Assembly (NCBI GenBank): GCA_027487435.1
Contig: JAIYDP010000116.1
Location: 1-64,000, forward strand
Reading direction: 5' to 3'
DNA length: 64,000 bases
Source: Verrucomicrobiaceae bacterium
Lineage (GTDB): Bacteria > Verrucomicrobiota > Verrucomicrobiia > Verrucomicrobiales > Akkermansiaceae
Below are positions 1 to 64,000 of this stretch, in pieces. A program made the translations under genes and the position numbers. The notes under the pieces were generated by a model. That model worked only from the letters and a program-made list of their open reading frames with translations. It searched no databases and was not told where the DNA came from. The stretch's first letter is position 1. Each line of letters begins with the position of its first letter.

Positions 1-9
1 CTCGCAATC

Positions 10-178
10 GTCACAACGGCCGCACGGGGCGGCAATAGGGTTTGGGATTAAAAACTAACTTACAATAATACCATGTCACAACGGCCGCACGGGGCGGCAA
101 TATGGTTTGGGTTAAAAAATGTAAGGATGCTAACCTTATTGGTCACAACGGCCGCACGGGGCGGCAATATGGTTTGGG
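10..178. CRISPR. CRISPR array, right-hand end (3 repeats, 2 complete spacers)
   Basis: Three copies of a 37-nt repeat lie at 10-46, 75-111 and 142-178, beginning GTCACAACGGCCGC and ending GGTTTGGG. Copies 2 and 3 are identical; copy 1 has one change (ATAGGG for ATATGG). The spacers at 47-74 (28 nt) and 112-141 (30 nt) are unrelated and AT-rich, in contrast to the GC-rich repeat. Bases 1-9 look like the end of another spacer, so the array continues off the left edge. Each repeat can fold GCCGC-ACGGG-GCGGC into a 5-bp stem. The array sits 127 bp past the stop codon of the type III effector operon. Orientation is uncertain: the 5' GTC and 3' GGTTTGGG resemble the common GTC...GATTGAAAC layout, which would mean rightward transcription, but this is inference. 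The spacers are shorter than usual for type III. Confidence 0.93.
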
Positions 179-304
179 AGGGGGTCTGTGGAACACTTGT
201 GGAATATAGGCTCCAGAAGCCGTTTTTGCAAACCCCCTACGAGTTTTGGCAAAAAGGGGAAAAAGTCGAGGAGGTTTTCAAAAATTCGATACACTTTAGG
301 TTTG
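179..304. other. Array-cas junction, possible leader or trailer
   Basis: This 126-bp stretch between the last CRISPR repeat and the stop codon of the RAMP gene has runs such as TTTTTGCAAA and GGCAAAAAGGGGAAAAA and no convincing gene. If the array is transcribed leftward with the cas genes, this would be its leader; if rightward, its trailer. The sequence does not decide between them, although the intact repeat next to it is weakly in favour of leader. Confidence 0.3.
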
Positions 305-2737
305 TTAAGGATTGGTGAGCTTGATTTGACGATTGTTCTTGTCCGCTTGGAGTACCTCAGCTTGGCACTCGGAACCTGCGGGATGTGCCTTGGCAAAGGG
401 CGCTCTTTGGGACTTGACGACTTCTGCGTAGAATCTCACTTGCTCGAAGCGAATATGACCTTGCCAAGTAAATACAAAAGGCACTCGACCGTCGCGGTCT
501 GGAGCTAGGGCGCGGAATGTCCATGTTTTCTTCAACAATTCTTTCACATCTGCTGGTGCGGCATTGCGTGGGATCGTTTGGTAATTCGTAGCTGGCGGAT
601 TTTCACTGAGGGCGCGTTCTAATTTGGGAATGGCAGCCGCGATGTGACCAGCCGCATCGGCCAAGGGACGGAGAAATTGCCCCGCCGGATGCTGATTGGT
701 CGTATTTTCGTTTTGGGTGAACCACTGGAAAAGCTCTCGCTCGAACTCGGGAGAGCGGGTATCAATTCCGTCCACTTGGGGATAATGCACGGGTGCATTG
801 GGCGAGTTCACGTGGCTGGTGCCGATTCTTTCCAACGCATGGCGTGCGGAATGAATGCCCGTTTCATCAGACCATGAAAGATATGCCTGACGGTAGGATT
901 CCACAGGTGCTTGCTCTTTGCCGCTGTTCTCAAAACTCCGGTAACGCACGGCGTAGTCGGTCAGCGTGAGTTGGCAGTGATGGATCTCACACTGACCCAA
1001 ACCAAGTGGCTTGCCATGGCCGATGAGATGGCGGAAGTTCTCGCAGGGCATCAAGGAGTAGAGCAAGGCACCGAGTTCTACAGCGGTAAGTTGCTGAAAG
1101 CGGATTTCACCTTGGAGAATGGTATCTGGACGCAGGGCGCGGGTGAATGATTGATGCTGCTTGGCGATGCCAGCGAGTTCTTTCTTCTCATTCAGCCGTG
1201 AAGGATGGATGAAGCAGGTGCTGAAGTCCGTGAGATTCCGGCTTAGGTAAAACTTATGTCCCTGCGGTTTGTGATCTTCGCGGGTAAGTTCTCCTTTGCG
1301 AATGAAGGCTGCTTCGCCTTTGCGCATAGTGAAGTAGAGGTTAGGACAAGGCACCTTGGGCGAGGCGAGGTTTTTCAAGGGGATGTCGGAGATGTGGTGT
1401 GTGGCGCACGCGTCCCTTTGCGCTTGGCTCCACATTTCGCGGGCGGCGATCCATTGATTTTTGCGAAATTCTTCTTTTACATGGCAGTCGAGAAATTGCA
1501 GGCGACTGGCGAGAGCTTTTGCAGGCGCGTCACTAGTGCGCTCTTTATCCAAATCTTCCACAATACCGAACATGCTCTCCGCCATGGTGAGGTTGTGCCG
1601 TTGGCCGTGCTGTGGCAGGAGATCGGGGTGAACGCTGGCGAAAAACTCGTGAACCGTGCCCTGATAGGAACGCCAAATGGAGGAGACGGCGATTTCCTCG
1701 ATGGCACTGCCATCTTCCGAAGGGCGGAAAAACACCAGATCGTTTTCGCGCAGGCGCAGCAAGTCGGAGTTAGGCGGGGAATTGCGACTGGTGCCTTTGA
1801 GTTCGTATGGGAGTAGGGAGTCTTCCTCGGTGCGGAGATCAGCAATGAGATGAAAACGATCCACGGCATCTTGCACGGGAAAGATGGGGATGTTCTCCGC
1901 TTCGGGCGGATAGGGTATGAAGTATTCGTGTTTTTTGGTGTTTGGTAAGTCGCGGCCAGGTTTGCCAAGAATGCGGAGGATGCCGCGGGTGTAGGATTGT
2001 TTTTGATCGTCGGGAAGTTTGGCGTAAGCCGCTTCGGAAAGGAGATGACCATTCAGAGCCTGTGCTAAGATGAAGCTGCTGGTGCGCGAATCCGTAATAG
2101 GTGCATCAACCTGCAAAGTGTTGTTTTCTAAACTGGGAGGATGAGGCAGGCGGGCATAGAAAAACTGTAGGGATTCAGAAGAGTAGCTATCTTGTAGAGG
2201 GTGCTGGTGAGCATGGCGGTTGTAATGATGGAAGTAGGCTTTGAGTAGGGGGCATGCCTCGTGGCGGAAGTAAGGGCGGTATTTGTCCTCTAGGGTGCGA
2301 TTACCCACAGCTAAAGTGGGCAGGGTGAGTGGGCGTAGATATAGACAGCCCTCACGGCTGACGAGAATGCCAATGGCAGACATGCCGCCACCGCGAGCGA
2401 TTTTGCGCTGGGAGAGAGCCGTATTTTTCAAAACCCGCAGAGAGGAGTGGGTGACAGCTTCTACCATGGAGGAAATGACTCCGCGCAAACTTGAGCCAGG
2501 AATCATGCCATTGTCCCTTTGATCAACGGCAGGGTGAATGAGCTTTGTCCACGGCTCGCGGTTCTCTGTTGTATTTCCACAGAGGGTGGGGCTGATGATT
2601 TTCACATCGAAGGTGATGCTGCCCGAGTGCCGATCTTGCTGGTGAGCATGATGCAGCGAGGAACTTTCTAACGTCTCGGTGTGCGGAGCAGCAGATGGCA
2701 ACGGCACGAAGTGGTAAGGATTGAGGAATTGGCTCAT
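305..2737 (-). CDS. Type III CRISPR large RAMP protein, TIGR03986-like
   Basis: Predicted structural subunit of the type III effector complex, 810 residues. The N-terminus (FLNPYHFVPL) and the RAMP motif IPGSSLRGVISS at residues 79-90 match what I know of the TIGR03986 RAMP family. The glycine-rich loop GHGKPLGLGQ at about 573-582 is the RAMP G-loop, and the C-terminal ~90 residues look like a small beta-barrel. The several hundred residues between RAMP motif and G-loop are far more than one RAMP fold needs, so this is a Cas7-like subunit with a large insertion, or two folds. I chose the ATG at 2737 because it overlaps the upstream stop as ATGA; the open frame extends 35 codons further but would run into the neighbour. 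It is the last gene of the operon, next to the array. It might correspond to the Cas7-insertion subunit of type III-Dv, which is inference. Confidence 0.85.
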   Translation of the reverse strand: MSQFLNPYHFVPLPSAAPHTETLESSSLHHAHQQDRHSGSITFDVKIISPTLCGNTTENREPWTKLIHPAVDQRDNGMIPGSSLRGVISSMVEAVTHSSLRVLKNTALSQRKIARGGGMSAIGILVSREGCLYLRPLTLPTLAVGNRTLEDKYRPYFRHEACPLLKAYFHHYNRHAHQHPLQDSYSSESLQFFYARLPHPPSLENNTLQVDAPITDSRTSSFILAQALNGHLLSEAAYAKLPDDQKQSYTRGILRILGKPGRDLPNTKKHEYFIPYPPEAENIPIFPVQDAVDRFHLIADLRTEEDSLLPYELKGTSRNSPPNSDLLRLRENDLVFFRPSEDGSAIEEIAVSSIWRSYQGTVHEFFASVHPDLLPQHGQRHNLTMAESMFGIVEDLDKERTSDAPAKALASRLQFLDCHVKEEFRKNQWIAAREMWSQAQRDACATHHISDIPLKNLASPKVPCPNLYFTMRKGEAAFIRKGELTREDHKPQGHKFYLSRNLTDFSTCFIHPSRLNEKKELAGIAKQHQSFTRALRPDTILQGEIRFQQLTAVELGALLYSLMPCENFRHLIGHGKPLGLGQCEIHHCQLTLTDYAVRYRSFENSGKEQAPVESYRQAYLSWSDETGIHSARHALERIGTSHVNSPNAPVHYPQVDGIDTRSPEFERELFQWFTQNENTTNQHPAGQFLRPLADAAGHIAAAIPKLERALSENPPATNYQTIPRNAAPADVKELLKKTWTFRALAPDRDGRVPFVFTWQGHIRFEQVRFYAEVVKSQRAPFAKAHPAGSECQAEVLQADKNNRQIKLTNP

Positions 2738-4167
2738 GGGGTTGTGGGAGTGAGAGATTGATGAAATGCGGTGAGGCCGTCTTGGATAGCGGGATGCTGA
2801 TGCCAAGGTTCCTGCCCGGCGATGGTGATTGCGGCGGTGCAAAAGCCGCGTCCTTTGGCGGAACCGGAGCCAAGGGGAATCTCGCCCTCGGTGAGGTCGC
2901 GCAAGAGGTGGGCGAGTAAGCCGAGGGCGGCGGGATTTCTAAGCCGCCAGGTATCGAGAAGGAGCGTGCCGGTGAGGGTGGTGGCTGAGGCGGAGGTCTC
3001 GGTGAACTTGGCACCCTCTGCCGCGCCGCCGGTGAAGCGATCGATGGCGACGTGTTCGCGTTTTTGTTCGGCAAGCTCAGAGGCGAGAAGATCGGGGACT
3101 TGCAGTAAGGCCTTGGCACCGCTGTGGCCGAAAAGCTGAGCGGCGAGGGAGGGGGCTTCTGCATTTTCTTCATTGGGGTCAAGTGGGCAGGGTGAGCCGA
3201 CAGTGCGGAGGATGCGTTCGGCGTGACTGCGTAACACGCCTTTGAGCGAGGAAGCGGAGAGATAGGCTCTGCCATCGTGCCCATGGCGCGGAAGTGCGTG
3301 GGACATGGTGAGACGTTGTTCCTTGGTGCTGTGCTCGATGCGCTCGCGCTGGCGAGGATCGCGCACGAGCCAGGGAGATTTCATGTAGATGGAAATGTGA
3401 ATGGCGATCGACTGAGGGGCTGGAACGGGAGCTGTGTGGGCGATGGGAGCATAGGCAGCCCATGGCAGTGGGGCTGTGGGATTTTTGATCCACTCGGCGA
3501 GCTGGGGGTTGTCAAAGACCTCGATGGACCTCTGAACCCATTCCATTTTCCCCCAACCGCAGGAGTTGCCCGCGCCAAAGTGAAGAGTGGATGCTTGTGA
3601 TAAGAGGAACAACAGGGCGGCGAGCTGGGCATCGTTCAGGCCCTCGGTGGTGATCTCCCAGCGGAATGTTTCACCGGCTGGGACATACTCGGTGGCGTAG
3701 AGCTTTTGATCATCGGCGGTGCGGGTGGCGCGATCAATGGCGACGTGGATGTCCACGGCGGTGTGGCGTGCGGGGTCCCAGTAGGGACGGCTGCGGTCGG
3801 TGTCTGAGATGGGGGTATATTTTGGCGCGGTGCAGCCGGTGAGATGATAGGCGGTGGAGAAGATCACTGCGCCGGCCTTGGCATTTTTCTCATCGGCATT
3901 TTCATGGCCGAAGAGGGCATTGACCATGTCTGGGACGAGAATTTTTTTGGCAAGGCTGCGCAGCGGTCCCTTGATGCCACTGCCGGGAATGCAGGCTTTG
4001 CCATGGTGATCGACGCAGACGGTGGCGGGCATGGTGCTATTCGGTGTTTTCACACGGGAACTGCGGTTGCTGAGATCAGCGACCTCGCCATCGCCGATGT
4101 GCAGCGGTGTCAGCGTGGTCCATGTGCCAGTGATGCGGTGGCGGGTCTTGAATTCGGGAGGTTTCAT
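2734..4167 (-). CDS. Double Cas7 (Cas7-2x, Csm3-like tandem RAMP)
   Basis: Type III backbone subunit of 477 residues with two Csm3-like RAMP domains in one chain. Domain 1 has PGSGIKGPLRS at 61-71 and the Csm3-type VAIDR motif at about 142-146. Domain 2 has LSASSLKGVLRS at about 303-314, a second VAIDRFTGGAAEGA at 373-386 and the G-loop LGSGSAKGRG at 432-441. In Csm3 an Asp in the N-terminal thumb cuts target RNA; candidates here are Asp26 and Asp31 of domain 1 and Asp270 of domain 2, which is inference. The start at 4167 gives a 4-base ATGA overlap with the gene before it, and the stop overlaps the next gene the same way. Fused Cas7 pairs are known from III-D and III-Dv systems, where they fix the subunit order on the crRNA. 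Confidence 0.88.
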   Translation of the reverse strand: MKPPEFKTRHRITGTWTTLTPLHIGDGEVADLSNRSSRVKTPNSTMPATVCVDHHGKACIPGSGIKGPLRSLAKKILVPDMVNALFGHENADEKNAKAGAVIFSTAYHLTGCTAPKYTPISDTDRSRPYWDPARHTAVDIHVAIDRATRTADDQKLYATEYVPAGETFRWEITTEGLNDAQLAALLFLLSQASTLHFGAGNSCGWGKMEWVQRSIEVFDNPQLAEWIKNPTAPLPWAAYAPIAHTAPVPAPQSIAIHISIYMKSPWLVRDPRQRERIEHSTKEQRLTMSHALPRHGHDGRAYLSASSLKGVLRSHAERILRTVGSPCPLDPNEENAEAPSLAAQLFGHSGAKALLQVPDLLASELAEQKREHVAIDRFTGGAAEGAKFTETSASATTLTGTLLLDTWRLRNPAALGLLAHLLRDLTEGEIPLGSGSAKGRGFCTAAITIAGQEPWHQHPAIQDGLTAFHQSLTPTTP

Positions 4168-5876
4168 ACGTGTGGTGGGTAGGCGGGAAAGAGTGGCTGG
4201 TGAATGCGGATTTCGCCAAAACCGTTGGCGGGGATGTAAGGATTGGTCTCCCAAGTGTCGTCTGCGTGGTGGGGTGGTAAGGGCAGGCCAGAGATCAGGG
4301 CGGCGGTGAGGGCGGCTTGAGCTTTAGTTTCATTTTCCACGGTGAAGGTGAAGACGGAGCCCGGCGTAGTGAGAATCCATGGGTAGTAGTCAGCCCGTTT
4401 TTTCTGGAAGTGATGCCATAAGAACGCGCCGCCTGCCATGTGCTGCTGCGCATAGAAACGCTCGAGCTTTAAGCCGGGGAGGGTTTTCTCAAAAATCTTT
4501 GTGTAGAGAGCGTGCATGGCAGCGGCGGAAATGCAGCCGGATTGTTGCTCCTGCCGCCAGGGATCGGCGAGCAAAGCGGGGCTTTGCAGGCAGATGCTGA
4601 GAGTTTCGCCTTGGCGGCATTCGACTGCGGGCGGGGCGATGGCTTGGCCGAGGGTGACGGTGGCATCGACCTTCGACTTACTGAGGTAGCTGAGGTGAGT
4701 GAGGGTATCGGCAAGGGCGAGGCGTTGCTCTGGTGTGATCGTTGCGGGAATGTTGAGGAGGCTTTTCCAGACGATGGGGGTGTTTTCGCCATCGAAGGGG
4801 TGAATCACTTCCCAGGCGAAGAGCTTGCCCTCGCGCTCGCGTTCGCCGCGGTCGGCAGTGCCTTTCTCGGAATCGATGGCAGTGCGGACGATCAGCTCGC
4901 GGAAGGGGCGGACGCGTGGGTATTTATCCTCGGCAAGCGCGGTAGTTTTCCAATCTGTGGCAAATTCTGGTGCTTCCCCGTTGTGGGCGGTGATGGCCGT
5001 GCAGGAGGCGCAGTCGTAAATCGTTTTCTTATGCTGCACGAGTGAGAGTGGCATGGCTTGCGGGCGTTCTGCGGATGCATGACATGGGAAGGCGTGGCGG
5101 AAGGTGATGTCATTGAAACAGGTTTTCAGGGTTACATCGTGCCCAAGATGTCTGGCCGTGGCCATGATGGCACCCGCCAGCATGTTGCCGGGAATGATGT
5201 CCTCGGATTCCATCAAATTGCCGCCGATTTTGTGCTTGGTGATGCACAAGAATCCCTCGGGGGAAATGGTGAGCGGCAGTAGGATGTCGCCATCAGGGAT
5301 GGAGAGAAAAGGCTGGTGCGTGGTGATTTTCTTGATTTCTACGGAGAGGAATTTTCCATAGCCGATGCTGCGATTGCAGCCGATGTGTGTGAGGAACCCA
5401 AAGGCGCGGTGGAGGATCTTTTCCAAATCGGGGCAATCGTTGAGGCTGCTGACACACCCTGTAAATATGGCCTGCTGGCCGAAGCCGAAGGGCATTTCTT
5501 CTACGAGTAAGGCACCGCGCTCGACCGAGCCAGTATCATCATTCACCTTGATGCGGGTGTGGAGGGCAGGGGAGCCAGTGTCTTGTGCGATGAAAGCAGA
5601 AAATCGCAAGCTGCCGGGATGGGTCTCATAGAGTGTTTCTTCTAGGCTGGCTTTGCCAAAAAGTGCTTCAACTTTGGTAGAATCAAGACCGCTCATGGTA
5701 AGGCTTTCGCGGAGTTTGCCTTTGATATGAGTGGCGGGAATGCAGCATTTCCCTTGAGCTGGGCCGATGGCGACGCGGGCGAATGCGGCATCGACACCGA
5801 AGTCTGATGGCGAGCTGGATTTGGTGAGGATGGGGCCCTTGAGTGTGAGCGTGATGTGGTAGGTGTGGCGTTTCAT
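4164..5876 (-). CDS. Cas7-Cas5-like RAMP fusion (Csm3 + Csx10-like)
   Basis: Type III effector subunit of 570 residues built of two RAMP halves. Residues 1-185 are Csm3-like: IPATHIKGKLRESL at 46-59, a degenerate IDR-like stretch near 108-125, and the G-loop CNRSIGYGKF at 167-176. The rest has a second RAMP motif, IPGNMLAGAIMATA at 228-241, a CASC cysteine pair at 289-292 and a terminal G-loop NGFGEIRIHQP, as in Csx10/Cas5-like proteins. I read this as the subunit that caps the crRNA 5' end (Cas5) joined to a backbone Cas7. ATGA overlaps on both sides tie it to cas10 and Cas7-2x. The published III-Dv complex has a Cas7-Cas5-Cas11 fusion; whether a Cas11-like helical part is present here cannot be told by eye. 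Confidence 0.8.
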   Translation of the reverse strand: MKRHTYHITLTLKGPILTKSSSPSDFGVDAAFARVAIGPAQGKCCIPATHIKGKLRESLTMSGLDSTKVEALFGKASLEETLYETHPGSLRFSAFIAQDTGSPALHTRIKVNDDTGSVERGALLVEEMPFGFGQQAIFTGCVSSLNDCPDLEKILHRAFGFLTHIGCNRSIGYGKFLSVEIKKITTHQPFLSIPDGDILLPLTISPEGFLCITKHKIGGNLMESEDIIPGNMLAGAIMATARHLGHDVTLKTCFNDITFRHAFPCHASAERPQAMPLSLVQHKKTIYDCASCTAITAHNGEAPEFATDWKTTALAEDKYPRVRPFRELIVRTAIDSEKGTADRGEREREGKLFAWEVIHPFDGENTPIVWKSLLNIPATITPEQRLALADTLTHLSYLSKSKVDATVTLGQAIAPPAVECRQGETLSICLQSPALLADPWRQEQQSGCISAAAMHALYTKIFEKTLPGLKLERFYAQQHMAGGAFLWHHFQKKRADYYPWILTTPGSVFTFTVENETKAQAALTAALISGLPLPPHHADDTWETNPYIPANGFGEIRIHQPLFPAYPPHV

Positions 5877-7399
5877 GACAATGCGTAGTCCCAGAGTTCT
5901 TCTAATAAGATGAGTGCGGCTTGTTCCTTCTCGCAACCGGTGGCTTTGATCCATGCCGTGAGTGCCTTGTTGTCAGCTTCTGTGGCATTTCGGAAGGCAT
6001 GTGAGCGATCTGCGGCGGTTTTGTTGCCATCGATGATGCCACGGACGAGCGAGCGCAGTTGGGAGCGAGGGAAGTTTTCGCTTTCGGCGAGGAGTGCTCG
6101 ACTTGCGGCGAGGGCTGCGATTGAGGCGCTGAGTTTTTCGCCGCGCAAAATGACATCGGCGAAACCGAGTTTGTGCTTGTAACGGCGAGTGATGGCAGCG
6201 GAGTAGTCGCCGCCCAGATGATCGAAGGATTCTAGGACGGTGATAAGTAGTTCGTCGCTCTCTCTACCTCCCTCGCGATCTTTTGCCGCATCCACCATTT
6301 CACGGGCGAGGGACTTTAACCGTGAAATCGGAGCTTTGTGATGGCAAAAGACTAAGCTGGCGGTGTGTGTAAGGCGGGTGTATTTTAGATTCCAATCATT
6401 GCGCAATTTCCAATCATCGGCCATCGAGAAAAAATGTCGGGCAAAGGCCCAGGCTCTCCATGCCGGCATGACGAACATGACTTCATCGCCGCCCCAGAGG
6501 AGGTTCTCGAAGCGGTAGCAATCGATTCCTTGATGCTTACCTTCGTGAATTTTCCCCATCCAGCCTTCTGTGTTTTCTAATACCTCCTTGAGAAGGAAAT
6601 CAGTGAGCCATTTTTCGCGATTGCCTTGCACCCACGCATCGATTTCTTTTTGTCTTACGAACGGAACTTTTGCGTTTTCGATTTCTTCACGGAATATTTT
6701 GGAGAAAGAATTTCCATCGGCATAGAAGACTGCCAGTTTGTTGTTGAGGTTTGGAAATTCCTTGGGAGCATCGGTAGCAATATCCTCGAAGGACTGGGCG
6801 AACTGGCCTAAGCCTGCTTGATCTGTGTATTCCTTATAGAACGCTTGTTTCTGGTCTTGTCCATAGCTGCGGCGGATGCGGACGGAAGAGGAGCAATTTT
6901 TCTGCTTTCGATCCTTTTCTGGGGAAGCGAGGTCTCCTTGTTTTGGTCTGATGCCGTCCAATTCACAGATTCCCTCTTGATCCGATGGCGAGGGAAACGA
7001 AAGAGAAGACATTTGGTATTGTTGCGCACGCAGGCGTGCCAGCAGATTTTCTCTTACTTGAAGAAAGTCATTGGGATTCTCCATCTTCTCCAAGCCTACG
7101 AGAAACGTTGCAGTGGCGCACTCTTGGAGATCCCGTAATCCTTTAACGATTTTCATTTCCAGCTCCTCGGAATCAACTGTTGCGACTTGGTAAAGCCCAA
7201 CGGAAGCGCCTCGACTGATGATCTCGTGATTTATGCCATGATCCTTCAAAATTTTCGGCACAACTTTCTTCACGGCATCAAGCAAGATCAGCCCAGCGCC
7301 GCGTTGGGTATTAAGATCATTGGTATCCTCGATGAAGGCATACAAATTCACGCCTTCGACGCGAAGGAGGTAGTTGGAAGTATTTTGAGCTTCTGACAT
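5873..7399 (-). CDS. cas10: Cas10, type III signature protein, without HD domain
   Basis: Large subunit of the type III complex, 508 residues, short for a Cas10. It starts directly with the first palm-like domain (LLRVEGVNLYAFIEDT, 11-26, then RGAGLILLDA). No HD nuclease domain precedes it, so target-activated DNA cutting is not expected. The second palm carries the metal-binding FYADGNSF at 225-232 and the cyclase motif as GGDE at 303-306, where GGDD is usual. The region between (cysteines at 145 and 169) seems a decayed zinc finger. I infer that it still makes a nucleotide messenger, because two acidic metal ligands remain and a candidate membrane effector is encoded 3 bp upstream. The helical C-terminus after about 400 resembles domain D4. 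Start ATG at 7399. Confidence 0.9.
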   Translation of the reverse strand: MSEAQNTSNYLLRVEGVNLYAFIEDTNDLNTQRGAGLILLDAVKKVVPKILKDHGINHEIISRGASVGLYQVATVDSEELEMKIVKGLRDLQECATATFLVGLEKMENPNDFLQVRENLLARLRAQQYQMSSLSFPSPSDQEGICELDGIRPKQGDLASPEKDRKQKNCSSSVRIRRSYGQDQKQAFYKEYTDQAGLGQFAQSFEDIATDAPKEFPNLNNKLAVFYADGNSFSKIFREEIENAKVPFVRQKEIDAWVQGNREKWLTDFLLKEVLENTEGWMGKIHEGKHQGIDCYRFENLLWGGDEVMFVMPAWRAWAFARHFFSMADDWKLRNDWNLKYTRLTHTASLVFCHHKAPISRLKSLAREMVDAAKDREGGRESDELLITVLESFDHLGGDYSAAITRRYKHKLGFADVILRGEKLSASIAALAASRALLAESENFPRSQLRSLVRGIIDGNKTAADRSHAFRNATEADNKALTAWIKATGCEKEQAALILLEELWDYALS

Positions 7400-7402
7400 A
7401 GG

Positions 7403-8944
7403 TTAAATATCGTTTTTGAAATTTTTAGTGTTATAGGCAGCGCAGGTTAGAATCATGCCAAGCAGTAAGCCAATGAACGCTGTGCATGCGATGTTATCCG
7501 GTAGATCTGCAAGAGCCGCCACAGCAGAAATTACTGAGAGGACTGTAGAGAGGATGACAAGATAGTTGATTTTTTCTAGGCTGGCGGCTTGATTCTCGGA
7601 AATCAATGAAGCGAAGAATTCGTCACTGTTTTGAATTTGCTGAGACATTTCTTCATAAAGCACAGCAACATCTAACTCGCGTTGCTGTATGGCATACATT
7701 TCTAGTGGTTGTTGTTGAGTAGAGAGGAGGGGAAAGCGATAGAGATTTTCAAACATGAGATATTGTTTACGCAAAGTGCCATACTCGCTTCTAATTTTTT
7801 CGTATCGATCGTTCATGGCAGAGCAGCTTAAATCGCTGCTTATGTTAAAGAGTTTTGCATTGAATCGCATGAGGACTTGGCGTAAATAAAAGCAGTAAAG
7901 TGTCAAATCCGTGTAGTGGGAAAGGAAGTTCATGCTCATTTCTTTGTTCCAGGAATCACTATTACTTTTGTATAGCCAAACATAAGAATGGGTCGTGAAG
8001 CCATGTAAGGTTCCATAATGCGCCCAGCGTGTATAGGTGCGATTTTTTGCCCAATCCGCTTCAAAGGGCGACGAGGAAAAGGAGTTGCCGGAATGATGAT
8101 CAACATTCAGAAGTTTAATCCATGGTGCCATGGAATTCGCATGCTGCGTCCAATCTGAGTTTGTGGCATGCTCGCAGGCCTTTGACAAAGGCTCATCATT
8201 TTGTTGACCGTCATGTTTCGTAACTGGGACAAAATGACAAAAAGAACAAACAAAAGCTCGGTTGTCTGCGTAGTATTTTTTTAAGGGGAAATCTGCGTTT
8301 TCTGGAGTTGATAGCGTAAAATGTTGATTTCTATAGGTTACATTTTTGACCAAGGCAAAAGCGCGCCCCCAGATATTGGTATAATGCTCCCATGGTATTG
8401 TTTCGTCTTCCTTCTTATCTTTCGTAGATCCGATACCTCTTTCTTGATACAATGTAGCGAAGGGCTCTTCCCAGTAGCGGAGAACTTCAGCGATGGTCAA
8501 GAAATCTGACATAGTTACTGCTTCAGGGAATGATGCATCAATGACCATGAAAGCCACATGCAAAGGTGAATCCACATCTTGTTCACTTTTCCTCCTAGCT
8601 CTCGCTTCAAAAATGACCAATCTTGGTTTGGAAAGTGCTACTTTGACAGAGCGAGACTCGCTTGCGGAGACAATAAACGGCACGGTTGTTTCGGAAGGAA
8701 AATCGCAGTATGATTCCGGTTCTAGCCATAGCGTATTCTCTAGCAAAAGGGTGGCTGTCTCATAGGTGAAGTATTTTTTGCGCTTTGTAAGTAATGGGTC
8801 ACAGTTCATTTCTTCCCATAGCTGGAAGCGTGAACCAGAACATGCAACATCGCCACTCTCTCTCCATGCTAAAGGAAGAATCATACGGAAATGACTACCT
8901 GCATCAGTCGGCGCCCCAGTCATAAGTTTTTCACAAAATTTCAT
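7403..8944 (-). CDS. CorA-like membrane protein, predicted type III CRISPR effector
   Basis: First gene of the cas operon, 513 residues, ending 3 bp before cas10. Residues 1 to ~400 are soluble. About 400-460 are helical and lead into two closely spaced C-terminal transmembrane helices at ~461-479 and ~485-504, joined by the short loop ADLPDNI. That topology (big cytoplasmic N-domain, long helix, helix pair) is CorA-like, but the GMN motif of magnesium channels is absent. CorA-like proteins are known ancillary effectors of type III CRISPR; in Bacteroides fragilis one is gated by SAM-AMP made by Cas10. I infer that this protein senses the Cas10 product and alters the membrane. Conserved-looking stretches such as RWAHYGTLHGFTTHSYV (~330-350) may belong to the sensor. 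No CARF domain was recognised. The family assignment rests on topology and context. Confidence 0.7.
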   Translation of the reverse strand: MKFCEKLMTGAPTDAGSHFRMILPLAWRESGDVACSGSRFQLWEEMNCDPLLTKRKKYFTYETATLLLENTLWLEPESYCDFPSETTVPFIVSASESRSVKVALSKPRLVIFEARARRKSEQDVDSPLHVAFMVIDASFPEAVTMSDFLTIAEVLRYWEEPFATLYQERGIGSTKDKKEDETIPWEHYTNIWGRAFALVKNVTYRNQHFTLSTPENADFPLKKYYADNRAFVCSFCHFVPVTKHDGQQNDEPLSKACEHATNSDWTQHANSMAPWIKLLNVDHHSGNSFSSSPFEADWAKNRTYTRWAHYGTLHGFTTHSYVWLYKSNSDSWNKEMSMNFLSHYTDLTLYCFYLRQVLMRFNAKLFNISSDLSCSAMNDRYEKIRSEYGTLRKQYLMFENLYRFPLLSTQQQPLEMYAIQQRELDVAVLYEEMSQQIQNSDEFFASLISENQAASLEKINYLVILSTVLSVISAVAALADLPDNIACTAFIGLLLGMILTCAAYNTKNFKNDI

Positions 8945-8989
8945 GTCGTGAGACTCTGTGAAATCTGCTTGTTCATCAATGGGAAAATT

Positions 8990-9005
8990 CTTCGATTTTT
9001 CGAAG
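8990..9005 (-). promoter_or_regulatory. Palindrome upstream of the cas operon
   Basis: CTTCGATTTTTCGAAG is a perfect inverted repeat (CTTCGA-TTTT-TCGAAG) 45 bp before the start codon of the first operon gene, inside the likely promoter region. It could be an operator or an RNA hairpin in the 5' leader. No regulator gene is adjacent. Confidence 0.35.
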
Positions 9006-9254
9006 TGTGATGCATTCTAACCGAAGCAACATATAAGCTTCAATCTCTAAGTAGAAGAGATACCTGAAAACTGAATGATCCATGGATTTCTCCATGAAAA
9101 AAAATGGGGAATGTTGCGAGATTACGTCCAAAAATTCACGGCATCATTTTGGCTTAGAAACCAACCACTCTTGCTCGACGCCTTCATATTACCAGCTTGT
9201 CGGAGATTTCCAAGCGCCATGCCAATGCGGAATCAAACTAGGGATTCTGGTTCA

Positions 9255-9375
9255 AACGGGCTGAAAACTCGACCCTTGCGGCATTACGCAACGCCACATT
9301 CCGCCATGGAGCGTGCTTTCAGCCCTCGTGAATTTGTTCACATTAACACCTAGCGCGTAGCACTAGGCTGGTATG
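9255..9375. repeat. REP-like palindromic dispersed element, copy 1
   Basis: The right part, with GCTTTCAGCCCTCG at 9314-9327 and the hairpin CCTAGCGCGTAGCACTAGG at about 9349-9367 followed by CTGGTAT, closely matches the reverse complement of the element at 54919-55083 (ATACCAGCCTAG...CGCTAGG). The left part has a GGGCTGAAA that can pair with TTTCAGCCC. It lies between the cas operon promoter and the phosphatase gene, in a 491-bp gene-free stretch that otherwise holds only the palindrome at 8990 and a short CATGGA/TCCATG hairpin at 9081-9096. I see no transposase. Confidence 0.6.
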
Positions 9376-9435
9376 ATCATGCACCCTTGGCGCGCAAGAG
9401 TGAATGCATGCTTAGTGTTTGAAAATTTCTGTATT

Positions 9436-10338
9436 TTACATCGCATCGAGCTTCCGGTCTGGTTCTAGGCCGTTGCCTTCGATTTCGATTCTGTTTGCAT
9501 AGCAATGCACGACGGCATAGGCACTGTCTTTTTCGGTCTCGACCATGCCCTTGAAATTCACGTAGTGGCAATGTGCTTTCTGCGCGTAGTTGCCTTGGTG
9601 GTTGTGTCCGTTCATCCATGCGGCGACGTTATCGAAGCGATCAATCAACGAAATGACTTCAGACGCATCCAACAAGTTGGCCGGCACGGCGGGGAAAATC
9701 GGGTAGTGATTGAAGAGGATGACTCGTTGCTTTGCTTCCTTGGCGGCAGCAAGTTCTTTTTCCAACCACGCCATTTGCACAGCTCCGATGGCAGTATCTC
9801 CGGGGTTACTCGTTCGGCCCAATTTCTTTGCCATTTCGTTGAGCGTTTTCTTGGCAGCAGCAGTGCGCGGATCATTCGCAGCATGTCGCCACACGCTGGT
9901 GTCTGAGCCATCGAGGAACACCAAACGCCAGCCTTTGATCACTTGGGAATGGTAGGATTTTTCTAAACCAATGGCGGCAAGAACGTTGGTTTTATCGGCA
10001 TCGGCGACGCTGAAATCGTGGTTGCCAAGGATGGGATAGTGCGTGGATTTCAACTTCGTGTAGCGCTCCATCACCGAGGAAAAGCTGACAAAATCTCGAT
10101 CAATGAGATCGCCAAGAGTCACGGTGAAATCTAACTTTCGTGCATTGAGGTCGGTGATTGCGGTCTCCAGCTTGCTCAAGGAGTTGCGATAAAATCGCGT
10201 CGCGATGGGATCGGCATCGGCGTATTGCGGATCAGCAATGACCGCGAAGGAAAGCTCCGCTGCATCGGGCTCCACGGCAGCAGAACTTTTTACAAAAACG
10301 AGCGGTAAGGTGACTTTAAGAAATGCCCTGCGTTTCAT
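9436..10338 (-). CDS. Tat-exported metallophosphatase, ADP-ribose/CDP-alcohol pyrophosphatase-like
   Basis: Calcineurin-like phosphoesterase of 300 residues. The N-terminus MKRRAFLKVTLPLVFV is a twin-arginine signal (RRAFLK), so the enzyme should act in the periplasm after folding with its metals. Metal-binding blocks follow the family order: IADPQYAD, TLGDLIDRD, ILGNHDF, LFNHYPIF, NGHNHQGNY. IADPQYAD near the start and GLEPDR at the C-terminus resemble Mn-dependent ADP-ribose/CDP-alcohol diphosphatase (ADPRM). The likely reaction is hydrolysis of a nucleotide diphosphate linkage, with substrate unknown. It is a single gene on the minus strand, about 490 bp upstream of the cas operon and separated from it by a repeat element, so I do not count it as part of the CRISPR system. 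ATG at 10338. Confidence 0.85.
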   Translation of the reverse strand: MKRRAFLKVTLPLVFVKSSAAVEPDAAELSFAVIADPQYADADPIATRFYRNSLSKLETAITDLNARKLDFTVTLGDLIDRDFVSFSSVMERYTKLKSTHYPILGNHDFSVADADKTNVLAAIGLEKSYHSQVIKGWRLVFLDGSDTSVWRHAANDPRTAAAKKTLNEMAKKLGRTSNPGDTAIGAVQMAWLEKELAAAKEAKQRVILFNHYPIFPAVPANLLDASEVISLIDRFDNVAAWMNGHNHQGNYAQKAHCHYVNFKGMVETEKDSAYAVVHCYANRIEIEGNGLEPDRKLDAM

Positions 10339-10523
10339 GCTGAGATCCTAGCTAGGCCTAGAAACGTTGCAAGAGAGAAACCAATCATGTTGTCCCTACG
10401 AATCCGTGAAAAGGACTGGACTTCGTCGTTGCATGCGGCCATTTCGAACACCAAGGAGGCAGAGAACACGGTGTTCTTGGCAAAAGTAAAAACTTTCCTA
10501 TTTTCTTCTTGCTTGTCCTGAAC

Positions 10524-10541
10524 TTTCAGTAAATACTGAAA
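10524..10541 (+). promoter_or_regulatory. Perfect 18-bp palindrome, putative operator
   Basis: TTTCAGTAAATACTGAAA reads TTTCAGTA-AA-TACTGAAA, a perfect inverted repeat with arms of 8 and a 2-bp centre. It ends 18 bp before the ATG of the DCC-family gene and just upstream of its GAAAGG ribosome-binding site (10548-10553). Shape and place suggest the binding site of a dimeric repressor controlling the four-gene operon. No regulator gene is next to it. Confidence 0.6.
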
Positions 10542-10559
10542 ACAACCGAAAGGTTTATC

Positions 10560-11015
10560 ATGAAAACACCGAAACAAACAACGAGCATTGAAGTCTTCTA
10601 TGACGGGCGTTGCGGCATGTGTTGCACGTTCCATGAATGGATTAACCAACAACCGAGAGCCTTTGCGATAGATTTTATTCCTTACCAAGCGGAGCGCGCA
10701 GAACATGTGTTTCCTGGAATCGGCACGCTCGATCCAGCGCGTGAGATGATTGTGAGGACGGATCAAGGAGAGATATTTCGAGGAGCGGAAGCCTGGGTGA
10801 TGTGCCTCTTCAGTTGTGCCAATCATCAAGTCGCAGCGCGAAGACTTGCCAGCCCGCATTTGCTGCCAGTGGCGATTCGCGCCTGTCGCGTGCTCGCCGC
10901 GAACCGACATGCGCTGAGCAAGGTTTTTTTTCGGAAGAAAGATCAAGCGGTGCGCCAAACTTTGCATGAAATGGCAACGCCGAAATGCACAAGCGACTTC
11001 TGCCTAACAAAATAA
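10560..11015 (+). CDS. DCC family thiol-disulfide oxidoreductase-like protein (DUF393)
   Basis: 151-residue protein with the family signature near the start, VFYDGRCGMCCTFHEWI (residues 12-28): the DxxCxxC pattern of DCC/DUF393 proteins, thought to have a thioredoxin-like fold. Asp-Gly-Arg-Cys-Gly-Met-Cys is a CxxC redox pair followed by a third Cys. It is the first of four tightly packed genes, 18 bp before the first membrane protein, behind a palindromic operator and a good GAAAGG ribosome-binding site. Substrate unknown. Joined to two membrane proteins and a membrane acyltransferase, it may supply or sense redox state for a membrane lipid modification, which is inference. Confidence 0.82.
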   Translation: MKTPKQTTSIEVFYDGRCGMCCTFHEWINQQPRAFAIDFIPYQAERAEHVFPGIGTLDPAREMIVRTDQGEIFRGAEAWVMCLFSCANHQVAARRLASPHLLPVAIRACRVLAANRHALSKVFFRKKDQAVRQTLHEMATPKCTSDFCLTK

Positions 11016-11033
11016 TCTAACGAAAAAAACGCC

Positions 11034-11438
11034 ATGGAAACACAGATGATAGAAAACGGCTTGCGCCTCGCCGGAGCGATGCTCACGGGCTTAGTGGTCG
11101 CGAATTTTGTCGCGGCAAGGCGCTGGAACTATGCGGACAACCTCGCAGGTGTGGCGACGATCGTTCGTCAAATTTTCTACGTGCATTGCGCATATATCGT
11201 CGCGATCATCGCAGCGCTTGCGATGCTTTGCCTCGGTTGGCCAGAACTGCTTTTGCAGGACGGCATGGGGCGGGTGTTGTCAGGGTATTTTTCGTTATTT
11301 TGGTTGAGCCGGGTGATCGTTCAGATGACCTACTATGATCGAAAGTTACGTCGCAAGGATCGCGGCTGGGATGTTTTCTTTCTCGCCGTATTTTTCACCC
11401 TCGCCCTGATCTTCGGGGTCGCTGCTTATCAACCATGA
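11034..11438 (+). CDS. Small integral membrane protein
   Basis: 134 residues, mostly hydrophobic, with about four transmembrane helices (around 10-25, 48-68, 83-98, 112-130). A conserved-looking loop VQMTYYDRKLRRKDRGWD separates the last two. I do not recognise a family. It overlaps the next gene by 4 bases (ATGA at 11435-11438), and the two proteins are alike in size and layout, so they may form a pair in the membrane together with the acyltransferase at 11863-12762. Confidence 0.75.
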   Translation: METQMIENGLRLAGAMLTGLVVANFVAARRWNYADNLAGVATIVRQIFYVHCAYIVAIIAALAMLCLGWPELLLQDGMGRVLSGYFSLFWLSRVIVQMTYYDRKLRRKDRGWDVFFLAVFFTLALIFGVAAYQP

Positions 11439-11866
11439 AGACCTTATTGGAAATCGGAATTCAGATCGGTGGTTGGTCATTGGTCGCATTGTGCATCGGC
11501 AGCTTGTGGATTCCCAAGGTGCTGGGATGGAAAAATCATCTTCCGAGTTTACCGCCATTGATGCGCGAGCTTTGGTGGACGTATTCGCTCTATGTCTGGA
11601 GCAGTCATGTTTTTTTCTCGGTGCTGTTGTTGTGCTATGGCGGATGGCTGATGTCGGGATCGGGCGCGGCGATAGCGATGAATGCCTTCATGTTGCTGTG
11701 GTGGGGCGTGCGATTGTGGTTGCAGTTTTTCGGATTTGATTTCCAAGATCTTGCTGAAAGCGCCTTCCATCGTGCTGCGAAACATGTATTGACCGCGTTG
11801 TTCATCGGCCTCGTTGTGCTGCTGGCTAGCTTGCTATTTTGGAACATCGGTCTTCTCTCGCCATGA
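11435..11866 (+). CDS. Small integral membrane protein
   Basis: 143 residues with about four transmembrane helices: 9-27, 51-69, 77-97 and 117-140. Its layout resembles the protein before it, including the aromatic stretch WWTYSLYVWSSHVFF where the neighbour has FYVHCAYIVAII, so the two may be distant paralogues. Start and stop both lie in ATGA overlaps, showing strict co-translation with the upstream membrane protein and the downstream MBOAT protein. Function unknown. Confidence 0.75.
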   Translation: MKTLLEIGIQIGGWSLVALCIGSLWIPKVLGWKNHLPSLPPLMRELWWTYSLYVWSSHVFFSVLLLCYGGWLMSGSGAAIAMNAFMLLWWGVRLWLQFFGFDFQDLAESAFHRAAKHVLTALFIGLVVLLASLLFWNIGLLSP

Positions 11867-12762
11867 TTGCTAGCATCCCCATTCTCGTGCTGATCGGCAT
11901 CGCCTGCGGGCCTGTGCTTGCGAAACGCAAAGCCGTCCACTTGAGAAGCATCGGCTGGTTGATCGTGATGATGCTCTTGCTGGCAACGCATTTCGCGATG
12001 CAAAACGAAGCGCCCTTCCTGCGCATGATCGGCTTCTGCTGCGTGTTGTTGGGTGGAATGAAAGGCCTCGTTTATGCCGAGTGGGCGTGCAGGGAAACAC
12101 TGCTGCTACGCCGCTATGCAATCTTCTCGCTCTTATGGTTTGGCATGGATCCGGGTACTTTCCTCTCGCGCCGCGTGGGTCTCACATGGAAAAACGATGT
12201 GGTAGTCGGCGCGGGGTTGACGTTGCTCGGCATCCTTGGTTCGTGGGCAGTATGGCTGATGGGATGGCGACACATTTTCGTCATGTTTGTGCCGCTGAGC
12301 CTTGGATTTCACTTCGGAGTGCTACGGATTCTCAAGGGCCTGCTGCGGCGCAGCGGATTTCCGGTGCGGACACTATTTCCGAATCTGCTCGAAGCAAAAG
12401 GCGTAGCGGACTTTTGGAGCCGTCGTTGGAATGTGGGTTACTCGCAGATGATGCAACGCCTCGTGGGCCGACACGTGGAGGACATGTATGGAAAAAGTGC
12501 CGGAGTCATGGCAGTTTTCATGGCTTCGGGATTGCTTCATGAAATCGCCATCACTGTGCCGGTGCGCGCGGGCTACGGACTCCCGACCTTGTATTTTTTC
12601 CTGCATGGCATCTTGACCTTATGGGAAGGAAAATCCAAGCGACCCATCGGCAAAATCCCCGCGCTGCTTGCCGTCGGCATCCCTTTGCCATGGCTCTTTC
12701 CAACCGCGTTTCAAAATGAGGTCATCGCGCCAGTGCTTGAGGTGTTTGGGCGAATATCTTGA
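11863..12762 (+). CDS. MBOAT/wax-synthase-like membrane acyltransferase
   Basis: 299-residue polytopic membrane protein. FWSRRWNVGYSQMMQRLV in the middle and ASGLLHEIAI further on match the pattern of plant-type wax synthase and related membrane-bound O-acyltransferases (F-WGRRWN, then a catalytic His in a helix). Such enzymes move an acyl group from a thioester to an alcohol within the membrane. I took the ATG at 11863, eight codons inside the longest frame, because it forms an ATGA overlap with the preceding gene. Last gene of the DCC-membrane-membrane-MBOAT operon; 101 bp separate it from the TonB receptor. Wax-ester synthesis is one option, acylation of another polyprenyl or sterol-like alcohol another. 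Confidence 0.78.
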   Translation: MIASIPILVLIGIACGPVLAKRKAVHLRSIGWLIVMMLLLATHFAMQNEAPFLRMIGFCCVLLGGMKGLVYAEWACRETLLLRRYAIFSLLWFGMDPGTFLSRRVGLTWKNDVVVGAGLTLLGILGSWAVWLMGWRHIFVMFVPLSLGFHFGVLRILKGLLRRSGFPVRTLFPNLLEAKGVADFWSRRWNVGYSQMMQRLVGRHVEDMYGKSAGVMAVFMASGLLHEIAITVPVRAGYGLPTLYFFLHGILTLWEGKSKRPIGKIPALLAVGIPLPWLFPTAFQNEVIAPVLEVFGRIS

Positions 12763-12863
12763 TGTGCGCGGTATCATGTGGATTTTTCGTTGGAGACTTG
12801 CGCTAACGAAATATTTCTTCAATTTTCTTGTAGGAGCACATCTTTTACATTAGCACTTCTTTG

Positions 12864-14942
12864 ATGCAAACTCGTTTCTCGCTGTCAATCCTATCTCTGT
12901 TCACCATGTCGCTCACCTGTGTGCATGCCGCAGAAGAGGCAAAAGTAGAGCCTGTTTCAGCAGAGATGTTAGAACAAATCGTAGTCACGGCAAACCGCTC
13001 AAACCAAACTTTGTATGAGCAAATTTTGCCTGCCAATGTTCTTTCGCAAGATCGATTGCTGTTGCGCATCGAACCCTCGCTCGGTGAGACACTCAATCGC
13101 CTCCCTGGAGTTAGCTCTTCCTATTTTGCGCCCGGCTCCAGCCGCCCCATCCTCCGTGGCCTTGGAGATGACCGCGTGCGGATGTTGCAAAATGGCACTT
13201 CGCTGCTGGATGTTTCCAAAGTCAGTCCCGACCACGCAGTGACGGTGGATCCGCTTTCACTGCAATCCATCGAGGTCGTTCGCGGTCCTGCCACCCTGCT
13301 CTATGGGCCGAACACGATAGGCGGAGTCGTAAATGTGATCGATAACCGGATCGCGGAAAAGCGATTCACTGGAAGCTATCCGCAGGGGCGCATCGACGTC
13401 ATGGGCGGCACCGCTGACAACTCGCTCACCGAAAGTGCCGAGTTCAACTGGGGCACAGGACCATGGGTGTATCACTTGGATATCTTTCATCGTGAAACGG
13501 AAAACATCGAGATCCCCGGCTTTGCCCGCTCTGCGGCACAACGAGCTCTAGACGATCCAGGCGATCCACAACCATTTGGCAAACTTCCTAACAGTTTCTC
13601 CAACTCCGAAGGCTTAGGTCTCGGTGTTTCGCATGTTTTTGACAAAGGCTTCCTCGGATTTTCCTATTCTGGCATCAACTCAGATTATGGCACTGTCGGC
13701 GAGCCCGATGTATTCATCGACCTCGAGCAACGGCGCTGGGACGTGCGCGGTGCCGTTTACGAGCCAAATGTTTTTTTGCGCGAGATGCGTTTCAATTTCG
13801 GCTACACCGATTACACCCACACCGAGTTTGAGGGTAGTGATGTAGGGACCTTGTTTAACACCGATGGATTCAATGGTCGGCTCGAATTCCTCCACCAAGC
13901 CATTGCTGGCTTCGAAGGGACATTTGGATACGAAATTCAGTCCACGGATTTTTCTGCTAATGGCGACGAGGCGTTTTTGCCATCGGTAGAAACACAGAAA
14001 CATTCGTTGTTTTTCTTTGAGGAAAAGCAAGTCGGGAAAGCGAGATTCCAATTTGGCGCACGCTACGATCATCATAGCAATGAGAGCATGACCAGCGTAG
14101 CCTTTGGACCAGGGTTGAACCGCGACATGGGTGTCTTTAGCACCTCTGCTGGCATCATTTACAACCTAACGGAAAACTACGCCGCCACGGCCTCTGCTGC
14201 CTACACCCAGCGACCACCGACGTATGTGGAAATGTTTGCTGACGGCCCTCACGCGGCTACTGGGACGTTTGAAGTGGGTAATGCGAATCTTGATCAAGAG
14301 CAGTCCTTTTCACTGGATCTTAGCATTCGCAAAAAGCAGGGCTGGATCACAGGCACTGCCAGCACATTCTTCTATCGCTTCAATGATTACATCAATCTCG
14401 GCAATACTGGCGCTACGGATCCTATCGATGATTTGCCAATCTTTGCCTTTGCGGCGACCGATGCCGACTTCTATGGCTTCGAGCTCGAATCCGTCTTCCA
14501 TCTTTTCGGTGCTGTGACCGCCCCTGACGACGATCAGCAAACTACCGCCGCTACTGCGGGCGAGGATCGTCTTGACATGATTTTACGCGCCGACTTCGTC
14601 CATGCAGAAGATCGCTCGTCGGGTGATGCACTCCCACGCATTCCGCCCTTCCGTCTCAGCACTGCGTTCGAATACGAAAGAGGCCCGCTGACAGCCAGTG
14701 TCGAAGGACAATATTCCGCAGAGCAGAATCGCACCGCGGACTTCGAGCTTCCAACAGACAGCTTCTTCCTCATCAATGCCGGCATCAGTTACAAAACGAG
14801 ACTCGCTGGCCTGGATTCGCTCTGCTACCTCCGCGGGGTGAATCTCACCAATGAAGAAGCACGTTTGAGCACATCATTTCTCAAAGACGTAGCACCACTT
14901 GCCGGAAGAGGCGTGATCACTGGCATTCGTTTGACGTTCTAA
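12864..14942 (+). CDS. TonB-dependent outer-membrane receptor, ZnuD-like
   Basis: 692-residue outer-membrane receptor. Signal peptide MQTRFSLSILSLFTMSLTCVHA, then a plug domain with EQIVVTANR (TonB box region), RGLGDDRVRMLQNG and VVRGPATLLYGPNTIGGVVNVID, then a 22-strand-type barrel ending in aromatic ITGIRLTF. Details such as the stretch QRPPTYVEMFADGPHAATGTFEVGN and the DADFYGFELE motif resemble the ZnuD group of zinc receptors, but the histidine-rich zinc loop of Neisseria ZnuD is not seen; only a single HH (near HHSNESM) stands out. The ligand could be zinc, another metal or a small chelate. TTG at 12861 is an alternative start. No TonB/ExbBD genes are nearby, and I see no Zur or Fur box. 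Confidence 0.85.
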   Translation: MQTRFSLSILSLFTMSLTCVHAAEEAKVEPVSAEMLEQIVVTANRSNQTLYEQILPANVLSQDRLLLRIEPSLGETLNRLPGVSSSYFAPGSSRPILRGLGDDRVRMLQNGTSLLDVSKVSPDHAVTVDPLSLQSIEVVRGPATLLYGPNTIGGVVNVIDNRIAEKRFTGSYPQGRIDVMGGTADNSLTESAEFNWGTGPWVYHLDIFHRETENIEIPGFARSAAQRALDDPGDPQPFGKLPNSFSNSEGLGLGVSHVFDKGFLGFSYSGINSDYGTVGEPDVFIDLEQRRWDVRGAVYEPNVFLREMRFNFGYTDYTHTEFEGSDVGTLFNTDGFNGRLEFLHQAIAGFEGTFGYEIQSTDFSANGDEAFLPSVETQKHSLFFFEEKQVGKARFQFGARYDHHSNESMTSVAFGPGLNRDMGVFSTSAGIIYNLTENYAATASAAYTQRPPTYVEMFADGPHAATGTFEVGNANLDQEQSFSLDLSIRKKQGWITGTASTFFYRFNDYINLGNTGATDPIDDLPIFAFAATDADFYGFELESVFHLFGAVTAPDDDQQTTAATAGEDRLDMILRADFVHAEDRSSGDALPRIPPFRLSTAFEYERGPLTASVEGQYSAEQNRTADFELPTDSFFLINAGISYKTRLAGLDSLCYLRGVNLTNEEARLSTSFLKDVAPLAGRGVITGIRLTF

Positions 14943-15035
14943 CAGATCTAGGCAAAGCATTGACGTTCGAGTCGATCAACGTTTGCCATATCGGCGGCAA
15001 GATGCTTGAATCCGACTTTTGCAAGCGTCTCTTCT

Positions 15036-15980
15036 ATGTCTGGAAAAACATCATTCTTCTGGCCGCTATTCTGGCAGGTATTCGGCCTAGCCTTTTGTGC
15101 GATCTTTGCATTTGCGGGATATGCTTTCACTTCTGATTATGTGCATGCGTGGTGGCAATGGCATATCGAACATTCACAGAACATCATTTCCCCACAGTCA
15201 TTTGATCTTTCCCAGATGGGGAATCTGCTCGTTCTCGGCTATTTCTTTTTCCTAGCTGGAAGCGCGTTCACCATTTCGCTCGTGGTGTCTCTTTTTCAGC
15301 AACGAAAGATCGCCAAACTCAAGAAGACATTTCCCGATGAACAATGGAAACACCACGCCGACTGGTCCGATCGGGGTTTTGCTGATGAACTCTATCGAGC
15401 TTCTTTTATGCAATTGATTTGGGCGATCGTGACCATCATCTATTTGTTGCCGTATTTCCATATTCTCATCACCGAAAGATTGGATTATTTCGATCCCGCA
15501 ACCTACCTCGCTTGGATCCCTATCCTCCTTTGCGGTTATTTGGTATATGTTGTTGTCAAAGGCATGCGTCATCGCAAGTTCGCTGGTCGTTGTTTCCTGC
15601 ATTTGCGGAATTCTCCTAACCTCGGTGAGGAGATCGAAGGAAGCATCGATATCACGAATACCATCGATACTAACACGTCCTTGAAGCTCATCATTCGATG
15701 CAAGAAAACCATTCGTATGCCAGGAAGGAGATACAGCCGAGAGACGACCATTCTCTGGCGGCAGGAAAGGATTGTCATTCCAGAAATGCACCTGCTGAAT
15801 ACAACGCGTTCCATTCCCTTTGCGTTCCGCCTACCTGCAGATTTACCCATCAGTGATGAAAATCACTTGGAATACCCTAGCAACACTTGGGAAATTCACT
15901 TGTGTCATCCTGACCGCGGCATCCTAGCCCAATTTGAGATTCATGTTCGAGCAAACGAAGCAGAAGAAATAGCAGAATAG
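15036..15980 (+). CDS. Membrane protein with C-terminal beta domain
   Basis: 314 residues. Four transmembrane helices: ~8-32, ~60-80, ~125-145 and ~155-176. A soluble ~130-residue C-terminal part follows, rich in beta-type sequence (GRCFLHLRNSPNLGEEIEGSIDI...) and similar in feel to DUF3592 or arrestin-like domains. I place the start at the ATG 15036; a TTG 10 codons upstream is possible. No close family is recognised. It follows the TonB receptor by about 90 bp on the same strand and is followed by a gene-free stretch with a dispersed repeat. Confidence 0.7.
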   Translation: MSGKTSFFWPLFWQVFGLAFCAIFAFAGYAFTSDYVHAWWQWHIEHSQNIISPQSFDLSQMGNLLVLGYFFFLAGSAFTISLVVSLFQQRKIAKLKKTFPDEQWKHHADWSDRGFADELYRASFMQLIWAIVTIIYLLPYFHILITERLDYFDPATYLAWIPILLCGYLVYVVVKGMRHRKFAGRCFLHLRNSPNLGEEIEGSIDITNTIDTNTSLKLIIRCKKTIRMPGRRYSRETTILWRQERIVIPEMHLLNTTRSIPFAFRLPADLPISDENHLEYPSNTWEIHLCHPDRGILAQFEIHVRANEAEEIAE

Positions 15981-16100
15981 CGTTATGGAGTGCATGCAAA
16001 AAAATGCTGCCTACATTCACCAACTCACGGGATTCAAATGATACACCAACCCATGAAACGTTGGTAGCATTTGGAAAAACCAGTCTTGATGAACACGGAT

Positions 16101-16176
16101 TAAACCCGAGTTCCGAAGTAGAGCGACAGAAAGCCTAGCGGCAAATAGCGCCGTTAATTTTAGGATTTCGGGTTTA
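16101..16176 (+). repeat. Short dispersed repeat with inverted ends, copy 1
   Basis: TAAACCCGAGTTCCGAAGTA (16101-16120), followed by GAGCGACAGAAAG, is shared with 49131-49166 (two or three differences) and, in reverse complement, with 41823-41848. In this copy a second, inverted arm GGATTTCGGGTTTA ends at 16176, giving a 14-bp stem with two mismatches. A small CGGC...GCCG hairpin lies between. The element sits 120 bp past the preceding stop in an otherwise empty 264-bp gap. Confidence 0.6.
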
Positions 16177-16244
16177 TTCTACTTTTCTGGTTGCTGCCGG
16201 GAACCAAATGATCCATCTTCGACAATAGCAAAACGAAAAACGTT

Positions 16245-16916
16245 ATGGAACTATTGACCTCTCGAAAATCCCTGATGACTCGCCGTAATGTCATCGCCCG
16301 CAGCATCATGGCCGCTGCATGTTTCACCACGCCTGGCGCGTTTGCGGAGGCGTTGACGCAAACACCGCGACAAACCGAAGGGCCCTTTTATCCTGACCAT
16401 CTGCCTCTCGATACCGACAACGACCTGATCATTCTCAACAACAACACCACTCCCGCTGTGGGCGAGGTGACCTACTTTAGCGGCAGGATTCTCAACGCCT
16501 CAGGTGAGCCTGTGCGTGGTGTAGAAGTAGAAATTTGGCAATGTGATCACGAGGGCGCCTACCTCCACAGCAAAGGCCAGAGCGGCGAGAAACGCGATGC
16601 CAATTTCCAAGGTTTCGGACGATTTCTCACGGGCAGCAAGGGTGAATATCTGTTTCGTACCATTAAGCCTGTCAGCTATCCCGGACGCACGCCTCATATC
16701 CATGTCAAAGTCAAAGCCAAGGGGAAAGATCTGTTAGTCACGCAATGTTACATCAAAGGCGATGAGCGCAATCTCAAGGATATGTTATTCAAAAGGGTGA
16801 AAGACGATAAAGCCCGTGCCTCGTTAGAAGTCGATTTTGTGCCACTAAAAAATTCCAAAGCTGGTGAGCTAGCTGCCAACTTCGATATCGTTCTCGGCAT
16901 GACTCCCGAGAGCTAA
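16245..16916 (+). CDS. Exported intradiol ring-cleavage dioxygenase-like protein
   Basis: 223 residues. The N-terminus has a twin-arginine type signal (LMTRRNVIARSIMAAACF), suggesting export with iron already bound. Family blocks follow: TEGPFYPDHLPLD, a beta sandwich with VRGVEVEIWQCDHEGAYLH, then FRTIKPVSYPGRTPHIHVKV. The last holds the Tyr and the His-x-His ligands; together with the Tyr of GAYLH they form the Tyr2-His2 set of Fe(III) intradiol dioxygenases such as protocatechuate 3,4-dioxygenase. Substrate is probably a catechol. Exported members of this family are common in soil and aquatic bacteria, but their role is poorly known. Alone on the plus strand, convergent with the PIN-domain gene 14 bp downstream. 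Confidence 0.87.
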   Translation: MELLTSRKSLMTRRNVIARSIMAAACFTTPGAFAEALTQTPRQTEGPFYPDHLPLDTDNDLIILNNNTTPAVGEVTYFSGRILNASGEPVRGVEVEIWQCDHEGAYLHSKGQSGEKRDANFQGFGRFLTGSKGEYLFRTIKPVSYPGRTPHIHVKVKAKGKDLLVTQCYIKGDERNLKDMLFKRVKDDKARASLEVDFVPLKNSKAGELAANFDIVLGMTPES

Positions 16917-16930
16917 GGTTGATGTAGGAG

Positions 16931-17371
16931 TTAGGAAATCACATTGACACCGACCAACCCAAACAGCGCGGCGGCGGCGAGTAAATGTTTGTCGTTGGAA
17001 TAGATTTCGGCGAAGCCATTTTCCGCTGCTGTAGCCAGATGTAGAGCATCGGCTGCGCGAAGGTAGGTGCTGGCTGGTGCCGAGGCGAAGACAGCTTCGA
17101 TTCGGTCAATGACGGCCTCGGTGAGCGGAAGAATTACAAGCGCCGTTGACGCGATGTCATCCTTCAGTTGCGCCATAAGAAGAAGATAGTCTGCTGTAGT
17201 CGCCGCCCCTTCTCTGACTTTTCGGAAGGCAGCTGAGGCGAACTCGCTTCGCGCATGTTGTGCTGTGTGGATCTCCCGTTGGGCAACCGCATGAGCCCGC
17301 ACATCGCTGCTTCCTGCTTCAGCAATCTGAAGTTTCAAGAGATAGTTGGTGTCATAGTAGGCAGGTTTCAT
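16931..17371 (-). CDS. vapC: PIN-domain toxin, VapC-like
   Basis: 146-residue PIN-domain ribonuclease, predicted toxin. Acidic residues of the fold are in place: Asp7 in MKPAYYDTNYLL, Glu in ARSEFASA, Asp in RAADALHLA and Asp in YSNDKHLL. Normal length. It is translated from an ATG that overlaps the antitoxin stop (ATGA at 17368-17371), the usual order antitoxin then toxin. It would cleave tRNA, rRNA or mRNA when freed from its partner. Confidence 0.88.
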   Translation of the reverse strand: MKPAYYDTNYLLKLQIAEAGSSDVRAHAVAQREIHTAQHARSEFASAAFRKVREGAATTADYLLLMAQLKDDIASTALVILPLTEAVIDRIEAVFASAPASTYLRAADALHLATAAENGFAEIYSNDKHLLAAAALFGLVGVNVIS

Positions 17372-17646
17372 CGAGCATCGCGTTCCTCAGAGATGATCTG
17401 GGTGGAGTCTGTGCCGCCGCTAAAAGCTCCGCTCGCCATCATCGCCTCATATTCAGGAAGTAGCTTGCGGTTGGCCCATTTCGATTGCGTGGAACCAACG
17501 GGGGGCGGAGAATTTTCCTCGCTCGCGATCGCGGCTTCGAGGAGATGGATCGTCTGCTGTGTGACGGAGCGTCGGTGCGTCGCGGCAATCTGTTTCAGTT
17601 TGTCGTGAAGATGTTCAGGGAAAGATTTGATGACGAGCGTTGCCAT
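17368..17646 (-). CDS. Antitoxin of the PIN-domain toxin (FitA/Arc-like)
   Basis: 92 residues. MATLVIKSFPEHLHDKLKQIAATHRRSVTQQTIHLLEAAI has the ribbon-helix-helix layout of FitA/Arc-type antitoxins: a short strand, then two helices. The C-terminal half, with charged and small residues, would wrap the toxin and block its active site. As in related pairs it probably binds its own promoter upstream of 17646. Overlaps the toxin gene by 4 bases. Confidence 0.85.
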   Translation of the reverse strand: MATLVIKSFPEHLHDKLKQIAATHRRSVTQQTIHLLEAAIASEENSPPPVGSTQSKWANRKLLPEYEAMMASGAFSGGTDSTQIISEERDAR

Positions 17647-17765
17647 GGTGACAAGATGGTAGCACTTTGCTTCCTTTTTGGCAACGAGTTTCTTACCTTA
17701 CTGCGAGCTGTGGACTTTGGAGGATGATACGAAATATTTTACTGCTTGTCGTCGTAGAGAATGGC

Positions 17766-18194
17766 ATGATTACGGATTTTTCTGAATGGCTGGCTGGGGT
17801 TTTGGCGGAGTTTTCTTGTCAGACGGGAACCATTCATCGAACCGCGGAAGACGGAGCGCATTTGAGCTTGGTGGCGCAGTGCGGGGTGCCGGATTTTTTG
17901 CACGATAAAATTCGCTACATTCCCTTCGGCAAAGGCATTGCTGGTGCGGCGGCATCAACACGGGAGCCAGTGGAGCTTTGCAATTTGCAAGAAGATCTCG
18001 GCGGCGTGGCGAAGCCGGACGCACGCAAGACCGCTGTGGCTGGCTCGCTGGCTGTGCCAATTTTTGCGCGGGATGGCAGCACGGTGCTTGGGGTCTTGGG
18101 GATCGGCATGACTTGCCCACATGAATTTTCTGAAGAGGAGAAAGCGGCGTTGATGAAAAAATCTGCGTTGCTGTGTGAGGAATTCTCGGCGTAG
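17766..18194 (+). CDS. GAF-domain protein
   Basis: 142-residue stand-alone GAF domain: DFSEWLAGVLAEFSCQTGTIHRTAEDG, then IPFGKGIAGAAASTREPVELCNL and SLAVPIFARDGSTVLGVLGIG, the usual order of GAF blocks. It probably binds a small ligand or senses redox; no output domain is present. Longer upstream starts exist (17667, 17724), but they add a hydrophobic stretch that overlaps the antitoxin promoter. The ATG at 17766 begins the conserved part. 39 bp before the KH-R3H gene, so probably co-transcribed. Confidence 0.72.
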   Translation: MITDFSEWLAGVLAEFSCQTGTIHRTAEDGAHLSLVAQCGVPDFLHDKIRYIPFGKGIAGAAASTREPVELCNLQEDLGGVAKPDARKTAVAGSLAVPIFARDGSTVLGVLGIGMTCPHEFSEEEKAALMKKSALLCEEFSA

Positions 18195-18233
18195 GGTTGA
18201 CCTTGGTAAAAGGATTCGATACATTTTGCCCGA

Positions 18234-18689
18234 ATGAATGCTCAAGACGCTGCAAAAAAAGTATTGGATACCATGTTGGGGCATTTGGGCTTCACGGCCA
18301 CGATTGAGTTGGAAGAGGATGCCGAGGGTCATTGCCTGCAAATCCAAACGGCAGATCCAGCCTTGCTGATCGGTCACGAAGGGGATCGCTTGGATGACTT
18401 GCAGTATTTGGTGAATCGCTTGCTGCGCAAACATTACGAGGAACCACCACGCATCAAGGTGGACTGCAATCACTTCCGCAGCATGCAGGAGCAAAAATTG
18501 CGCGAGGAAGTGCTATCGCTCGCCGATAAGGTTCGGGGCAGCGGCAGGCCATTTCAAATGCGTCCACTCAATGCGTACTATCGGCGCTTGGTGTATCAGT
18601 TTCTGCTGAATGATTCGGAAATCGAAGCGACTTCTCCGAGCGGTGAGTCGCGCTTGAAGCGGATCACTCTCCAACAAAAACAATCGTAA
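18234..18689 (+). CDS. KH-R3H RNA-binding protein (Jag/KhpB-like)
   Basis: 151 residues. N-terminal KH-type domain with IQTADPALLIGHEGDRLDDLQYLVNRLL (the GxxG-like IGHEG loop), then an R3H domain containing RKHYEEPPRIKVDCNHFR...SLADKVRGSGRPFQMRPLNAYYRRLVYQFL. This is the C-terminal half of Jag/SpoIIIJ-associated proteins (KhpB) without the N-terminal Jag domain. The family binds single-stranded RNA and affects cell division and membrane-protein biogenesis in Gram-positives. No yidC is nearby. 4 bp before the DoxX gene. Confidence 0.82.
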   Translation: MNAQDAAKKVLDTMLGHLGFTATIELEEDAEGHCLQIQTADPALLIGHEGDRLDDLQYLVNRLLRKHYEEPPRIKVDCNHFRSMQEQKLREEVLSLADKVRGSGRPFQMRPLNAYYRRLVYQFLLNDSEIEATSPSGESRLKRITLQQKQS

Positions 18690-18693
18690 TTGT

Positions 18694-19164
18694 ATGAAAA
18701 AGATGCTGTTCAGCAATCAGTTGCCGCAATCCTTGTTGTCGGTGGCGTTGTTGTTGTTGCGCTGTGCGGTAGCGATGCTGATGTTTTTCGGCCATGGTTT
18801 GCCGAAGATCCAGAAATTTGATGAAATGAGTGAGAAGTTTCCCGTGCCTGCGATTTTCGCGCGTTGGATGAACTCGACGACTTCCTTAGGTTTGGTGATT
18901 TTTGCCGAGGTGTTGTGCTGCGCGTTTCTGGTTTTGGGAATCGCGACGCGCTGGAGCGCAGCGATGCTTGCCATCGTGATGCTGGTTGCAGCATTTTCGA
19001 TTCATGCCGCTGACCCGCTATTTTACCATCCGGGCATGACGGGAGGTTTCAAGGAGTTGGCGGTGCTGTATGTCGTACCTGCGGTGTTTCTGTTGCTGAC
19101 GGGGGGTGGTAGTTTTGCTATTGATGCGCGCCTCAACCGAGAAAAGCGCCGGATGTTTCGCTAA
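18694..19164 (+). CDS. DoxX family membrane protein
   Basis: 156 residues with four transmembrane helices. LLLLRCAVAMLMFFGHGLPKIQKF at the start and FAEVLCCAFLVLGIATRWSA in the middle are typical DoxX/SURF4-like blocks. The family is linked to redox or thiol homeostasis in some bacteria, but the activity here is unknown. It follows the KH-R3H gene by 4 bp and precedes the thioesterase by 11 bp, so it is probably in one operon with them. Confidence 0.82.
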   Translation: MKKMLFSNQLPQSLLSVALLLLRCAVAMLMFFGHGLPKIQKFDEMSEKFPVPAIFARWMNSTTSLGLVIFAEVLCCAFLVLGIATRWSAAMLAIVMLVAAFSIHAADPLFYHPGMTGGFKELAVLYVVPAVFLLLTGGGSFAIDARLNREKRRMFR

Positions 19165-19175
19165 GCGAGAAACCT

Positions 19176-19529
19176 ATGGAAACACAACGCCTGGTTCTGC
19201 CTGCGGATTTGAATCAATTTGGTTACCTCTTTGGTGGCCGATTGCTGGCATGGGTGGATGAGGCATCGTGGATTGCCGCTTCGATGGATTTCCCGCGTTG
19301 TCGCTTTGTGACAGTGGCCATGGATCAAGTGGAATTCCGCCGCAGTGTGCGCGAGGGGACAATTCTGGCGATTTCAGCAAAGCGACTGCGGCTTGGACAC
19401 ACTTCCGTCACCTATGCGGTAGAAGTGCGCGATGTGTTGCACCAACCGGATGCGTTGTTGTTTGCGACGAAGGTGACATTTGTCCACGTGGATTTGCATG
19501 GGGCGAAACAACAGATTCCGTATGAATGA
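19176..19529 (+). CDS. Acyl-CoA thioesterase, hotdog fold
   Basis: 117 residues, a single hotdog domain: NQFGYLFGGRLLAWVDEASWIAA has the catalytic Asp/Glu and the hot-dog helix of YciA/BACH-type acyl-CoA thioesterases, and VAMDQVEFRRSVREGTILAISAKR is the second conserved block. It would release free CoA from acyl-CoA in the cytoplasm. The stop overlaps the start of the reductase gene by 8 bases (19522-19529). Confidence 0.83.
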   Translation: METQRLVLPADLNQFGYLFGGRLLAWVDEASWIAASMDFPRCRFVTVAMDQVEFRRSVREGTILAISAKRLRLGHTSVTYAVEVRDVLHQPDALLFATKVTFVHVDLHGAKQQIPYE

Positions 19530-20511
19530 GCGATTGATCATTCGCGCATTTGGCGCGCCAACTGAGGTGGGAGAGAGGATCGTGGAAGATGTGGAGCGGC
19601 TCCCGTTGGCCGTGGGCGAAGTACGTGTGAAGATCCTTGCTTCGCCGATCAATCCGGCGGATACGAACTGGATGGAGGGCACCTACGGAGTGAAGCCGAT
19701 CTTGCCAGAAACGCCGGGCAGCGAGGCTTGCGCCGAGGTGATCGAATCGCGATCGCTATTGCACGCGGTGGGTTCGCGGGTGATTTTTTTGGGCTATGCC
19801 CATGGTTGGCAAGGAGAACGCATCGCGCGGGAGGAGGAGATTTTCTCTATACCGTCAACCCTAGCGGCAGAACAGCTCGCGATGCTGAAGGTCAATCCAG
19901 CCACGGCCTGGCTCATGCTGCAAAGTTTCGGGACCTTACCAAAGAACGGCGCGGTTTTGCAAAATGCAGCGAACTCGGGTGTGGGGCAATGCGTGGCACA
20001 AATCGCCCGCGCTCTAGGCATACCCTGCGTACATTTTTTGCGCCGCAAGGAGGATCATGAATGGCTGCTTGGCTTGGGAGCCGAGGCGGTGTTTTCCGAT
20101 GATGCAGACGGGCAAGAACAAGCGCGTTGTTACCTTCGGGAAAAGGGCTTACATGCAGTACTTGCATTCAACGCGGTGGGTGGTGAGAGTGCGCTGCGTC
20201 TGCTGGACTTACTCGCGCCAGAGGGACTGCATTTGACCTACGGCGCGATGTCGCGTAGGCCGCTGACTGTGCCAAACAAGTTTCTCATTTTTCAAAACAT
20301 TCGCGTCCAAGGCTTCTGGCTGACTTCGTGGATGAAGGGCGCAGCGGCAGAAGAGGTGCGCGATGTTTACTCCCAATTGCTGGCGTTGATGGAAGCTGGA
20401 ATGTTAGAGCAACGCGTCGATTCTCGCTATCGATTAAGCGACGCCACAGCAGCATTAGAAAGAAATGCGACGGAGGAGCGGCGGGGAAAAGTTATGTTTT
20501 TGATGGACTAG
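19522..20511 (+). CDS. Medium-chain reductase, enoyl-thioester reductase (MECR)-like
   Basis: 329 residues of the MDR superfamily. An N-terminal GroES-like part (ILASPINPADTNWMEGTYGVKP, TPGSEACAEVIE) is followed by a Rossmann domain with QNAANSGVGQCVAQIARALGIPCVHF. NPAD and the NSGVGQ cofactor motif fit mitochondrial-type 2-enoyl thioester reductase (MECR/Etr1) better than zinc-dependent alcohol dehydrogenases; no zinc-binding cysteines are present. The likely reaction is NADPH-dependent reduction of a trans-2-enoyl-CoA or ACP. The start ATG at 19522 lies within the thioesterase 3' end. Its TAG stop shares the palindrome CTAG with the stop of the convergent moxR gene. Confidence 0.8.
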   Translation: MNERLIIRAFGAPTEVGERIVEDVERLPLAVGEVRVKILASPINPADTNWMEGTYGVKPILPETPGSEACAEVIESRSLLHAVGSRVIFLGYAHGWQGERIAREEEIFSIPSTLAAEQLAMLKVNPATAWLMLQSFGTLPKNGAVLQNAANSGVGQCVAQIARALGIPCVHFLRRKEDHEWLLGLGAEAVFSDDADGQEQARCYLREKGLHAVLAFNAVGGESALRLLDLLAPEGLHLTYGAMSRRPLTVPNKFLIFQNIRVQGFWLTSWMKGAAAEEVRDVYSQLLALMEAGMLEQRVDSRYRLSDATAALERNATEERRGKVMFLMD

Positions 20512-21512
20512 CCTTGGCTGAGAGTCTTAGGCGTGGCGTTGGCTTGGAAGGGCACTTCTAGCAAAATGGCTTGAATGATGTCGTTAGCGGTAAGTCCTTC
20601 GATGCGAGCGTTGTATTCCAACACGATGCGGTGGCGCATCACGGCCGGTGCCACAGATCGCACATCTTCGAAGGAGGCATGTGTGCGTTCATTCATCACC
20701 GCACGGGCGCGCGCAGCAGATGCAAGCGAAAGTGCCGCACGAGGCGAAGCACCAAAGCGAATCCCTCGAGCCGCGGCAGATTGTCCATGGTGACTCGCAT
20801 CGACGAGACGAGCGATATAGTTCGCCACAGGGTCAGGCAAATAGACACGTTTCACCAGCTCCAGAACGGACTGCAGTGTCTCCGCCGTCATGATGGCCTC
20901 CACGTGTGGCTCGGTACCGAGTTCACGGTGCGAAACGATGCGTTGGAGAGTTTCGACGCTATTTCGTGTGACCTCAAGCTTGAAAAGAAAGCGGTCGAGC
21001 TGTGCTTCAGGAAGCGGGTAAGTACCTTCGAGCTCAATGGGGTTTTGGGTGGCGAGAACAAAAAACGGCACTGGTAGCGGATGCGTAGTACCAAGCACGG
21101 TTACTCGTCGTTCTTGCATCGCCTCCAGCAGAGCGGACTGGGTTTTGGGAGACGCGCGGTTGATTTCATCTGCCAGCAAGATGTTGGTAAACATCGGGCC
21201 TGGCTGGAAAACAAATTCGCGGCGGCCATCGACCTCCTGCAGCACGGGATTTCCTGTGATGTCACCGGGCAAGAGATCGGGCGTGAACTGCACGCGCTTG
21301 GTGCCGAGGTGCAGCGAGCGCGACAAGCCTTTGACCAACTCCGTTTTTCCCAGCCCTGGAAGACCTTCTAACAAAATGTGTCCACGCGCCAAAACACCGG
21401 TGATCACAAGGTCGATCAGATCCTGTTGGCCGAAAAGAACTTGGTTGAGAGCTTGGTTGAGTGAGCGGATGTGTTTGGCGGCCTCGATGACCTCGGTTTC
21501 TGACGCATGCAT
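20508..21512 (-). CDS. moxR: MoxR family AAA+ ATPase
   Basis: 334-residue AAA+ ATPase. Walker A is EGLPGLGKTELVKG, Walker B NILLADEINRASPKTQ, followed by sensor 1 FVLATQNPIELEGTYPLPEAQLDRFLFK and the C-terminal lid domain. MoxR proteins act as chaperones that load metals or activate VWA-domain partners. It lies 48 bp downstream of the membrane/coiled-coil gene on the same strand, which probably forms its partner module. No DUF58 or VWA gene is visible next to it, unusual for this family. Confidence 0.92.
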   Translation of the reverse strand: MHASETEVIEAAKHIRSLNQALNQVLFGQQDLIDLVITGVLARGHILLEGLPGLGKTELVKGLSRSLHLGTKRVQFTPDLLPGDITGNPVLQEVDGRREFVFQPGPMFTNILLADEINRASPKTQSALLEAMQERRVTVLGTTHPLPVPFFVLATQNPIELEGTYPLPEAQLDRFLFKLEVTRNSVETLQRIVSHRELGTEPHVEAIMTAETLQSVLELVKRVYLPDPVANYIARLVDASHHGQSAAARGIRFGASPRAALSLASAARARAVMNERTHASFEDVRSVAPAVMRHRIVLEYNARIEGLTANDIIQAILLEVPFQANATPKTLSQG

Positions 21513-21560
21513 AGTGTTGGGAAAAATAGGGAATCTTTTGGGTGATTGTCGTTGGCTTTG

Positions 21561-22931
21561 TTATTCGAAGAATTTTTTCAATGCTTTCTGCTCTTCTGGA
21601 TCGAGCGAATCTCGCCAGACGCGGTCGCCGCCACGGCCCGTTGCCGAGGTGGCGCCCCCACTGCTGAGTTGAGTCGCGGATTTCTCGACATCGTGCTCGC
21701 CATCCTGCAATTCCAAAAGATCGCCCGGCAAGGCTTTTGAGAGATCTTGTGCTTGCAAGCCCTGCATTTTTCCATCTTCGAATTCTTTCGAACCTTTTCC
21801 TAACAAGTTCGGGTCGTGCCCCGGGCCGCGGGTTGGCGCACCTTGTCCTGTGCCTTCTTGATCCTCACCTTCGCCTACATCCCCCTCGTCCTGGCCTTCA
21901 CCTTCGCCTTCTTTGTCACCAGGATGGCTACCATCGGCATTCAATTCATCCGACCAATCCTCCCCACCTGCGCCTGCTTCGCCGAGTTGATCGGCATTTT
22001 TTTGCAAATTGTCTTTGAGCTGCTGCATTTGTTCGGGAGTGAGCGCTTTTTCCAGTTGTTGGGGATCCAATCCTTTGAGTTGATCAAGCAGGCCAAGATT
22101 GGGCTTCATGGCACCTTTTTTTATGCCATCGAGTGCTTGCTCAAATTCATTCGCCTGACGTGCGCGTTCGCCATCAGACATCTTCGTATTTTTTTCTAAC
22201 GATCCTAGAGCTTTCGCGGCGCGTGAGAGATCACCTTCGAGTTTTTTCAACTCCTCGCGATGCTGCTTGCGCATGGTATCCGTGGCCTCCATGGAGGAAT
22301 GGCTGAACCATTCTTGCGGATCCTGAGAGCGCAGTTCGTTGATTTTTTTGCGGACTTGTTCGATGTATTCTTGATCGACCGCTTGCTCTTGTTCGAGCTG
22401 GTTCAGTTCGCCCTCGGTAGCAAGCCAAGATTGCGGCTGATCCGGCACAGCCACGGGTGGGATGATGCGATCCATGGGAATCCAAACAGCCGCCGCAAGC
22501 AAGAGCAGTGCTGACAGCGGCGCATAGAGGCTACGCAACCAATTCCAACGCAGGCCGGCATGCACTTGATCCGGACATGGTGGCCATACGCACACACCTG
22601 CGCGAGCAGCCGATAGGGCGCTGCGCAAACGCATGGCGGCTTCCATGCGGATAAACGCTTGATCCACGGACTCAAATTTCTTGCGCGAAAGAAATGCGCA
22701 CAACAACCCGAGCAAGACCAAGGCGAGCAAAGAAAAGCATGCAGGCTGCCACCATGGCATGTTGGGGATTTGACGGCGCAAAAGGAGTACGACGCACGTG
22801 GCAACAAGACCGAGCAGCATAACCGGACCAGCGATAGCCTCCAAGCACCAAGCCAAATTCACCATGCGGGCCGTGCGGCGTGCATGGTTTTCCCATTGCG
22901 CTTGTGCGTTGATCTCACTCACGAAAAACAT
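21561..22931 (-). CDS. Membrane-anchored coiled-coil protein linked to MoxR
   Basis: 456 residues. The N-terminal third has three hydrophobic segments (about 30-50, 62-80, 135-150). From about 170 on the protein is charged and helical, with long coiled-coil stretches such as ELNQLEQEQAVDQEYIEQVRKKI. Near 330-370 comes an acidic, glycine-rich, low-complexity stretch (GEGEGQDEGDVGEGEDQEG). It resembles the large membrane proteins often found with moxR/DUF58 clusters. I infer a scaffold in the inner membrane. 48 bp before moxR. Confidence 0.6.
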   Translation of the reverse strand: MFFVSEINAQAQWENHARRTARMVNLAWCLEAIAGPVMLLGLVATCVVLLLRRQIPNMPWWQPACFSLLALVLLGLLCAFLSRKKFESVDQAFIRMEAAMRLRSALSAARAGVCVWPPCPDQVHAGLRWNWLRSLYAPLSALLLLAAAVWIPMDRIIPPVAVPDQPQSWLATEGELNQLEQEQAVDQEYIEQVRKKINELRSQDPQEWFSHSSMEATDTMRKQHREELKKLEGDLSRAAKALGSLEKNTKMSDGERARQANEFEQALDGIKKGAMKPNLGLLDQLKGLDPQQLEKALTPEQMQQLKDNLQKNADQLGEAGAGGEDWSDELNADGSHPGDKEGEGEGQDEGDVGEGEDQEGTGQGAPTRGPGHDPNLLGKGSKEFEDGKMQGLQAQDLSKALPGDLLELQDGEHDVEKSATQLSSGGATSATGRGGDRVWRDSLDPEEQKALKKFFE

Positions 22932-23048
22932 TCTAGGTTTTTTGCTTCATTTGGCAAGCACTCATCATTTCCTTTGCAGATGGGGATTTCAGGTTGAAGC
23001 GAACCAACGCCCATTCTATCGTCAAGGGCGAGCCTATCTTACCCAACT

Positions 23049-23714
23049 ATGAAACACCTTATCGATCTCACATTGACCATGCGTCCTAGCATGCGTGGCG
23101 TTTCTTGGGAACAGGCGAAAAGCACTGAAATCGACGGATGGAATACCCGAAACTTGCATCTCTACTCCCATGCCGGAACCCACATGGATGCGCAAACGCA
23201 TTTTGCTGCTGGGCCTGGAACCATCGATCACACTCCACTGGAACGCTGCATGGGTGTTGCATGGGTCGTTCATCTCGCAGGCATTGCTGACCGTGCGCTC
23301 ATCACCATCGACGATCTGGGCGCGCTGGCAGAAACGTTTCCTGCTGGCGATTGCTTGCTCTTGCGCACCGATTGGTCAAAGCACATTGACGACCCGCAAC
23401 GCTACCGTGATCGGCTACCACGCATTTCTGAAGATCTGGCCCGCTGGTGTGTGGAAAAACAGGTCAACGTCCTCGGCGTAGAGCCTCCCTCGGTGGCAGA
23501 TGTGAATCACAAACAGGAACTCACGTTGATTCATAAAATTTTGTTAGAAGCGAACATTACGATAGTGGAAGGCCTAACGAATCTCGATCAACTTACCCAA
23601 GAGAAGGTCTTTTTTATTGCTGCGCCATTAAAAATAGAAGGGGGAGACGGCGCCCCTTGCAGAGCCTTTGCGATCATGGGCAAGACAACAAACGCGCAGA
23701 TTCCTTTCCTGTAA
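23049..23714 (+). CDS. Cyclase family protein (kynurenine formamidase-like)
   Basis: 221 residues with the metal-binding signature HAGTHMDAQTHF (HxGTHxDxxxH) of the cyclase/KynB amidohydrolase family. The remainder (LLRTDWSKH, LGVEPPSVAD) also fits. Such enzymes hydrolyse amides or lactone-like bonds, such as N-formylkynurenine, with Mn or Zn. No kynurenine pathway genes are adjacent, so the substrate is open. Short intergenic gaps on both sides; convergent with the sulfatase gene 37 bp away. Confidence 0.83.
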   Translation: MKHLIDLTLTMRPSMRGVSWEQAKSTEIDGWNTRNLHLYSHAGTHMDAQTHFAAGPGTIDHTPLERCMGVAWVVHLAGIADRALITIDDLGALAETFPAGDCLLLRTDWSKHIDDPQRYRDRLPRISEDLARWCVEKQVNVLGVEPPSVADVNHKQELTLIHKILLEANITIVEGLTNLDQLTQEKVFFIAAPLKIEGGDGAPCRAFAIMGKTTNAQIPFL

Positions 23715-23751
23715 TCCCAGTTTCGAAGCCTAGCCGACTCTTTCTGGCGAT

Positions 23752-25038
23752 CTACTTCGGATCTCGGCTGTATCCGTCCAATAATGTCTTCAACCGCTTC
23801 ACTTCCTCGGGCATCTTTTCCGCCAAATTGACTTTTTCTGCTGGGTCGTTCTTCAAATCAAATAATTCGATTTCATCCGATAGTTTGGCAAAATTTCGTT
23901 TATCATCCTTAGGCTTTTCAGGACCTGGCACGATCAATTTCTTCCATCCGTCGATCACGGTGAGCGCTACTTGGCTTTTGAGCGGATCCTCAAGATCCAC
24001 GATGTCGTGACTGTAAGCCTGCACTTCCAGTGACTTGCGCGCCTTCATCGCGACGCGATCCCGCAGGTCGAGACCGGGAAGTTTCTCCGGTGGTTTTACA
24101 CCCGCCACATTCAAAATCGTTGGCACGAAATCCAGAATCGATGCTAGCGTTTCCTCATCGCGTGCTTGAGGCACCTTACCTGGCCAACGCACGAACATCG
24201 GTGTACGGATGCCATTTTCATAAGGTGTGAGCTTAGCCCTGCCGCCTTCATATCCATGCTCGGGATCCCAGCCATTGTCGGCGAGATACAATATCACGGT
24301 GTTTTCCTTAAGTCCTTTTTTTTCCAACCACTGGTCCATCTCACCGCATGTTTCATCGAGCCACTCGATCATGGCATGATAGGATTCGGCATGCGGAGTT
24401 GGGCCCTTGCCACGATATTTGCTCAACAACCTTTCGGGGGGATTATGCGGATCATGCGGTAACAGCGGCGCGTGCCAGATGAAAAACGGCTTTTTCTGCT
24501 CAATCGCTTTATCGATAAACTGAAAGATCGGGTCCATTCCCTTGCGTCCGATGGTCAATCCACTACCGCCATGGCGGTCGCGTTTCGCCGTCATGCCGTG
24601 GGTGAAGCCCATGTCGCTGAAAGAGGAATTCCACAATTTACCTGTTTGAAACGTCAGATAACCAGCATTGGTGAGAGCTTTTGGCAAGAGGACTTTGTTC
24701 TCTAACAGTCGCTCGCGTAGGGGATCTCGCGCTGTTTTGGTGCGAGCCGCTAGATCATTGCCTGTGATGCCGTGATCGCGTGGTGATTTTCCAGTCAGTA
24801 AGGTCGCTAATGACGGCGAGCAAACTGGCGTCACATAGCCTCGCGTATAGAGCAAACTCTCACCTGCCATCCGGTCAAGATTCGGGGTCTTTACCAGCTT
24901 ATGCCCCATGAATCCATAGTGCGACCATGTGTGATCATCGGAAATGATCAGAATAATGTTCGGCGCTTTGCTCTCCGCTCGGGAAATCCACGCGGTCGAG
25001 AGGACAAATAGCAGCGAGTAGAGCAATCGTAGTTTCAT
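23752..25038 (-). CDS. Exported sulfatase with atypical C-x-P-x-L motif
   Basis: 428 residues. Sec signal MKLRLLYSLLFVLSTAWISRA. The type I sulfatase fold starts with IILIISDDHTWSHYG (metal-binding Asp34-Asp35). The formylglycine site is CSPSLATLLTG: Cys73 is present, but Leu77 stands where the classic motif C-x-P-x-R has Arg. Related sulfatase-like proteins with CRPSL are, as I recall, frequent in Planctomycetes, so the change may be tolerated by another maturation enzyme or may mark a different hydrolase activity. The frame begins with a TTG at 25047; the ATG at 25038 is preferred. No sulfatase-modifying enzyme gene is in the window. Confidence 0.87.
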   Translation of the reverse strand: MKLRLLYSLLFVLSTAWISRAESKAPNIILIISDDHTWSHYGFMGHKLVKTPNLDRMAGESLLYTRGYVTPVCSPSLATLLTGKSPRDHGITGNDLAARTKTARDPLRERLLENKVLLPKALTNAGYLTFQTGKLWNSSFSDMGFTHGMTAKRDRHGGSGLTIGRKGMDPIFQFIDKAIEQKKPFFIWHAPLLPHDPHNPPERLLSKYRGKGPTPHAESYHAMIEWLDETCGEMDQWLEKKGLKENTVILYLADNGWDPEHGYEGGRAKLTPYENGIRTPMFVRWPGKVPQARDEETLASILDFVPTILNVAGVKPPEKLPGLDLRDRVAMKARKSLEVQAYSHDIVDLEDPLKSQVALTVIDGWKKLIVPGPEKPKDDKRNFAKLSDEIELFDLKNDPAEKVNLAEKMPEEVKRLKTLLDGYSRDPK

Positions 25039-25112
25039 CTCTATCAATAACGTTGGGCAGCAGCATCGCCTATCAAGGAAAGATAAAGCTTGTCGTTTCT
25101 GACATTACCCTT

Positions 25113-25625
25113 TCACCACAGCGATGCGAGACGTTGGAGTGCTGAGCGATCAATGTCATCAAATGCTGCAAGTAGCGTAGAATCAACATCGAGAACACCG
25201 ATCATCGTACCTTGTAGAAACCATGGCACGACGATCTCACTTTCGGAGCGTGAATCGCAGGCAATATGCCCAGGAAATGCATGCACGTCTTCCACAACAA
25301 CCGCCTCGCCTTTCCTCCATGCCGCACCACAAACGCCCCGCTCATACGGAATTGCCAAGCAAGCTGGCGTGCCTTGATACGGCCCAACGCGAAGCATGCC
25401 ATCGACGTCCCGATAGTATCCCGTCCAAAAATAGTGCGGCATGCGGTGATGCAAAACCGCGACGATGGTGCTTAAAATGGTCATCGTATCGGTCACGCCA
25501 TGGAGAATGGCTCGTAGCTCGGACTCACATTGTTCATAGAGCGCAGACTTCTCCTCGTGACTGGGAATTCTGGGCGCTTCGTGGAGAGAAATGGAACCCT
25601 CTTTTCGTTCTTCGTTCAAGTTCAT
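25113..25625 (-). CDS. msrC: Free methionine-(R)-sulfoxide reductase (fRMsr)
   Basis: 170 residues, a GAF-domain enzyme that reduces free Met-R-sulfoxide. The three cysteines of the family are present in context: GPYQGTPACLAIPYERGVCGAAW (Cys89, Cys99) and VHAFPGHIACDSRSESEIVVPW (Cys123). The spacing and neighbouring residues match E. coli YebR. Cytosolic, reduced again by thioredoxin. Its ATG overlaps the stop of the hydrolase gene upstream (ATGA at 25622-25625). Confidence 0.93.
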   Translation of the reverse strand: MNLNEERKEGSISLHEAPRIPSHEEKSALYEQCESELRAILHGVTDTMTILSTIVAVLHHRMPHYFWTGYYRDVDGMLRVGPYQGTPACLAIPYERGVCGAAWRKGEAVVVEDVHAFPGHIACDSRSESEIVVPWFLQGTMIGVLDVDSTLLAAFDDIDRSALQRLASLW

Positions 25626-26635
25626 GGTTGTTGATGTTGGCAGCTAGGGTCTTTCGCTGCTGGCTCACCTACTCGCTCTACGGGATGGGTGAAAAGATAG
25701 CGCCATACGTCTTCATGGAGGAAATGTCCCGCCGCATTCTTGACCGCAGCCTTGCCGGGAGTCGAGCTACTATGCGCACGCCCCGCATTGCCCCCCACAT
25801 TGGCGTTTGTCGTCAATCGACGGCTATGATCAAAAGGCGGCTTACTTTGATCCACATCCATGACCGCGCCAAAGCGCTCTAGTCCTAGCATTTCCCAAGA
25901 GCGGCAATAGTGATCCTGCTGCCAGCCATCGTCCAACACGTGAGTGAAACCGAAGAAGTGCGATGCAGGAGTTGCAGATGGCAGCGATTGCCAATCTTCG
26001 TATTGATCGCGAGGCCCGGAAAACATCACTACGCGCGCTACGCGTTGATGTTTGGCAAATCGCGCCGCCGTGGTGGATCCATGGGAAGCGCCCGCCATGA
26101 TGATCCGCTCCCAGCGTAAATCGCGACCATCCTCGGTGAGAAATTGCCCCCATTTCGCCTCCGGGTTCTTCTGCTGCAGCCATTTCACGAATGCCAATGC
26201 ACGCGCTTTCATGCCATCGGCCGCAGGAATGCTCACATCAGGACTGAAATCTTCCCCTGTAGCAGCCTCCAGACGGATACGACTCAAAAACAGCGGATCG
26301 GCATTGCGCTTCGGATACAATCGCCCAAACCAGCCATTCGCGTAGTGCACCTGAATGGCGTGGATGCCATACGAATTGACCCGTTGAAAAAGTTCAGCAT
26401 TGTGGGGCATGAGCCAAATCATCAGCTGTCCTTTCGGAGTGACGCTCGTAGCAACAGAAGCGTGTTGGACATCGGCGGGCTTGCCATTTTTTTCGAGAAA
26501 AAAATCAATTTCCGGGTGAGCCCGCACCGCAGGATCGATCTCGGAGGCTCGCGCAGAAAAGCGATACGTTTCCGCAACTGCCGTGCCGCTGATCAATGCG
26601 GTCAATATCATGGGTAAAGTCGTGAATTTCATCAT
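25622..26635 (-). CDS. Exported alpha/beta-hydrolase-fold esterase
   Basis: About 337 residues. Signal peptide MMKFTTLPMILTALISGTAVA, then a long N-terminal segment with DFFLEKNGKPADVQHASVATSVTPKGQLMIWLMPHNAELFQRVNSYG. The nucleophile elbow is MAGASHGSTTAARFAKH (Gly-Ala-Ser-His-Gly), and a late His lies in the C-terminal DVWRYLF region. The family is not certain; I know similar proteins as BPSS1187-type. Start taken at the first of two ATGs (26635), because the longest frame would run into the transporter gene. It overlaps msrC by 4 bases. Confidence 0.7.
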   Translation of the reverse strand: MMKFTTLPMILTALISGTAVAETYRFSARASEIDPAVRAHPEIDFFLEKNGKPADVQHASVATSVTPKGQLMIWLMPHNAELFQRVNSYGIHAIQVHYANGWFGRLYPKRNADPLFLSRIRLEAATGEDFSPDVSIPAADGMKARALAFVKWLQQKNPEAKWGQFLTEDGRDLRWERIIMAGASHGSTTAARFAKHQRVARVVMFSGPRDQYEDWQSLPSATPASHFFGFTHVLDDGWQQDHYCRSWEMLGLERFGAVMDVDQSKPPFDHSRRLTTNANVGGNAGRAHSSSTPGKAAVKNAAGHFLHEDVWRYLFTHPVERVGEPAAKDPSCQHQQP

Positions 26636-26648
26636 CGAGAAGAGGTGT

Positions 26649-27860
26649 TCAATTTCCCACAAACATACCCACGATCGTGGCGCTTGTGAGGTTGGATAAT
26701 GTGCCCGCTAATACCGCCCGAAGCCCAAGACGAGCAATTTCTGCCCGTCGCGTGGGTGCCATGCCGCCAAGCCCGCCAATCAGGATCGCGATGGACGAAA
26801 GGTTGGCAAATCCGCAAAGTGCCACGGTGCTAATGGCTTGCGTTTTCAACGAGAGATGACCCTTCGCGGCCGCGAGATCTGCGTAGGCAAAAAATTCATT
26901 TAGCACCAGCTTTTGGCCGATCAAGCTGCCGCCGAAGTTCATTTCCTGTGCAGGCATGCCAGTCAACCAGGCGATGGGAGAAAATAGCCAGCCTAGCCCC
27001 GCTTGCAAGCTCCAGCCATGATGATGAAACGCCTTGCCGATGCCGCCCAAACCAAGATTGATCAAGGCGATGATGCCAATAAACGCCACTAGCATGGCCC
27101 CGACATTCAGCGCCAACTTCATGCCTGTGGATGCGCCTAAAGCCGCCGCATCGATGACGTTCGATGGTGTCTCTTCATCCTCCGCGAAGCCGCGAAATTC
27201 CTCAGCAGGTTGTTCGCACTCAGGCTGCATGATTTTTGCAAACAACAAACCACCCGGAGCGGCCATGAAGGAGGCAGCCAAAAGGTAGCGCATCTCCATG
27301 CCCATGGATGCATAGCCGGCGATGGCACTGCCCGCCACACTTGCAAGTCCACCGCACATCACCGCAAACAACTCAGACTTGGTCATCTTTGCAATGTAAG
27401 GCTTCACCACCAGCGGTGCTTCGGTTTGCCCGACGAAAATATTCGCCGCCGCCGATAGTGACTCCGCGCGGCTGGTGCCTAACACTTTTTGTAAAGCACC
27501 ACCCAGAATGAGGATCACCCAGCGCATCACGCCGATGTAGTACAGCACCGCGATGAGCGCAGAAAAGAACACGATCATCGGCAAAACCCGGAATGCAAAG
27601 ACGAAGCCGATTTTCGAGCTATCCTCACCAAGGTTACCGAAAACAAATTCAATGCCCTTGCGACCGGCGCCAAGCACATCTTCCGCCCGCGAGCTGCACC
27701 ATGCGAGCGTCGCCTGCCCTTGATCCCAGCCGAACACCAAGGCCCCGATGCCGATTTGCAATAGCAACGCCGCACCCACCGTGCGCCATCGAATGGATCT
27801 GCGATGGGCAGAGCACACGAACGCGATAAGGAGAAAGACGATAATTCCGATCACTGGCAT
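26649..27860 (-). CDS. NupC/CNT-type nucleoside transporter
   Basis: 403-residue polytopic inner-membrane protein. Family signatures: [13 protein letters not shown] (nucleoside/cation site of CNT transporters), [28 protein letters not shown], and [18 protein letters not shown] with [17 protein letters not shown] near the end. Couples nucleoside uptake to H+ or Na+. First gene of a minus-strand run with the hydrolase and msrC; spacing to the hydrolase is 13 bp. Confidence 0.92.
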
Positions 27861-28030
27861 AAGGATATTGACCGCGATTTCCAGTCGCGTCGAGGATGCA
27901 GTTCTCCGCAGCTTCGTCGATAAAAAATGACAAAATCTACAAGAGCCGAAAAGATTCGCAAATAAGGTGATTCAATTCCGTTTACGATGCGATGCCATAA
28001 TTGGCGGTGGAATCAGGTATCGGAAGTGCC

Positions 28031-31000
28031 TCACGGCGTTACACTTACATTGGTAAATTGTGAGGTATTGAGGGTCGTGCCGCTACCACTGCTGACGCAT
28101 AGGCCGATGTAGCAGTTTGTCCCCATGGTCGTGTTGTTAGTGGCTCCGACCCACGTCCAATTCGTGCCATCGGCACTCTTATAGGCGTGGACGGTGCTTC
28201 CGTAGCGATCGAGACGTACCCATGTATTAGGGACAGTGCCATTGCCGCTATTTCCAAATGAGGCAGTTGCACCAGTACTGACACGGCGGGTCCAACGGTA
28301 GGATTGGGTGCCGCTCATGCCCATGAAGATTTGCTTCGAGTTAGGAGCGAGCGTATCCCGAATCATCACGCCGACGTGCGAGGCGTTACCAGTGTTTTGC
28401 AAGACGGAGATGCGGGCCGTGATCGAGCCATCTCCACTCAGTGTCTGGTAAGTGAAGTTTAAGCCGTCTGTTTGCGCCGCGACCATTCCCGATCCGCTCT
28501 GAGTAAATGTGCCGCCGTTGAACGAAGCGGACCCCAACAAGATCCCTGTGCCGATGTCCACATTTGACCATGGCAGCGGCAGCAGTGTTACGGTGATTTG
28601 CAATGTCGCGTCCGCAGAGGCAGAGGAACTATCGGTAGCGCGAACGATGAATGAGTTCACTCCCGTTGAACCTGTGGGCGGCGTGCCGCTGAGTGATCCG
28701 TTTGCCGCTACGGAAAGCCACGCAGGTCCACTAACTTTGGAGTAAGTGATCGTATCTCCTAGGTCAGGATCGGTCGCGCTGCCAGCAAGAGTCGCACCAG
28801 TGAAAGGAACGTTGACGCTGGCTCCAGTGAGAACAATTGGGCTAGCGGCGAAAACGGGAGAGGCATTCACGGCTGTGATAGTGATGGCGACTGTGGCATT
28901 AGCTGAGCTGACGCTACCATCGTTTACAGTGTAGGTGAAACTATCAGAACCATAATAGCCAGACACAGGTGTGTAGGTGAGGTTCGGTGCCGCGCCGCTG
29001 AGGGTGCCATTGCTAGGCGAACTAACGATTGCGAAAGTAAGCGTGCTGTTTTCCACATCGGTTCCGGTAAGCGTAACTGCTAGCGCGGAGTTTTCCTCAG
29101 TTGAAATGGATTGTGCCAAAGCCACAGGAGCGTCGTTGATCGGATTCACCGTGATCGAAACCGTTCCAGTTGCTGAATCGACAGTGCCATCGTTAACCAT
29201 AAAGGTAATGACATCAGTGCCGTTGAAGTTGGCGGATGGCGTGTAAGTCAAGTTCGGTGCTGTGCCACTGAGCGTGCCATTTGCTGGTGGTGTGACGACG
29301 TTGAAGTTGAGGCTGCTATTTTCAACATCTGTTCCAGCAAGTGCGATCGGTAAAGCCGTGTCTTCATCCGTGCTAACGCTTTGTGCAATAGCAACTGGCG
29401 CATCGTTGACAGGCGTGATGTTGATCGAAATTGTCGCGGTCGCTGAGTTCACTGTGCCGTCGTTAGAAACGAAGGTGAAGCTGTCCGAACCGTTGAAGTT
29501 GTCGTAAGGCGTGTAGGTTAAGTTCGGTGCTGTGCCACTGAGCGTGCCATTTGCTGGTGGTGTGACGACGTTGAAATTGAGGCTGCTATTTTCAACATCT
29601 GTTCCAGCAAGTGCGATCGGTAAAGCCGCGTCTTCATCCGTGCTAACGCTTTGTGCAATAGCGACTGGTGCATCGTTGACAGGCGTGATGTTGATCGAAA
29701 TTGTCGCGGTAGCAGAATCGACGAGGCCATCGTTGACCTTGAAGGTAAATGAATCCGCACCATTTAGATTGGCTGTTGGAGTATAGCTTAAGTTTGGAGC
29801 AGTTCCGCTGAGGATTCCTTTCGTTGGCTGGGAAACTACGGCATAAGTAAGTGGGTTCGAATCGGCATCCGTACCGACAAGAACGATAGGTGAGGCGCTG
29901 TCCTCATTGGTGGTGACGGTTTGAGCGGCGGCTACGGGGGCGGTATTTACGGAAATAGTAACGGCGGCGGATAGGCTGTCAGCGGCAATGCTGTTACAGA
30001 CTACTTTGAGCCTGCCGACATTGTATTCCTGTCCTACATCAAGGGTTGCCCTGTGTGTAGTAAGGGCACCACCGGCATCCTCAGTCACATGGACTTTGCG
30101 CGAGTAAGTCCAGTTTTGAAGCGTGTTGTAAATGCCGTCATCGACTTTATAGGAGACGAGATAGGTAGCGGTTCCTCCGTTCGGGTTTGGAACCCTGATA
30201 GCCCGGATTCCCGGTAAGGTAGCTGGATTGCGGCTAAGAGCCACCAATGTTTGAGATGTGCCAGAGTTGGCAGGGAGATTGAGCACGCTACCAGCAGGGC
30301 TGTTGAGCCAGCCGAAGAGAATTTTTTTCGATGCATTGTAATCGACATCAGAACTGCCGAGGGAGCAGCCGAAGTCACTGCCATTGGAATGATTACCGCC
30401 GAGGCAATGCCCCATTTCGTGCATGGCGAGACGTAGATTAAATGGTGCCAGATAGACGGAAGTGTTGCTAAAAAGGTTGGCCCAGCCGTCATTGCCAGTG
30501 TTAAGAGCCGCAGGCTGGATATAGAGGATGAAACGGAAATTCGAGATCGATGTATTATATCCCATCGCGATAAGGGAGTTCGCCATGCGAGTGCGCAGAT
30601 TCGAGCTACCACCAGCGGCTTTCTGTTGTGCAACCGTCTCTGGATAGGAAAGTTGAACGGTAGTAGGTAAGCCACTATAGTCTCCGAGATTGAGGCCGAT
30701 TTGACCGTACGAGGCGGCACGCATGGCCTCATCGACGTTGCGGGGATCGTGGAATACGAGATTGGTGGCCTGTGCTGCGGTAGCATTCGGTGGGGCATCG
30801 GCAAGAGCTGCGGTGACGATGAGGACATTGTGAAGCTGATTCGGCACAGCTCGGGTGGAAAAATTCCACGTCGTATCGTCGAGGATACCTGGAAATGCAT
30901 TCGCTGGCACTCCCAGATCGACCAAAGCATCCGCGCTAATTTTCACCGAGTATTGAGTGCCAAGCTCCAGCCGAGTAGTGGGTCGGATGAGCAAATCATC

Positions 31001-31927
31001 GCCATTCGGAGATGTGACTTGCGGGTTGGGCAGGTTAATGACCCGCGTGGAGGATCCGTCGGTGAGGTCGGTGATGGTAACCGTGCCAGTGCCAGTCAGT
31101 GACATCGGTTCATCAAAAGTCAATTCGAGCGAAGACCACGGCACGACACTCGTTTTGTTATCGACCGGCAGCAAGGTGGAAATGGCAGGCACATCATTCG
31201 CCTTGGGAAGAGAGGTGTCCAGCACGATGGCGTCGATGTGACCAGCATTTCCTAGTGTTGTATCCGTGACTCTGAGTTGAAAACCGTCACCACCAGTGAC
31301 GGTAATGGGATTGGAAAAAATACGCTGAAAATTCGAATCACGGGGATTTCCATCGGCATCGAACCAACGCAAGACAAGATTGCCAGCGGAGCCTGAGGAA
31401 AATTGATCCACCACGAGGTTCGCCGAGGCCGCCCCTTCGTTGTATTCGTAGCGAGCTCGGTCATTGTTGCGTCCACCAAACCTTGCATAAACGCCATGGA
31501 TGATAGTGCCATCGGGTAGATCGATTCCTGAGGCGGCGAGATTAAAGTTCCAAGTCGTGCCAGGCGATGGGCCGTCTGGATAGATGTAATATCCTCTGGC
31601 TTGAGAAAATGGCGTGCCATTTGGCTCCCATGGCGTGCCAGCGATGTCAAACTCCCGAATGCCGTCGCCCGAGGGGGAGGAAGGCGCGGCGAAACCCTGA
31701 TCCGCCTGGTGGGCAAAGATCGTGCTGGTTGTCGTCCATGCCGGACCACCGAATGATCCTGTCGTGCCGTTGGCATTCGAGATGAAGGGACTATCGATGG
31801 CGACAAGTGTGCCAGTAGCAGCACCGCCGACAATGTGTCCGCGAGTAACAATGATGCCTGCCTGTGACATTTCCGCGCAAGCGGCGATGGCTAAGGCCAG
31901 TGTGATGATGGGTTTTTGTTTTATCAT
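28031..31927 (-). CDS. Secreted metzincin-like peptidase with cadherin-type repeats
   Basis: 1298 residues. Signal peptide MIKQKPIITLALAIAACAEMSQA. N-terminal beta-rich domain, then an Ig-like block with LELTFDEPMSLTG (about 265-340), then a metallopeptidase domain with HEMGHCLGGNH at about 501-511, the zinc motif of M11/gametolysin-like metzincins. From about 657 to 1020 there are four cadherin/VCBS-type repeats of about 90 residues (NDAPVA...GTLSGTAPNLTYTP...DSFTFxVNDG). Then comes an Ig-like fold, and from about 1118 a C-terminal DUF1349-like jelly-roll domain. Likely a secreted or surface protein for breakdown of polymers or matrix. The gene upstream may hold its missing N-terminal region. 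ATG at 31927. Confidence 0.85.
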   Translation of the reverse strand: MIKQKPIITLALAIAACAEMSQAGIIVTRGHIVGGAATGTLVAIDSPFISNANGTTGSFGGPAWTTTSTIFAHQADQGFAAPSSPSGDGIREFDIAGTPWEPNGTPFSQARGYYIYPDGPSPGTTWNFNLAASGIDLPDGTIIHGVYARFGGRNNDRARYEYNEGAASANLVVDQFSSGSAGNLVLRWFDADGNPRDSNFQRIFSNPITVTGGDGFQLRVTDTTLGNAGHIDAIVLDTSLPKANDVPAISTLLPVDNKTSVVPWSSLELTFDEPMSLTGTGTVTITDLTDGSSTRVINLPNPQVTSPNGDDLLIRPTTRLELGTQYSVKISADALVDLGVPANAFPGILDDTTWNFSTRAVPNQLHNVLIVTAALADAPPNATAAQATNLVFHDPRNVDEAMRAASYGQIGLNLGDYSGLPTTVQLSYPETVAQQKAAGGSSNLRTRMANSLIAMGYNTSISNFRFILYIQPAALNTGNDGWANLFSNTSVYLAPFNLRLAMHEMGHCLGGNHSNGSDFGCSLGSSDVDYNASKKILFGWLNSPAGSVLNLPANSGTSQTLVALSRNPATLPGIRAIRVPNPNGGTATYLVSYKVDDGIYNTLQNWTYSRKVHVTEDAGGALTTHRATLDVGQEYNVGRLKVVCNSIAADSLSAAVTISVNTAPVAAAQTVTTNEDSASPIVLVGTDADSNPLTYAVVSQPTKGILSGTAPNLSYTPTANLNGADSFTFKVNDGLVDSATATISINITPVNDAPVAIAQSVSTDEDAALPIALAGTDVENSSLNFNVVTPPANGTLSGTAPNLTYTPYDNFNGSDSFTFVSNDGTVNSATATISINITPVNDAPVAIAQSVSTDEDTALPIALAGTDVENSSLNFNVVTPPANGTLSGTAPNLTYTPSANFNGTDVITFMVNDGTVDSATGTVSITVNPINDAPVALAQSISTEENSALAVTLTGTDVENSTLTFAIVSSPSNGTLSGAAPNLTYTPVSGYYGSDSFTYTVNDGSVSSANATVAITITAVNASPVFAASPIVLTGASVNVPFTGATLAGSATDPDLGDTITYSKVSGPAWLSVAANGSLSGTPPTGSTGVNSFIVRATDSSSASADATLQITVTLLPLPWSNVDIGTGILLGSASFNGGTFTQSGSGMVAAQTDGLNFTYQTLSGDGSITARISVLQNTGNASHVGVMIRDTLAPNSKQIFMGMSGTQSYRWTRRVSTGATASFGNSGNGTVPNTWVRLDRYGSTVHAYKSADGTNWTWVGATNNTTMGTNCYIGLCVSSGSGTTLNTSQFTNVSVTP
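29251..29790 (-). repeat. Near-identical 270-bp tandem units in the repeat protein gene
   Basis: Two consecutive 270-bp units (90 codons each, boundary at about 29520) are almost identical over roughly 190 bp: for example AGTTCGGTGCTGTGCCACTG occurs at 29251 and again at 29521, and the following bases match nearly without change. The outer cadherin-type units share only the protein pattern. This shows recent duplication or gene conversion inside the gene. Confidence 0.85.
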
Positions 31928-31966
31928 GGTTTTTGGGTTTAATTGTTGATTCAAATAATGAGAACG

Positions 31967-32644
31967 TCAGGGTTGGTTTTCTGGAATAATGCTCTGCACG
32001 GCCAACTCGCCCTCGATGCCGATGCCATCGAACCGTACCGTCTTGCCGAGTAGATCTCTCCATTTTTTATCACCATAGTAGGCATTCCAGGAATCGACCT
32101 CTTCTAAAAGCACAGGAGTCTCCTGACAATTCGAGTGCGGCTGATCTTCGGCGTGATTGCACATGATGCGAAGCGAGCACATGCCAGTTTTGCTAACTGG
32201 TTGCTCGATCAGGGTGGCGAAAGATGGTGGTAGGGATGCATAAAGTTCCATCGGTAATGCTTGGCGCAAGGCCTCAGCGGGATCGGACTGGATGAGAGCC
32301 TTCATCCCTATACCACGAACCTTAGCAAGTTGCTTACCTTCTGCTTCGTTCGCATGGGCAAAGCCAGAATTCACCGCAGCTTCAACCCAGTGATGAAAGG
32401 CGGTAATCTGCGATAAATTCGTGCCAGAACTAGTGGTCTGTGCTGGCACCGACGAGGACGACGGAGCCAGCTCCTCGAGTTGATCTGTTGGGACAACGGG
32501 TTTTTTTTCTGTTGGCACATGCGATGCCATCACTAACGCTTGAGCAGTTTTTTTATCATTCGAATTTTTGTAGATCGCGTAACTCACCAAAGAGGCAAAG
32601 CAGCAGGTAGCGATCAAGCTTGGGTAAAGAGATTTTGCGTTCAT
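31967..32644 (-). CDS. Exported hypothetical protein upstream of the repeat peptidase
   Basis: 225 residues. N-terminal membrane segment or signal MNAKSLYPSLIATCCFASLVSYAI, a Ser/Pro/Thr-rich spacer (about 45-75), then a globular part with ALIQSDPAEALRQALPMELYASLPPSFATLIEQPVSKTG. I know a similar ALKQALPxxxxxxLPxxxxxLLExxVxGxG stretch at the start of large secreted proteins of this phylum, so this may be the first part of the neighbour, now on its own. Same strand, 39 bp before the start of the metzincin-like gene. Confidence 0.6.
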   Translation of the reverse strand: MNAKSLYPSLIATCCFASLVSYAIYKNSNDKKTAQALVMASHVPTEKKPVVPTDQLEELAPSSSSVPAQTTSSGTNLSQITAFHHWVEAAVNSGFAHANEAEGKQLAKVRGIGMKALIQSDPAEALRQALPMELYASLPPSFATLIEQPVSKTGMCSLRIMCNHAEDQPHSNCQETPVLLEEVDSWNAYYGDKKWRDLLGKTVRFDGIGIEGELAVQSIIPENQP

Positions 32645-33145
32645 ACGGCGATAAAAAATCTATTGGCATCGATGATGCGGTATTGTACGAAAAGAGCGCG
32701 AAACACTCTCAGAAACCAAGCATTTGGAACGATCCTTGGGAATTCCAAAAAAGATACAAATAAGGGTTTTCATAATCTATGATTAAGTTAATGACATTGC
32801 GGCGCAGATGTGGCAAGCCATTTATCCGCGTTCCCAGCATTTTTTTTACCATGCATTTACGAGTAATCCTTAGGAAATGGCATCCTCCCAGACAGGTAGA
32901 GATCGCTGCACCGCAACGCAAAATTGTGGCAATGTGAGGTTGGGAAAAGGCAAAGATTTTTCTGTTAGATGATCTCGTGAAGCCGTTCTTCGGCTAGCTA
33001 CTTCAGAGTTGGCATGGGGTCATTTCAGGGAAAGCCTTTGATTTCGTAGTGTTCGTCGCTGTAGCTTTTGCCCAACGATCACTACTTCCCATGCGCTTGC
33101 CCCACGATTTTTGAGGCCAAATCCGCACACAGTTTTCTCCTAACA
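32645..33145. other. Gene-free stretch, 501 bp
   Basis: No open frame here looks like a gene. A small hairpin AGCCG-TTCTT-CGGCT lies at 32981-32995 without a T-run. The right part of the stretch follows the end of the leftward Coa1-like gene and the left part is upstream of the exported protein, so it should hold at least the promoter of the latter. No other structure was seen. Confidence 0.5.
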
Positions 33146-33649
33146 CTATTCCTGTGTCGGTGCGGGAACTGTTTCCAGTGGGGGTGCACTCGTTGCTGGG
33201 GTGGAAGATTCAGAACCGAGGTTGATCGGGATCTCCTTTCCAGTCGGTGTGAAAATTTTTGCAGATGTCAGTTTAGGCATAACGGACTCGCCAATTTGCT
33301 CCATGGTCAAGACGAGTTTGCCCTCACCTTTCGGACCTTTGAGAATTTGGGTGATTTCCGTCACAGTCTTGCCATTCACGGTGCTCGTTGATTGCTGCGA
33401 TTTGCCACTTTCTTCCAGAGGCGTTCCGAAGGCTTCTATGACTTCGGGTGCCTGCATCACTTGTTGGGCCGCATTCGCAAGTTTCATCATGTCGCCAAAG
33501 AAGCCCTTGCCCGATTTGTAGGCCATAAAGAGCCCGATACCCACCACTACAGCGATCACCGTTAAGCAACCACACCCTCCAAGAAGCCACTTATTGGTCG
33601 AGCTTTTCTTTGGTTGCGAATGCATTTGGTTAGGATCGTTGGGATTCAT
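33146..33649 (-). CDS. Membrane-anchored hypothetical protein, Coa1-like
   Basis: 167 residues. A basic N-terminus with a glycine/cysteine-rich transmembrane helix (WLLGGCGCLTVIAVVVGIGLFMAY, about 22-45), a periplasmic domain with VIEAFGTPLEESGKSQQSTSTVNGKTVTEITQILKGPKGEGKL, and a disordered Ser/Pro/Thr tail. The layout resembles Coa1/Tim21-like cytochrome-oxidase assembly proteins, but this is a weak likeness and no oxidase gene is nearby. Start ATG at 33649. Confidence 0.6.
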   Translation of the reverse strand: MNPNDPNQMHSQPKKSSTNKWLLGGCGCLTVIAVVVGIGLFMAYKSGKGFFGDMMKLANAAQQVMQAPEVIEAFGTPLEESGKSQQSTSTVNGKTVTEITQILKGPKGEGKLVLTMEQIGESVMPKLTSAKIFTPTGKEIPINLGSESSTPATSAPPLETVPAPTQE

Positions 33650-33804
33650 GATGTAAGAGAGTGGTTTGTGGAATACGCATAACTCATGCGAACGAGTGCC
33701 AAATACTAAAGATTATCACAATAACTGTCAAGTTGGTTATAGCACGATCTGAGTAGGAAATCTCGTGCTGGTTCGTGACACGGACAGTTTGCCAACTGGT
33801 GACT

Positions 33805-34650
33805 TCAGCGGTGGCCGTCGAACTGGCTTGCGGCGAGATGCTTGCTCCATGCCTTGATGGATCGTGAAAGATTGTTTTGAGCATCGATCCGAATATTGAA
33901 GCATTGAAGTCCTACCGCCCCTTCGTAGCCAATCACGCGCAACATGCGCAACAGGGCGGCCTGATCGAATGTGCCTTCGTCGAGAGGGCGAATGAGAGTG
34001 CTCCAATCTTTCCCATCCGAATCCGCACCGCAAAGGCTCACGCTCCAAAGCAGCGGTTTGGCTCTGCGGAGCAAGGCAGCCAGATCATCGGTCGGCTGAA
34101 CTTTCAGGAAATGACAAAGATTGAAGGCGATGCCAACATTATCGCGTCCTGTGGCCTGCGCGATTTTCAACGCGTGATCCACACGCTCGATGTGGAAATT
34201 GTCGTGCGGATAAAGCACGACTCGGAGCCCCGCCGCCTTCGCTTTGTCTGCAATTTCACTCACCATGGCAATTGCCTGCTTGTCGCTCGGATCCTTGCCG
34301 CGCTGCACGTTGATTTCCACTAACGCATTTGTCCCCTTCAGCATGGCAATCGCCTCACCGACTTCCTTTTCGTAGTGGAAGCTATCTGCATTCACACGAC
34401 CCCCAACATAGATACTGAAAATCTTTAATTTCTGCTCTTCACAAGCAGCTTTGTACTCTGCGAGCTGGTTAGGATAAACAGATCCTACACCTTCATAACC
34501 GAGATCCTTGACGATGCGCAGTCCATCCGCCACCGAATGGAATTTGACCCCGTTCTGGAATGGATAAATCGCTGGCGCATAGGTTTTTTCCTCGGCCTTG
34601 AGGGGAAACAAGGAGACGAACAGAACAAACATCAGAACAAAGTAGCGCAT
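33805..34650 (-). CDS. Exported sugar phosphate isomerase/epimerase-like protein
   Basis: 281 residues. Signal peptide MRYFVLMFVLFVSLFPLKA, then a TIM-barrel of the xylose-isomerase-like AP endonuclease/isomerase superfamily: ADGLRIVKDLGYEGVGSVYPNQL, NALVEINVQRG, VLYPHDNFHIERVDHAL, VGIAFNLCHFL and GAVGLQCFNI are the usual strand ends carrying metal ligands (Glu, His, His, Gln). Exported relatives are common in Planctomycetes and Verrucomicrobia. Substrate unknown. Divergent from the TPR-redoxin gene. Confidence 0.82.
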   Translation of the reverse strand: MRYFVLMFVLFVSLFPLKAEEKTYAPAIYPFQNGVKFHSVADGLRIVKDLGYEGVGSVYPNQLAEYKAACEEQKLKIFSIYVGGRVNADSFHYEKEVGEAIAMLKGTNALVEINVQRGKDPSDKQAIAMVSEIADKAKAAGLRVVLYPHDNFHIERVDHALKIAQATGRDNVGIAFNLCHFLKVQPTDDLAALLRRAKPLLWSVSLCGADSDGKDWSTLIRPLDEGTFDQAALLRMLRVIGYEGAVGLQCFNIRIDAQNNLSRSIKAWSKHLAASQFDGHR

Positions 34651-34768
34651 GAATCAATGATACGTCGAGCATACTCTATCCCTGTCGAATGCAAACGACA
34701 CTTTCCAAAAAACATTCCGTTGATAGAATCGTCGTTAGAACGGATTATACTACTCACTTCCAGATCTT

Positions 34769-37060
34769 TTGAAAAACCACTTACCCATCCGCAATTTTTT
34801 CCTCATTCTCGCATTTTCGTGCGGCATGGTTGTGGCGGATGATGAGCCGGAGGATAAGAATGCGGCAAATCCGGGACACTCGCACCAAGGGGATTCGTTC
34901 AACGAGGGCCCCCGTCAAGCAGCATCGTTGATCGGTGGCACGGGTGAGGTTACCATCCCGATTCAGACCACGTGGAAGCAAGGGCAGGCATACTTTGACC
35001 AAGGTCTCGGGCAACTTCATGGATTTTGGTATTACGAGGCGGAACGATCGTTTCGCCAGATCGCTGCTCACGATCCGGAATGCGCGATGGCTTATTGGGG
35101 CATGGCAATGGCAAATTGGGAAAACTTCGCGCGCGCCAAAGGCTTCATCGAAAAAGCCAAAACCCTGAGTGAAAAAGCCGATGAGCGCGCTCAGACCTAC
35201 ATCAAGGTACAGGCAAATTTCCTCGATGGAGAACCCGCGGACGAGAAAGCTCGCAGACAGGAGATGTTGCGTGATTTGGAGGATCTTGTTCACAAGTTCC
35301 CCGACGACATCGAAGCCAAGGCACTTCTCGCTGGTCGAATCTGGCAATTTTCTTACACTCCTCCGCAGATTGCCATCAGCAGTCATGAGGCTGTGGATGC
35401 CCTGCTGCAACAGGTTTTTTCAAAAAATCCGATGCATCCAGCGCATCACTACCGGATTCATCTTTGGGACAAGCGCAAAGCCGAGCGGGCCATCGATTCC
35501 GCTGCGAAGCTCGGTTTCACTGCTCCAGAGATCGCCCACATGTGGCACATGCCAGGGCATATCTACTCGAATCTTCACCGCTATGAGGATGCAATATGGC
35601 ACCAACAGGCATCCGCGTGCATCGATCACGCGCACATGTTGAAATATCGATTATTGCCCGATCAAATCCATAACTACGCGCACAACAACGAATGGCTCGC
35701 GAGAAACTGGATGAATCTTGGCAACGCCCAGGCGGCGCTCGAAATGTCGAAATCCCTTCTCGCCAACCCTCGGCATCCCAAGCTCAACAGCCTCGATGGC
35801 AAAGCCCATTCCTATCGTTTCGGTCGCATGCGACTGATCGAAACACTGGAAAAATTCGAACTCTGGGAAACAGCGTTGGATCTCGCTTCGAGTGAATGGC
35901 TCGAGCCTCTCGAAGCCCCAGAACACGAAAATCCGCGCCTGAAATTGTTAGGTCTGGCTCATTTCAGTCAAGGCAATCCAGAGAAACTGAAAGACATACA
36001 AACCGATCTCGAAAAACTCCGCGAGAAAACGAAAACAGTGCAAGAAGTCCAGAAAACGCAAGCACGCGAAAAAGCCACCAACGAAAACAAGAATCCCAAA
36101 GAGGTCGAGAAACTCGTGAACGACGCAGGAAAACAGCCTGGCCAACAAATCGAAACCATCGCAAAAACGATCACCGAGATACAAACGTATCTTACTGCGC
36201 TGGAGGCAAGTCAACCGCTCGCACGTGAAGTCTTGGAGAAATCATCCCGCCCGAAACATGCGATCGCTCTGCAATACATGGCTATGGGAGATCTGGAAAA
36301 GGCCGATTCCCTCAGTCGTGCCGAGAGCGAAGCGAACAAACGACAAGCTCTGCCCTTGGCGGCGAGAATCGAAGTTCTTCATCGCCTCGGTAAAACCGAC
36401 GAAGTGCGCCAGGTATTTGAGCGCCTGCGTGAGGCTTCCTCCCAGATCGATCTCACCGCGACTCCCTTTGCGCGTCTCAGTCCGATTGCAAAAAGCCTTG
36501 GCTATCCCGATGATTGGCGACAACCTTACCAAGCCGCTGCCGATTTCGGCGACCGCCCCAAGATCGACACTCTCGGTTCCATCCACTGGACACCACCCAT
36601 TGCGCCAGAATTTTCGCTTCCTGATCAGTCTCAACAACCTGTCAGCCTCAAAAGCTACCGAGGCAAACCGCTGATTCTGATTTTCTACCTTGGCCACGGA
36701 TGCCTTCATTGCTCCGAACAACTCAACGCCATCGCTGCCCGCATCGGTGATTTCCAAAGTGCTGGCCTCCCGGTTCTAGCGATCAGCACCGATCAGGTGG
36801 CCGAACTCCAAAAATCGCAGGCTAACTACTCCGCAGAAGGTCTTGCCTTTCCTTTTCCATTGGTTGCCGATGGAGAAAAGAAAATTTTCAAAGCCTACGG
36901 CACTCATGACGACTTCGAAGCAAAGGCGTTGCATGGTACGTTTCTCATCGATCCCGAAGGACGAATTCTCTGGTCAGATATCGCAGCCAATCCGTTCATG
37001 GATCTCGATTTCCTGATCAAAGAATCGCATCGCTTGCTGAGATTGCACGCTGGTCATTGA
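34769..37060 (+). CDS. Exported TPR protein with C-terminal redoxin domain
   Basis: 763 residues. I use the TTG at 34769 because it gives a good signal peptide (MKNHLPIRNFFLILAFSCGMVVA) and no ATG lies near enough upstream. N-terminal TPR-like helices: FDQGLGQLHGFWYYEAERSFRQIAAHDPECAMAYWGMAMAN and several more pairs to about 540. A charged coiled coil lies around 410-480. From about 610 comes an AhpC/TSA-type redoxin domain with FYLGHGCLHCSEQL (Cys645, Cys648). The CxxC pair suggests a thiol-disulfide role, probably fed by the DsbD gene that follows on the opposite strand. Odd point: the coiled coil is very Glu/Lys-rich. Confidence 0.8.
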   Translation: MKNHLPIRNFFLILAFSCGMVVADDEPEDKNAANPGHSHQGDSFNEGPRQAASLIGGTGEVTIPIQTTWKQGQAYFDQGLGQLHGFWYYEAERSFRQIAAHDPECAMAYWGMAMANWENFARAKGFIEKAKTLSEKADERAQTYIKVQANFLDGEPADEKARRQEMLRDLEDLVHKFPDDIEAKALLAGRIWQFSYTPPQIAISSHEAVDALLQQVFSKNPMHPAHHYRIHLWDKRKAERAIDSAAKLGFTAPEIAHMWHMPGHIYSNLHRYEDAIWHQQASACIDHAHMLKYRLLPDQIHNYAHNNEWLARNWMNLGNAQAALEMSKSLLANPRHPKLNSLDGKAHSYRFGRMRLIETLEKFELWETALDLASSEWLEPLEAPEHENPRLKLLGLAHFSQGNPEKLKDIQTDLEKLREKTKTVQEVQKTQAREKATNENKNPKEVEKLVNDAGKQPGQQIETIAKTITEIQTYLTALEASQPLAREVLEKSSRPKHAIALQYMAMGDLEKADSLSRAESEANKRQALPLAARIEVLHRLGKTDEVRQVFERLREASSQIDLTATPFARLSPIAKSLGYPDDWRQPYQAAADFGDRPKIDTLGSIHWTPPIAPEFSLPDQSQQPVSLKSYRGKPLILIFYLGHGCLHCSEQLNAIAARIGDFQSAGLPVLAISTDQVAELQKSQANYSAEGLAFPFPLVADGEKKIFKAYGTHDDFEAKALHGTFLIDPEGRILWSDIAANPFMDLDFLIKESHRLLRLHAGH

Positions 37061-37127
37061 GGATCTGAACGTTTCTCGGAAACATCCTATCCATCAGCAT
37101 CGGAGTCCGTGCGCATCTCGGGTTGAA

Positions 37128-39236
37128 TCACTTCGCGGGCTTCTTGGTGTTTTGTTCGATCAACTCTTTCATGTATCCTGCGGTGAGATTCGCTGGGGTG
37201 ATGATCGGATCTTTGCCGGGAATGTAGAGTACGTTGACAGGAATCGCCGAACGATCAAGCTCCGCTAAGGCCTTTTCAATTTGCGGCGATGGCTTCGTTT
37301 TATCGGCCTTCAGCGCGACGATGCTTCGCTCGGCAAACAATTTGATCACCTCATCATCGTAGGCAATGCGCTTGTTGACTTGGCAGGTAGCACACCACTT
37401 GGCGGTGAAATCGACGAAAACAGGTTTCTCTTCCTCTAACAGTTCTTCCACTGTATCCGCCGACCATACTTGCCAATCGAGACTTTGTTTGATGTTGCCT
37501 GCGACAAACATCCCCGACACGAAAAACATCAACGCCGTGATGCCAGCGACCATTTTCGCAGTTCTGCTGCTATGGAACGTACACCAACGGCCATAGATCC
37601 AGCAGGCAATGGCGATCAAGGTGAGTCCGATCAGCGGGCTGAGAAGATTGTCGTAATCGATGATACCGCCATAGACCCACAACAGGAATCCGGCACTGCC
37701 AAAGAGCAAAAAGGACATCGCTTGCTTGAAGGACTCCATCCACGCGCCGGGACGCGGCAGGTAATCGACGAACTTAGGAAAGGCGCTGAGCATGACATAA
37801 GGCAAAGCAAGGCCGATGCCCATGATGGTAAATGCCGTAAAAAACTGTAACGCAGGGAGTCCAATCGCCGCCCCGATGGCAGGGCCAAGAAATGGACCGG
37901 AGCAAGGAGTTGCCACGACGGTTGCCAGCAAGCCAGAAAAGAACGAGCCGCTGATGCCCTGTTTGGTTTGCAATTTCCCGCCGATGCTTGTCGCCGAGTT
38001 GCCGAATTCAAAAACTCCAGCAAGGTTGAGAGCCATCAGATACATCAAGATCATCAAGCTATACACCACCCACTGGTTTTGCAATTGGAAGCCCCAGCCG
38101 TCGGCACCGCCGCTAATGGTCGATCTCGCGGCAAAAAGGAATCCGCTGAGAACCCAAAAACTCACGAGCACTCCAACGGCAAACATCAGGCCATGGAGCA
38201 GGATTTTTTTCCGATCCGATCCCGCTTGCTGGACAAATCCTAAAATTTTGATCCCCAGGACGGGAAAGACGCAGGGCATCAAGTTTAAAATCATGCCGCC
38301 AAGAAACATCCCGAATAGCACCGGCATAAATTCCGACCAGGAAATGGTCTTGGTGATCGGACTGTTAGGCAAGCGCACGGCAGTCAACTTCCCTTGCTTG
38401 GTGTATTGCAAAAATCCTCCGAGCGTGTCAGTGGCAGCGATGGGTGTATCTAAGGCATCTTTGCGCTGAGTTTGCAGTTCAATGATCCATTTCCCATCGG
38501 TCTTGACCGCCTTTTGCGCTTGCGAAGAGCTGATCATCGGATGGTTCGAGATGAAATGCGCATCTTCTAGCGACTCTTCTCCTTCGATGACCAATTGGAG
38601 CTTATTTCCACGTTTTTCGAAGGAAAATTCTAAGTCGGATGCTTCACCCTGACGGCGACGAGCATTCTGAAATTCCACTGCCAGAGCGGTGTCGATCTCG
38701 GATGCCGCCGTAACTGGCAAGCTCATTTCGAGTTGGGCAGATTCGTTCTTGCAACTGTCTTTGCAGATCTGCCATGTCGCTTTTCCACGAAGATTTACTT
38801 GGGTGCCAGGCGCAAGATCTTTGGGAGCGGTAATCTCGACAATCAGAAAGGCCTCATCTTTCGAGTATTGGTAGCTAAACACCGGATTCGTTTCATCAAG
38901 TTGATAGAGCGGCTGATTCACATGAGGCACGGGCCACTGGATTTCGCTCGCTTGAAATCCAGCAGGCAATTGCCATTCGATCTTGGGACTTTCTTCAACA
39001 CCACCAGCATTGACGTAGTACGAGTGCCATTCCTCAGGATGAGAAAGTGCTAGGGCTACAGAAAATGTTTGCCCAGGAGCGATTGTCTTGCTCTCGCTCA
39101 AAAAACGCCACGCAGATTCGTCTTTCTTGCCATCCCCGAGGTTCCCCTGGAAAGGGTTTAGGGGATCAAAGCCCCATGCAGAAAACGATGCAACAATCCA
39201 TGCCGAGAGCAGAGCGAAAAAGCGTGTGGAAACCAT
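37128..39236 (-). CDS. dsbD: DsbD-type thiol:disulfide interchange protein
   Basis: 702 residues. Signal peptide, a periplasmic DsbD-alpha-like domain (SHPEEWHSYYVNAGGVEESPKIEWQLP), a central membrane domain with about eight helices including MPCVFPVLGIK and TPCSGPFLGPAIGA (each with a redox cysteine), and a C-terminal thioredoxin domain with FTAKWCATCQVNKR (Cys615, Cys618). It moves electrons from cytosolic thioredoxin across the membrane to exported thiol proteins. The TPR-redoxin protein encoded just downstream on the other strand is a plausible client. Normal length. Confidence 0.93.
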   Translation of the reverse strand: MVSTRFFALLSAWIVASFSAWGFDPLNPFQGNLGDGKKDESAWRFLSESKTIAPGQTFSVALALSHPEEWHSYYVNAGGVEESPKIEWQLPAGFQASEIQWPVPHVNQPLYQLDETNPVFSYQYSKDEAFLIVEITAPKDLAPGTQVNLRGKATWQICKDSCKNESAQLEMSLPVTAASEIDTALAVEFQNARRRQGEASDLEFSFEKRGNKLQLVIEGEESLEDAHFISNHPMISSSQAQKAVKTDGKWIIELQTQRKDALDTPIAATDTLGGFLQYTKQGKLTAVRLPNSPITKTISWSEFMPVLFGMFLGGMILNLMPCVFPVLGIKILGFVQQAGSDRKKILLHGLMFAVGVLVSFWVLSGFLFAARSTISGGADGWGFQLQNQWVVYSLMILMYLMALNLAGVFEFGNSATSIGGKLQTKQGISGSFFSGLLATVVATPCSGPFLGPAIGAAIGLPALQFFTAFTIMGIGLALPYVMLSAFPKFVDYLPRPGAWMESFKQAMSFLLFGSAGFLLWVYGGIIDYDNLLSPLIGLTLIAIACWIYGRWCTFHSSRTAKMVAGITALMFFVSGMFVAGNIKQSLDWQVWSADTVEELLEEEKPVFVDFTAKWCATCQVNKRIAYDDEVIKLFAERSIVALKADKTKPSPQIEKALAELDRSAIPVNVLYIPGKDPIITPANLTAGYMKELIEQNTKKPAK

Positions 39237-39293
39237 AGTGTTCTAGCGGAGCTACGCCGCGAATTTGTTCGATGTTAGGGCATCTAGTTGATA

Positions 39294-39328
39294 ATAAAAA
39301 ACACCCTCGGAACAAGGGCCGAGGGTGT
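39294..39328 (-). terminator. Rho-independent terminator of the RRM gene
   Basis: ACACCCTCGG-AACAAGG-GCCGAGGGTGT at 39301-39328 forms a strong stem of about 10 bp. On the minus strand it is followed by a run of six T (39295-39300). It lies 28 bp after the stop codon of the glycine-rich RNA-binding protein. Confidence 0.92.
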
Positions 39329-39356
39329 AAATCGAAAAAAGTTGGACGAGGGAATA

Positions 39357-39869
39357 TCAACCCCAATCGTCGCCGCCGCCTTTGTAGCCGCCACCGCCGC
39401 CGCCACCTTTGTAGCCGCCGCCGCCACCGCCTTTGTAGCCACCGCCGCCGCCGCCGCCTTTGTAGCCGCCGCCACCGCCGCCGCCGCCTTTGTAGCCACC
39501 ACCGCCGCCGCCACCTTTGTAGCCGCCGCCACCGCCGCCGCCACCTTTGTAGCCACCGCCACCGCCGCCACCTTTGTAGCCGCCGCCTGCGCCGCCTTTA
39601 AAGCCGCCACCGCCGCCTGTGCGGGGTTCGCGCTGTTCCGCAGCATTGATGCGTAGAGCACGGCCTTGGAAATCTTTATCATTCAGTGCTGCAATCGCAC
39701 TTTGTCCTTCTGCGTCGTCTGACATAGTCACGAAACAGAAACCCCGAGGGCGACCTGTTTCACGATCCATTACCATTTTCACGCGATCTACAGTGCCGTA
39801 GGTGCCGAAGAGTTCGACGATTTCCTCTTCTGAGGCCGAAAAGGGCAGGTTGCCCACATAGATATCCAT
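39357..39869 (-). CDS. Glycine-rich RRM RNA-binding protein
   Basis: 170 residues. A single N-terminal RRM: MDIYVGNLPFSASEEEIVELF holds RNP2 and GRPRGFCFVTMSDDAEGQSAI holds RNP1. From about residue 88 the chain is YKGGGGGGG-type low complexity with about ten Tyr-Lys-Gly units, ending GGDDWG. This is the layout of bacterial and cyanobacterial cold-shock RNA-binding proteins. The long Gly tail is likely disordered and could promote condensates. A strong terminator follows. The frames open on the opposite strand across the tail are artefacts of the repeated GGN codons. Confidence 0.92.
   Translation of the reverse strand: MDIYVGNLPFSASEEEIVELFGTYGTVDRVKMVMDRETGRPRGFCFVTMSDDAEGQSAIAALNDKDFQGRALRINAAEQREPRTGGGGGFKGGAGGGYKGGGGGGGYKGGGGGGGGYKGGGGGGGYKGGGGGGGGYKGGGGGGGYKGGGGGGYKGGGGGGGYKGGGDDWG
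39361..39610 (-). repeat. Tandem GGN/Tyr-Lys codon repeats in the RRM gene
   Basis: About 250 bp of CCGCCGCCACC...TTTGTAGCC units of 24-30 bp, coding for (Gly)n-Tyr-Lys. Unit length varies by whole codons, which suggests slippage-driven length change without loss of frame. Copy number may differ between strains. Confidence 0.8.
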
Positions 39870-40187
39870 AGTTGTGTAATAAGAAATACCGCTGTTTCAT
39901 GAAACATTGCATGAGACCTCAGCGATACAAGCCTACGCAATATTCTTGGTTGGAGTGACCGCGAACAAATAAGCGATTCCATAATTTCTCTTTTGAAACA
40001 AGAAAAAAATATAAAATTTACGATTTTTCATTACGCATCTCTTATCTATCACGGCTTCAGTAGCAGTTGCTCTGATGGACGATATGCCCGTGATGGCTTC
40101 ATTCTGCAACATCGCCTCATGCTTTTGTGCTGAATTTTTCCGCTTTTGCCGTGGACGTGGAAGTATTTTGGGCTAACCTGCGTTGCC
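39870..40187. other. Divergent promoter region, RRM gene / pgi
   Basis: 318 bp between the leftward RRM gene and pgi, with an AT-rich core at about 39980-40030 (AAGAAAAAAATATAAAATTTACG) that may hold promoters for both directions. The long upstream regions of cold-shock RNA-binding genes often act in the mRNA; no specific element is recognised here. Confidence 0.35.
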
Positions 40188-41762
40188 ATGTCATTTACTG
40201 CATTTTCTTCTGAGTTGCTCCGTTACCCATCGATGGGCTTTGTTTTGGATCTATCGCGCATGGATCTTCCTGCCGATTTCTCTGACACCATGGGTGCAAA
40301 GATTCGACGAGCTTTTGATGATATGGTTGCACTAGAAGCAGGTGCGATTGCCAATCCCGATGAACAGCGGATGGTCGGCCATTATTGGTTGCGCAATGCA
40401 GCACTCGCGCCGACAGCAGAATTGCGTGCTGCCATCACCGAGCCGATTGCCCAGTTGAAAGAATTTGCCGCAGCCATTCACAACGGCAGCATCACCAATC
40501 CCGCAGGTCAGACATTTGAGCGTGTCTTGTTGATCGGCATCGGCGGTTCGGCTCTAGGCCCGCAACTCGTGTCTCAAGCTTTGGCTCCCGAGACGCGTAT
40601 GCCCATTCATTTTCTCGATAACACCGACCCCGATGGCATCGACCGCGTGCTAGCTGAAATCGGTGCGGAACATTTTGCCCGCACCTTAGTCTTGGTGATC
40701 TCCAAGTCGGGTGGCACGCCTGAAACGCGCAATGGCATGATCGAAACTCGCGCGGCTTACGAGGCGCAAGGCTTGTCCTTTGGCAAATATGCCGCGGCGA
40801 TTACCGGCGTGGGTTCCAAGTTGGATCAATACGCACAAGCCGAAGGGTTTTTGACGCGCATTCCGATGGAAGACTGGGTAGGCGGACGCACCAGCGTGCT
40901 TTCCACCGTAGGCCTTGTGCCAGCGGCATTGCAAGGCTTGGACGTTGACGCGATGCTTGCCGGCGCGGCTGCGATGGATGAAATGACGCGCAAGCAAGAT
41001 GTCGCGACCAATGCCTCCATGCGCCTAGCCTTAGCATGGTATCACGAAGGCAATGGCAAAGGAGACAAGGACATGGTCGTGCTGCCTTACAAAGACTCCT
41101 TGGTGCTAATGTCAAAATATCTTCAACAATTGGTGATGGAGTCCTTGGGCAAAGAGCTTGATCTCGATGGCAATAAAGTCTGCCAAGGCATCGCCGTTTA
41201 CGGCAATAAAGGCTCCACCGATCAGCATGCCTACGTGCAGCAGTTGCGCGATGGTGTAGCGAATTTCTTTGCGACCTTCATCGAGGTGCGCAAAGGCCGC
41301 AACGGAGCGAAAATCGAAGTCGAGCCAGGAAATACATCCGCCGATTACCTGCAAGGCTTCCTGCGCGGCACCCGCAATGCGCTGTATCAAAATGGCCGAA
41401 AATCCATCACCATTTCCTTGCCTGAAGTCAACGCTTTCCAATTGGGTGTCCTGATCGCTCTTTTTGAGCGCGCGGTCTCTTTCTACGCCTCGCTTGTGAA
41501 CATCAATGCCTACCACCAACCAGGTGTGGAAGCTGGGAAAAAAGCTGCTGCGATCTTCTTAGCAACCTTGACCGCCGTGCGCAACGCGCTTTCTGCCGAT
41601 GCCGCAACAGCCACAGCCCTAGCAGCTTCGATCCAAGCCGCAACGGGTCTCGCTGCCGATGCAGAGGAAGTGTATCATTGCCTCAATCACCTCGCCGCCA
41701 ATGGCGATGCTGTCGTGACCCTCGGCGCAAGCGCAAGCGAAGACCTATTCCAACTTGCATAA
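40188..41762 (+). CDS. pgi: Glucose-6-phosphate isomerase
   Basis: 524 residues. Interconverts glucose-6-phosphate and fructose-6-phosphate. Family blocks: [34 protein letters not shown] (phosphate binding), and the C-terminal [17 protein letters not shown] with catalytic His and Lys. The frame opens upstream at 40146, but the ATG at 40188 ([11 protein letters not shown]) fits the family start better. Monocistronic, with about 800 bp of non-coding DNA after it. Confidence 0.93.
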
Positions 41763-41822
41763 CGCAGCGGTTCTGCTGTCCATGCTCGTACGCGACAAGA
41801 TTGGGGATTGTGGCATCGGGTT

Positions 41823-41848
41823 GCTCTACTTAGGATCTCGGGATTATA
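41823..41848 (-). repeat. Short dispersed repeat, copy 2 (reverse)
   Basis: GCTCTACTTAGGATCTCGGG matches the reverse complement of the repeats at 16101 and 49131 with one mismatch in the core (A for C); the following bases diverge slightly. It lies 60 bp past the pgi stop. A direct repeat AACGCAGCGG (41761 and 41881) flanks it, and a CCCCTTG/CAAGGGG stem lies to its right. Confidence 0.55.
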
Positions 41849-41991
41849 AGTGTCTGTCGTCCCTTGGCACCCCTTGATTCAACGCAGCGGGGGGCAAGGG
41901 GACTTTGACGATGGGACGATATTGTCACTTTCGAGTGGCGGAGGGTGGGAAATTGCAGTTGTTAGAGGTTTTTTGGCGAAAATTGGCAAAA

Positions 41992-42284
41992 ACAATGAAA
42001 ACTAAGGCTCCTACAATGAAAGCGAAGTTGAAAACAATGAAATTTTTGCGAAGTACAATGAAAACGGATTTTCCTACAATGAAAGATAACGATTCTACAA
42101 TGAAGGCGAGGGTTGCTACAATGAAAGCGATCTAAAGTACAATGAAAATGAGGCAATCTACAATGAAAGTGGAGCTTACTACAATGAGGATAAGATTTCT
42201 GCAATGAAAGTTAAGGCTCCGACAATGAATTTTTTTGTCCCAACAATGAAAGTGATGTGCGATACAATGAAGGCGAAACGGGGT
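41992..42284. repeat. 21-bp periodic array, 14 copies of ACAATGAA
   Basis: ACAATGAA (variants ACAATGAG, GCAATGAA) starts at 41992, 42013, 42034, 42055, 42076, 42097, 42118, 42139, 42160, 42181, 42201, 42222, 42243 and 42264. Every step is 21 bp except one of 20. Between copies are 12 variable bases, often ending CT; there is a weak consensus ACAATGAAAGNGANG. Weak half-copies may follow to about 42325. Read as protein, the plus strand gives TMKxxxx heptads but meets stop codons inside the array. The minus strand gives FHCxxxx heptads, open throughout but shifted in frame at the 20-bp unit. It fills the centre of an 811-bp gene-free region. The rest (42285-42573) shows nothing else. Possible explanations: a DNA-level array with two helical turns per unit, or the remains of a heptad-repeat gene. 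Confidence 0.9.
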
Positions 42285-42573
42285 GCAAGGCGGATTTTTC
42301 TGCAGCGATGAGAAATTTCGTCGGTTCAGGGCGAGGGATGGCATTTGCAATGGGGGGCGAGTTGGGAACATTGCGGAAGTAGGGGGATGCAAGAAATGAC
42401 CAGATGCCTGCGAGGCGGTGGGTGTTGATATCTTATCGTGTGACTGTCCCTTTGCAGATATTCGAGTGTTAGTCCCTTTGCGGCTTTCCTTGGCGATGTT
42501 GAAATGATGGGCATGGCGGATGGAATCAGCCGCTACGAATCTCATCAAGCTGGGGTGAGGGGAGGGATCTGGG

Positions 42574-43632
42574 TTAGAAAGACCAATCGAATTTGTCGAT
42601 TTCGCAGACGCAGGCGGCGAGGAGGAGGATGCCGCCTTTGATGTCGTCTTTGTGAGAGGACTCGATGGATTGATGGATGTGGCGGGTGGGGATGGAGACG
42701 GCTCCGGCTATGCTGCCGCCGGGAACCATGCGTTGAAGGTTGGCGGTATCGGTGCCTCCAGCGGGGAGGATTTCGTTTTGCCAGGTGATCTTATGCTTGT
42801 CGGCAGTTTTTTTCATGTAGCGAATCATGCGGTAGTCGCAGATGACCGAGGAGTCCATGAGCTTGATGGCGACTCCTTGTCCGAGGGCGGTGCATTGTTC
42901 TTGGGGGGTGGAACCGGGGGTGTCGAAGGCGATGGTGGTATCGAGACCGAAGGAGAAGTCGGGCTTGACGAGTTGAGCGGAGGTGGAGGCACCGCGAAGG
43001 CCGACTTCTTCTTGCACGGTGAAGACGGCGTAGAAGTCGTAGGCGGGTTTGCGTTTGGATTTTTTGAGTTCGCGCAGGGTCTCGATGAGCAGAAAGACGG
43101 AGGCGCGGTTGTCGAGGGATTTGACATTGACGGTATCGCCGAGCTCCATGAGAGGACTGAGGCGGGTGATGCTGTCGCCAACGGCGATGTGTTTTTCGAG
43201 TTCTTTTTTGGCGAGGCCGGTGTCGATGAAATAGTCGCGGAGTTGTGGGGCTTTGTTGCGTTCATCGGGCTGCATGATGTGAATGGGCTTGCTGCCCATG
43301 ACGCCGATGATGTCTTTGCGTCCGTGGATGATGACGCGCTGGGCAGTGAGGGTTTTGGGATCGAAGCCACCGAGGGGATGGAAGCGGACGAAGCCTTTGT
43401 CGTCGATGTGATTGACGATGAAGCCAATCTCGTCCATGTGAGCAGCGGCCATGATGCGCTTTTCGGCGGAGCGGCCTTTTTTGAGGGCGATGACGTTGCC
43501 CATATTGTCGATGGAAATCTCATCGGCGAGGGATTTGATTTCTTCGAGCACAAGCTTGCGGATGGCGATTTCGAATCCTGGGGCACCTGGGGCTTCGCAG
43601 ACGCGAGCAAGTAGTTTTACATCAATGGACAT
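42574..43632 (-). CDS. M42 family metallo-aminopeptidase
   Basis: 352 residues, tetrahedral-aminopeptidase family. Metal and catalytic blocks: AAHMDEIGFIVNHID (His-x-Asp), SLDNRASVFLLIETL, VFTVQEEVGLRGA (catalytic Glu pair), GLDTTIAFDTPG (Asp ligand), and AGAVSIPTRHIHQSIES (final His). It cuts N-terminal residues from peptides in the cytosol; some members are listed as cellulases in error. The frame runs 62 codons further upstream, but the ATG at 43632 begins the conserved MSIDVKLLARVCEAPGAPGFE. Divergent from the DUF2851 gene. Confidence 0.92.
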   Translation of the reverse strand: MSIDVKLLARVCEAPGAPGFEIAIRKLVLEEIKSLADEISIDNMGNVIALKKGRSAEKRIMAAAHMDEIGFIVNHIDDKGFVRFHPLGGFDPKTLTAQRVIIHGRKDIIGVMGSKPIHIMQPDERNKAPQLRDYFIDTGLAKKELEKHIAVGDSITRLSPLMELGDTVNVKSLDNRASVFLLIETLRELKKSKRKPAYDFYAVFTVQEEVGLRGASTSAQLVKPDFSFGLDTTIAFDTPGSTPQEQCTALGQGVAIKLMDSSVICDYRMIRYMKKTADKHKITWQNEILPAGGTDTANLQRMVPGGSIAGAVSIPTRHIHQSIESSHKDDIKGGILLLAACVCEIDKFDWSF

Positions 43633-43718
43633 GGAGGAAACTGTGATGGAAATAGGGGCAGTGTCGAGAAGATAAGCGTAGATTTGACAAATCTGTGCGG
43701 TGAAGCAAGGATGAGGGC

Positions 43719-45092
43719 ATGCGCTATGCTCGCTTGCTGGAGGAAGTTTGGAATATCGATAGCGTGGTCGCGGAAGACGGTGCGGCGTTGTTGCCGAGCG
43801 AACTGGAGTTGCAAGCATTGTGGTTTGCGGGGGCGATGGGACGGGACTTTGTCACAGCGGATGGCAAGGCGGTGAGGGTGGTGCAATTTGGCGAGTGGAA
43901 TCGCGGGGCGGGGCCGGATTTTCATCACGCTGTGGTGGCGGTGGATGGGGTGGAGCATGCGGGGGCCTTGGAGCTAGATCCGCATGTGGCAGATTGGGAG
44001 AATCACGGCCATGCGACGAATCCGGACTATCGTAATGTGGTTCTGCATGTGAGTTTTGCGCGGGGGGAAAGCGAGTATTTTATCCGCAATGATGAGCATC
44101 GGGCGATTCCGCAAGTGGTGGTGCCAGAAGCGATTTGGCAAGATGCTGTGGCGCTGCCGAGGCGGGCGGTGGCGATGGCAGTGCCGGGACGTTGTGTGAC
44201 GCCATTGCGGTTGATGGAGGAGGCGGCGGTGCGCTCGTTATTGCAGGAGGCGGCGGAGCATCGGGCGCGGGGGAAGGCGAGAAGTTTTTTGATGACGGCG
44301 GATGTTCATGGCCGGGATGAGGCGTTGTTTCAGTCGCTAGCCGTGACGTTGGGGTATCGGTCAAATAGCTTGGCGATGCGGTTGCTGGCGCAGCGTTGTC
44401 CGCTACGGATGATGCGAGAGGCGGGTGATGCGGTGGAGGCGATTTTATTTGGTGTAGCAGGATTTTTGACGCAAGACATGCATGAGCAAGCGACGGGCGA
44501 GACGCGGGACTACTTGCGAAGTTTATGGGATGAATGGTGGAAATGGCGGGGAAATTTTGTGTCCACGCGTCCGCTTCCTTGGGTGATGCGGGCACAGCGG
44601 CCAGCGAATCATCCGCATCGACGTGTCGCAGCACTAGCCATTTTGGCGACTCAGTGGACGGGCTTCCGGCGCGTGGCGCTTGCGCGACCCTTTTCATCGA
44701 AGCGAGTGCTGGAGTATCTGGAGAACTTGCGGCATCCATTTTGGAATGGTCACCTGACCTTGGCGGCGGCGCCTACGGCATCGCCCGTGGCGTTGTTTGG
44801 GAAATCGCATGGCGTGGAATTGATTGCGAATCATCTAGGACCACTCGCGATGCAGGAGGATGCGATGTTTTCCTACGAGAGCTTTGTGCGCATCACTTCG
44901 ACGACGCGGAATGAAAAGCTGCGGCGATGCGCCATTCGTTTGTTCGGTTCAGAGCAAGCCGCAGCACCGTGGCTGAAATCCATCGCCCACCAACAGGCGT
45001 TGCTGCAAATCTATCAGGATTTTTGTCTAGAAGACACTTCTGATTGCCAACGCTGCCCTTTTCCTGAACAACTAGCCCAGTGGACTCCATGA
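43719..45092 (+). CDS. DUF2851 family protein
   Basis: 457 residues. The start ELELQALWFAGAMGRDFVTADGKAVRVVQFGEWNRGAGPDFHHAVVAVDG, and ELDPHVADWENHGHATNPDYRNVVLHVSF, are the hallmark of DUF2851, where acidic and His residues suggest a nuclease-like active site (GxNxGxGPDF). Function unknown; the family is common in Bacteroidetes, Verrucomicrobia and Planctomycetes. The last four bases overlap dprA as ATGA, so the two are co-translated, which suggests a DNA-processing context. Confidence 0.85.
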   Translation: MRYARLLEEVWNIDSVVAEDGAALLPSELELQALWFAGAMGRDFVTADGKAVRVVQFGEWNRGAGPDFHHAVVAVDGVEHAGALELDPHVADWENHGHATNPDYRNVVLHVSFARGESEYFIRNDEHRAIPQVVVPEAIWQDAVALPRRAVAMAVPGRCVTPLRLMEEAAVRSLLQEAAEHRARGKARSFLMTADVHGRDEALFQSLAVTLGYRSNSLAMRLLAQRCPLRMMREAGDAVEAILFGVAGFLTQDMHEQATGETRDYLRSLWDEWWKWRGNFVSTRPLPWVMRAQRPANHPHRRVAALAILATQWTGFRRVALARPFSSKRVLEYLENLRHPFWNGHLTLAAAPTASPVALFGKSHGVELIANHLGPLAMQEDAMFSYESFVRITSTTRNEKLRRCAIRLFGSEQAAAPWLKSIAHQQALLQIYQDFCLEDTSDCQRCPFPEQLAQWTP

Positions 45093-46189
45093 CTGACGCC
45101 GAAGCCTTTGTTGCTCTAAATTTACTGCCTCGCATCGGACCGGTGCGCGTGCAAAAGTTGCTCGATCACTTTGATGGCCCTGCGGAAGTGCTAGGCGCGC
45201 CGCTGGATCGCTTGCTGCGCGTCAATCACATCGGCGAAGAAACAGCGCGAATTTTGCACCACTGGCAAGACCATTGCGACATTATCGCCGAGCTGGCCGA
45301 AGTCAAAACGCGCGGGCTTCAACTCATCACCAAGGCGGATCAGAATTATCCTGCTCCCCTGCGCGATGCCTACGATGCCCCAAACGTGCTCTATGTCTGG
45401 GGCGATCTACTGGAGCGCGATAAACACGCCATTTCCATCGTCGGATCTCGACGTGCGACCAACTACGGCATGCAGGCCACGAAAAAATTCTCCTTTCAAC
45501 TCGCGCACGCCGGATACACGGTGATTTCCGGTCTTGCGCGTGGTATCGATACCGCCGCGCACGAAGCAGCAGTTGCGGCTCAGGGGCGCACGATCGCCGT
45601 GATCGGCTCAGGGCTGGCGAAGCTCTATCCGCCGGAAAATCTTTCGCTCGCGCAAAAAATCGCCGCCGGACATGGTGCCATCGTTTCCGAATTTCCCCTC
45701 CATACTGAACCAGACAAGCAGACTTTCCCACAGCGCAACCGCATCGTCGCCGCATGGTGCCGCGCCCTGCTTCTCACCGAGTGCCCGGCGTGGTCTGGCG
45801 CGATCATCACCGCCAACCTCGCCAATGAGTATGGCAAAACGGTCTATGCCGTGCCTGGCCCCATTGATAAACCAACCTCTGCGGGTTGCCATCAAATGAT
45901 CCGTGATGGCGCCACTCTTGTTTGCGATCCCTCGCAAATCCTCGACGACCTCGGAAACCTCGCACTGACGGCATCGACTGCGGCAAGCACTACAGCAGCC
46001 GAGTTGCCGCTCCTCCTAGGGGACGAAGAGACCATTTTCGCCATTCTCACCGAAGAAATGGGAGTGGATCAAATCGTTCGCCGCAGCGCATTACCCGTAG
46101 GTACAGTGACCGCTACCTTAATGAAATTGGAAATGAAACGCCTTGTCCGCGCCATGCCTGGTTTCCGCTACGCCCGTCGCCAAGGCTAG
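45089..46189 (+). CDS. dprA: DNA processing protein DprA
   Basis: 366 residues. Helix-hairpin-helix type N-terminus ([25 protein letters not shown]), then the Rossmann-like domain with [33 protein letters not shown], and [26 protein letters not shown], and a C-terminal winged helix ([29 protein letters not shown]). It loads RecA on incoming single strands in natural transformation. Start at 45089 in an ATGA overlap with the DUF2851 gene. 37 bp before hisF. Confidence 0.95.
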
Positions 46190-46226
46190 GCTTGCCAGAA
46201 CTGGCATTTTCGTCTTAAAGTGCGCT

Positions 46227-46988
46227 GTGCTAGCTAAGCGAATCATTCCCTGTCTCGATGTTACCGGCGGACGTGTCGTCAAAGGTGTCAACTTTGTGGA
46301 CCTCATCGATGCTGGCGACCCCGTGGCATGCGCCATTGCCTATACAGCGCAAAAGGCCGACGAGCTCGTATTTCTCGATATCACCGCCTCATCGGACAAT
46401 CGCGCTACCATGGCAGATGTGGTGCGCCGCACGGCAGAACATTGCTTCATTCCTCTCACGGTTGGTGGCGGCATTCGCACCGTGGACGACATGCGCTCCA
46501 TGCTTCATGCCGGAGCGGACAAAGTCGGCATCAATACTTCTGCGGTAAAAACTCCCGACCTCATCGATGCCGGAGCGCGCGCCTTCGGCAGCCAATGCAT
46601 CGTCGTCGCCATCGATGCCAAACGTGAAGGCCAAGGAAAATGGGGCGTTTACACGCACGGTGGACGCACGGCCGTTGGGCTGGATGCTGTAGCCTGGGCA
46701 CGCGAGTGCTACCAACGTGGTGCTGGGGAAATTCTCCTGACCAGCATGGATGCCGATGGCACGCAGAATGGTTACGACATCGAACTCACCTCCGCCATCT
46801 CCCAAGCAGTGGGCATTCCCGTCATCGCCAGTGGTGGCGCGGGCAATCTCCAACACATGGTAGAAGTGTTAGAGCAAGGGCATGCCGATGCGGTACTGGC
46901 AGCCTCCATCTTTCACTTTGGCAAACACACGGTCGGCGAAGCAAAACGCTACTTTTCTTCACGCGGCATTCCGGTGCGTCCCGCATAA
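46227..46988 (+). CDS. hisF: Imidazole glycerol phosphate synthase subunit HisF
   Basis: 253 residues, cyclase subunit of histidine and purine biosynthesis. The GTG at 46227 gives the normal start [20 protein letters not shown]; the longer ATG frame from 46143 would overlap dprA. Both catalytic Asp residues are present: Asp in PCLDV and Asp in IVVAIDAKR. Phosphate-binding loops are [11 protein letters not shown] and [12 protein letters not shown]. The partner hisH is not in the window. 37 bp after dprA. Confidence 0.96.
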
Positions 46989-47008
46989 AATCCCATTTCA
47001 TTATCATC

Positions 47009-47515
47009 ATGCAAACGCTTAAAGACATTTTCGCTCATCCCTTCGTGCTAGGCTTGATCATCGGCCTCATTCCGACAGCACTGGCCTGGAAGACCAATTT
47101 CAGCAACAAGCTGCTGTGGAAAAAAGAAAAGGCCAAAATCGAGAGCGAGCTGCGCGATCTCACCTCCCATTTGAATACCCAACTCAAAATCAATGCCTCG
47201 GGCAATGATGTCATCCAAAAGGAACTCGAAGCGCTGAAATCACAAAACGAAACCCTGCGCATCAACCTTGCCGCGCTACAAAACAAGCCGGGTAAAAGCG
47301 AAATGCGTCACCTTTGCCTCACAGAAACCGCGGTGCGCATCATGCGCGAACGCGCGCCTGGCTTTGCCTCTGCATGGGAAGCGGCGATGCGCGAAGCCGA
47401 GCAAGAAGCCGAAGATCAGGGCAATGGATTGAAAAAAATCGTTCGCAAATTCATCCCCAACCTTTCCTTCGGTAAGGCGAAAACCATCGATGCCGACGAC
47501 CAAGAATCTCACTAA
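47009..47515 (+). CDS. Membrane-anchored coiled-coil protein
   Basis: 168 residues. A single N-terminal transmembrane segment (HPFVLGLIIGLIPTALAW, about 10-27), a coiled coil from about 37 to 92 (KEKAKIESELRDLTSHLNTQL...QKELEALKSQNETLRINLAAL), and a charged C-terminal part with ETAVRIMRERAPGFASAWEAAMREAEQEAED. No family is recognised. 20 bp after hisF and 27 bp before the LURP-one-like gene, so it is part of the same operon. Confidence 0.7.
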   Translation: MQTLKDIFAHPFVLGLIIGLIPTALAWKTNFSNKLLWKKEKAKIESELRDLTSHLNTQLKINASGNDVIQKELEALKSQNETLRINLAALQNKPGKSEMRHLCLTETAVRIMRERAPGFASAWEAAMREAEQEAEDQGNGLKKIVRKFIPNLSFGKAKTIDADDQESH

Positions 47516-47542
47516 GACATTCCCATATCTCCCACCACGCTC

Positions 47543-48136
47543 ATGAATTTCCCGCTCATCGTTCGCTTCAAATTCTTCGCCTTGACGCCACAATTTTTCG
47601 TCGATGACGTTACGGGGCAGTCGCAATTTTACGTGAAACAGAAAATGTTCAAATTGCGTGAAAACATCGAAGTCTTCCGCGACCAAACCCGCCAAGAACT
47701 TTTGTGTACCATCGCTGCGGATCGTATCATCGACTGGTCCGCCAACTATCATTTCACCGCTGCCAATGGCATGCCGATTGGCTCCATAGGCCGCAAGGGC
47801 ATGCGCTCGATCTGGCGCACGCATTACGACATCACCAAGCCCGGCGAAATGCAGAGCGACATGGAGATCCGCGAAGAAAATCCATGGGCAAAAATCGGCG
47901 ACGGAATCCTTACCCAAATCCCCGTTCTTGGAATCTTTTCTGGGTATTTCTTCCATCCTCGCTACATCGTGCGGCGGCGATCCACCGGAGAACCGCTGGT
48001 GCGTATCACAAAGCAGGCGGCTTTTCTGGAAGGTCGATTTCTGATCGAAAAACTCAGCAACAGTAGCGATCAAGAAACCCTGACCATCGTGCTCTCGGCG
48101 ATGATGATGTTGCTGCTTGAAAGAAGCCGAGGCTGA
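47543..48136 (+). CDS. LURP-one/tubby-C-like domain protein
   Basis: 197 residues. VDDVTGQSQFYVKQKMFKLRENIEVFRDQTRQELLCTIAADRIIDWSANYHFTAANGMPIGSIGRKGMRSIWRTHYDI has the repeated strand pattern of the LURP-one-related/phospholipid scramblase-like fold. Near 130 a hydrophobic stretch (KIGDGILTQIPVLGIFSGYFFHPRYIV) suggests membrane contact. Function in bacteria unknown; lipid binding is a common guess. 30 bp before the UbiA gene. Confidence 0.78.
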   Translation: MNFPLIVRFKFFALTPQFFVDDVTGQSQFYVKQKMFKLRENIEVFRDQTRQELLCTIAADRIIDWSANYHFTAANGMPIGSIGRKGMRSIWRTHYDITKPGEMQSDMEIREENPWAKIGDGILTQIPVLGIFSGYFFHPRYIVRRRSTGEPLVRITKQAAFLEGRFLIEKLSNSSDQETLTIVLSAMMMLLLERSRG

Positions 48137-48166
48137 GCCAAAATCCGCATCCATTCTTCATTCGCC

Positions 48167-49132
48167 ATGCAACACCTCCGCGCCCTACTCGCCACAGCAC
48201 GCATCGCCAATGTGCCGAGCGTGGTATCGAATGTGGTGTATGGGGCGGTGATGTTAAATCTTCTATCAAATGATAGCATATCGTTTCCTTACAAAGCGGC
48301 CTTTGCATCCTGCTTGCTCTATATTGGGGGAAATTTCCTCAACGACTGGCACGACACGGCCTGGGATTGTCAGCACCGTCCCGAGCGTGCGCTACCCAGC
48401 GGATTATTTCGCATCAACACTTATCTCATCATCGCAGGTCTTCTTTTCTCGACTTCATTATGTATCGGCTTTTCCGTCAATCCATCTGTCGGGCTCCTCT
48501 TGTGCGCACTCACGTTTTTGGTAATCCTCTACACCATCATTCACAAAAAACACCGCCTCGGTGTGTGGGTGATGGGTTCTTGCCGAGCGATGCTGGGATT
48601 TGTCGGTATGGCTAGTGTAGATCCAGATTTTTCGACAATGCATCACATTTTTTCTAGGGCTTTCCTCTTCAAAGATTTTTCCCCAGAATGCTCGATCTTT
48701 GTCTTTCCTCCACTAGGAATGCTATGTTACATCGCAGGAATTTCCTTGTTAGCCAAAGCAGAGTCCTTACCGTCAGAACAGCAACGAGCCAGATGGTTTC
48801 CCCGGTTGTTAGTCTTCTCCCCAATTCTCACGCACGGAGCAATTGCATTTTGTAATCCTGATCAAACGAAGCTCATCGCTCATCTCGCCTTTCATGCTCT
48901 TGCGGTCTTTGGCATGTGGACATACTTTGCCGCTATCTGGCCACGCCCCTTGGGGCAGAGAGTTTCCCGCTTGCTGATGGGCATACCGCTCATTGATGCC
49001 ATCCATCTTTCTACGATTTTGACTCTTTCTTACATGGAAGGTCTGCCCACACAACCTGCTATGGTCGTAGTTATTCCAATCATCGCATTCTTACTAGCAG
49101 GTCTTCTGCAAAAAATCGCACCAGCCAGTTAA
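48167..49132 (+). CDS. UbiA-family prenyltransferase
   Basis: 321-residue polytopic membrane enzyme with about nine helices. The first Asp-rich motif is NFLNDWHDTAWDCQHRPERALPSG (NDxxxDxxxD), which binds Mg-prenyl diphosphate. The second is not in the usual form; the expected position near ISLLAKAESLPSEQQRARWFPR has Glu residues rather than a DxxxD. The substrate may be a quinone, heme or lipid ring. The dispersed 36-bp repeat begins at its stop codon (49131). Confidence 0.83.
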   Translation: MQHLRALLATARIANVPSVVSNVVYGAVMLNLLSNDSISFPYKAAFASCLLYIGGNFLNDWHDTAWDCQHRPERALPSGLFRINTYLIIAGLLFSTSLCIGFSVNPSVGLLLCALTFLVILYTIIHKKHRLGVWVMGSCRAMLGFVGMASVDPDFSTMHHIFSRAFLFKDFSPECSIFVFPPLGMLCYIAGISLLAKAESLPSEQQRARWFPRLLVFSPILTHGAIAFCNPDQTKLIAHLAFHALAVFGMWTYFAAIWPRPLGQRVSRLLMGIPLIDAIHLSTILTLSYMEGLPTQPAMVVVIPIIAFLLAGLLQKIAPAS

Positions 49133-49166
49133 ACCCGAGATCCGAAGTAGAGCGCCAGAAAGTCTT
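49131..49166 (+). repeat. Short dispersed repeat, copy 3
   Basis: TTAAACCCGAGATCCGAAGT, then AGAGCGCCAGAAAGTC, matches the copy at 16100 with about three changes in 36 bases. It begins inside the UbiA stop codon. No second inverted arm is seen here. Confidence 0.6.
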
Positions 49167-49351
49167 CAACAACTCTGCGAGAACCAACTAGGCAAACAAA
49201 CATGTGCCAGAAAACGAAATTTACAACCGCGAATTTTTCATAGATGCTCGTTTGGCAGTCCGTTCACTCCCGTGAGCAGTAACCCAGATCCAAAACATCG
49301 ACTTCCTCCGGCGGCGGCTTTTCGACAGAGCATCCGTATCTACATGAAACC

Positions 49352-52300
49352 ATGAGAATACCACGCAAGTCCAATCGGCAAATCTCTTCGACAAAACAGC
49401 GCAACAGAAATGGCTTTGCCCTAATCGTGACCCTATCGATGATGATCCTGCTGACCCTCATCGCGGTGGGACTGCTCAGTCTTGCGAGCATCTCGTTGCG
49501 TAGTTCGAGCCAAAGTGAGGCAATGCAAACCGCCCGCGCCAATGCCCGACTCGCCTTGATGCTCGCCATCGGCCAAATGCAGCAAATGTCCGGCCCTGAC
49601 CAGCGCATCAGCATGGTGGCAGATCAGCGACCGAGCAGCACAGATGGCTCGCAAACTTCCTCTGTAGTGGGCAACCGCCACTGGACCGGAGTGTATCGCT
49701 CTTGGACTCCTACGGCATCGACTCGGCCTACTCCGGAATTCCTATCCTGGTTGATTTCAGGAAACGCAGCGGATGTGACGAGAGTGAATCTTCCTGAATC
49801 TGCGACCGATGCGAATGCAGCCGAACTGGTTGGCGCCGGAACCCTCGGTACAGCCGTCGCTACGGGTAGAGTTCGAGTGCCGACGCTGAGTCTCACACAG
49901 AATGGAAGACAGTCGAAATTGGCTTGGTGGGTCGGAGATCAGGGGGTGAAAGCAGCCGTTTCGAGCCCGCCCGCCAATACCAACAACGCTATGGGAGTCA
50001 TCCGCTCTGGGCTTCAAGGAGCACCGAGAAATGCCGTGGAGTTCGCGACCGCAGGAACGGTAAAACCTTTTGCCGCCATCAACCCCACGGATCCACGGGT
50101 AGAAAGAATCGTCACCTGGCAGAACGCCGGGTTTCTCGCCAGTGAGCCTAAGGCACCGCAGCCTTTGTTCCATGACCTAGCACCTTTCTCCACGGGACTG
50201 TTGACCAATGTCGTCGCCGGTGGATTACGTAAGGATCTCTCGATGCGCTTGGAGCGACAAGAGAACGGCACAGGTGTCAACGCACCGCCCGATCCAACAA
50301 CCACCGCTCTTTACTACGTTGGCAGCGAACCTGGAATCAACCTCAATGAACTTTGGGCATACTATAATTCTTACAAGGACGTTCAGCGCGCTGGCAGCTT
50401 CACCTACACAACGGGTGGGCAACTCGCCCGCGGCACGCCGCATTTGCTCGTTGAATCTTCGCCCGCGGCATGCGCAAGTGATTTCGCATTTTTCCTGAAA
50501 CAACCAACGATCATTAGCTACCAGATGATCCTCTCGTTGCAGGCATTTCCAGTAACCGTGAATGGAGCGCCCGTCAACCGTCTGCACGTCGTCGCAGATC
50601 CGTTGATCACACTTTGGAACCCCCTCGATATTCCGGTTGCGATTCCTCAAAGTTCTTTCATCAGTGTCAAATACTGGCAGATTCCCTACAGTCTGGATGT
50701 GCGGGTGAATGGAACAGCCACCTTCAGCTCAGTCCCACTGGCCGCATCGCTAAGCAACTCGACGCAAACGAACGATGCAGATCAAAACTACTTATCGATC
50801 CAGCTTGGCTCGCCGCAAGCAGAACAAATTGTTCTCAAGCCAGGAGAAGTCGTTAAATTTTCCCAAAGCGGCAGTGTGTTGATGGGATTCGTCGGGGGTA
50901 AGCACACGCTGATTGCAAAAAAAGGCTTCAACTTCGGCGGCGGCTTCGCACTACCCTTGAGGGATCTAGGAGGGCGATTCATCGATCTCAAAGGCACGGA
51001 TCAAGTCATCTATAGCGCCTTGGCGAACAACCTCACCAGCGGCAAAACTTCCGCCAGCGGCAACTCCGTATCGGGCAGAAACCAACATACCCGGCATTTC
51101 TCGATCACCCATCACGAGGTCTATGTGGGACTGGATCGCGGTGCCTCACCTGACGCATCACTTGGCTATGGCAACATGGCGATCGACTGGGACTTTGGCA
51201 ATTTACGTCTTAGGCAGGATCAAATCCGCTCCATCTCTGAAGCTGGCACCAAACCAACTGGCGAGCGCATTTATGCCAATAACTTTCCTGCCTACTTTCG
51301 CCCCGTCACTAGCCCAAACACTCGACCCTTGAGTGCCGCAGCGCTGCTTGCCAATAAATCCCCCTTCATGCTGCTAACCTACGAGGCCAAGACCGACCTC
51401 GGATCCGAAACGGCAACACGTAGCATGACGCGCTTCAACCCGAAGGCTCATCACGTCGATTTCTATGACATGACTCCCGGTGAAATGGACAGAATGCCCT
51501 ACGAATTCCGCGCGGAACCGATGGTCAGTTGGGTCAACCGCAGCCTCGATCTCAGCGTTGATGGCTCTGGATTTTTCGGCGGTGCCATGAATGCCCAGAG
51601 CGGCACAAACCGAGTCACCACCCATTCGCTGCCACGTGAGCCGCTCTACTCTCTTGCCGCTTTCCAACATTCGTTCGCTAACGGATTCCTTCACCCGAGA
51701 CCCACTCCAGGATACGCAACGCTCAATACCCGCGAACCGATGCTGCCGCAGATTTCTCACGCCATCGGCAATTCGTTGGCTCCGGCGATTCTCGCCCCGA
51801 ATAGAACCGAGGGCACAATCAGAGGCGGGCGCCCCATTGCCGACCATTCTTTCCTCGTCAACCGCGCGCTTTGGGATGACTATTTCCTCTCCGGCATCGC
51901 TCCGCAACAAATTGCGACATTCGGCAGAAATCGCAGCCAAAAAACCGTGGCCACCGAGTTTTTCACCAAGGATGCCACTCGCTACCAGCCGCTTCCCGTC
52001 GCTCGTTACAAGCCGGAAATCGATAGCGATGACCCCACCAGACTGATTTCCTCGTTTTTCTCGGGAAATGATCCCACCGAGGCCGGCTTCCTCAATCTCG
52101 CGGCCTATCTGAGGGTCGATGGATTGTTTAACGTCAACTCGACATCCATAGAAGCATGGAAAGCCATGCTTGGAACGCTCAAGGGACGACCCATCATCGT
52201 CCGAGACACGCTTGGCAGGGAAAGCGTTTTGCCTGCCGGAAGCATGATTCCCGTGACTGGCCTACAAAATCCACAGGATCTCATCGCCCGAGGCACTGGC

Positions 52301-52885
52301 AATGTTGACATCCGTGATTCCTCTCAATGGATTGGACGGCGTGAAATCAGCGAAACGGAAATCGACCAACTCGCTAGGGTTCTCGTCTCCGAAATCCGTA
52401 AACGCGGGCCATTTCTTAGCCTGGCGGATTTCGTCAACCGCCGTGTTGGCGGCGATAGATCTCTCGCACGAGCCGGAGCCCTGCAAAGCGCCATCGACAA
52501 CAATACGGTAAGATTCAATCAAGCCTTTCGCACCGTTGGCGCTGCCGCCTCACGCTTCGCATTTCCCGAGGCGGAAAATGGCCCTACCTCCTTCGGCATA
52601 CCCGGCATTATCAAGCAGGCAGACCTGCTCACACCCATCGCGCCTGTGCTCTCGGCTCGATCCGACAGCTTTGTCGTCCGCGCTTATGGCGAAGCCGTTG
52701 ACAACAATGGCAAAGTGACGGCACGGGTCTGGTGCGAAGCCTTGGTGGAGCGGGATCGCAATTTCATTGACCCCACCACCAACCGCCCTGAAACACCGAT
52801 CGCAACACTAAATCCCGTCAACGTGAGATTCGGCCGCGCCTACAAAATGATCTCATTTCGCTGGCTATCCCCTTCAGAAGTCTGA
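49352..52885 (+). CDS. Verru_Chthon cassette protein A-like envelope protein
   Basis: 1177 residues. The N-terminus NRNGFALIVTLSMMILLTLIAVGLLSLASISLR is a prepilin/PilX-like segment: a short basic leader followed by a long hydrophobic helix. It runs into a region with alanine-rich helices (ARANARLALMLAIGQMQQMSGPDQRI), then about 1000 residues of beta-rich exported sequence. This matches my knowledge of TIGR02600 (Verru_Chthon cassette protein A), known only in this phylum. It is thought to act with other pilin-like proteins of the cassette (B, C, D), but those are not next to it. Followed after 12 bp by a small secreted protein. Confidence 0.85.
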   Translation: MRIPRKSNRQISSTKQRNRNGFALIVTLSMMILLTLIAVGLLSLASISLRSSSQSEAMQTARANARLALMLAIGQMQQMSGPDQRISMVADQRPSSTDGSQTSSVVGNRHWTGVYRSWTPTASTRPTPEFLSWLISGNAADVTRVNLPESATDANAAELVGAGTLGTAVATGRVRVPTLSLTQNGRQSKLAWWVGDQGVKAAVSSPPANTNNAMGVIRSGLQGAPRNAVEFATAGTVKPFAAINPTDPRVERIVTWQNAGFLASEPKAPQPLFHDLAPFSTGLLTNVVAGGLRKDLSMRLERQENGTGVNAPPDPTTTALYYVGSEPGINLNELWAYYNSYKDVQRAGSFTYTTGGQLARGTPHLLVESSPAACASDFAFFLKQPTIISYQMILSLQAFPVTVNGAPVNRLHVVADPLITLWNPLDIPVAIPQSSFISVKYWQIPYSLDVRVNGTATFSSVPLAASLSNSTQTNDADQNYLSIQLGSPQAEQIVLKPGEVVKFSQSGSVLMGFVGGKHTLIAKKGFNFGGGFALPLRDLGGRFIDLKGTDQVIYSALANNLTSGKTSASGNSVSGRNQHTRHFSITHHEVYVGLDRGASPDASLGYGNMAIDWDFGNLRLRQDQIRSISEAGTKPTGERIYANNFPAYFRPVTSPNTRPLSAAALLANKSPFMLLTYEAKTDLGSETATRSMTRFNPKAHHVDFYDMTPGEMDRMPYEFRAEPMVSWVNRSLDLSVDGSGFFGGAMNAQSGTNRVTTHSLPREPLYSLAAFQHSFANGFLHPRPTPGYATLNTREPMLPQISHAIGNSLAPAILAPNRTEGTIRGGRPIADHSFLVNRALWDDYFLSGIAPQQIATFGRNRSQKTVATEFFTKDATRYQPLPVARYKPEIDSDDPTRLISSFFSGNDPTEAGFLNLAAYLRVDGLFNVNSTSIEAWKAMLGTLKGRPIIVRDTLGRESVLPAGSMIPVTGLQNPQDLIARGTGNVDIRDSSQWIGRREISETEIDQLARVLVSEIRKRGPFLSLADFVNRRVGGDRSLARAGALQSAIDNNTVRFNQAFRTVGAAASRFAFPEAENGPTSFGIPGIIKQADLLTPIAPVLSARSDSFVVRAYGEAVDNNGKVTARVWCEALVERDRNFIDPTTNRPETPIATLNPVNVRFGRAYKMISFRWLSPSEV

Positions 52886-52897
52886 TAACTTATCCTT

Positions 52898-53563
52898 ATG
52901 ACCAAACTCGCTGCATTGCTTTTCCTGCTAGCTACCGTCCTAGTCCACGCTCAGTCCCCCAGTGGGAAAAAGCCCCAAATCCGTTTTCTTGCCGAACGCG
53001 TCCCCGCCGAGATGGGTCAAGTTCTGCTCGCTGCCAAGGAAGAGAAGTCCGAGCCCTTCGATCTCCCGATCAGCTTTCTCTCGCCCCCGCAGACCGCGCC
53101 CGAGCGAGCCTTCGCGCTTGTTACAGCCGAAAAAAATCTTTCGCTGGCCAACATCAGCCTCCCCGAAGAAGGTGATGCCTTCATCGTTCTCCTCTTTCCC
53201 GCCGACAAGGGCGGATACAAGCACGTCGTCATTTCTGACAAAAATGCCAATTTCCAAGCAGGTGATGTGTACTTCTACAATCAGGCTGACAAAACCGTGA
53301 TGGGCTTTGTGGGCAGTGCGAAGTTCACCCTCGAGCCAACGAAAGGCACCATCGTCCGACCCACCAAACCCAACGGTGGCGGTGCCTACTACGATGTCGG
53401 GCTTGGCGTGCGCGAAAAAGACGGTGACAAACCCCTCAGCGTCGCACGCTGGCCTGTCCAAAAGGGCATCCGTACGTATGTATTCTTCTTCATCAATCCG
53501 CGCACCGCAAAACTCGACTTCCGCGGCGTGGATGAATTCATCGAACCTGAAGTCGCCCCCTAA
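52898..53563 (+). CDS. Exported hypothetical protein linked to Verru_Chthon A
   Basis: 221 residues. Signal peptide MTKLAALLFLLATVLVHA, then a beta-rich domain: QIRFLAERVPAEMGQVLLAAKEEKSEPFDLPISFLSPPQTAPERAF and VVISDKNANFQAGDVYFYNQADKTVMGFVGSAKFTL. I do not recognise the family. Twelve bases separate it from the 1177-residue gene, so it is likely co-transcribed with it and may form a surface complex with it. Confidence 0.65.
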   Translation: MTKLAALLFLLATVLVHAQSPSGKKPQIRFLAERVPAEMGQVLLAAKEEKSEPFDLPISFLSPPQTAPERAFALVTAEKNLSLANISLPEEGDAFIVLLFPADKGGYKHVVISDKNANFQAGDVYFYNQADKTVMGFVGSAKFTLEPTKGTIVRPTKPNGGGAYYDVGLGVREKDGDKPLSVARWPVQKGIRTYVFFFINPRTAKLDFRGVDEFIEPEVAP

Positions 53564-53645
53564 TTTCCTAACATGACAAGGCTGCTAGCAAGTTGTTTGT
53601 CCTGGTGATCTTCAATGTAGAATCGTGAGTGGAGCCACGGGCGGA

Positions 53646-54134
53646 TTAAGTTCCCATGAAACCAGAGTTAGGATCGTCAGTCGGTTCGCAGGACTTTTGC
53701 CTCTCCCATCGATGGGTGACAAAGCCTCCCACAATGCCGAGAATCACCCCTGGCCAGAGCGTGAAATCCCAATTCCATAGCCAAATTTTCGCATAGAGTG
53801 TGATCAAGCCGAGACCTATGGCGCACACTCTTGTGTTCACCGACGAGCCGACGAGTAGAGCATAGACGAACAACAAGGCATGCCCAGAAACAGCGGGCCA
53901 ACCAAACAACGGACGCGTGACGCAGACCGCGAGAACCATGAAATCCATCAACCTCCCCATCCAAGTCACGCGCTTTGCCTGAAAACGATCCAAGGCAAGA
54001 AAGCCGACAGTCACGGCAGCAGGCACATAGTACCAAAGGCGATAGATGGCATCGGCACCATCGTAACTTCCCACACTGTAAAATGCCACAGCCAAGCCTA
54101 ATGCCATGGGGATCAGATCACCGGATCGCTTCAT
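53646..54134 (-). CDS. Integral membrane protein, unknown
   Basis: 162 residues with about five hydrophobic helices (around 8-24, 34-52, 60-78, 83-100, 105-140). No family is recognised. A C-terminal tail CEPTDDPNSGFMGT would face the cytoplasm. No close neighbour in an operon. Codon use is like the surroundings. Confidence 0.6.
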   Translation of the reverse strand: MKRSGDLIPMALGLAVAFYSVGSYDGADAIYRLWYYVPAAVTVGFLALDRFQAKRVTWMGRLMDFMVLAVCVTRPLFGWPAVSGHALLFVYALLVGSSVNTRVCAIGLGLITLYAKIWLWNWDFTLWPGVILGIVGGFVTHRWERQKSCEPTDDPNSGFMGT

Positions 54135-54172
54135 AAAAAATGAGTTTTTTGCGGGGAATCAATCTTCAGTGG

Positions 54173-54755
54173 ACAAATAGGCCATCCATGGCGGGACAGG
54201 AAACTCGAATTCACGCGGAGACATAACCGTGCTTGGCTACGGTTCATTTTAAATGGATTCATTGTTTCGAGCCTCAACGAGGAAGTCTCTCCCACAAGCA
54301 AGTTTCCCTGCCAAATCGCTGTTGGGATCGATGGCTCGCCAAAAGGGAGTTACTTCCGATTGATCTGATCCATTCGACATCTTTTCGTAAGCCGCCTCTG
54401 CTACTACCCTCAGTGCAATACCTGTGGTCACAGGGCATGCGTGATCGGCACCAAACCTTGTAGAGAGAAGACTTCGAAGCGTTTTCTGGTCAATTGTGCT
54501 ACCACCTGCAAGCAACGAAACTTCTTCATCAACCATCTTTGGGGTGACGATCAGCATCGATGCGCCTGAGGGAATTCCCGCAAATGATTTGTCCAGAGTT
54601 TTGATTTGTAAGGGCTTCACACACTCAAGCCGCGCCCGCCAATCTACTTTCGATTTCATATTTTCGCCGAACAAATAGGCCATTCACAGCAGGAAGGGAA
54701 GCACCGAATTGAAGCTGGATCCTGATCCGCCGTTGGAAGCTTAATCGTGTTCGCA
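54173..54755. repeat. Weak direct repeat flanking the MGMT-like gene
   Basis: ACAAATAGGCCATCCATGGC at 54173-54192 and ACAAATAGGCCATTCACAGC at 54671-54690 share 16 of 20 bases and continue with patchy similarity for about 60 bp. The gene at 54249-54659 lies between them, so a duplication or an insertion of that gene is possible. The similarity is not strong enough to exclude chance re-use of a common start region. Confidence 0.35.
54249..54659 (-). CDS. Small MGMT-like-family protein with a CPVTTGI motif
   Basis: 136 residues from the ATG at 54659; an in-frame ATG at 54683 would give 144. The stretch GADHACPVTTGIALRVVAEAAYEK followed by SEVTPFWRAIDPNSDLAGKL looks like a small protein family sometimes labelled MGMT family protein, whose members carry CPITTGI and TPYWR. 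The family may hold an alkyltransferase-like winged domain, but no repair activity is shown. The end (VEARNNESI) is shorter than in the relatives I know. It is bracketed by a weak direct repeat (54173 and 54671). Confidence 0.6.
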   Translation of the reverse strand: MKSKVDWRARLECVKPLQIKTLDKSFAGIPSGASMLIVTPKMVDEEVSLLAGGSTIDQKTLRSLLSTRFGADHACPVTTGIALRVVAEAAYEKMSNGSDQSEVTPFWRAIDPNSDLAGKLACGRDFLVEARNNESI

Positions 54756-54918
54756 AATCGAGATATTAGAAGAACTGGTTGTCGAATACCTTGGCAAGAA
54801 ATCGATCTGGGTCATTGAGAAACGATTTGGTTAGTTAAGGACGTGACCATTGCCCATGAGAATGATTTACACGAAGAATCTCTACAACATCATTCTTTCG
54901 CGCCATCGGCGCATCGCC

Positions 54919-55083
54919 ATACCAGCCTAGTGCATCGCGCTAGGACTTTACGGAAGCGAGATTGATGAGGGCTGAAAGCCCGATCTATGGTGGCGTAGGT
55001 GCTGCAAAATGCCTCATAGGGCGGGCTTTCAGCCCTCGATTTCTGGTACATCGATCACCTAGCCCGGTGGGCTAGGCTGGCAT
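54919..55083. repeat. REP-like palindromic dispersed element, copy 2
   Basis: A long imperfect palindrome: outer ends ATACCAGCCTAG (54919-54930) and CTAGGCTGGCAT (ending 55082); inside them CCTAGTGC...GCGCTAGG, a 16-bp perfect inverted pair GAGGGCTGAAAGCCCG (54967-54982) / CGGGCTTTCAGCCCTC (55022-55037), and a second hairpin CCTAGCCC-GGT-GGGCTAGG (55058-55076). A related copy is at 9255-9375. Repeats of this kind are typical of REP-associated tyrosine transposase families, which act in trans; no transposase is in the window. Confidence 0.7.
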
Positions 55084-55181
55084 AGAGCCGGACCTTTGGT
55101 CTTCAAGAATGCTAACACGCTTAGGGTTCACGCTTAGGGGCTGACACTTTTTACGGGGGATTTTTGTTTGCGGAGGGCATT

Positions 55182-55270
55182 CCTTGGAGTGCGGCGACAC
55201 GTCGCCGCTTTGGATCGGGGCGACATGTCGCCCCGGAGGGAAAGCGCGGACATGTCCGCGCACTCCAAGG
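55182..55270. repeat. 89-bp cloverleaf-like element with three palindromes
   Basis: Outer 12-bp arms CCTTGGAGTGCG (55182-55193) and CGCACTCCAAGG (55259-55270) are perfectly complementary. Inside are three 18-bp palindromes with the same core GAC-AN-GTC: GCGGCGACACGTCGCCGC (55191-55208, centre AC), GGGGCGACATGTCGCCCC (55217-55234, perfect) and GCGCGGACATGTCCGCGC (55244-55261, perfect). The single strand could fold into a stem with three hairpins. I recall similar GCGACATGTCGC repeats dispersed in Verrucomicrobiae. It sits just downstream of the alpha/beta hydrolase gene stop (55282). Confidence 0.8.
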
Positions 55271-55281
55271 GGGAAATGCGG

Positions 55282-56121
55282 TTAGCGCACCGCTCGCATG
55301 GCGGAGATGATCGCGGTGGCTTGATCGTCTTGCAGATCGTTGTGGCTGCAGCCTTCGCAGAGTTTGAGCGGGAATTTTTCGGGGGCTAGGCTGTGAAGCG
55401 TGCGCGACATTTCGGCGGGGATGATGTTGTCGCTGAGTCCGTGAAAGATGTAGATCTTTGTTTGCGGGTCGTTGGCGAAGGATTGGAGGATCTTTTTGTT
55501 GTCGAAGCGATGGGTGACGAGGAAGCCGAGGGGGACTCCTATCACTTCTTTGGTCATGTCCATGGTGCTGGTGAAGGGCGATAGCAGGACACCGCGATGC
55601 AGCGAAAATTCTTCCGCTGCGATTAAGGCGCAGGCGGCGCCGAGGCTGTGACCGAAGATGCGGCCGCGTTCTTTCAGCATCGCAGCGTCCCATTGCAATT
55701 CGGCAGCGGCGAGTGGGATGGCCGTTTTCAGGGTTTCGCGGATGTTACTCGGGTGGGGCGAGCCTTGGTTGGCTCCGTAGCCGGGGTAGTCGATCAACAA
55801 ATAGGCATCCTCGGCGGGTGCTTTATGTTTCATGAACCTTGTCCAGTCCGTGGCCAAAGAACCATTTCCGCCACAGACGACCCACAGGCGTTGCGGCTCA
55901 GATTGCGGGCGCGGACGGAAAAAGTATGCCTGCTGTTTCCCTTCTGAGGTGGTGAATGACAAAATTTTCCCCTGCGTTTTTTGCTGCCACTCGGCGAGGT
56001 GTTTCGCTGGGTAGGGACGGGGGAAATAGATGAGCTTATGCTGACAGGAAACCAGCATCAGCGACATGAGTGCGATGCTGGACAGGACGGTGATAGTCGC
56101 GATACGAAAAATACGGCGCAT
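55282..56121 (-). CDS. Lipoprotein alpha/beta hydrolase
   Basis: 279 residues. N-terminus MRRIFRIATITVLSSIALMSLMLVSCQHK is a lipoprotein signal with lipobox LVSC, so it would be attached to a membrane in the periplasm. The hydrolase core follows: oxyanion loop region VVCGGNGSLATDW, nucleophile elbow FGHSLGAACALIAA, Asp in IFHGLSDNIIP and His in EGCSHNDL. Related to serine aminopeptidase/BAAT-like esterases of the Hydrolase_4 group. Substrate unknown. It is the last gene after the aminotransferase and aspS, 33 bp behind aspS. Confidence 0.83.
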   Translation of the reverse strand: MRRIFRIATITVLSSIALMSLMLVSCQHKLIYFPRPYPAKHLAEWQQKTQGKILSFTTSEGKQQAYFFRPRPQSEPQRLWVVCGGNGSLATDWTRFMKHKAPAEDAYLLIDYPGYGANQGSPHPSNIRETLKTAIPLAAAELQWDAAMLKERGRIFGHSLGAACALIAAEEFSLHRGVLLSPFTSTMDMTKEVIGVPLGFLVTHRFDNKKILQSFANDPQTKIYIFHGLSDNIIPAEMSRTLHSLAPEKFPLKLCEGCSHNDLQDDQATAIISAMRAVR

Positions 56122-56154
56122 GGATATTGTGGGGGCTGGCGCTGGGAACGAGCG

Positions 56155-57930
56155 TTAGGCTTTGTCTTTTTTCGCAGTGCTTTGGATGTAGAGTTCGCGC
56201 AGGGACTTGAAATCGACTTCGGTGGGGGAATCGGTCATCAGGTCGCAGGCTTTGTTGTTTTTCGGGAAGGCGATGACTTCACGAATGCTGCTTTCCCCGG
56301 CGATGAGCATGGCGATGCGGTCGAGGCCAAGGGCGAGACCACCGTGCGGCGGGGCACCGAAGCGGAAGGCATCGAGGATGTGGGAGAACTTGATTTGTTG
56401 CTCTTCGGGGGTCACACCTAGCACGCTGAACATTTTCGCTTGCAGGTCTTTTTCGTGAATCCGAATGGAGCCGCCGCCGAGTTCGTAGCCGTTGAGGACG
56501 ACGTCGTAGGCCACGGCGCGGACTTTTTCGTATTCGCCAGCATCGAGTAGAGCGACGTCATCGGCATTCGGGCGAGTGAAGGGGTGGTGGACGGCTGTCC
56601 ATGTGCCTTCGTCGGTCTTGGCGAGCAGCGGGAAATCGACGACCCAGAGGAAATTGAGTGCATCGCTATCTTTGGTGAGCGACATCATTTCGGCGATTTC
56701 CAGGCGCACGCGGCCAAGGATGGTGCAGGTGCTTTCCCATTCGCCAGCGACGAAGAAGACGATGTCGCCTTCTGCGATGGCGAGTGTGGAGATGAGTTGT
56801 TGTTTTTCCTCGTCGGTGAAGAATTTCCACAGCGGGCTCTTGTATTCACCGTTTTCGCATTTGATGAAGGCGAGGGTTTTGACGGGTAAACCGGCTTGGA
56901 TCGCGATCTCGTTGAGGCGGTTCATCTGACCGGTGGTGATGCCGGCGAAGCCTTTGGCGTTGATGGCTTTGACCACGCCGCCGCCATCGAGGATGGAGCG
57001 GAAGATTTTGAACTCGGTGGCGGCGAAGACGTTTGCGAGATCGATGATCTGCATGGCGTAACGGGTGTCTGGTTTATCGATGCCATAGGTGTCCATGGCC
57101 TCGCGCCAGGTCATGCGCGGAAAAGGGCCAGGGACGTGGCGGTCGAGACCGGCGTGGAACATCGATTGCAGCAGGCCTTCGACGAGGGTGATGATGTCTT
57201 CTTGGCCGACGAAAGAGGCCTCGATGTCGATCTGGGTGAACTCGGGTTGTCGGTCAGCGCGTAAGTCTTCATCGCGGAAGCAGCGGGCGATTTGGAAATA
57301 TTTTTCCAATCCGGCGACCATGAGGAGTTGCTTGTATTGTTGTGGGGCTTGCGGGAGGGCGAAAAATTCTCCGGGGGAGAGGCGTGCGGGGACGAGGAAA
57401 TCGCGGGCACCTTCGGGGGTAGGATTGGAGAGGATAGGGGTTTCGACTTCGATGAAACCTTGGGCATTGAGGTAGTTGCGGGCGGCGGTGGTGATTTTGT
57501 GGCGCTGGCGGATGTTTTTGTTCATGCGCGGGCGGCGGAGGTCGAGGTAGCGATATTTCATGCGCAGATCCTCGTTGGAGAGTTCCTTGTCGAGTTGGAA
57601 GGGCAGGACATCGGCTTTGTTGATGATGCGGAACTCGGTGGGGATAATCTCGATTTCTCCGGTGCCGATTTTCTCGTTGGTGGTGCCTGTGAGTCGTGCG
57701 GAGACTGTGCCGATGACTTGGACAACGTCTTCGTCGCGGAGGGTGTGGGCGAGCTCAGCGAGTGCGGCGTTTTCTTCGGGGCGGAAACAAACTTGCGTAA
57801 GGCCCTCGCGGTCGCGCAGGTCAATGAAGATGACGCCACCATGGTCGCGCGCGGAATTAACCCAGCCGATGAGGGTGATGGATTGGCCGATGTGAGAGGG
57901 GCGGAGTTCGTTGCAATGGTGCGTGCGCAT
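56155..57930 (-). CDS. aspS: Aspartyl-tRNA synthetase
   Basis: 591 residues, bacterial type. N-terminal OB-fold anticodon domain (ITLIGWVNSARDHGGVIFIDLRDREGLTQVCF), class II motif 2 RCFRDEDLRADRQPEFTQIDIEASF, the GAD insertion domain in the middle, and motif 3 GGLALGLDRIAMLIAG near the end. Charges tRNA-Asp with aspartate; whether it also accepts tRNA-Asn cannot be said from the sequence alone. Between the aminotransferase (146 bp upstream) and the lipoprotein hydrolase. Confidence 0.96.
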   Translation of the reverse strand: MRTHHCNELRPSHIGQSITLIGWVNSARDHGGVIFIDLRDREGLTQVCFRPEENAALAELAHTLRDEDVVQVIGTVSARLTGTTNEKIGTGEIEIIPTEFRIINKADVLPFQLDKELSNEDLRMKYRYLDLRRPRMNKNIRQRHKITTAARNYLNAQGFIEVETPILSNPTPEGARDFLVPARLSPGEFFALPQAPQQYKQLLMVAGLEKYFQIARCFRDEDLRADRQPEFTQIDIEASFVGQEDIITLVEGLLQSMFHAGLDRHVPGPFPRMTWREAMDTYGIDKPDTRYAMQIIDLANVFAATEFKIFRSILDGGGVVKAINAKGFAGITTGQMNRLNEIAIQAGLPVKTLAFIKCENGEYKSPLWKFFTDEEKQQLISTLAIAEGDIVFFVAGEWESTCTILGRVRLEIAEMMSLTKDSDALNFLWVVDFPLLAKTDEGTWTAVHHPFTRPNADDVALLDAGEYEKVRAVAYDVVLNGYELGGGSIRIHEKDLQAKMFSVLGVTPEEQQIKFSHILDAFRFGAPPHGGLALGLDRIAMLIAGESSIREVIAFPKNNKACDLMTDSPTEVDFKSLRELYIQSTAKKDKA

Positions 57931-58076
57931 GGCGGTAGTAGGAAAGGGCGAAGAGTAAAAGGGGATTGCGGGGAAAAGGCAATGGGATTTTGCGACCTAT
58001 CCGCCATGTGACGGCTGGCCGAGGAACATCGGGGTGTGCGATGCTGAGTGGAGCGTTGGGGGGGATGCGTGGGCGA

Positions 58077-59243
58077 TCAATGTTCGCGGCAGAACGCTTC
58101 GAAGCGGTCGAGGCCTTCAGCAAGCACGTCAAGTGAGGTGCAATAGCTGAGGCGGATGGCGTCATCGCAACCGAAGGCGACACCGGGGACGGCGGCTACC
58201 TTGTAGCGAGAAAGAAGTTTGTCGCAGAGGTTGATGGATTTCAGACCAAGTTTGCCAGTGGAAACGAAGAAATAAAACGCTCCTTTTGGTTCGACGACGC
58301 GGATGTTGGTGATTTGGCGAAGACGTCCGAGCATGAACTGACGGCGCACATCGTATTCGGCGACCATGTCCGAGATGAAGGTTTGTTCGCCGGTGAGAGC
58401 TGCGAGGGCGCCATATTGTGCGAAGCTGGTGGCGTTCGAAACGGTGTGATTTTGAATTTTTTCGATGGCTTCTGCTATCGCGCCTGGAGCGGCGGTGTAA
58501 CCGAGGCGCCAGCCTGTCATAGAGTAGCCCTTGGAGAAGCCGTTGACGGTGATGGTAATGGCGTGGAGTTCATTGCTAAGGGAGCCGATGGAGACGTGCG
58601 TGGCACCATCGTAAACGAGTTTTTCGTAGATTTCATCGGAGAGGATGCAGATGTCTTCCGAAAGGGCGATTTCGCCAAGGGCGAGCAGTTCTTCTGCGGT
58701 GTAAACGGCACCTGTAGGATTTCCTGGGGAGTTGATGATGATCATCTTGGTGCGAGGGGTCATCGCGGCCTCAAATTGCTCGGGGGTGATCTTCCAGCCT
58801 GTGGCTTCTGTGGTTTCGATGACGACGGGGATACCGCCGGCGAGCAAGACCATTTCTGGGTAGCTGACCCAATACGGAGCGGGGATGATGACTTCGTCGC
58901 CTTCTTCGACCATGGCGAGAATGGCGTTGTAGCAAGCCATTTTTGCACCTGCGGTGACGCAGATTTCTTGGGCATTGTAATTGAGGTTGTTATCCTCTTT
59001 GAGTTTGGTGACGAGAGCGGCACGAAGCTCCGGGATGCCACTGGCGGCGGTGTATTTCGTGTATCCGGCCATCAGAGCGGCGGCACCGGCTTGTTTGACG
59101 TGGTCTGGTGTGTCCATGTCTGGCTCACCACCGGCGAGGCCATAGACTTCTTCACCGCGGGCTTTCATGGCCTTCGCTTGGTTGGTGATTGCAAGAGTGA
59201 GGGATGGTGAGACTTTGTCGATTCGTGATGAGATGCTGTCCAT
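58077..59243 (-). CDS. Class I/II pyridoxal-phosphate aminotransferase (aspartate-type)
   Basis: 388 residues. YGLAGGEPDMDTPDHVKQAG at the start, IINSPGNPTGAVYTAEEL in the middle, ILSDEIYEKLVYDG with the cofactor Asp, NGFSKGYSMTGWRLGY with the Schiff-base Lys and the substrate Arg pattern, and a final RLSYCTSLDVL with the second Arg. This is the I-gamma/AspAT-like family, which makes aspartate or other amino acids from oxo acids. Placed before aspS, it would supply aspartate to the charging enzyme. ATG at 59243. Confidence 0.9.
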   Translation of the reverse strand: MDSISSRIDKVSPSLTLAITNQAKAMKARGEEVYGLAGGEPDMDTPDHVKQAGAAALMAGYTKYTAASGIPELRAALVTKLKEDNNLNYNAQEICVTAGAKMACYNAILAMVEEGDEVIIPAPYWVSYPEMVLLAGGIPVVIETTEATGWKITPEQFEAAMTPRTKMIIINSPGNPTGAVYTAEELLALGEIALSEDICILSDEIYEKLVYDGATHVSIGSLSNELHAITITVNGFSKGYSMTGWRLGYTAAPGAIAEAIEKIQNHTVSNATSFAQYGALAALTGEQTFISDMVAEYDVRRQFMLGRLRQITNIRVVEPKGAFYFFVSTGKLGLKSINLCDKLLSRYKVAAVPGVAFGCDDAIRLSYCTSLDVLAEGLDRFEAFCREH

Positions 59244-59439
59244 GGCGGCGCGAAGTGATGAGTGTTTGGTGACCTTGGCGGATCACGATGTTGTTGAAAA
59301 ACGCGCGTCGCCTGCGGTGCGAGGCACCTTTTGAACGCTCGGATGGTGCATGGCAAGCGGAATGAGTCGAATGGGGGATTTTTTTCCTTGTTGTCGATTT
59401 TTGGCAGTCGCGGTAAGATCGGTTGTGCGATGGAAAAGA

Positions 59440-60240
59440 ATGGCGATAGGGTTGCTTTGCGGCGGAACGAGCGTTGCGCTTGTGGCCATTTGGTTTCATC
59501 AACCGGAAAAACGCTCTGATATGTCGCACTCTTATCCATTTCCTGTCATTGCGCCTCCGGCAATCGATGAACCATTGCCATCTCACGTCGTAAGTGCTGG
59601 GAAGCCAAGGGCGAATGCCGCCGCTGCACGCGTGCGGCAGGATCTGGAAGCTGCGTTAGAGGCAAGGGGCTTGCGATGGGGCGATCCGGTTTTTTTGCGA
59701 GCTTTCAAAGAGGAGCGGGTGTTGGAGGTTTTCGTGAAGCAGGCGAGCAGCGGGAAATTTCTACGATTTCGCAGCTACGGAATCGCGGGACAATCGGGAG
59801 TTCTCGGTCCAAAATTGCGTGAGGGAGACAAGCAAGTACCGGAAGGGTTTTATGAGGCCGGGCGTGGGTCAATGCGTCCGGATAGCGACTGTCATTTGGC
59901 GATCAATACTGGCTATCCCAACGAATATGACCGGGCGCATGAGCGGACTGGATCATTCATCATGATCCATGGAGTGCGTGGTTCGGTGGGGTGTCTTGCG
60001 ATGAGCGATGCTCGCGTCGAAGAAATTTATACCCTATGTGACGCGGCATTAACGGCGGGGCAAAAGAGTTTTGGCATACATATTTTCCCGTTCCGCATGA
60101 CACCCGAGCGCATGGAACGCAGTAAAGCAGAGCCGTGGTGGGATTTTTGGGTCAATCTCAAGGAGGGCTACGACTGGTTTGAGAACAAGGGCATCCCGCC
60201 CAAGTGGGTGGTGCGGGATTTGCGCTATTCATTTCGTTAA
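59440..60240 (+). CDS. L,D-transpeptidase family protein (YkuD-like)
   Basis: 266 residues from the ATG at 59440, which starts a transmembrane anchor (MAIGLLCGGTSVALVAIWF). A longer frame from 59350 adds a Cys-rich stretch unlike a signal. The catalytic block is FIMIHGVRGSVGCLAMSDARVEEIYTL, the HGxxxSxGCxxM signature with the active Cys. It is expected to cross-link peptidoglycan or attach proteins to it, in the periplasm. The C-terminal extension (WWDFWVNLKEGYDWFENKG...) is common in relatives of this group. Confidence 0.85.
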   Translation: MAIGLLCGGTSVALVAIWFHQPEKRSDMSHSYPFPVIAPPAIDEPLPSHVVSAGKPRANAAAARVRQDLEAALEARGLRWGDPVFLRAFKEERVLEVFVKQASSGKFLRFRSYGIAGQSGVLGPKLREGDKQVPEGFYEAGRGSMRPDSDCHLAINTGYPNEYDRAHERTGSFIMIHGVRGSVGCLAMSDARVEEIYTLCDAALTAGQKSFGIHIFPFRMTPERMERSKAEPWWDFWVNLKEGYDWFENKGIPPKWVVRDLRYSFR

Positions 60241-60313
60241 ACGAGCAAACTTGCTAAACACGCGATTCTTTTCCCTTTACCCCGCCGCTGTCAGCCTTCA
60301 TGCTTCCCCTGTC

Positions 60314-61429
60314 ATGCTCAAAGCTGGAATCGTAGGCCTACCCAACGTCGGAAAATCAACCCTTTTTAATGCTGTCACTCGCTCTCGAAAAGCAGAGGCA
60401 GCGAATTATCCATTCTGTACTATCGACCCCAACGTCGGCGTCGTGACCGTGCCAGATCCGCGGCTTGCGGTTCTTTCGAAATTGTCTGGCTCACAGAAAC
60501 TAATTCCTGCAGCGATTGAATTCGTCGATATCGCAGGCCTCGTTAAAGGCGCTTCGGAGGGTGCCGGCTTGGGCAACCAATTCCTCGCCAACATCCGCGA
60601 GACTGATGCGATCGTGCAGGTGGTTCGATGTTTCGAAAACGACGACATCATTCACGAACTCGGGTCCGTAGATCCGATTCGTGATATCGAAATCATCAAC
60701 TCCGAACTCATCCTCGCTGACATCACGGCACTCGAAAAACGTCGCCAATCCCGGGAAAAGAAAGCCAAATCTGGCGATAAAGAGAGCAAGAAAGAAGTCG
60801 AACTGATTGATGTGCTTTTGCCGCACCTCTACGATGGTAAGCCGGCCATTACCATGAATTTCGCGACCGAAGATCTTCCCTTTGTCCGCGACTTTTTCCT
60901 CCTCTCTGCGAAGCGCACCATCTACGCCTGTAATGTTGCCGAAAACGAGCTTTCTGGTGCCACTGCGGATCCCGACTCCCATCCACTCGTTGCGAAAGTT
61001 CGGAAATTTGCTGCGGAACATTTCGGCGCACAAGCTGTCGTTATCTCTGCTCGCATCGAAGAAGAACTCATCGACCTCAGCGATGAAGATGCCAAAGATT
61101 TTCTCGCCGATATGGGGGTCACCGATTCGGGTGTTTCGACTCTCATCCGTGGTGTCTATCATCTCTTAGGACTCCGCACCTATCTAACTACTGGAGAAAA
61201 AGAAACGCGCGCTTGGACGATTCACGAGGGAGATAAAGCACCCGCCGCCGCTGGGGTGATCCACACTGATTTCGAGCGTGGTTTCATTGCTGCGGAAGTT
61301 GTACACTTTGATGACCTCACCACCCTTGGCTCGAAGTCTGCTGCCCGCGAAGCAGGAAAGCTCCGCATTGAAGGCAAAGAATACACCGTAAAAGACGGAG
61401 ACGTCATGGAGTTTCGCTTCAACGTTTGA
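60314..61429 (+). CDS. ychF: Ribosome-binding ATPase/GTPase YchF
   Basis: 371 residues from the ATG at 60314 ([16 protein letters not shown]); the frame extends far upstream without a family match. P-loop [14 protein letters not shown], switch region [13 protein letters not shown], DxxG as [20 protein letters not shown], and NVAENEL in place of NKxD, the YchF hallmark that favours ATP. The C-terminal TGS-like domain ends in [16 protein letters not shown]. Cytosolic, ribosome-associated, linked to stress response. About 20 bp before the protease gene. Confidence 0.96.
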
Positions 61430-61448
61430 ACCACACATTATTATCTAC

Positions 61449-62945
61449 ATGAAATCATTCATCTCCCTGCTTCTGGCATTAGCCCCACTGTGCGCCCAGC
61501 CCCCAGCACCCAGTGCTTCACCTACACCTGCTGCGCCGCAAACGACACTCGATAATAGTGACATCTATCGTTCGGTTGTTCGCATCGAAGTCGCAACGCA
61601 AATGCCAGATCTTGCGACACCATGGAATGCTGGACGTTTCTCGGGTGGCATTGGCACCGGGTTTCTTATCGGAAAAAACCAGTTCCTCACTAACGCACAC
61701 GTCGTTTCCAATGCGCAACGCGTGCTCATCAACATTTACGGCTCTCCGCGCAAGCACACTGCTCGCGTTGCACACATCGCTCACGATTGCGATCTCGCCT
61801 TGTTAGAAGTAGAAGATTTCTCTCCCTTTGAAAAACTTCCGCACTTTGCCATCAGCGAAACCGTGCCCCTACTCGAATCCCAAGTGCGCGTGATTGGCTA
61901 TCCCGTAGGCGGTGAGCGCCTCAGCGTCACTCGCGGCGTGGTTTCGCGCATCGATTTCCAATCCTACTCTCACTCGCGCTCCGATTCTCACCTCGTCGTC
62001 CAAATCGACGCCGCGATCAACCCCGGCAACTCGGGCGGCCCCGTTCTCCAAGAAGGCAAAGTCGTCGGCGTCGCATTCCAAGGTCTCACCAGAGCCGACA
62101 ACACTGGCTACATCATTCCCACTCCCGTGGTCCGACGCTTCCTGAAAGACATCGAAGATGGAAAATATGACCACTACGTCGATCTCGGTATCTCCGAGTT
62201 CCCCCTCATCAATCCCGCCATGCGCGCAGCACTCAACCTCCCCGATGACGAACTGGGTGTCCTCGTCACCAACGTCACACCCACCAGCGCCTGCGACGGA
62301 AAAGTTCTACCCGGAGATGTCTTGCTCGCCCTCGATCAATACCCCGTCGATTCTGCTGGTGCCGTGCTCATCGAAGGTGAAAAAGTGAACATGAATGAAA
62401 TCGTCGAACGCAAATTTGCCAACGACACCGTCAATCTCACCCTATTCCGTAGCGGCAAAAAAATGCAAGTCGCCGTCACCCTCGTCAGCATCCCACCCAC
62501 ACGAATCTACGCCATCAAATACGAAGCCAAACCTCGCTACATCGTCCACGGCGGCCTCGTGCTGCAACCACTCGACACCAATCTCTATGCCACCATGCAG
62601 TTCAGCGATGTCAGCCTACGCCGCCTCTACGCCGACTACATCTCCAAGGGAATCTTCCAGAAAAAAGAAGACATCGTCGTTCTTACCCGCATTCAGTCCG
62701 ATGAGCTCACCACCCAGATTCCCAAACTCGAAGGCCGAGCCATCTCCAAAATCAACGGCACAGAAATCACTTCCCTCAAGCAAGCGCACGACATCCTCTA
62801 CGCTCCAGATCAACCCGAATTCCTCGTCATCAACCTCATCGGAGCCGAGCGCCCCATCGTCCTCCCCACCAAGGCAATCCCCGCAGCTAACGAACGCATC
62901 AAAGAGCAATACAGCATCCCTTCCCTCAGCAACCTCACCGAGTAG
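61449..62945 (+). CDS. HtrA-like serine protease with PDZ domains
   Basis: 498 residues. Signal peptide MKSFISLLLALAPLCAQ, proline/serine-rich spacer, then a trypsin-fold domain with an intact triad: His84 (FLTNAHVV), Asp115 (AHDCDLALL), Ser195 (NPGNSGGPV). A PDZ-like domain follows at about 245-320 (GVLVTNVTPTSACDGKVLPGDVLLALDQYPV), and a second degenerate one near the end (ISKINGTEITSLKQAHDIL). DegP/HtrA family, exported quality control. Followed after 25 bp by a paralogue lacking the triad. Confidence 0.92.
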   Translation: MKSFISLLLALAPLCAQPPAPSASPTPAAPQTTLDNSDIYRSVVRIEVATQMPDLATPWNAGRFSGGIGTGFLIGKNQFLTNAHVVSNAQRVLINIYGSPRKHTARVAHIAHDCDLALLEVEDFSPFEKLPHFAISETVPLLESQVRVIGYPVGGERLSVTRGVVSRIDFQSYSHSRSDSHLVVQIDAAINPGNSGGPVLQEGKVVGVAFQGLTRADNTGYIIPTPVVRRFLKDIEDGKYDHYVDLGISEFPLINPAMRAALNLPDDELGVLVTNVTPTSACDGKVLPGDVLLALDQYPVDSAGAVLIEGEKVNMNEIVERKFANDTVNLTLFRSGKKMQVAVTLVSIPPTRIYAIKYEAKPRYIVHGGLVLQPLDTNLYATMQFSDVSLRRLYADYISKGIFQKKEDIVVLTRIQSDELTTQIPKLEGRAISKINGTEITSLKQAHDILYAPDQPEFLVINLIGAERPIVLPTKAIPAANERIKEQYSIPSLSNLTE

Positions 62946-62970
62946 CTCCACCCGCAAACCACCACACGAC

Positions 62971-64000
62971 ATGAAACGTCATCTACTCCTCGCCATCACC
63001 CTACCCTTTTTCCTCGCCCAGTGCCAAAAGCCCGCTCCCACCAGCACGGCTCCAACTCCCGCGACTCCTTCACCATCCGTCACAGCGGCAACCGCAGTCA
63101 CCGACCCCGCGGAAGCGAAAAATTCCGTGCTGCGTGTGAACTCCACACTCCAAAAATGGAATGCTGTGCAGCCATGGGAAAAGTCCCCACCCACTTACCG
63201 CCGTGCCCTCGGCGCCATCGTCAACTCGAAAAACGCCTCTGCTGTACTCACCACCGCAGAAATGGTCGCCGATGCCGTATTCCTGGAACTTGAATCTATC
63301 GACGGCAAAGAGCTCGTCACTGCTCGCGTCGCCACCGTGGACTACGAGGCCAACCTTGCCCTACTCGTTCCCGCTGAAGAAAAAGGCAACAGCATCTTCG
63401 CTAACACCACACCCCTTTCGATTGCTGCGCCGCCGGCCATGAACTCGTCGCTCGACATCGTGCAAATCGAGGAAAACAGCCAGACACTCATCACCAACGG
63501 TATCCTCCAACGCGTCGATGTCGCATCCAGCTTCCTTCCCTCCCAGCTCTTCCTCACCTACCAGCTCAAGGCCTCGATGCAATCCAGTGCTTCTTCCTTC
63601 TCCGTCCCCGTCTTCGATCAAGGAAAACTCGCTGGCCTCCTCAGCTCCTACGACACCGAAGAACAACTCTGCGATGTCATCGCCACCGCCCTGCTCGACC
63701 GATTCCTCAAAGAGTCCCAAAAAGATACCTACCAAGGCTTCCCTAACCTAGGCATCGCCGCCGCCACCACCGAGGACCAACATTACCGCAATTGGCTAAA
63801 AATCCCCGATACCGCAGGCGGCATCGTCATCACCAAAGTCCGCAAACAATCCGCCGCAGACCTCGCAGGTCTTCTCCCGGACGACGTGATTCTCGCCATC
63901 GATGGCCAAGAAATCGACCGACGGGGCTACTACAAAGACTCCATCTACGGCCAACTCTACTGGATCCAACTCGTTCGCGGCACCAAATCCACAGGCGACA
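62971..64000 (+). CDS. HtrA-like pseudoprotease with PDZ domain, cut by the window edge
   Basis: At least 343 residues, continuing past the right edge. The N-terminus MKRHLLLAITLPFFLAQCQK has the lipobox LAQC, so it is probably an acylated lipoprotein. The fold follows that of the protease before it (VLTTAEMVADAVFLEL, VDYEANLALLV, SSFSVPVFDQGKLAGLL), but at the aligned catalytic places there are Glu97 for His, Asn128 for Asp and Phe210 for Ser, so all three residues are lost. A PDZ domain follows at about 290-343 (GGIVITKVRKQSAADLAGLLPDDVILAIDGQEI). I infer a regulatory or scaffold partner for the active HtrA. The gene has no in-window stop. Confidence 0.8.
   Translation, partial: MKRHLLLAITLPFFLAQCQKPAPTSTAPTPATPSPSVTAATAVTDPAEAKNSVLRVNSTLQKWNAVQPWEKSPPTYRRALGAIVNSKNASAVLTTAEMVADAVFLELESIDGKELVTARVATVDYEANLALLVPAEEKGNSIFANTTPLSIAAPPAMNSSLDIVQIEENSQTLITNGILQRVDVASSFLPSQLFLTYQLKASMQSSASSFSVPVFDQGKLAGLLSSYDTEEQLCDVIATALLDRFLKESQKDTYQGFPNLGIAAATTEDQHYRNWLKIPDTAGGIVITKVRKQSAADLAGLLPDDVILAIDGQEIDRRGYYKDSIYGQLYWIQLVRGTKSTGD

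Follow-up and report, generated by a model that had tools for sequence, protein, structure and literature searches.

A probable REPIN-type element with three palindromes in a Verrucomicrobiaceae genome, and the association of its unit with a divergent class of REP-associated tyrosine transposases

REPINs and the REP-associated tyrosine transposases (RAYTs) are among the commonest repeats in bacterial genomes. As to which fold of the repeat is read by a RAYT, the long hairpin is the more stable prediction, and a less stable clover was proposed in 2011 as the REPIN fold recognized by the enzyme (Bertels and Rainey, 2011, PMC3116915). Within the Verrucomicrobia, REPs carrying GTAG or CGTC tags have been reported in Opitutus terrae (Di Nocera et al., 2013, PMC3733652). 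In this work, an element was analysed in a stretch of 64,000 nucleotides from a Verrucomicrobiaceae bacterium, hereafter called the window, and it is very probably a REPIN-type miniature, non-autonomous mobile repeat handled by a divergent Y1/HUH class of RAYT. No earlier description of this family was found in an open-access subset of the literature, in which its motif strings matched only unrelated papers among those listed. A REPIN with an identifiable class of RAYT is a known kind of element; this one is set apart by its tag, by its third hairpin and by a range across phyla. The family is of interest for the question of the fold, as it offers many natural copies whose variation separates the two structures, with local pairs kept and cross pairs broken.

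The preliminary description of this locus had reported three 18-mer palindromes held by perfect 12-bp arms at 55182-55270, and direct reading confirms both, the arms being CCTTGGAGTGCG at 55182-55193 and CGCACTCCAAGG at 55259-55270 (features in Table 1). The shared core that it ascribed to the palindromes stands for P2 and P3, which contain the exact GACATGTC, but not for P1, which reads GACACGTC and is imperfect at its centre, with CACG where the core would lead one to expect CATG. Read in order, 55183-55269 consists of CTTGGAGTGC-GGCGACACGTCGCC-GCTTT-GGATC-GGGGCGACATGTCGCCCC-GGAGGG-AAAGC-GCGGACATGTCCGC-GCACTCCAAG. Since a single unit, once direct and once inverted, makes up the two ends, the reverse complement of the element is almost identical to it, and copies match on both strands. 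The outermost arm pairs vary among other copies, and the boundary of the unit is [C/T]TTGGAG...CTCCAA. The whole element matches its covariance model with 109.8 bits, the model having been built partly from the window copy itself.

Table 1. Features of the element and its neighbouring gene (positions in the window)
Feature	Position	Strand	Basis or remark
Whole element, probable REPIN type, three palindromes	55183..55269	.	87 bp; direct sequence reading; alignment with copies
Left REP-like unit, CTTGGAGTGC-hairpin P1-GCTTT, tag GGAG	55183..55211	+	sequence; like units flank the RAYT genes of relatives
Right REP-like unit, inverted copy, CTTGGAGTGC-hairpin P3-GCTTT read on the minus strand, tag GGAG	55241..55269	-	sequence
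Left outer arm, CTTGGAGTGC	55183..55192	.	pairs with 55260-55269 (folding, covariation)
Right outer arm, GCACTCCAAG	55260..55269	.	sequence
Palindrome P1, GCGGCGACACGTCGCCGC	55191..55208	.	7-bp stem, loop CACG
Palindrome P2, GGGGCGACATGTCGCCCC, in the spacer	55217..55234	.	sequence
Palindrome P3, GCGCGGACATGTCCGCGC	55244..55261	.	sequence
Alpha/beta-hydrolase-like gene (context)	55282..56121	-	stop codon 12 bp from the element; name from sequence reading, not from a family search

About 20 full or partial copies are dispersed in the window's own genome, including 15 full alignable copies and a number of shorter versions that have two palindromes, have one, or are fused. This copy number, together with folding z-scores of -6.0 as single-stranded DNA and -8.2 as RNA and with 0 of 200 shuffles equally stable, indicates that the element is not a product of chance. 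In the 15 full copies, the core and the arms are nearly invariant, and co-variation is seen in the three bases that flank each core on its left and on its right. When these copies are read as a three-hairpin structure, 95.4% of the cells are paired and the covariation score is 0.234, against 0.069 in shuffles, a signal that is abolished by sliding the pairing partner. The preliminary description had made its reading depend on the existence of other copies and of compensatory changes in them, and both were found, with 38 cells changed on both sides compared to 14.5 in shuffles, none of 500 shuffles being as high. Its statement that the compensated changes imply selection for pairing holds for the compensation, which covariation confirms, but the inference of selection is only partly safe, because copying through a hairpin intermediate or quasi-palindrome correction yields the same pattern without selection. 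In the flank pairs, 113 of 120 cells are Watson-Crick and 2 are G-U, with almost no intermediates; paired changes of this type also fit copying through hairpins, so that they alone do not prove selection on a folded product. The scarcity of G-U and mismatch intermediates also favours the view that the elements are fossils without present function or mobility, with paired changes arising from quasi-palindrome correction or from gene conversion between copies. Fused or deleted variants and copies near contig ends point the same way, whereas copy numbers of up to about 50 per genome (a count that took in both strands) and a patchy presence within one genus argue against it, and we regard such a fossil state as unlikely, although not negligible.

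One further match in the window's genome, on contig C66, was dropped from the set of copies as a chance match to duplicated coding sequence. In this contig (L045, G000:C66) a gene region is duplicated in tandem and the long, low-GC-free reading frames differ from the rest; it may be foreign to the MAG, which measures 9.39 Mb at 82% completeness.

The competing fold is the long hairpin, in which P1 pairs with P3. Among the 15 copies it shows 9 double-changed cells, equal to the shuffle level, and columns 12-13 of this pairing are unpaired in 11 and 13 of the 15 copies. Its predicted stability exceeds that of the strict clover in every copy when folded as RNA and in 14 of the 15 when folded as DNA, some of the margins being small. 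The clover is backed by evolution, through covariation, and not by predicted stability, and the long hairpin was rejected as the conserved structure on covariation, despite its thermodynamic strength. The covariation of the copies agrees with the clover proposal of Bertels and Rainey (2011, PMC3116915). In a set of 69 elements from many genomes, both end hairpins have an identical clamp in 3, compared to 14.8 expected and a minimum of 6 in 2000 shuffles; the unlike end clamps may have arisen because a perfect long palindrome is avoided, or may go back to a common founder whose ends already differed. Local pairing in this set amounts to 98.8%, a value inflated by the filter used in collecting it.

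As to the partner enzyme, a first search for Y1 transposases adjoining the elements found none at the best-scoring Y1 loci of 11 genomes, since the scores of the partner class do not exceed the Pfam cut-off and its genes fell outside the loci examined. A Y1_Tnp search of element-rich genomes gave weak matches exactly between elements at three loci (G059:C183, G068:C304 and G057:C150). The three proteins have about 175 aa, an HYH motif and conserved tyrosines, and their class scores at the Pfam cut-off. Against the NCBIfam model NF047646 (REP-associated tyrosine transposase) they obtain 77, 84 and 83 bits, two of the three passing the cut-off of 80, and the class matches TnpA_REP of PDB 4ER8 with an E-value of 1.4e-6. 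The HUH motif, the conserved tyrosines and the curated model point, at the level of sequence, to membership of the partner protein in the RAYTs. A structure predicted for one RAYT without alignment had a mean pLDDT of 45 and was left out of the analysis.

A profile of the three proteins detected members of the class in 9 of the 15 genomes that bear the element, and gave strong matches in many relatives. When up to two mismatches per unit are allowed, 20 of 25 strong RAYT-class loci have units within 700 bp, compared to 3 of 96 other Y1 loci (Fisher p = 2.3e-15), and at no fewer than 16 of the 25 the units stand on both sides of the gene; when the three class-defining loci are left out, units are found at 17 of 22. 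A RAYT-class gene also lies between two elements at L220, a locus that came from a DNA-pattern scan without reference to protein, and full three-palindrome elements stand on both sides of the RAYT gene at L338 (a Verrucomicrobia MAG) and L379 (a Gallionellaceae MAG). Among the options offered by the preliminary description, a mobile structured element therefore finds support in the units flanking a RAYT-class transposase in many relatives. The 82%-complete assembly of the window's genome yielded no RAYT of the partner class, nor did G005, which also has copies; the copies of the window's genome may be orphans, or their RAYT may be encoded in a part that the assembly lacks. This absence adds to the case for a fossil state, and it is countered by other genomes, where intact RAYT genes are accompanied by a conserved tag and unit; that reading concerns what the window's copies are at present, and a REPIN origin would agree with it.

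The flanks of the copies bear on the mode of insertion. No target-site duplication of 3-10 bp was convincingly above shuffles, which fits Y1 transposition, and an excess of 2-bp flank repeats is explained by related copies that share flanks. Flank-junction BLAST among loci was noisy, and no excision or insertion event was seen. When an autonomous element bounded by such ends at a distance of 0.2-5 kb was sought, only pairs of separate elements were returned, and clustering revealed no recurrent neighbour gene family beside the elements. It could be argued from the perfect terminal inverted repeats and the dispersed copies that the element is a MITE of a DDE transposase with terminal inverted repeats of about 10 bp. 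The lack of target-site duplications of at least 3 bp above shuffles, of an autonomous DDE element with these ends and of a recurring neighbour family, and the strong link to an HUH/Y1 transposase instead, leave this explanation with hardly any probability.

The preliminary description had also offered a multi-site protein target, that is, three sites per element for a dimeric DNA-binding protein recognising GACATGTC. In favour of it, this core recurs in all three arms of the element and in many phyla, but related families that keep the tag, the arms and the hairpin replace it by other loops (GTGAAGC, GCTCCGC, AGTCCTCT and others). Moreover, changes in the variable flanks occur jointly on the two sides, although a half-site consensus would not require this, and again no gene family recurs beside the elements; we consider this option very improbable.

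The copies are mainly intergenic. According to crude gene calls, 26-39 of 115 overlapped a called ORF, several of them only through an over-extended start or end. With the same crude calls, the copy is nearer to the upstream stop codon in 27 of 35 tandem gene pairs, often at 30 nt or less from it (19 of 35), and there is no enrichment of convergent gene pairs (16 of 64, compared to 106 of 496 gaps). In eight relatives with an orthologue of the neighbouring hydrolase, the element is absent, and the neighbourhood is rearranged, with no clean empty site: in seven of the eight the next gene begins within about 20 bp of the orthologue, which indicates rearrangement at the window's locus.

The bias to upstream stop codons, which the window copy shares by starting 12 bp after one, and the very stable RNA fold suit a structured RNA in 3' untranslated regions, acting as terminator, attenuator or mRNA stabiliser, and a folded RNA was the third option of the preliminary description. 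This is very improbable in view of the G-U pairs in so few flank-pair cells and of the lack of enrichment between convergent genes. The Rfam search of the window gave no match at the gathering score, as a rule only three T follow each hairpin, and for most copies the best fold predicted as RNA is the long hairpin, a structure without support from covariation. REPs are known to affect mRNA, and the copies may have a secondary effect of this kind.

Reading of copies across genomes defines a general unit of about 30 nt (TTTGGASTGC-hairpin-GCTTT), two of which, inverted, form an element: TTTGGA[G/C]TGC, a GC-rich hairpin and GCTTT, then a spacer that varies, and after it these parts in reverse. 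Only a subfamily has the third palindrome and the GACATGTC core. A covariance-model search found the element in 11 of 57 neighbourhood genomes, including that of the window, with a patchy distribution even within a genus. The pattern scan of reference genomes required GACATGTC and is thus biased to this subfamily; it returned at least 112 contigs with the element, mostly from Verrucomicrobiota, and among the matches listed there are clear copies also in Gallionellaceae, Sumerlaeota and Planctomycetota, while a few single matches in other phyla look like chance. Phage and plasmid collections gave no element match. The occurrence in several phyla suggests that a REP system can cross phyla. A more ambitious reading, which we advance tentatively and at somewhat below even odds, is that of a REPIN class with the clover as the selected, enzyme-readable form, in which the different end clamps and the third hairpin prevent long zipping, and of a cross-phylum GGAG/GGAC REPtron family moving between Verrucomicrobiota and Betaproteobacteria.

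Some loci depart from the usual layout. Four elements lie in tandem at L114:5000-5600 (G001:C3); they are spaced by 158 bp, differ in orientation, and are each linked to a further short repeat that is palindromic. At L163, L222, L253, L155 and L183, extra hairpin sequences, e.g., CGTCCCGCTGAGCGGGATCG, are inserted in the middle palindrome or replace it.

Beside the element, at 54900-55095, the window also contains a second compound hairpin repeat of about 190 bp (CCAGCCTAG..CTAGG, GAGGGCTGAAAGCCC and inverted copies). It has several copies in the genome, and 9258-9393 of the window holds one more. A different Y1 transposase of the same genome, an IS200-like protein of 150 aa (G000:C414:11606-12058), is flanked by the units of this second repeat. 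Furthermore, the RAYT-like gene L270:2583-3340 (G000:C151) of this genome is flanked by inverted pairs of TGGAGC-GCCGGCTTCAGCCGGC repeats, and a second RAYT class, one member of which is in the window's genome, is flanked by GGAG-C-hairpin repeats with a layout like that of the element's units. The 54900-55095 repeat and these second-class RAYTs strengthen the link between RAYT and unit proposed for the element. In the units examined the tag is GGAG or GGAC, and no GTAG/GTGG or CGTC tag was found beside the stem; likewise, the RAYTs at L297, L303, L304, L319, L280, L282 and L100, from several Verrucomicrobiota genomes, have flanking hairpins tagged GGAG or GGAC, not GTAG. GGAG/GGAC looks like a third REP tag, and the family both adds this tag type and names a transposase class for it.

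Unit structure, copy number and covariation pattern were observed directly, as was the linkage of unit and RAYT in many genomes. As in REPINs, there are two inverted stem-loop units with a spacer, hairpin-capable, multicopy and mostly extragenic, and the units flank a RAYT gene in relatives and in other phyla, not in the window's own genome. We hypothesize that two inverted REP-like units of about 30 nt around a spacer, which here holds the third palindrome, would be bound by a divergent Y1/HUH RAYT that recognises, on single-stranded DNA, the local hairpin and the GGAG or GGAC tag 5' of it. If the enzyme acts as in REPINs and IS200/IS605 (PMC3116915, PMC6006769), it would cut near the tag and rejoin, and copies of the doublet would thereby reach other sites, most of them intergenic. 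The working form read by the enzyme is probably the clover of local hairpins, and not the long hairpin; this would explain why each arm keeps its own complementary flanks. Several observations stand against the REPIN reading: a RAYT of the class was found neither in the window's genome nor in G005, no excision, insertion or clean empty site was observed, the tag is non-standard, the long hairpin is thermodynamically stronger and a cross-phylum unit is unusual for REPs.

Among the described systems, REPINs and their RAYTs (PMC3116915) share with the element the two inverted REP units with a spacer, compensatory changes in the stems, extragenic and multicopy occurrence, the link to a REP-associated tyrosine transposase and the possibility of both long-hairpin and clover folds. 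The element differs from them in its tag, GGAG/GGAC one base before the foot of the hairpin and not GTAG, in the third palindrome within the spacer, in arms and tag that are recognisable across phyla, and in that the class RAYT was not found in the window's genome. The GTAG-/CGTC-tagged REPs (Di Nocera et al., 2013, PMC3733652) are likewise short, tagged, GC-rich stem-loops in dimers and clusters; neither of their tags is present in the element, and GGAG does not appear in the text of the paper. In the TIRYT/TIRtron systems (PMC3733652), RAYT-like genes lie between inverted repeats, some of them self-complementary, of which further copies are present at other places in the genome, as in the family described here, but the TIRtron motif GGGGWSAS is absent, by inspection, from the consensus unit of the element. 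The G000:C151 REP family of the same genome (TGGAGC-GCCGGC-TTCA-GCCGGC-TTTC) has the same succession of GGAG, one base, a GC hairpin and TTT, in inverted pairs beside a Y1 transposase, and differs from the element in its hairpin sequence and in the class of its RAYT.
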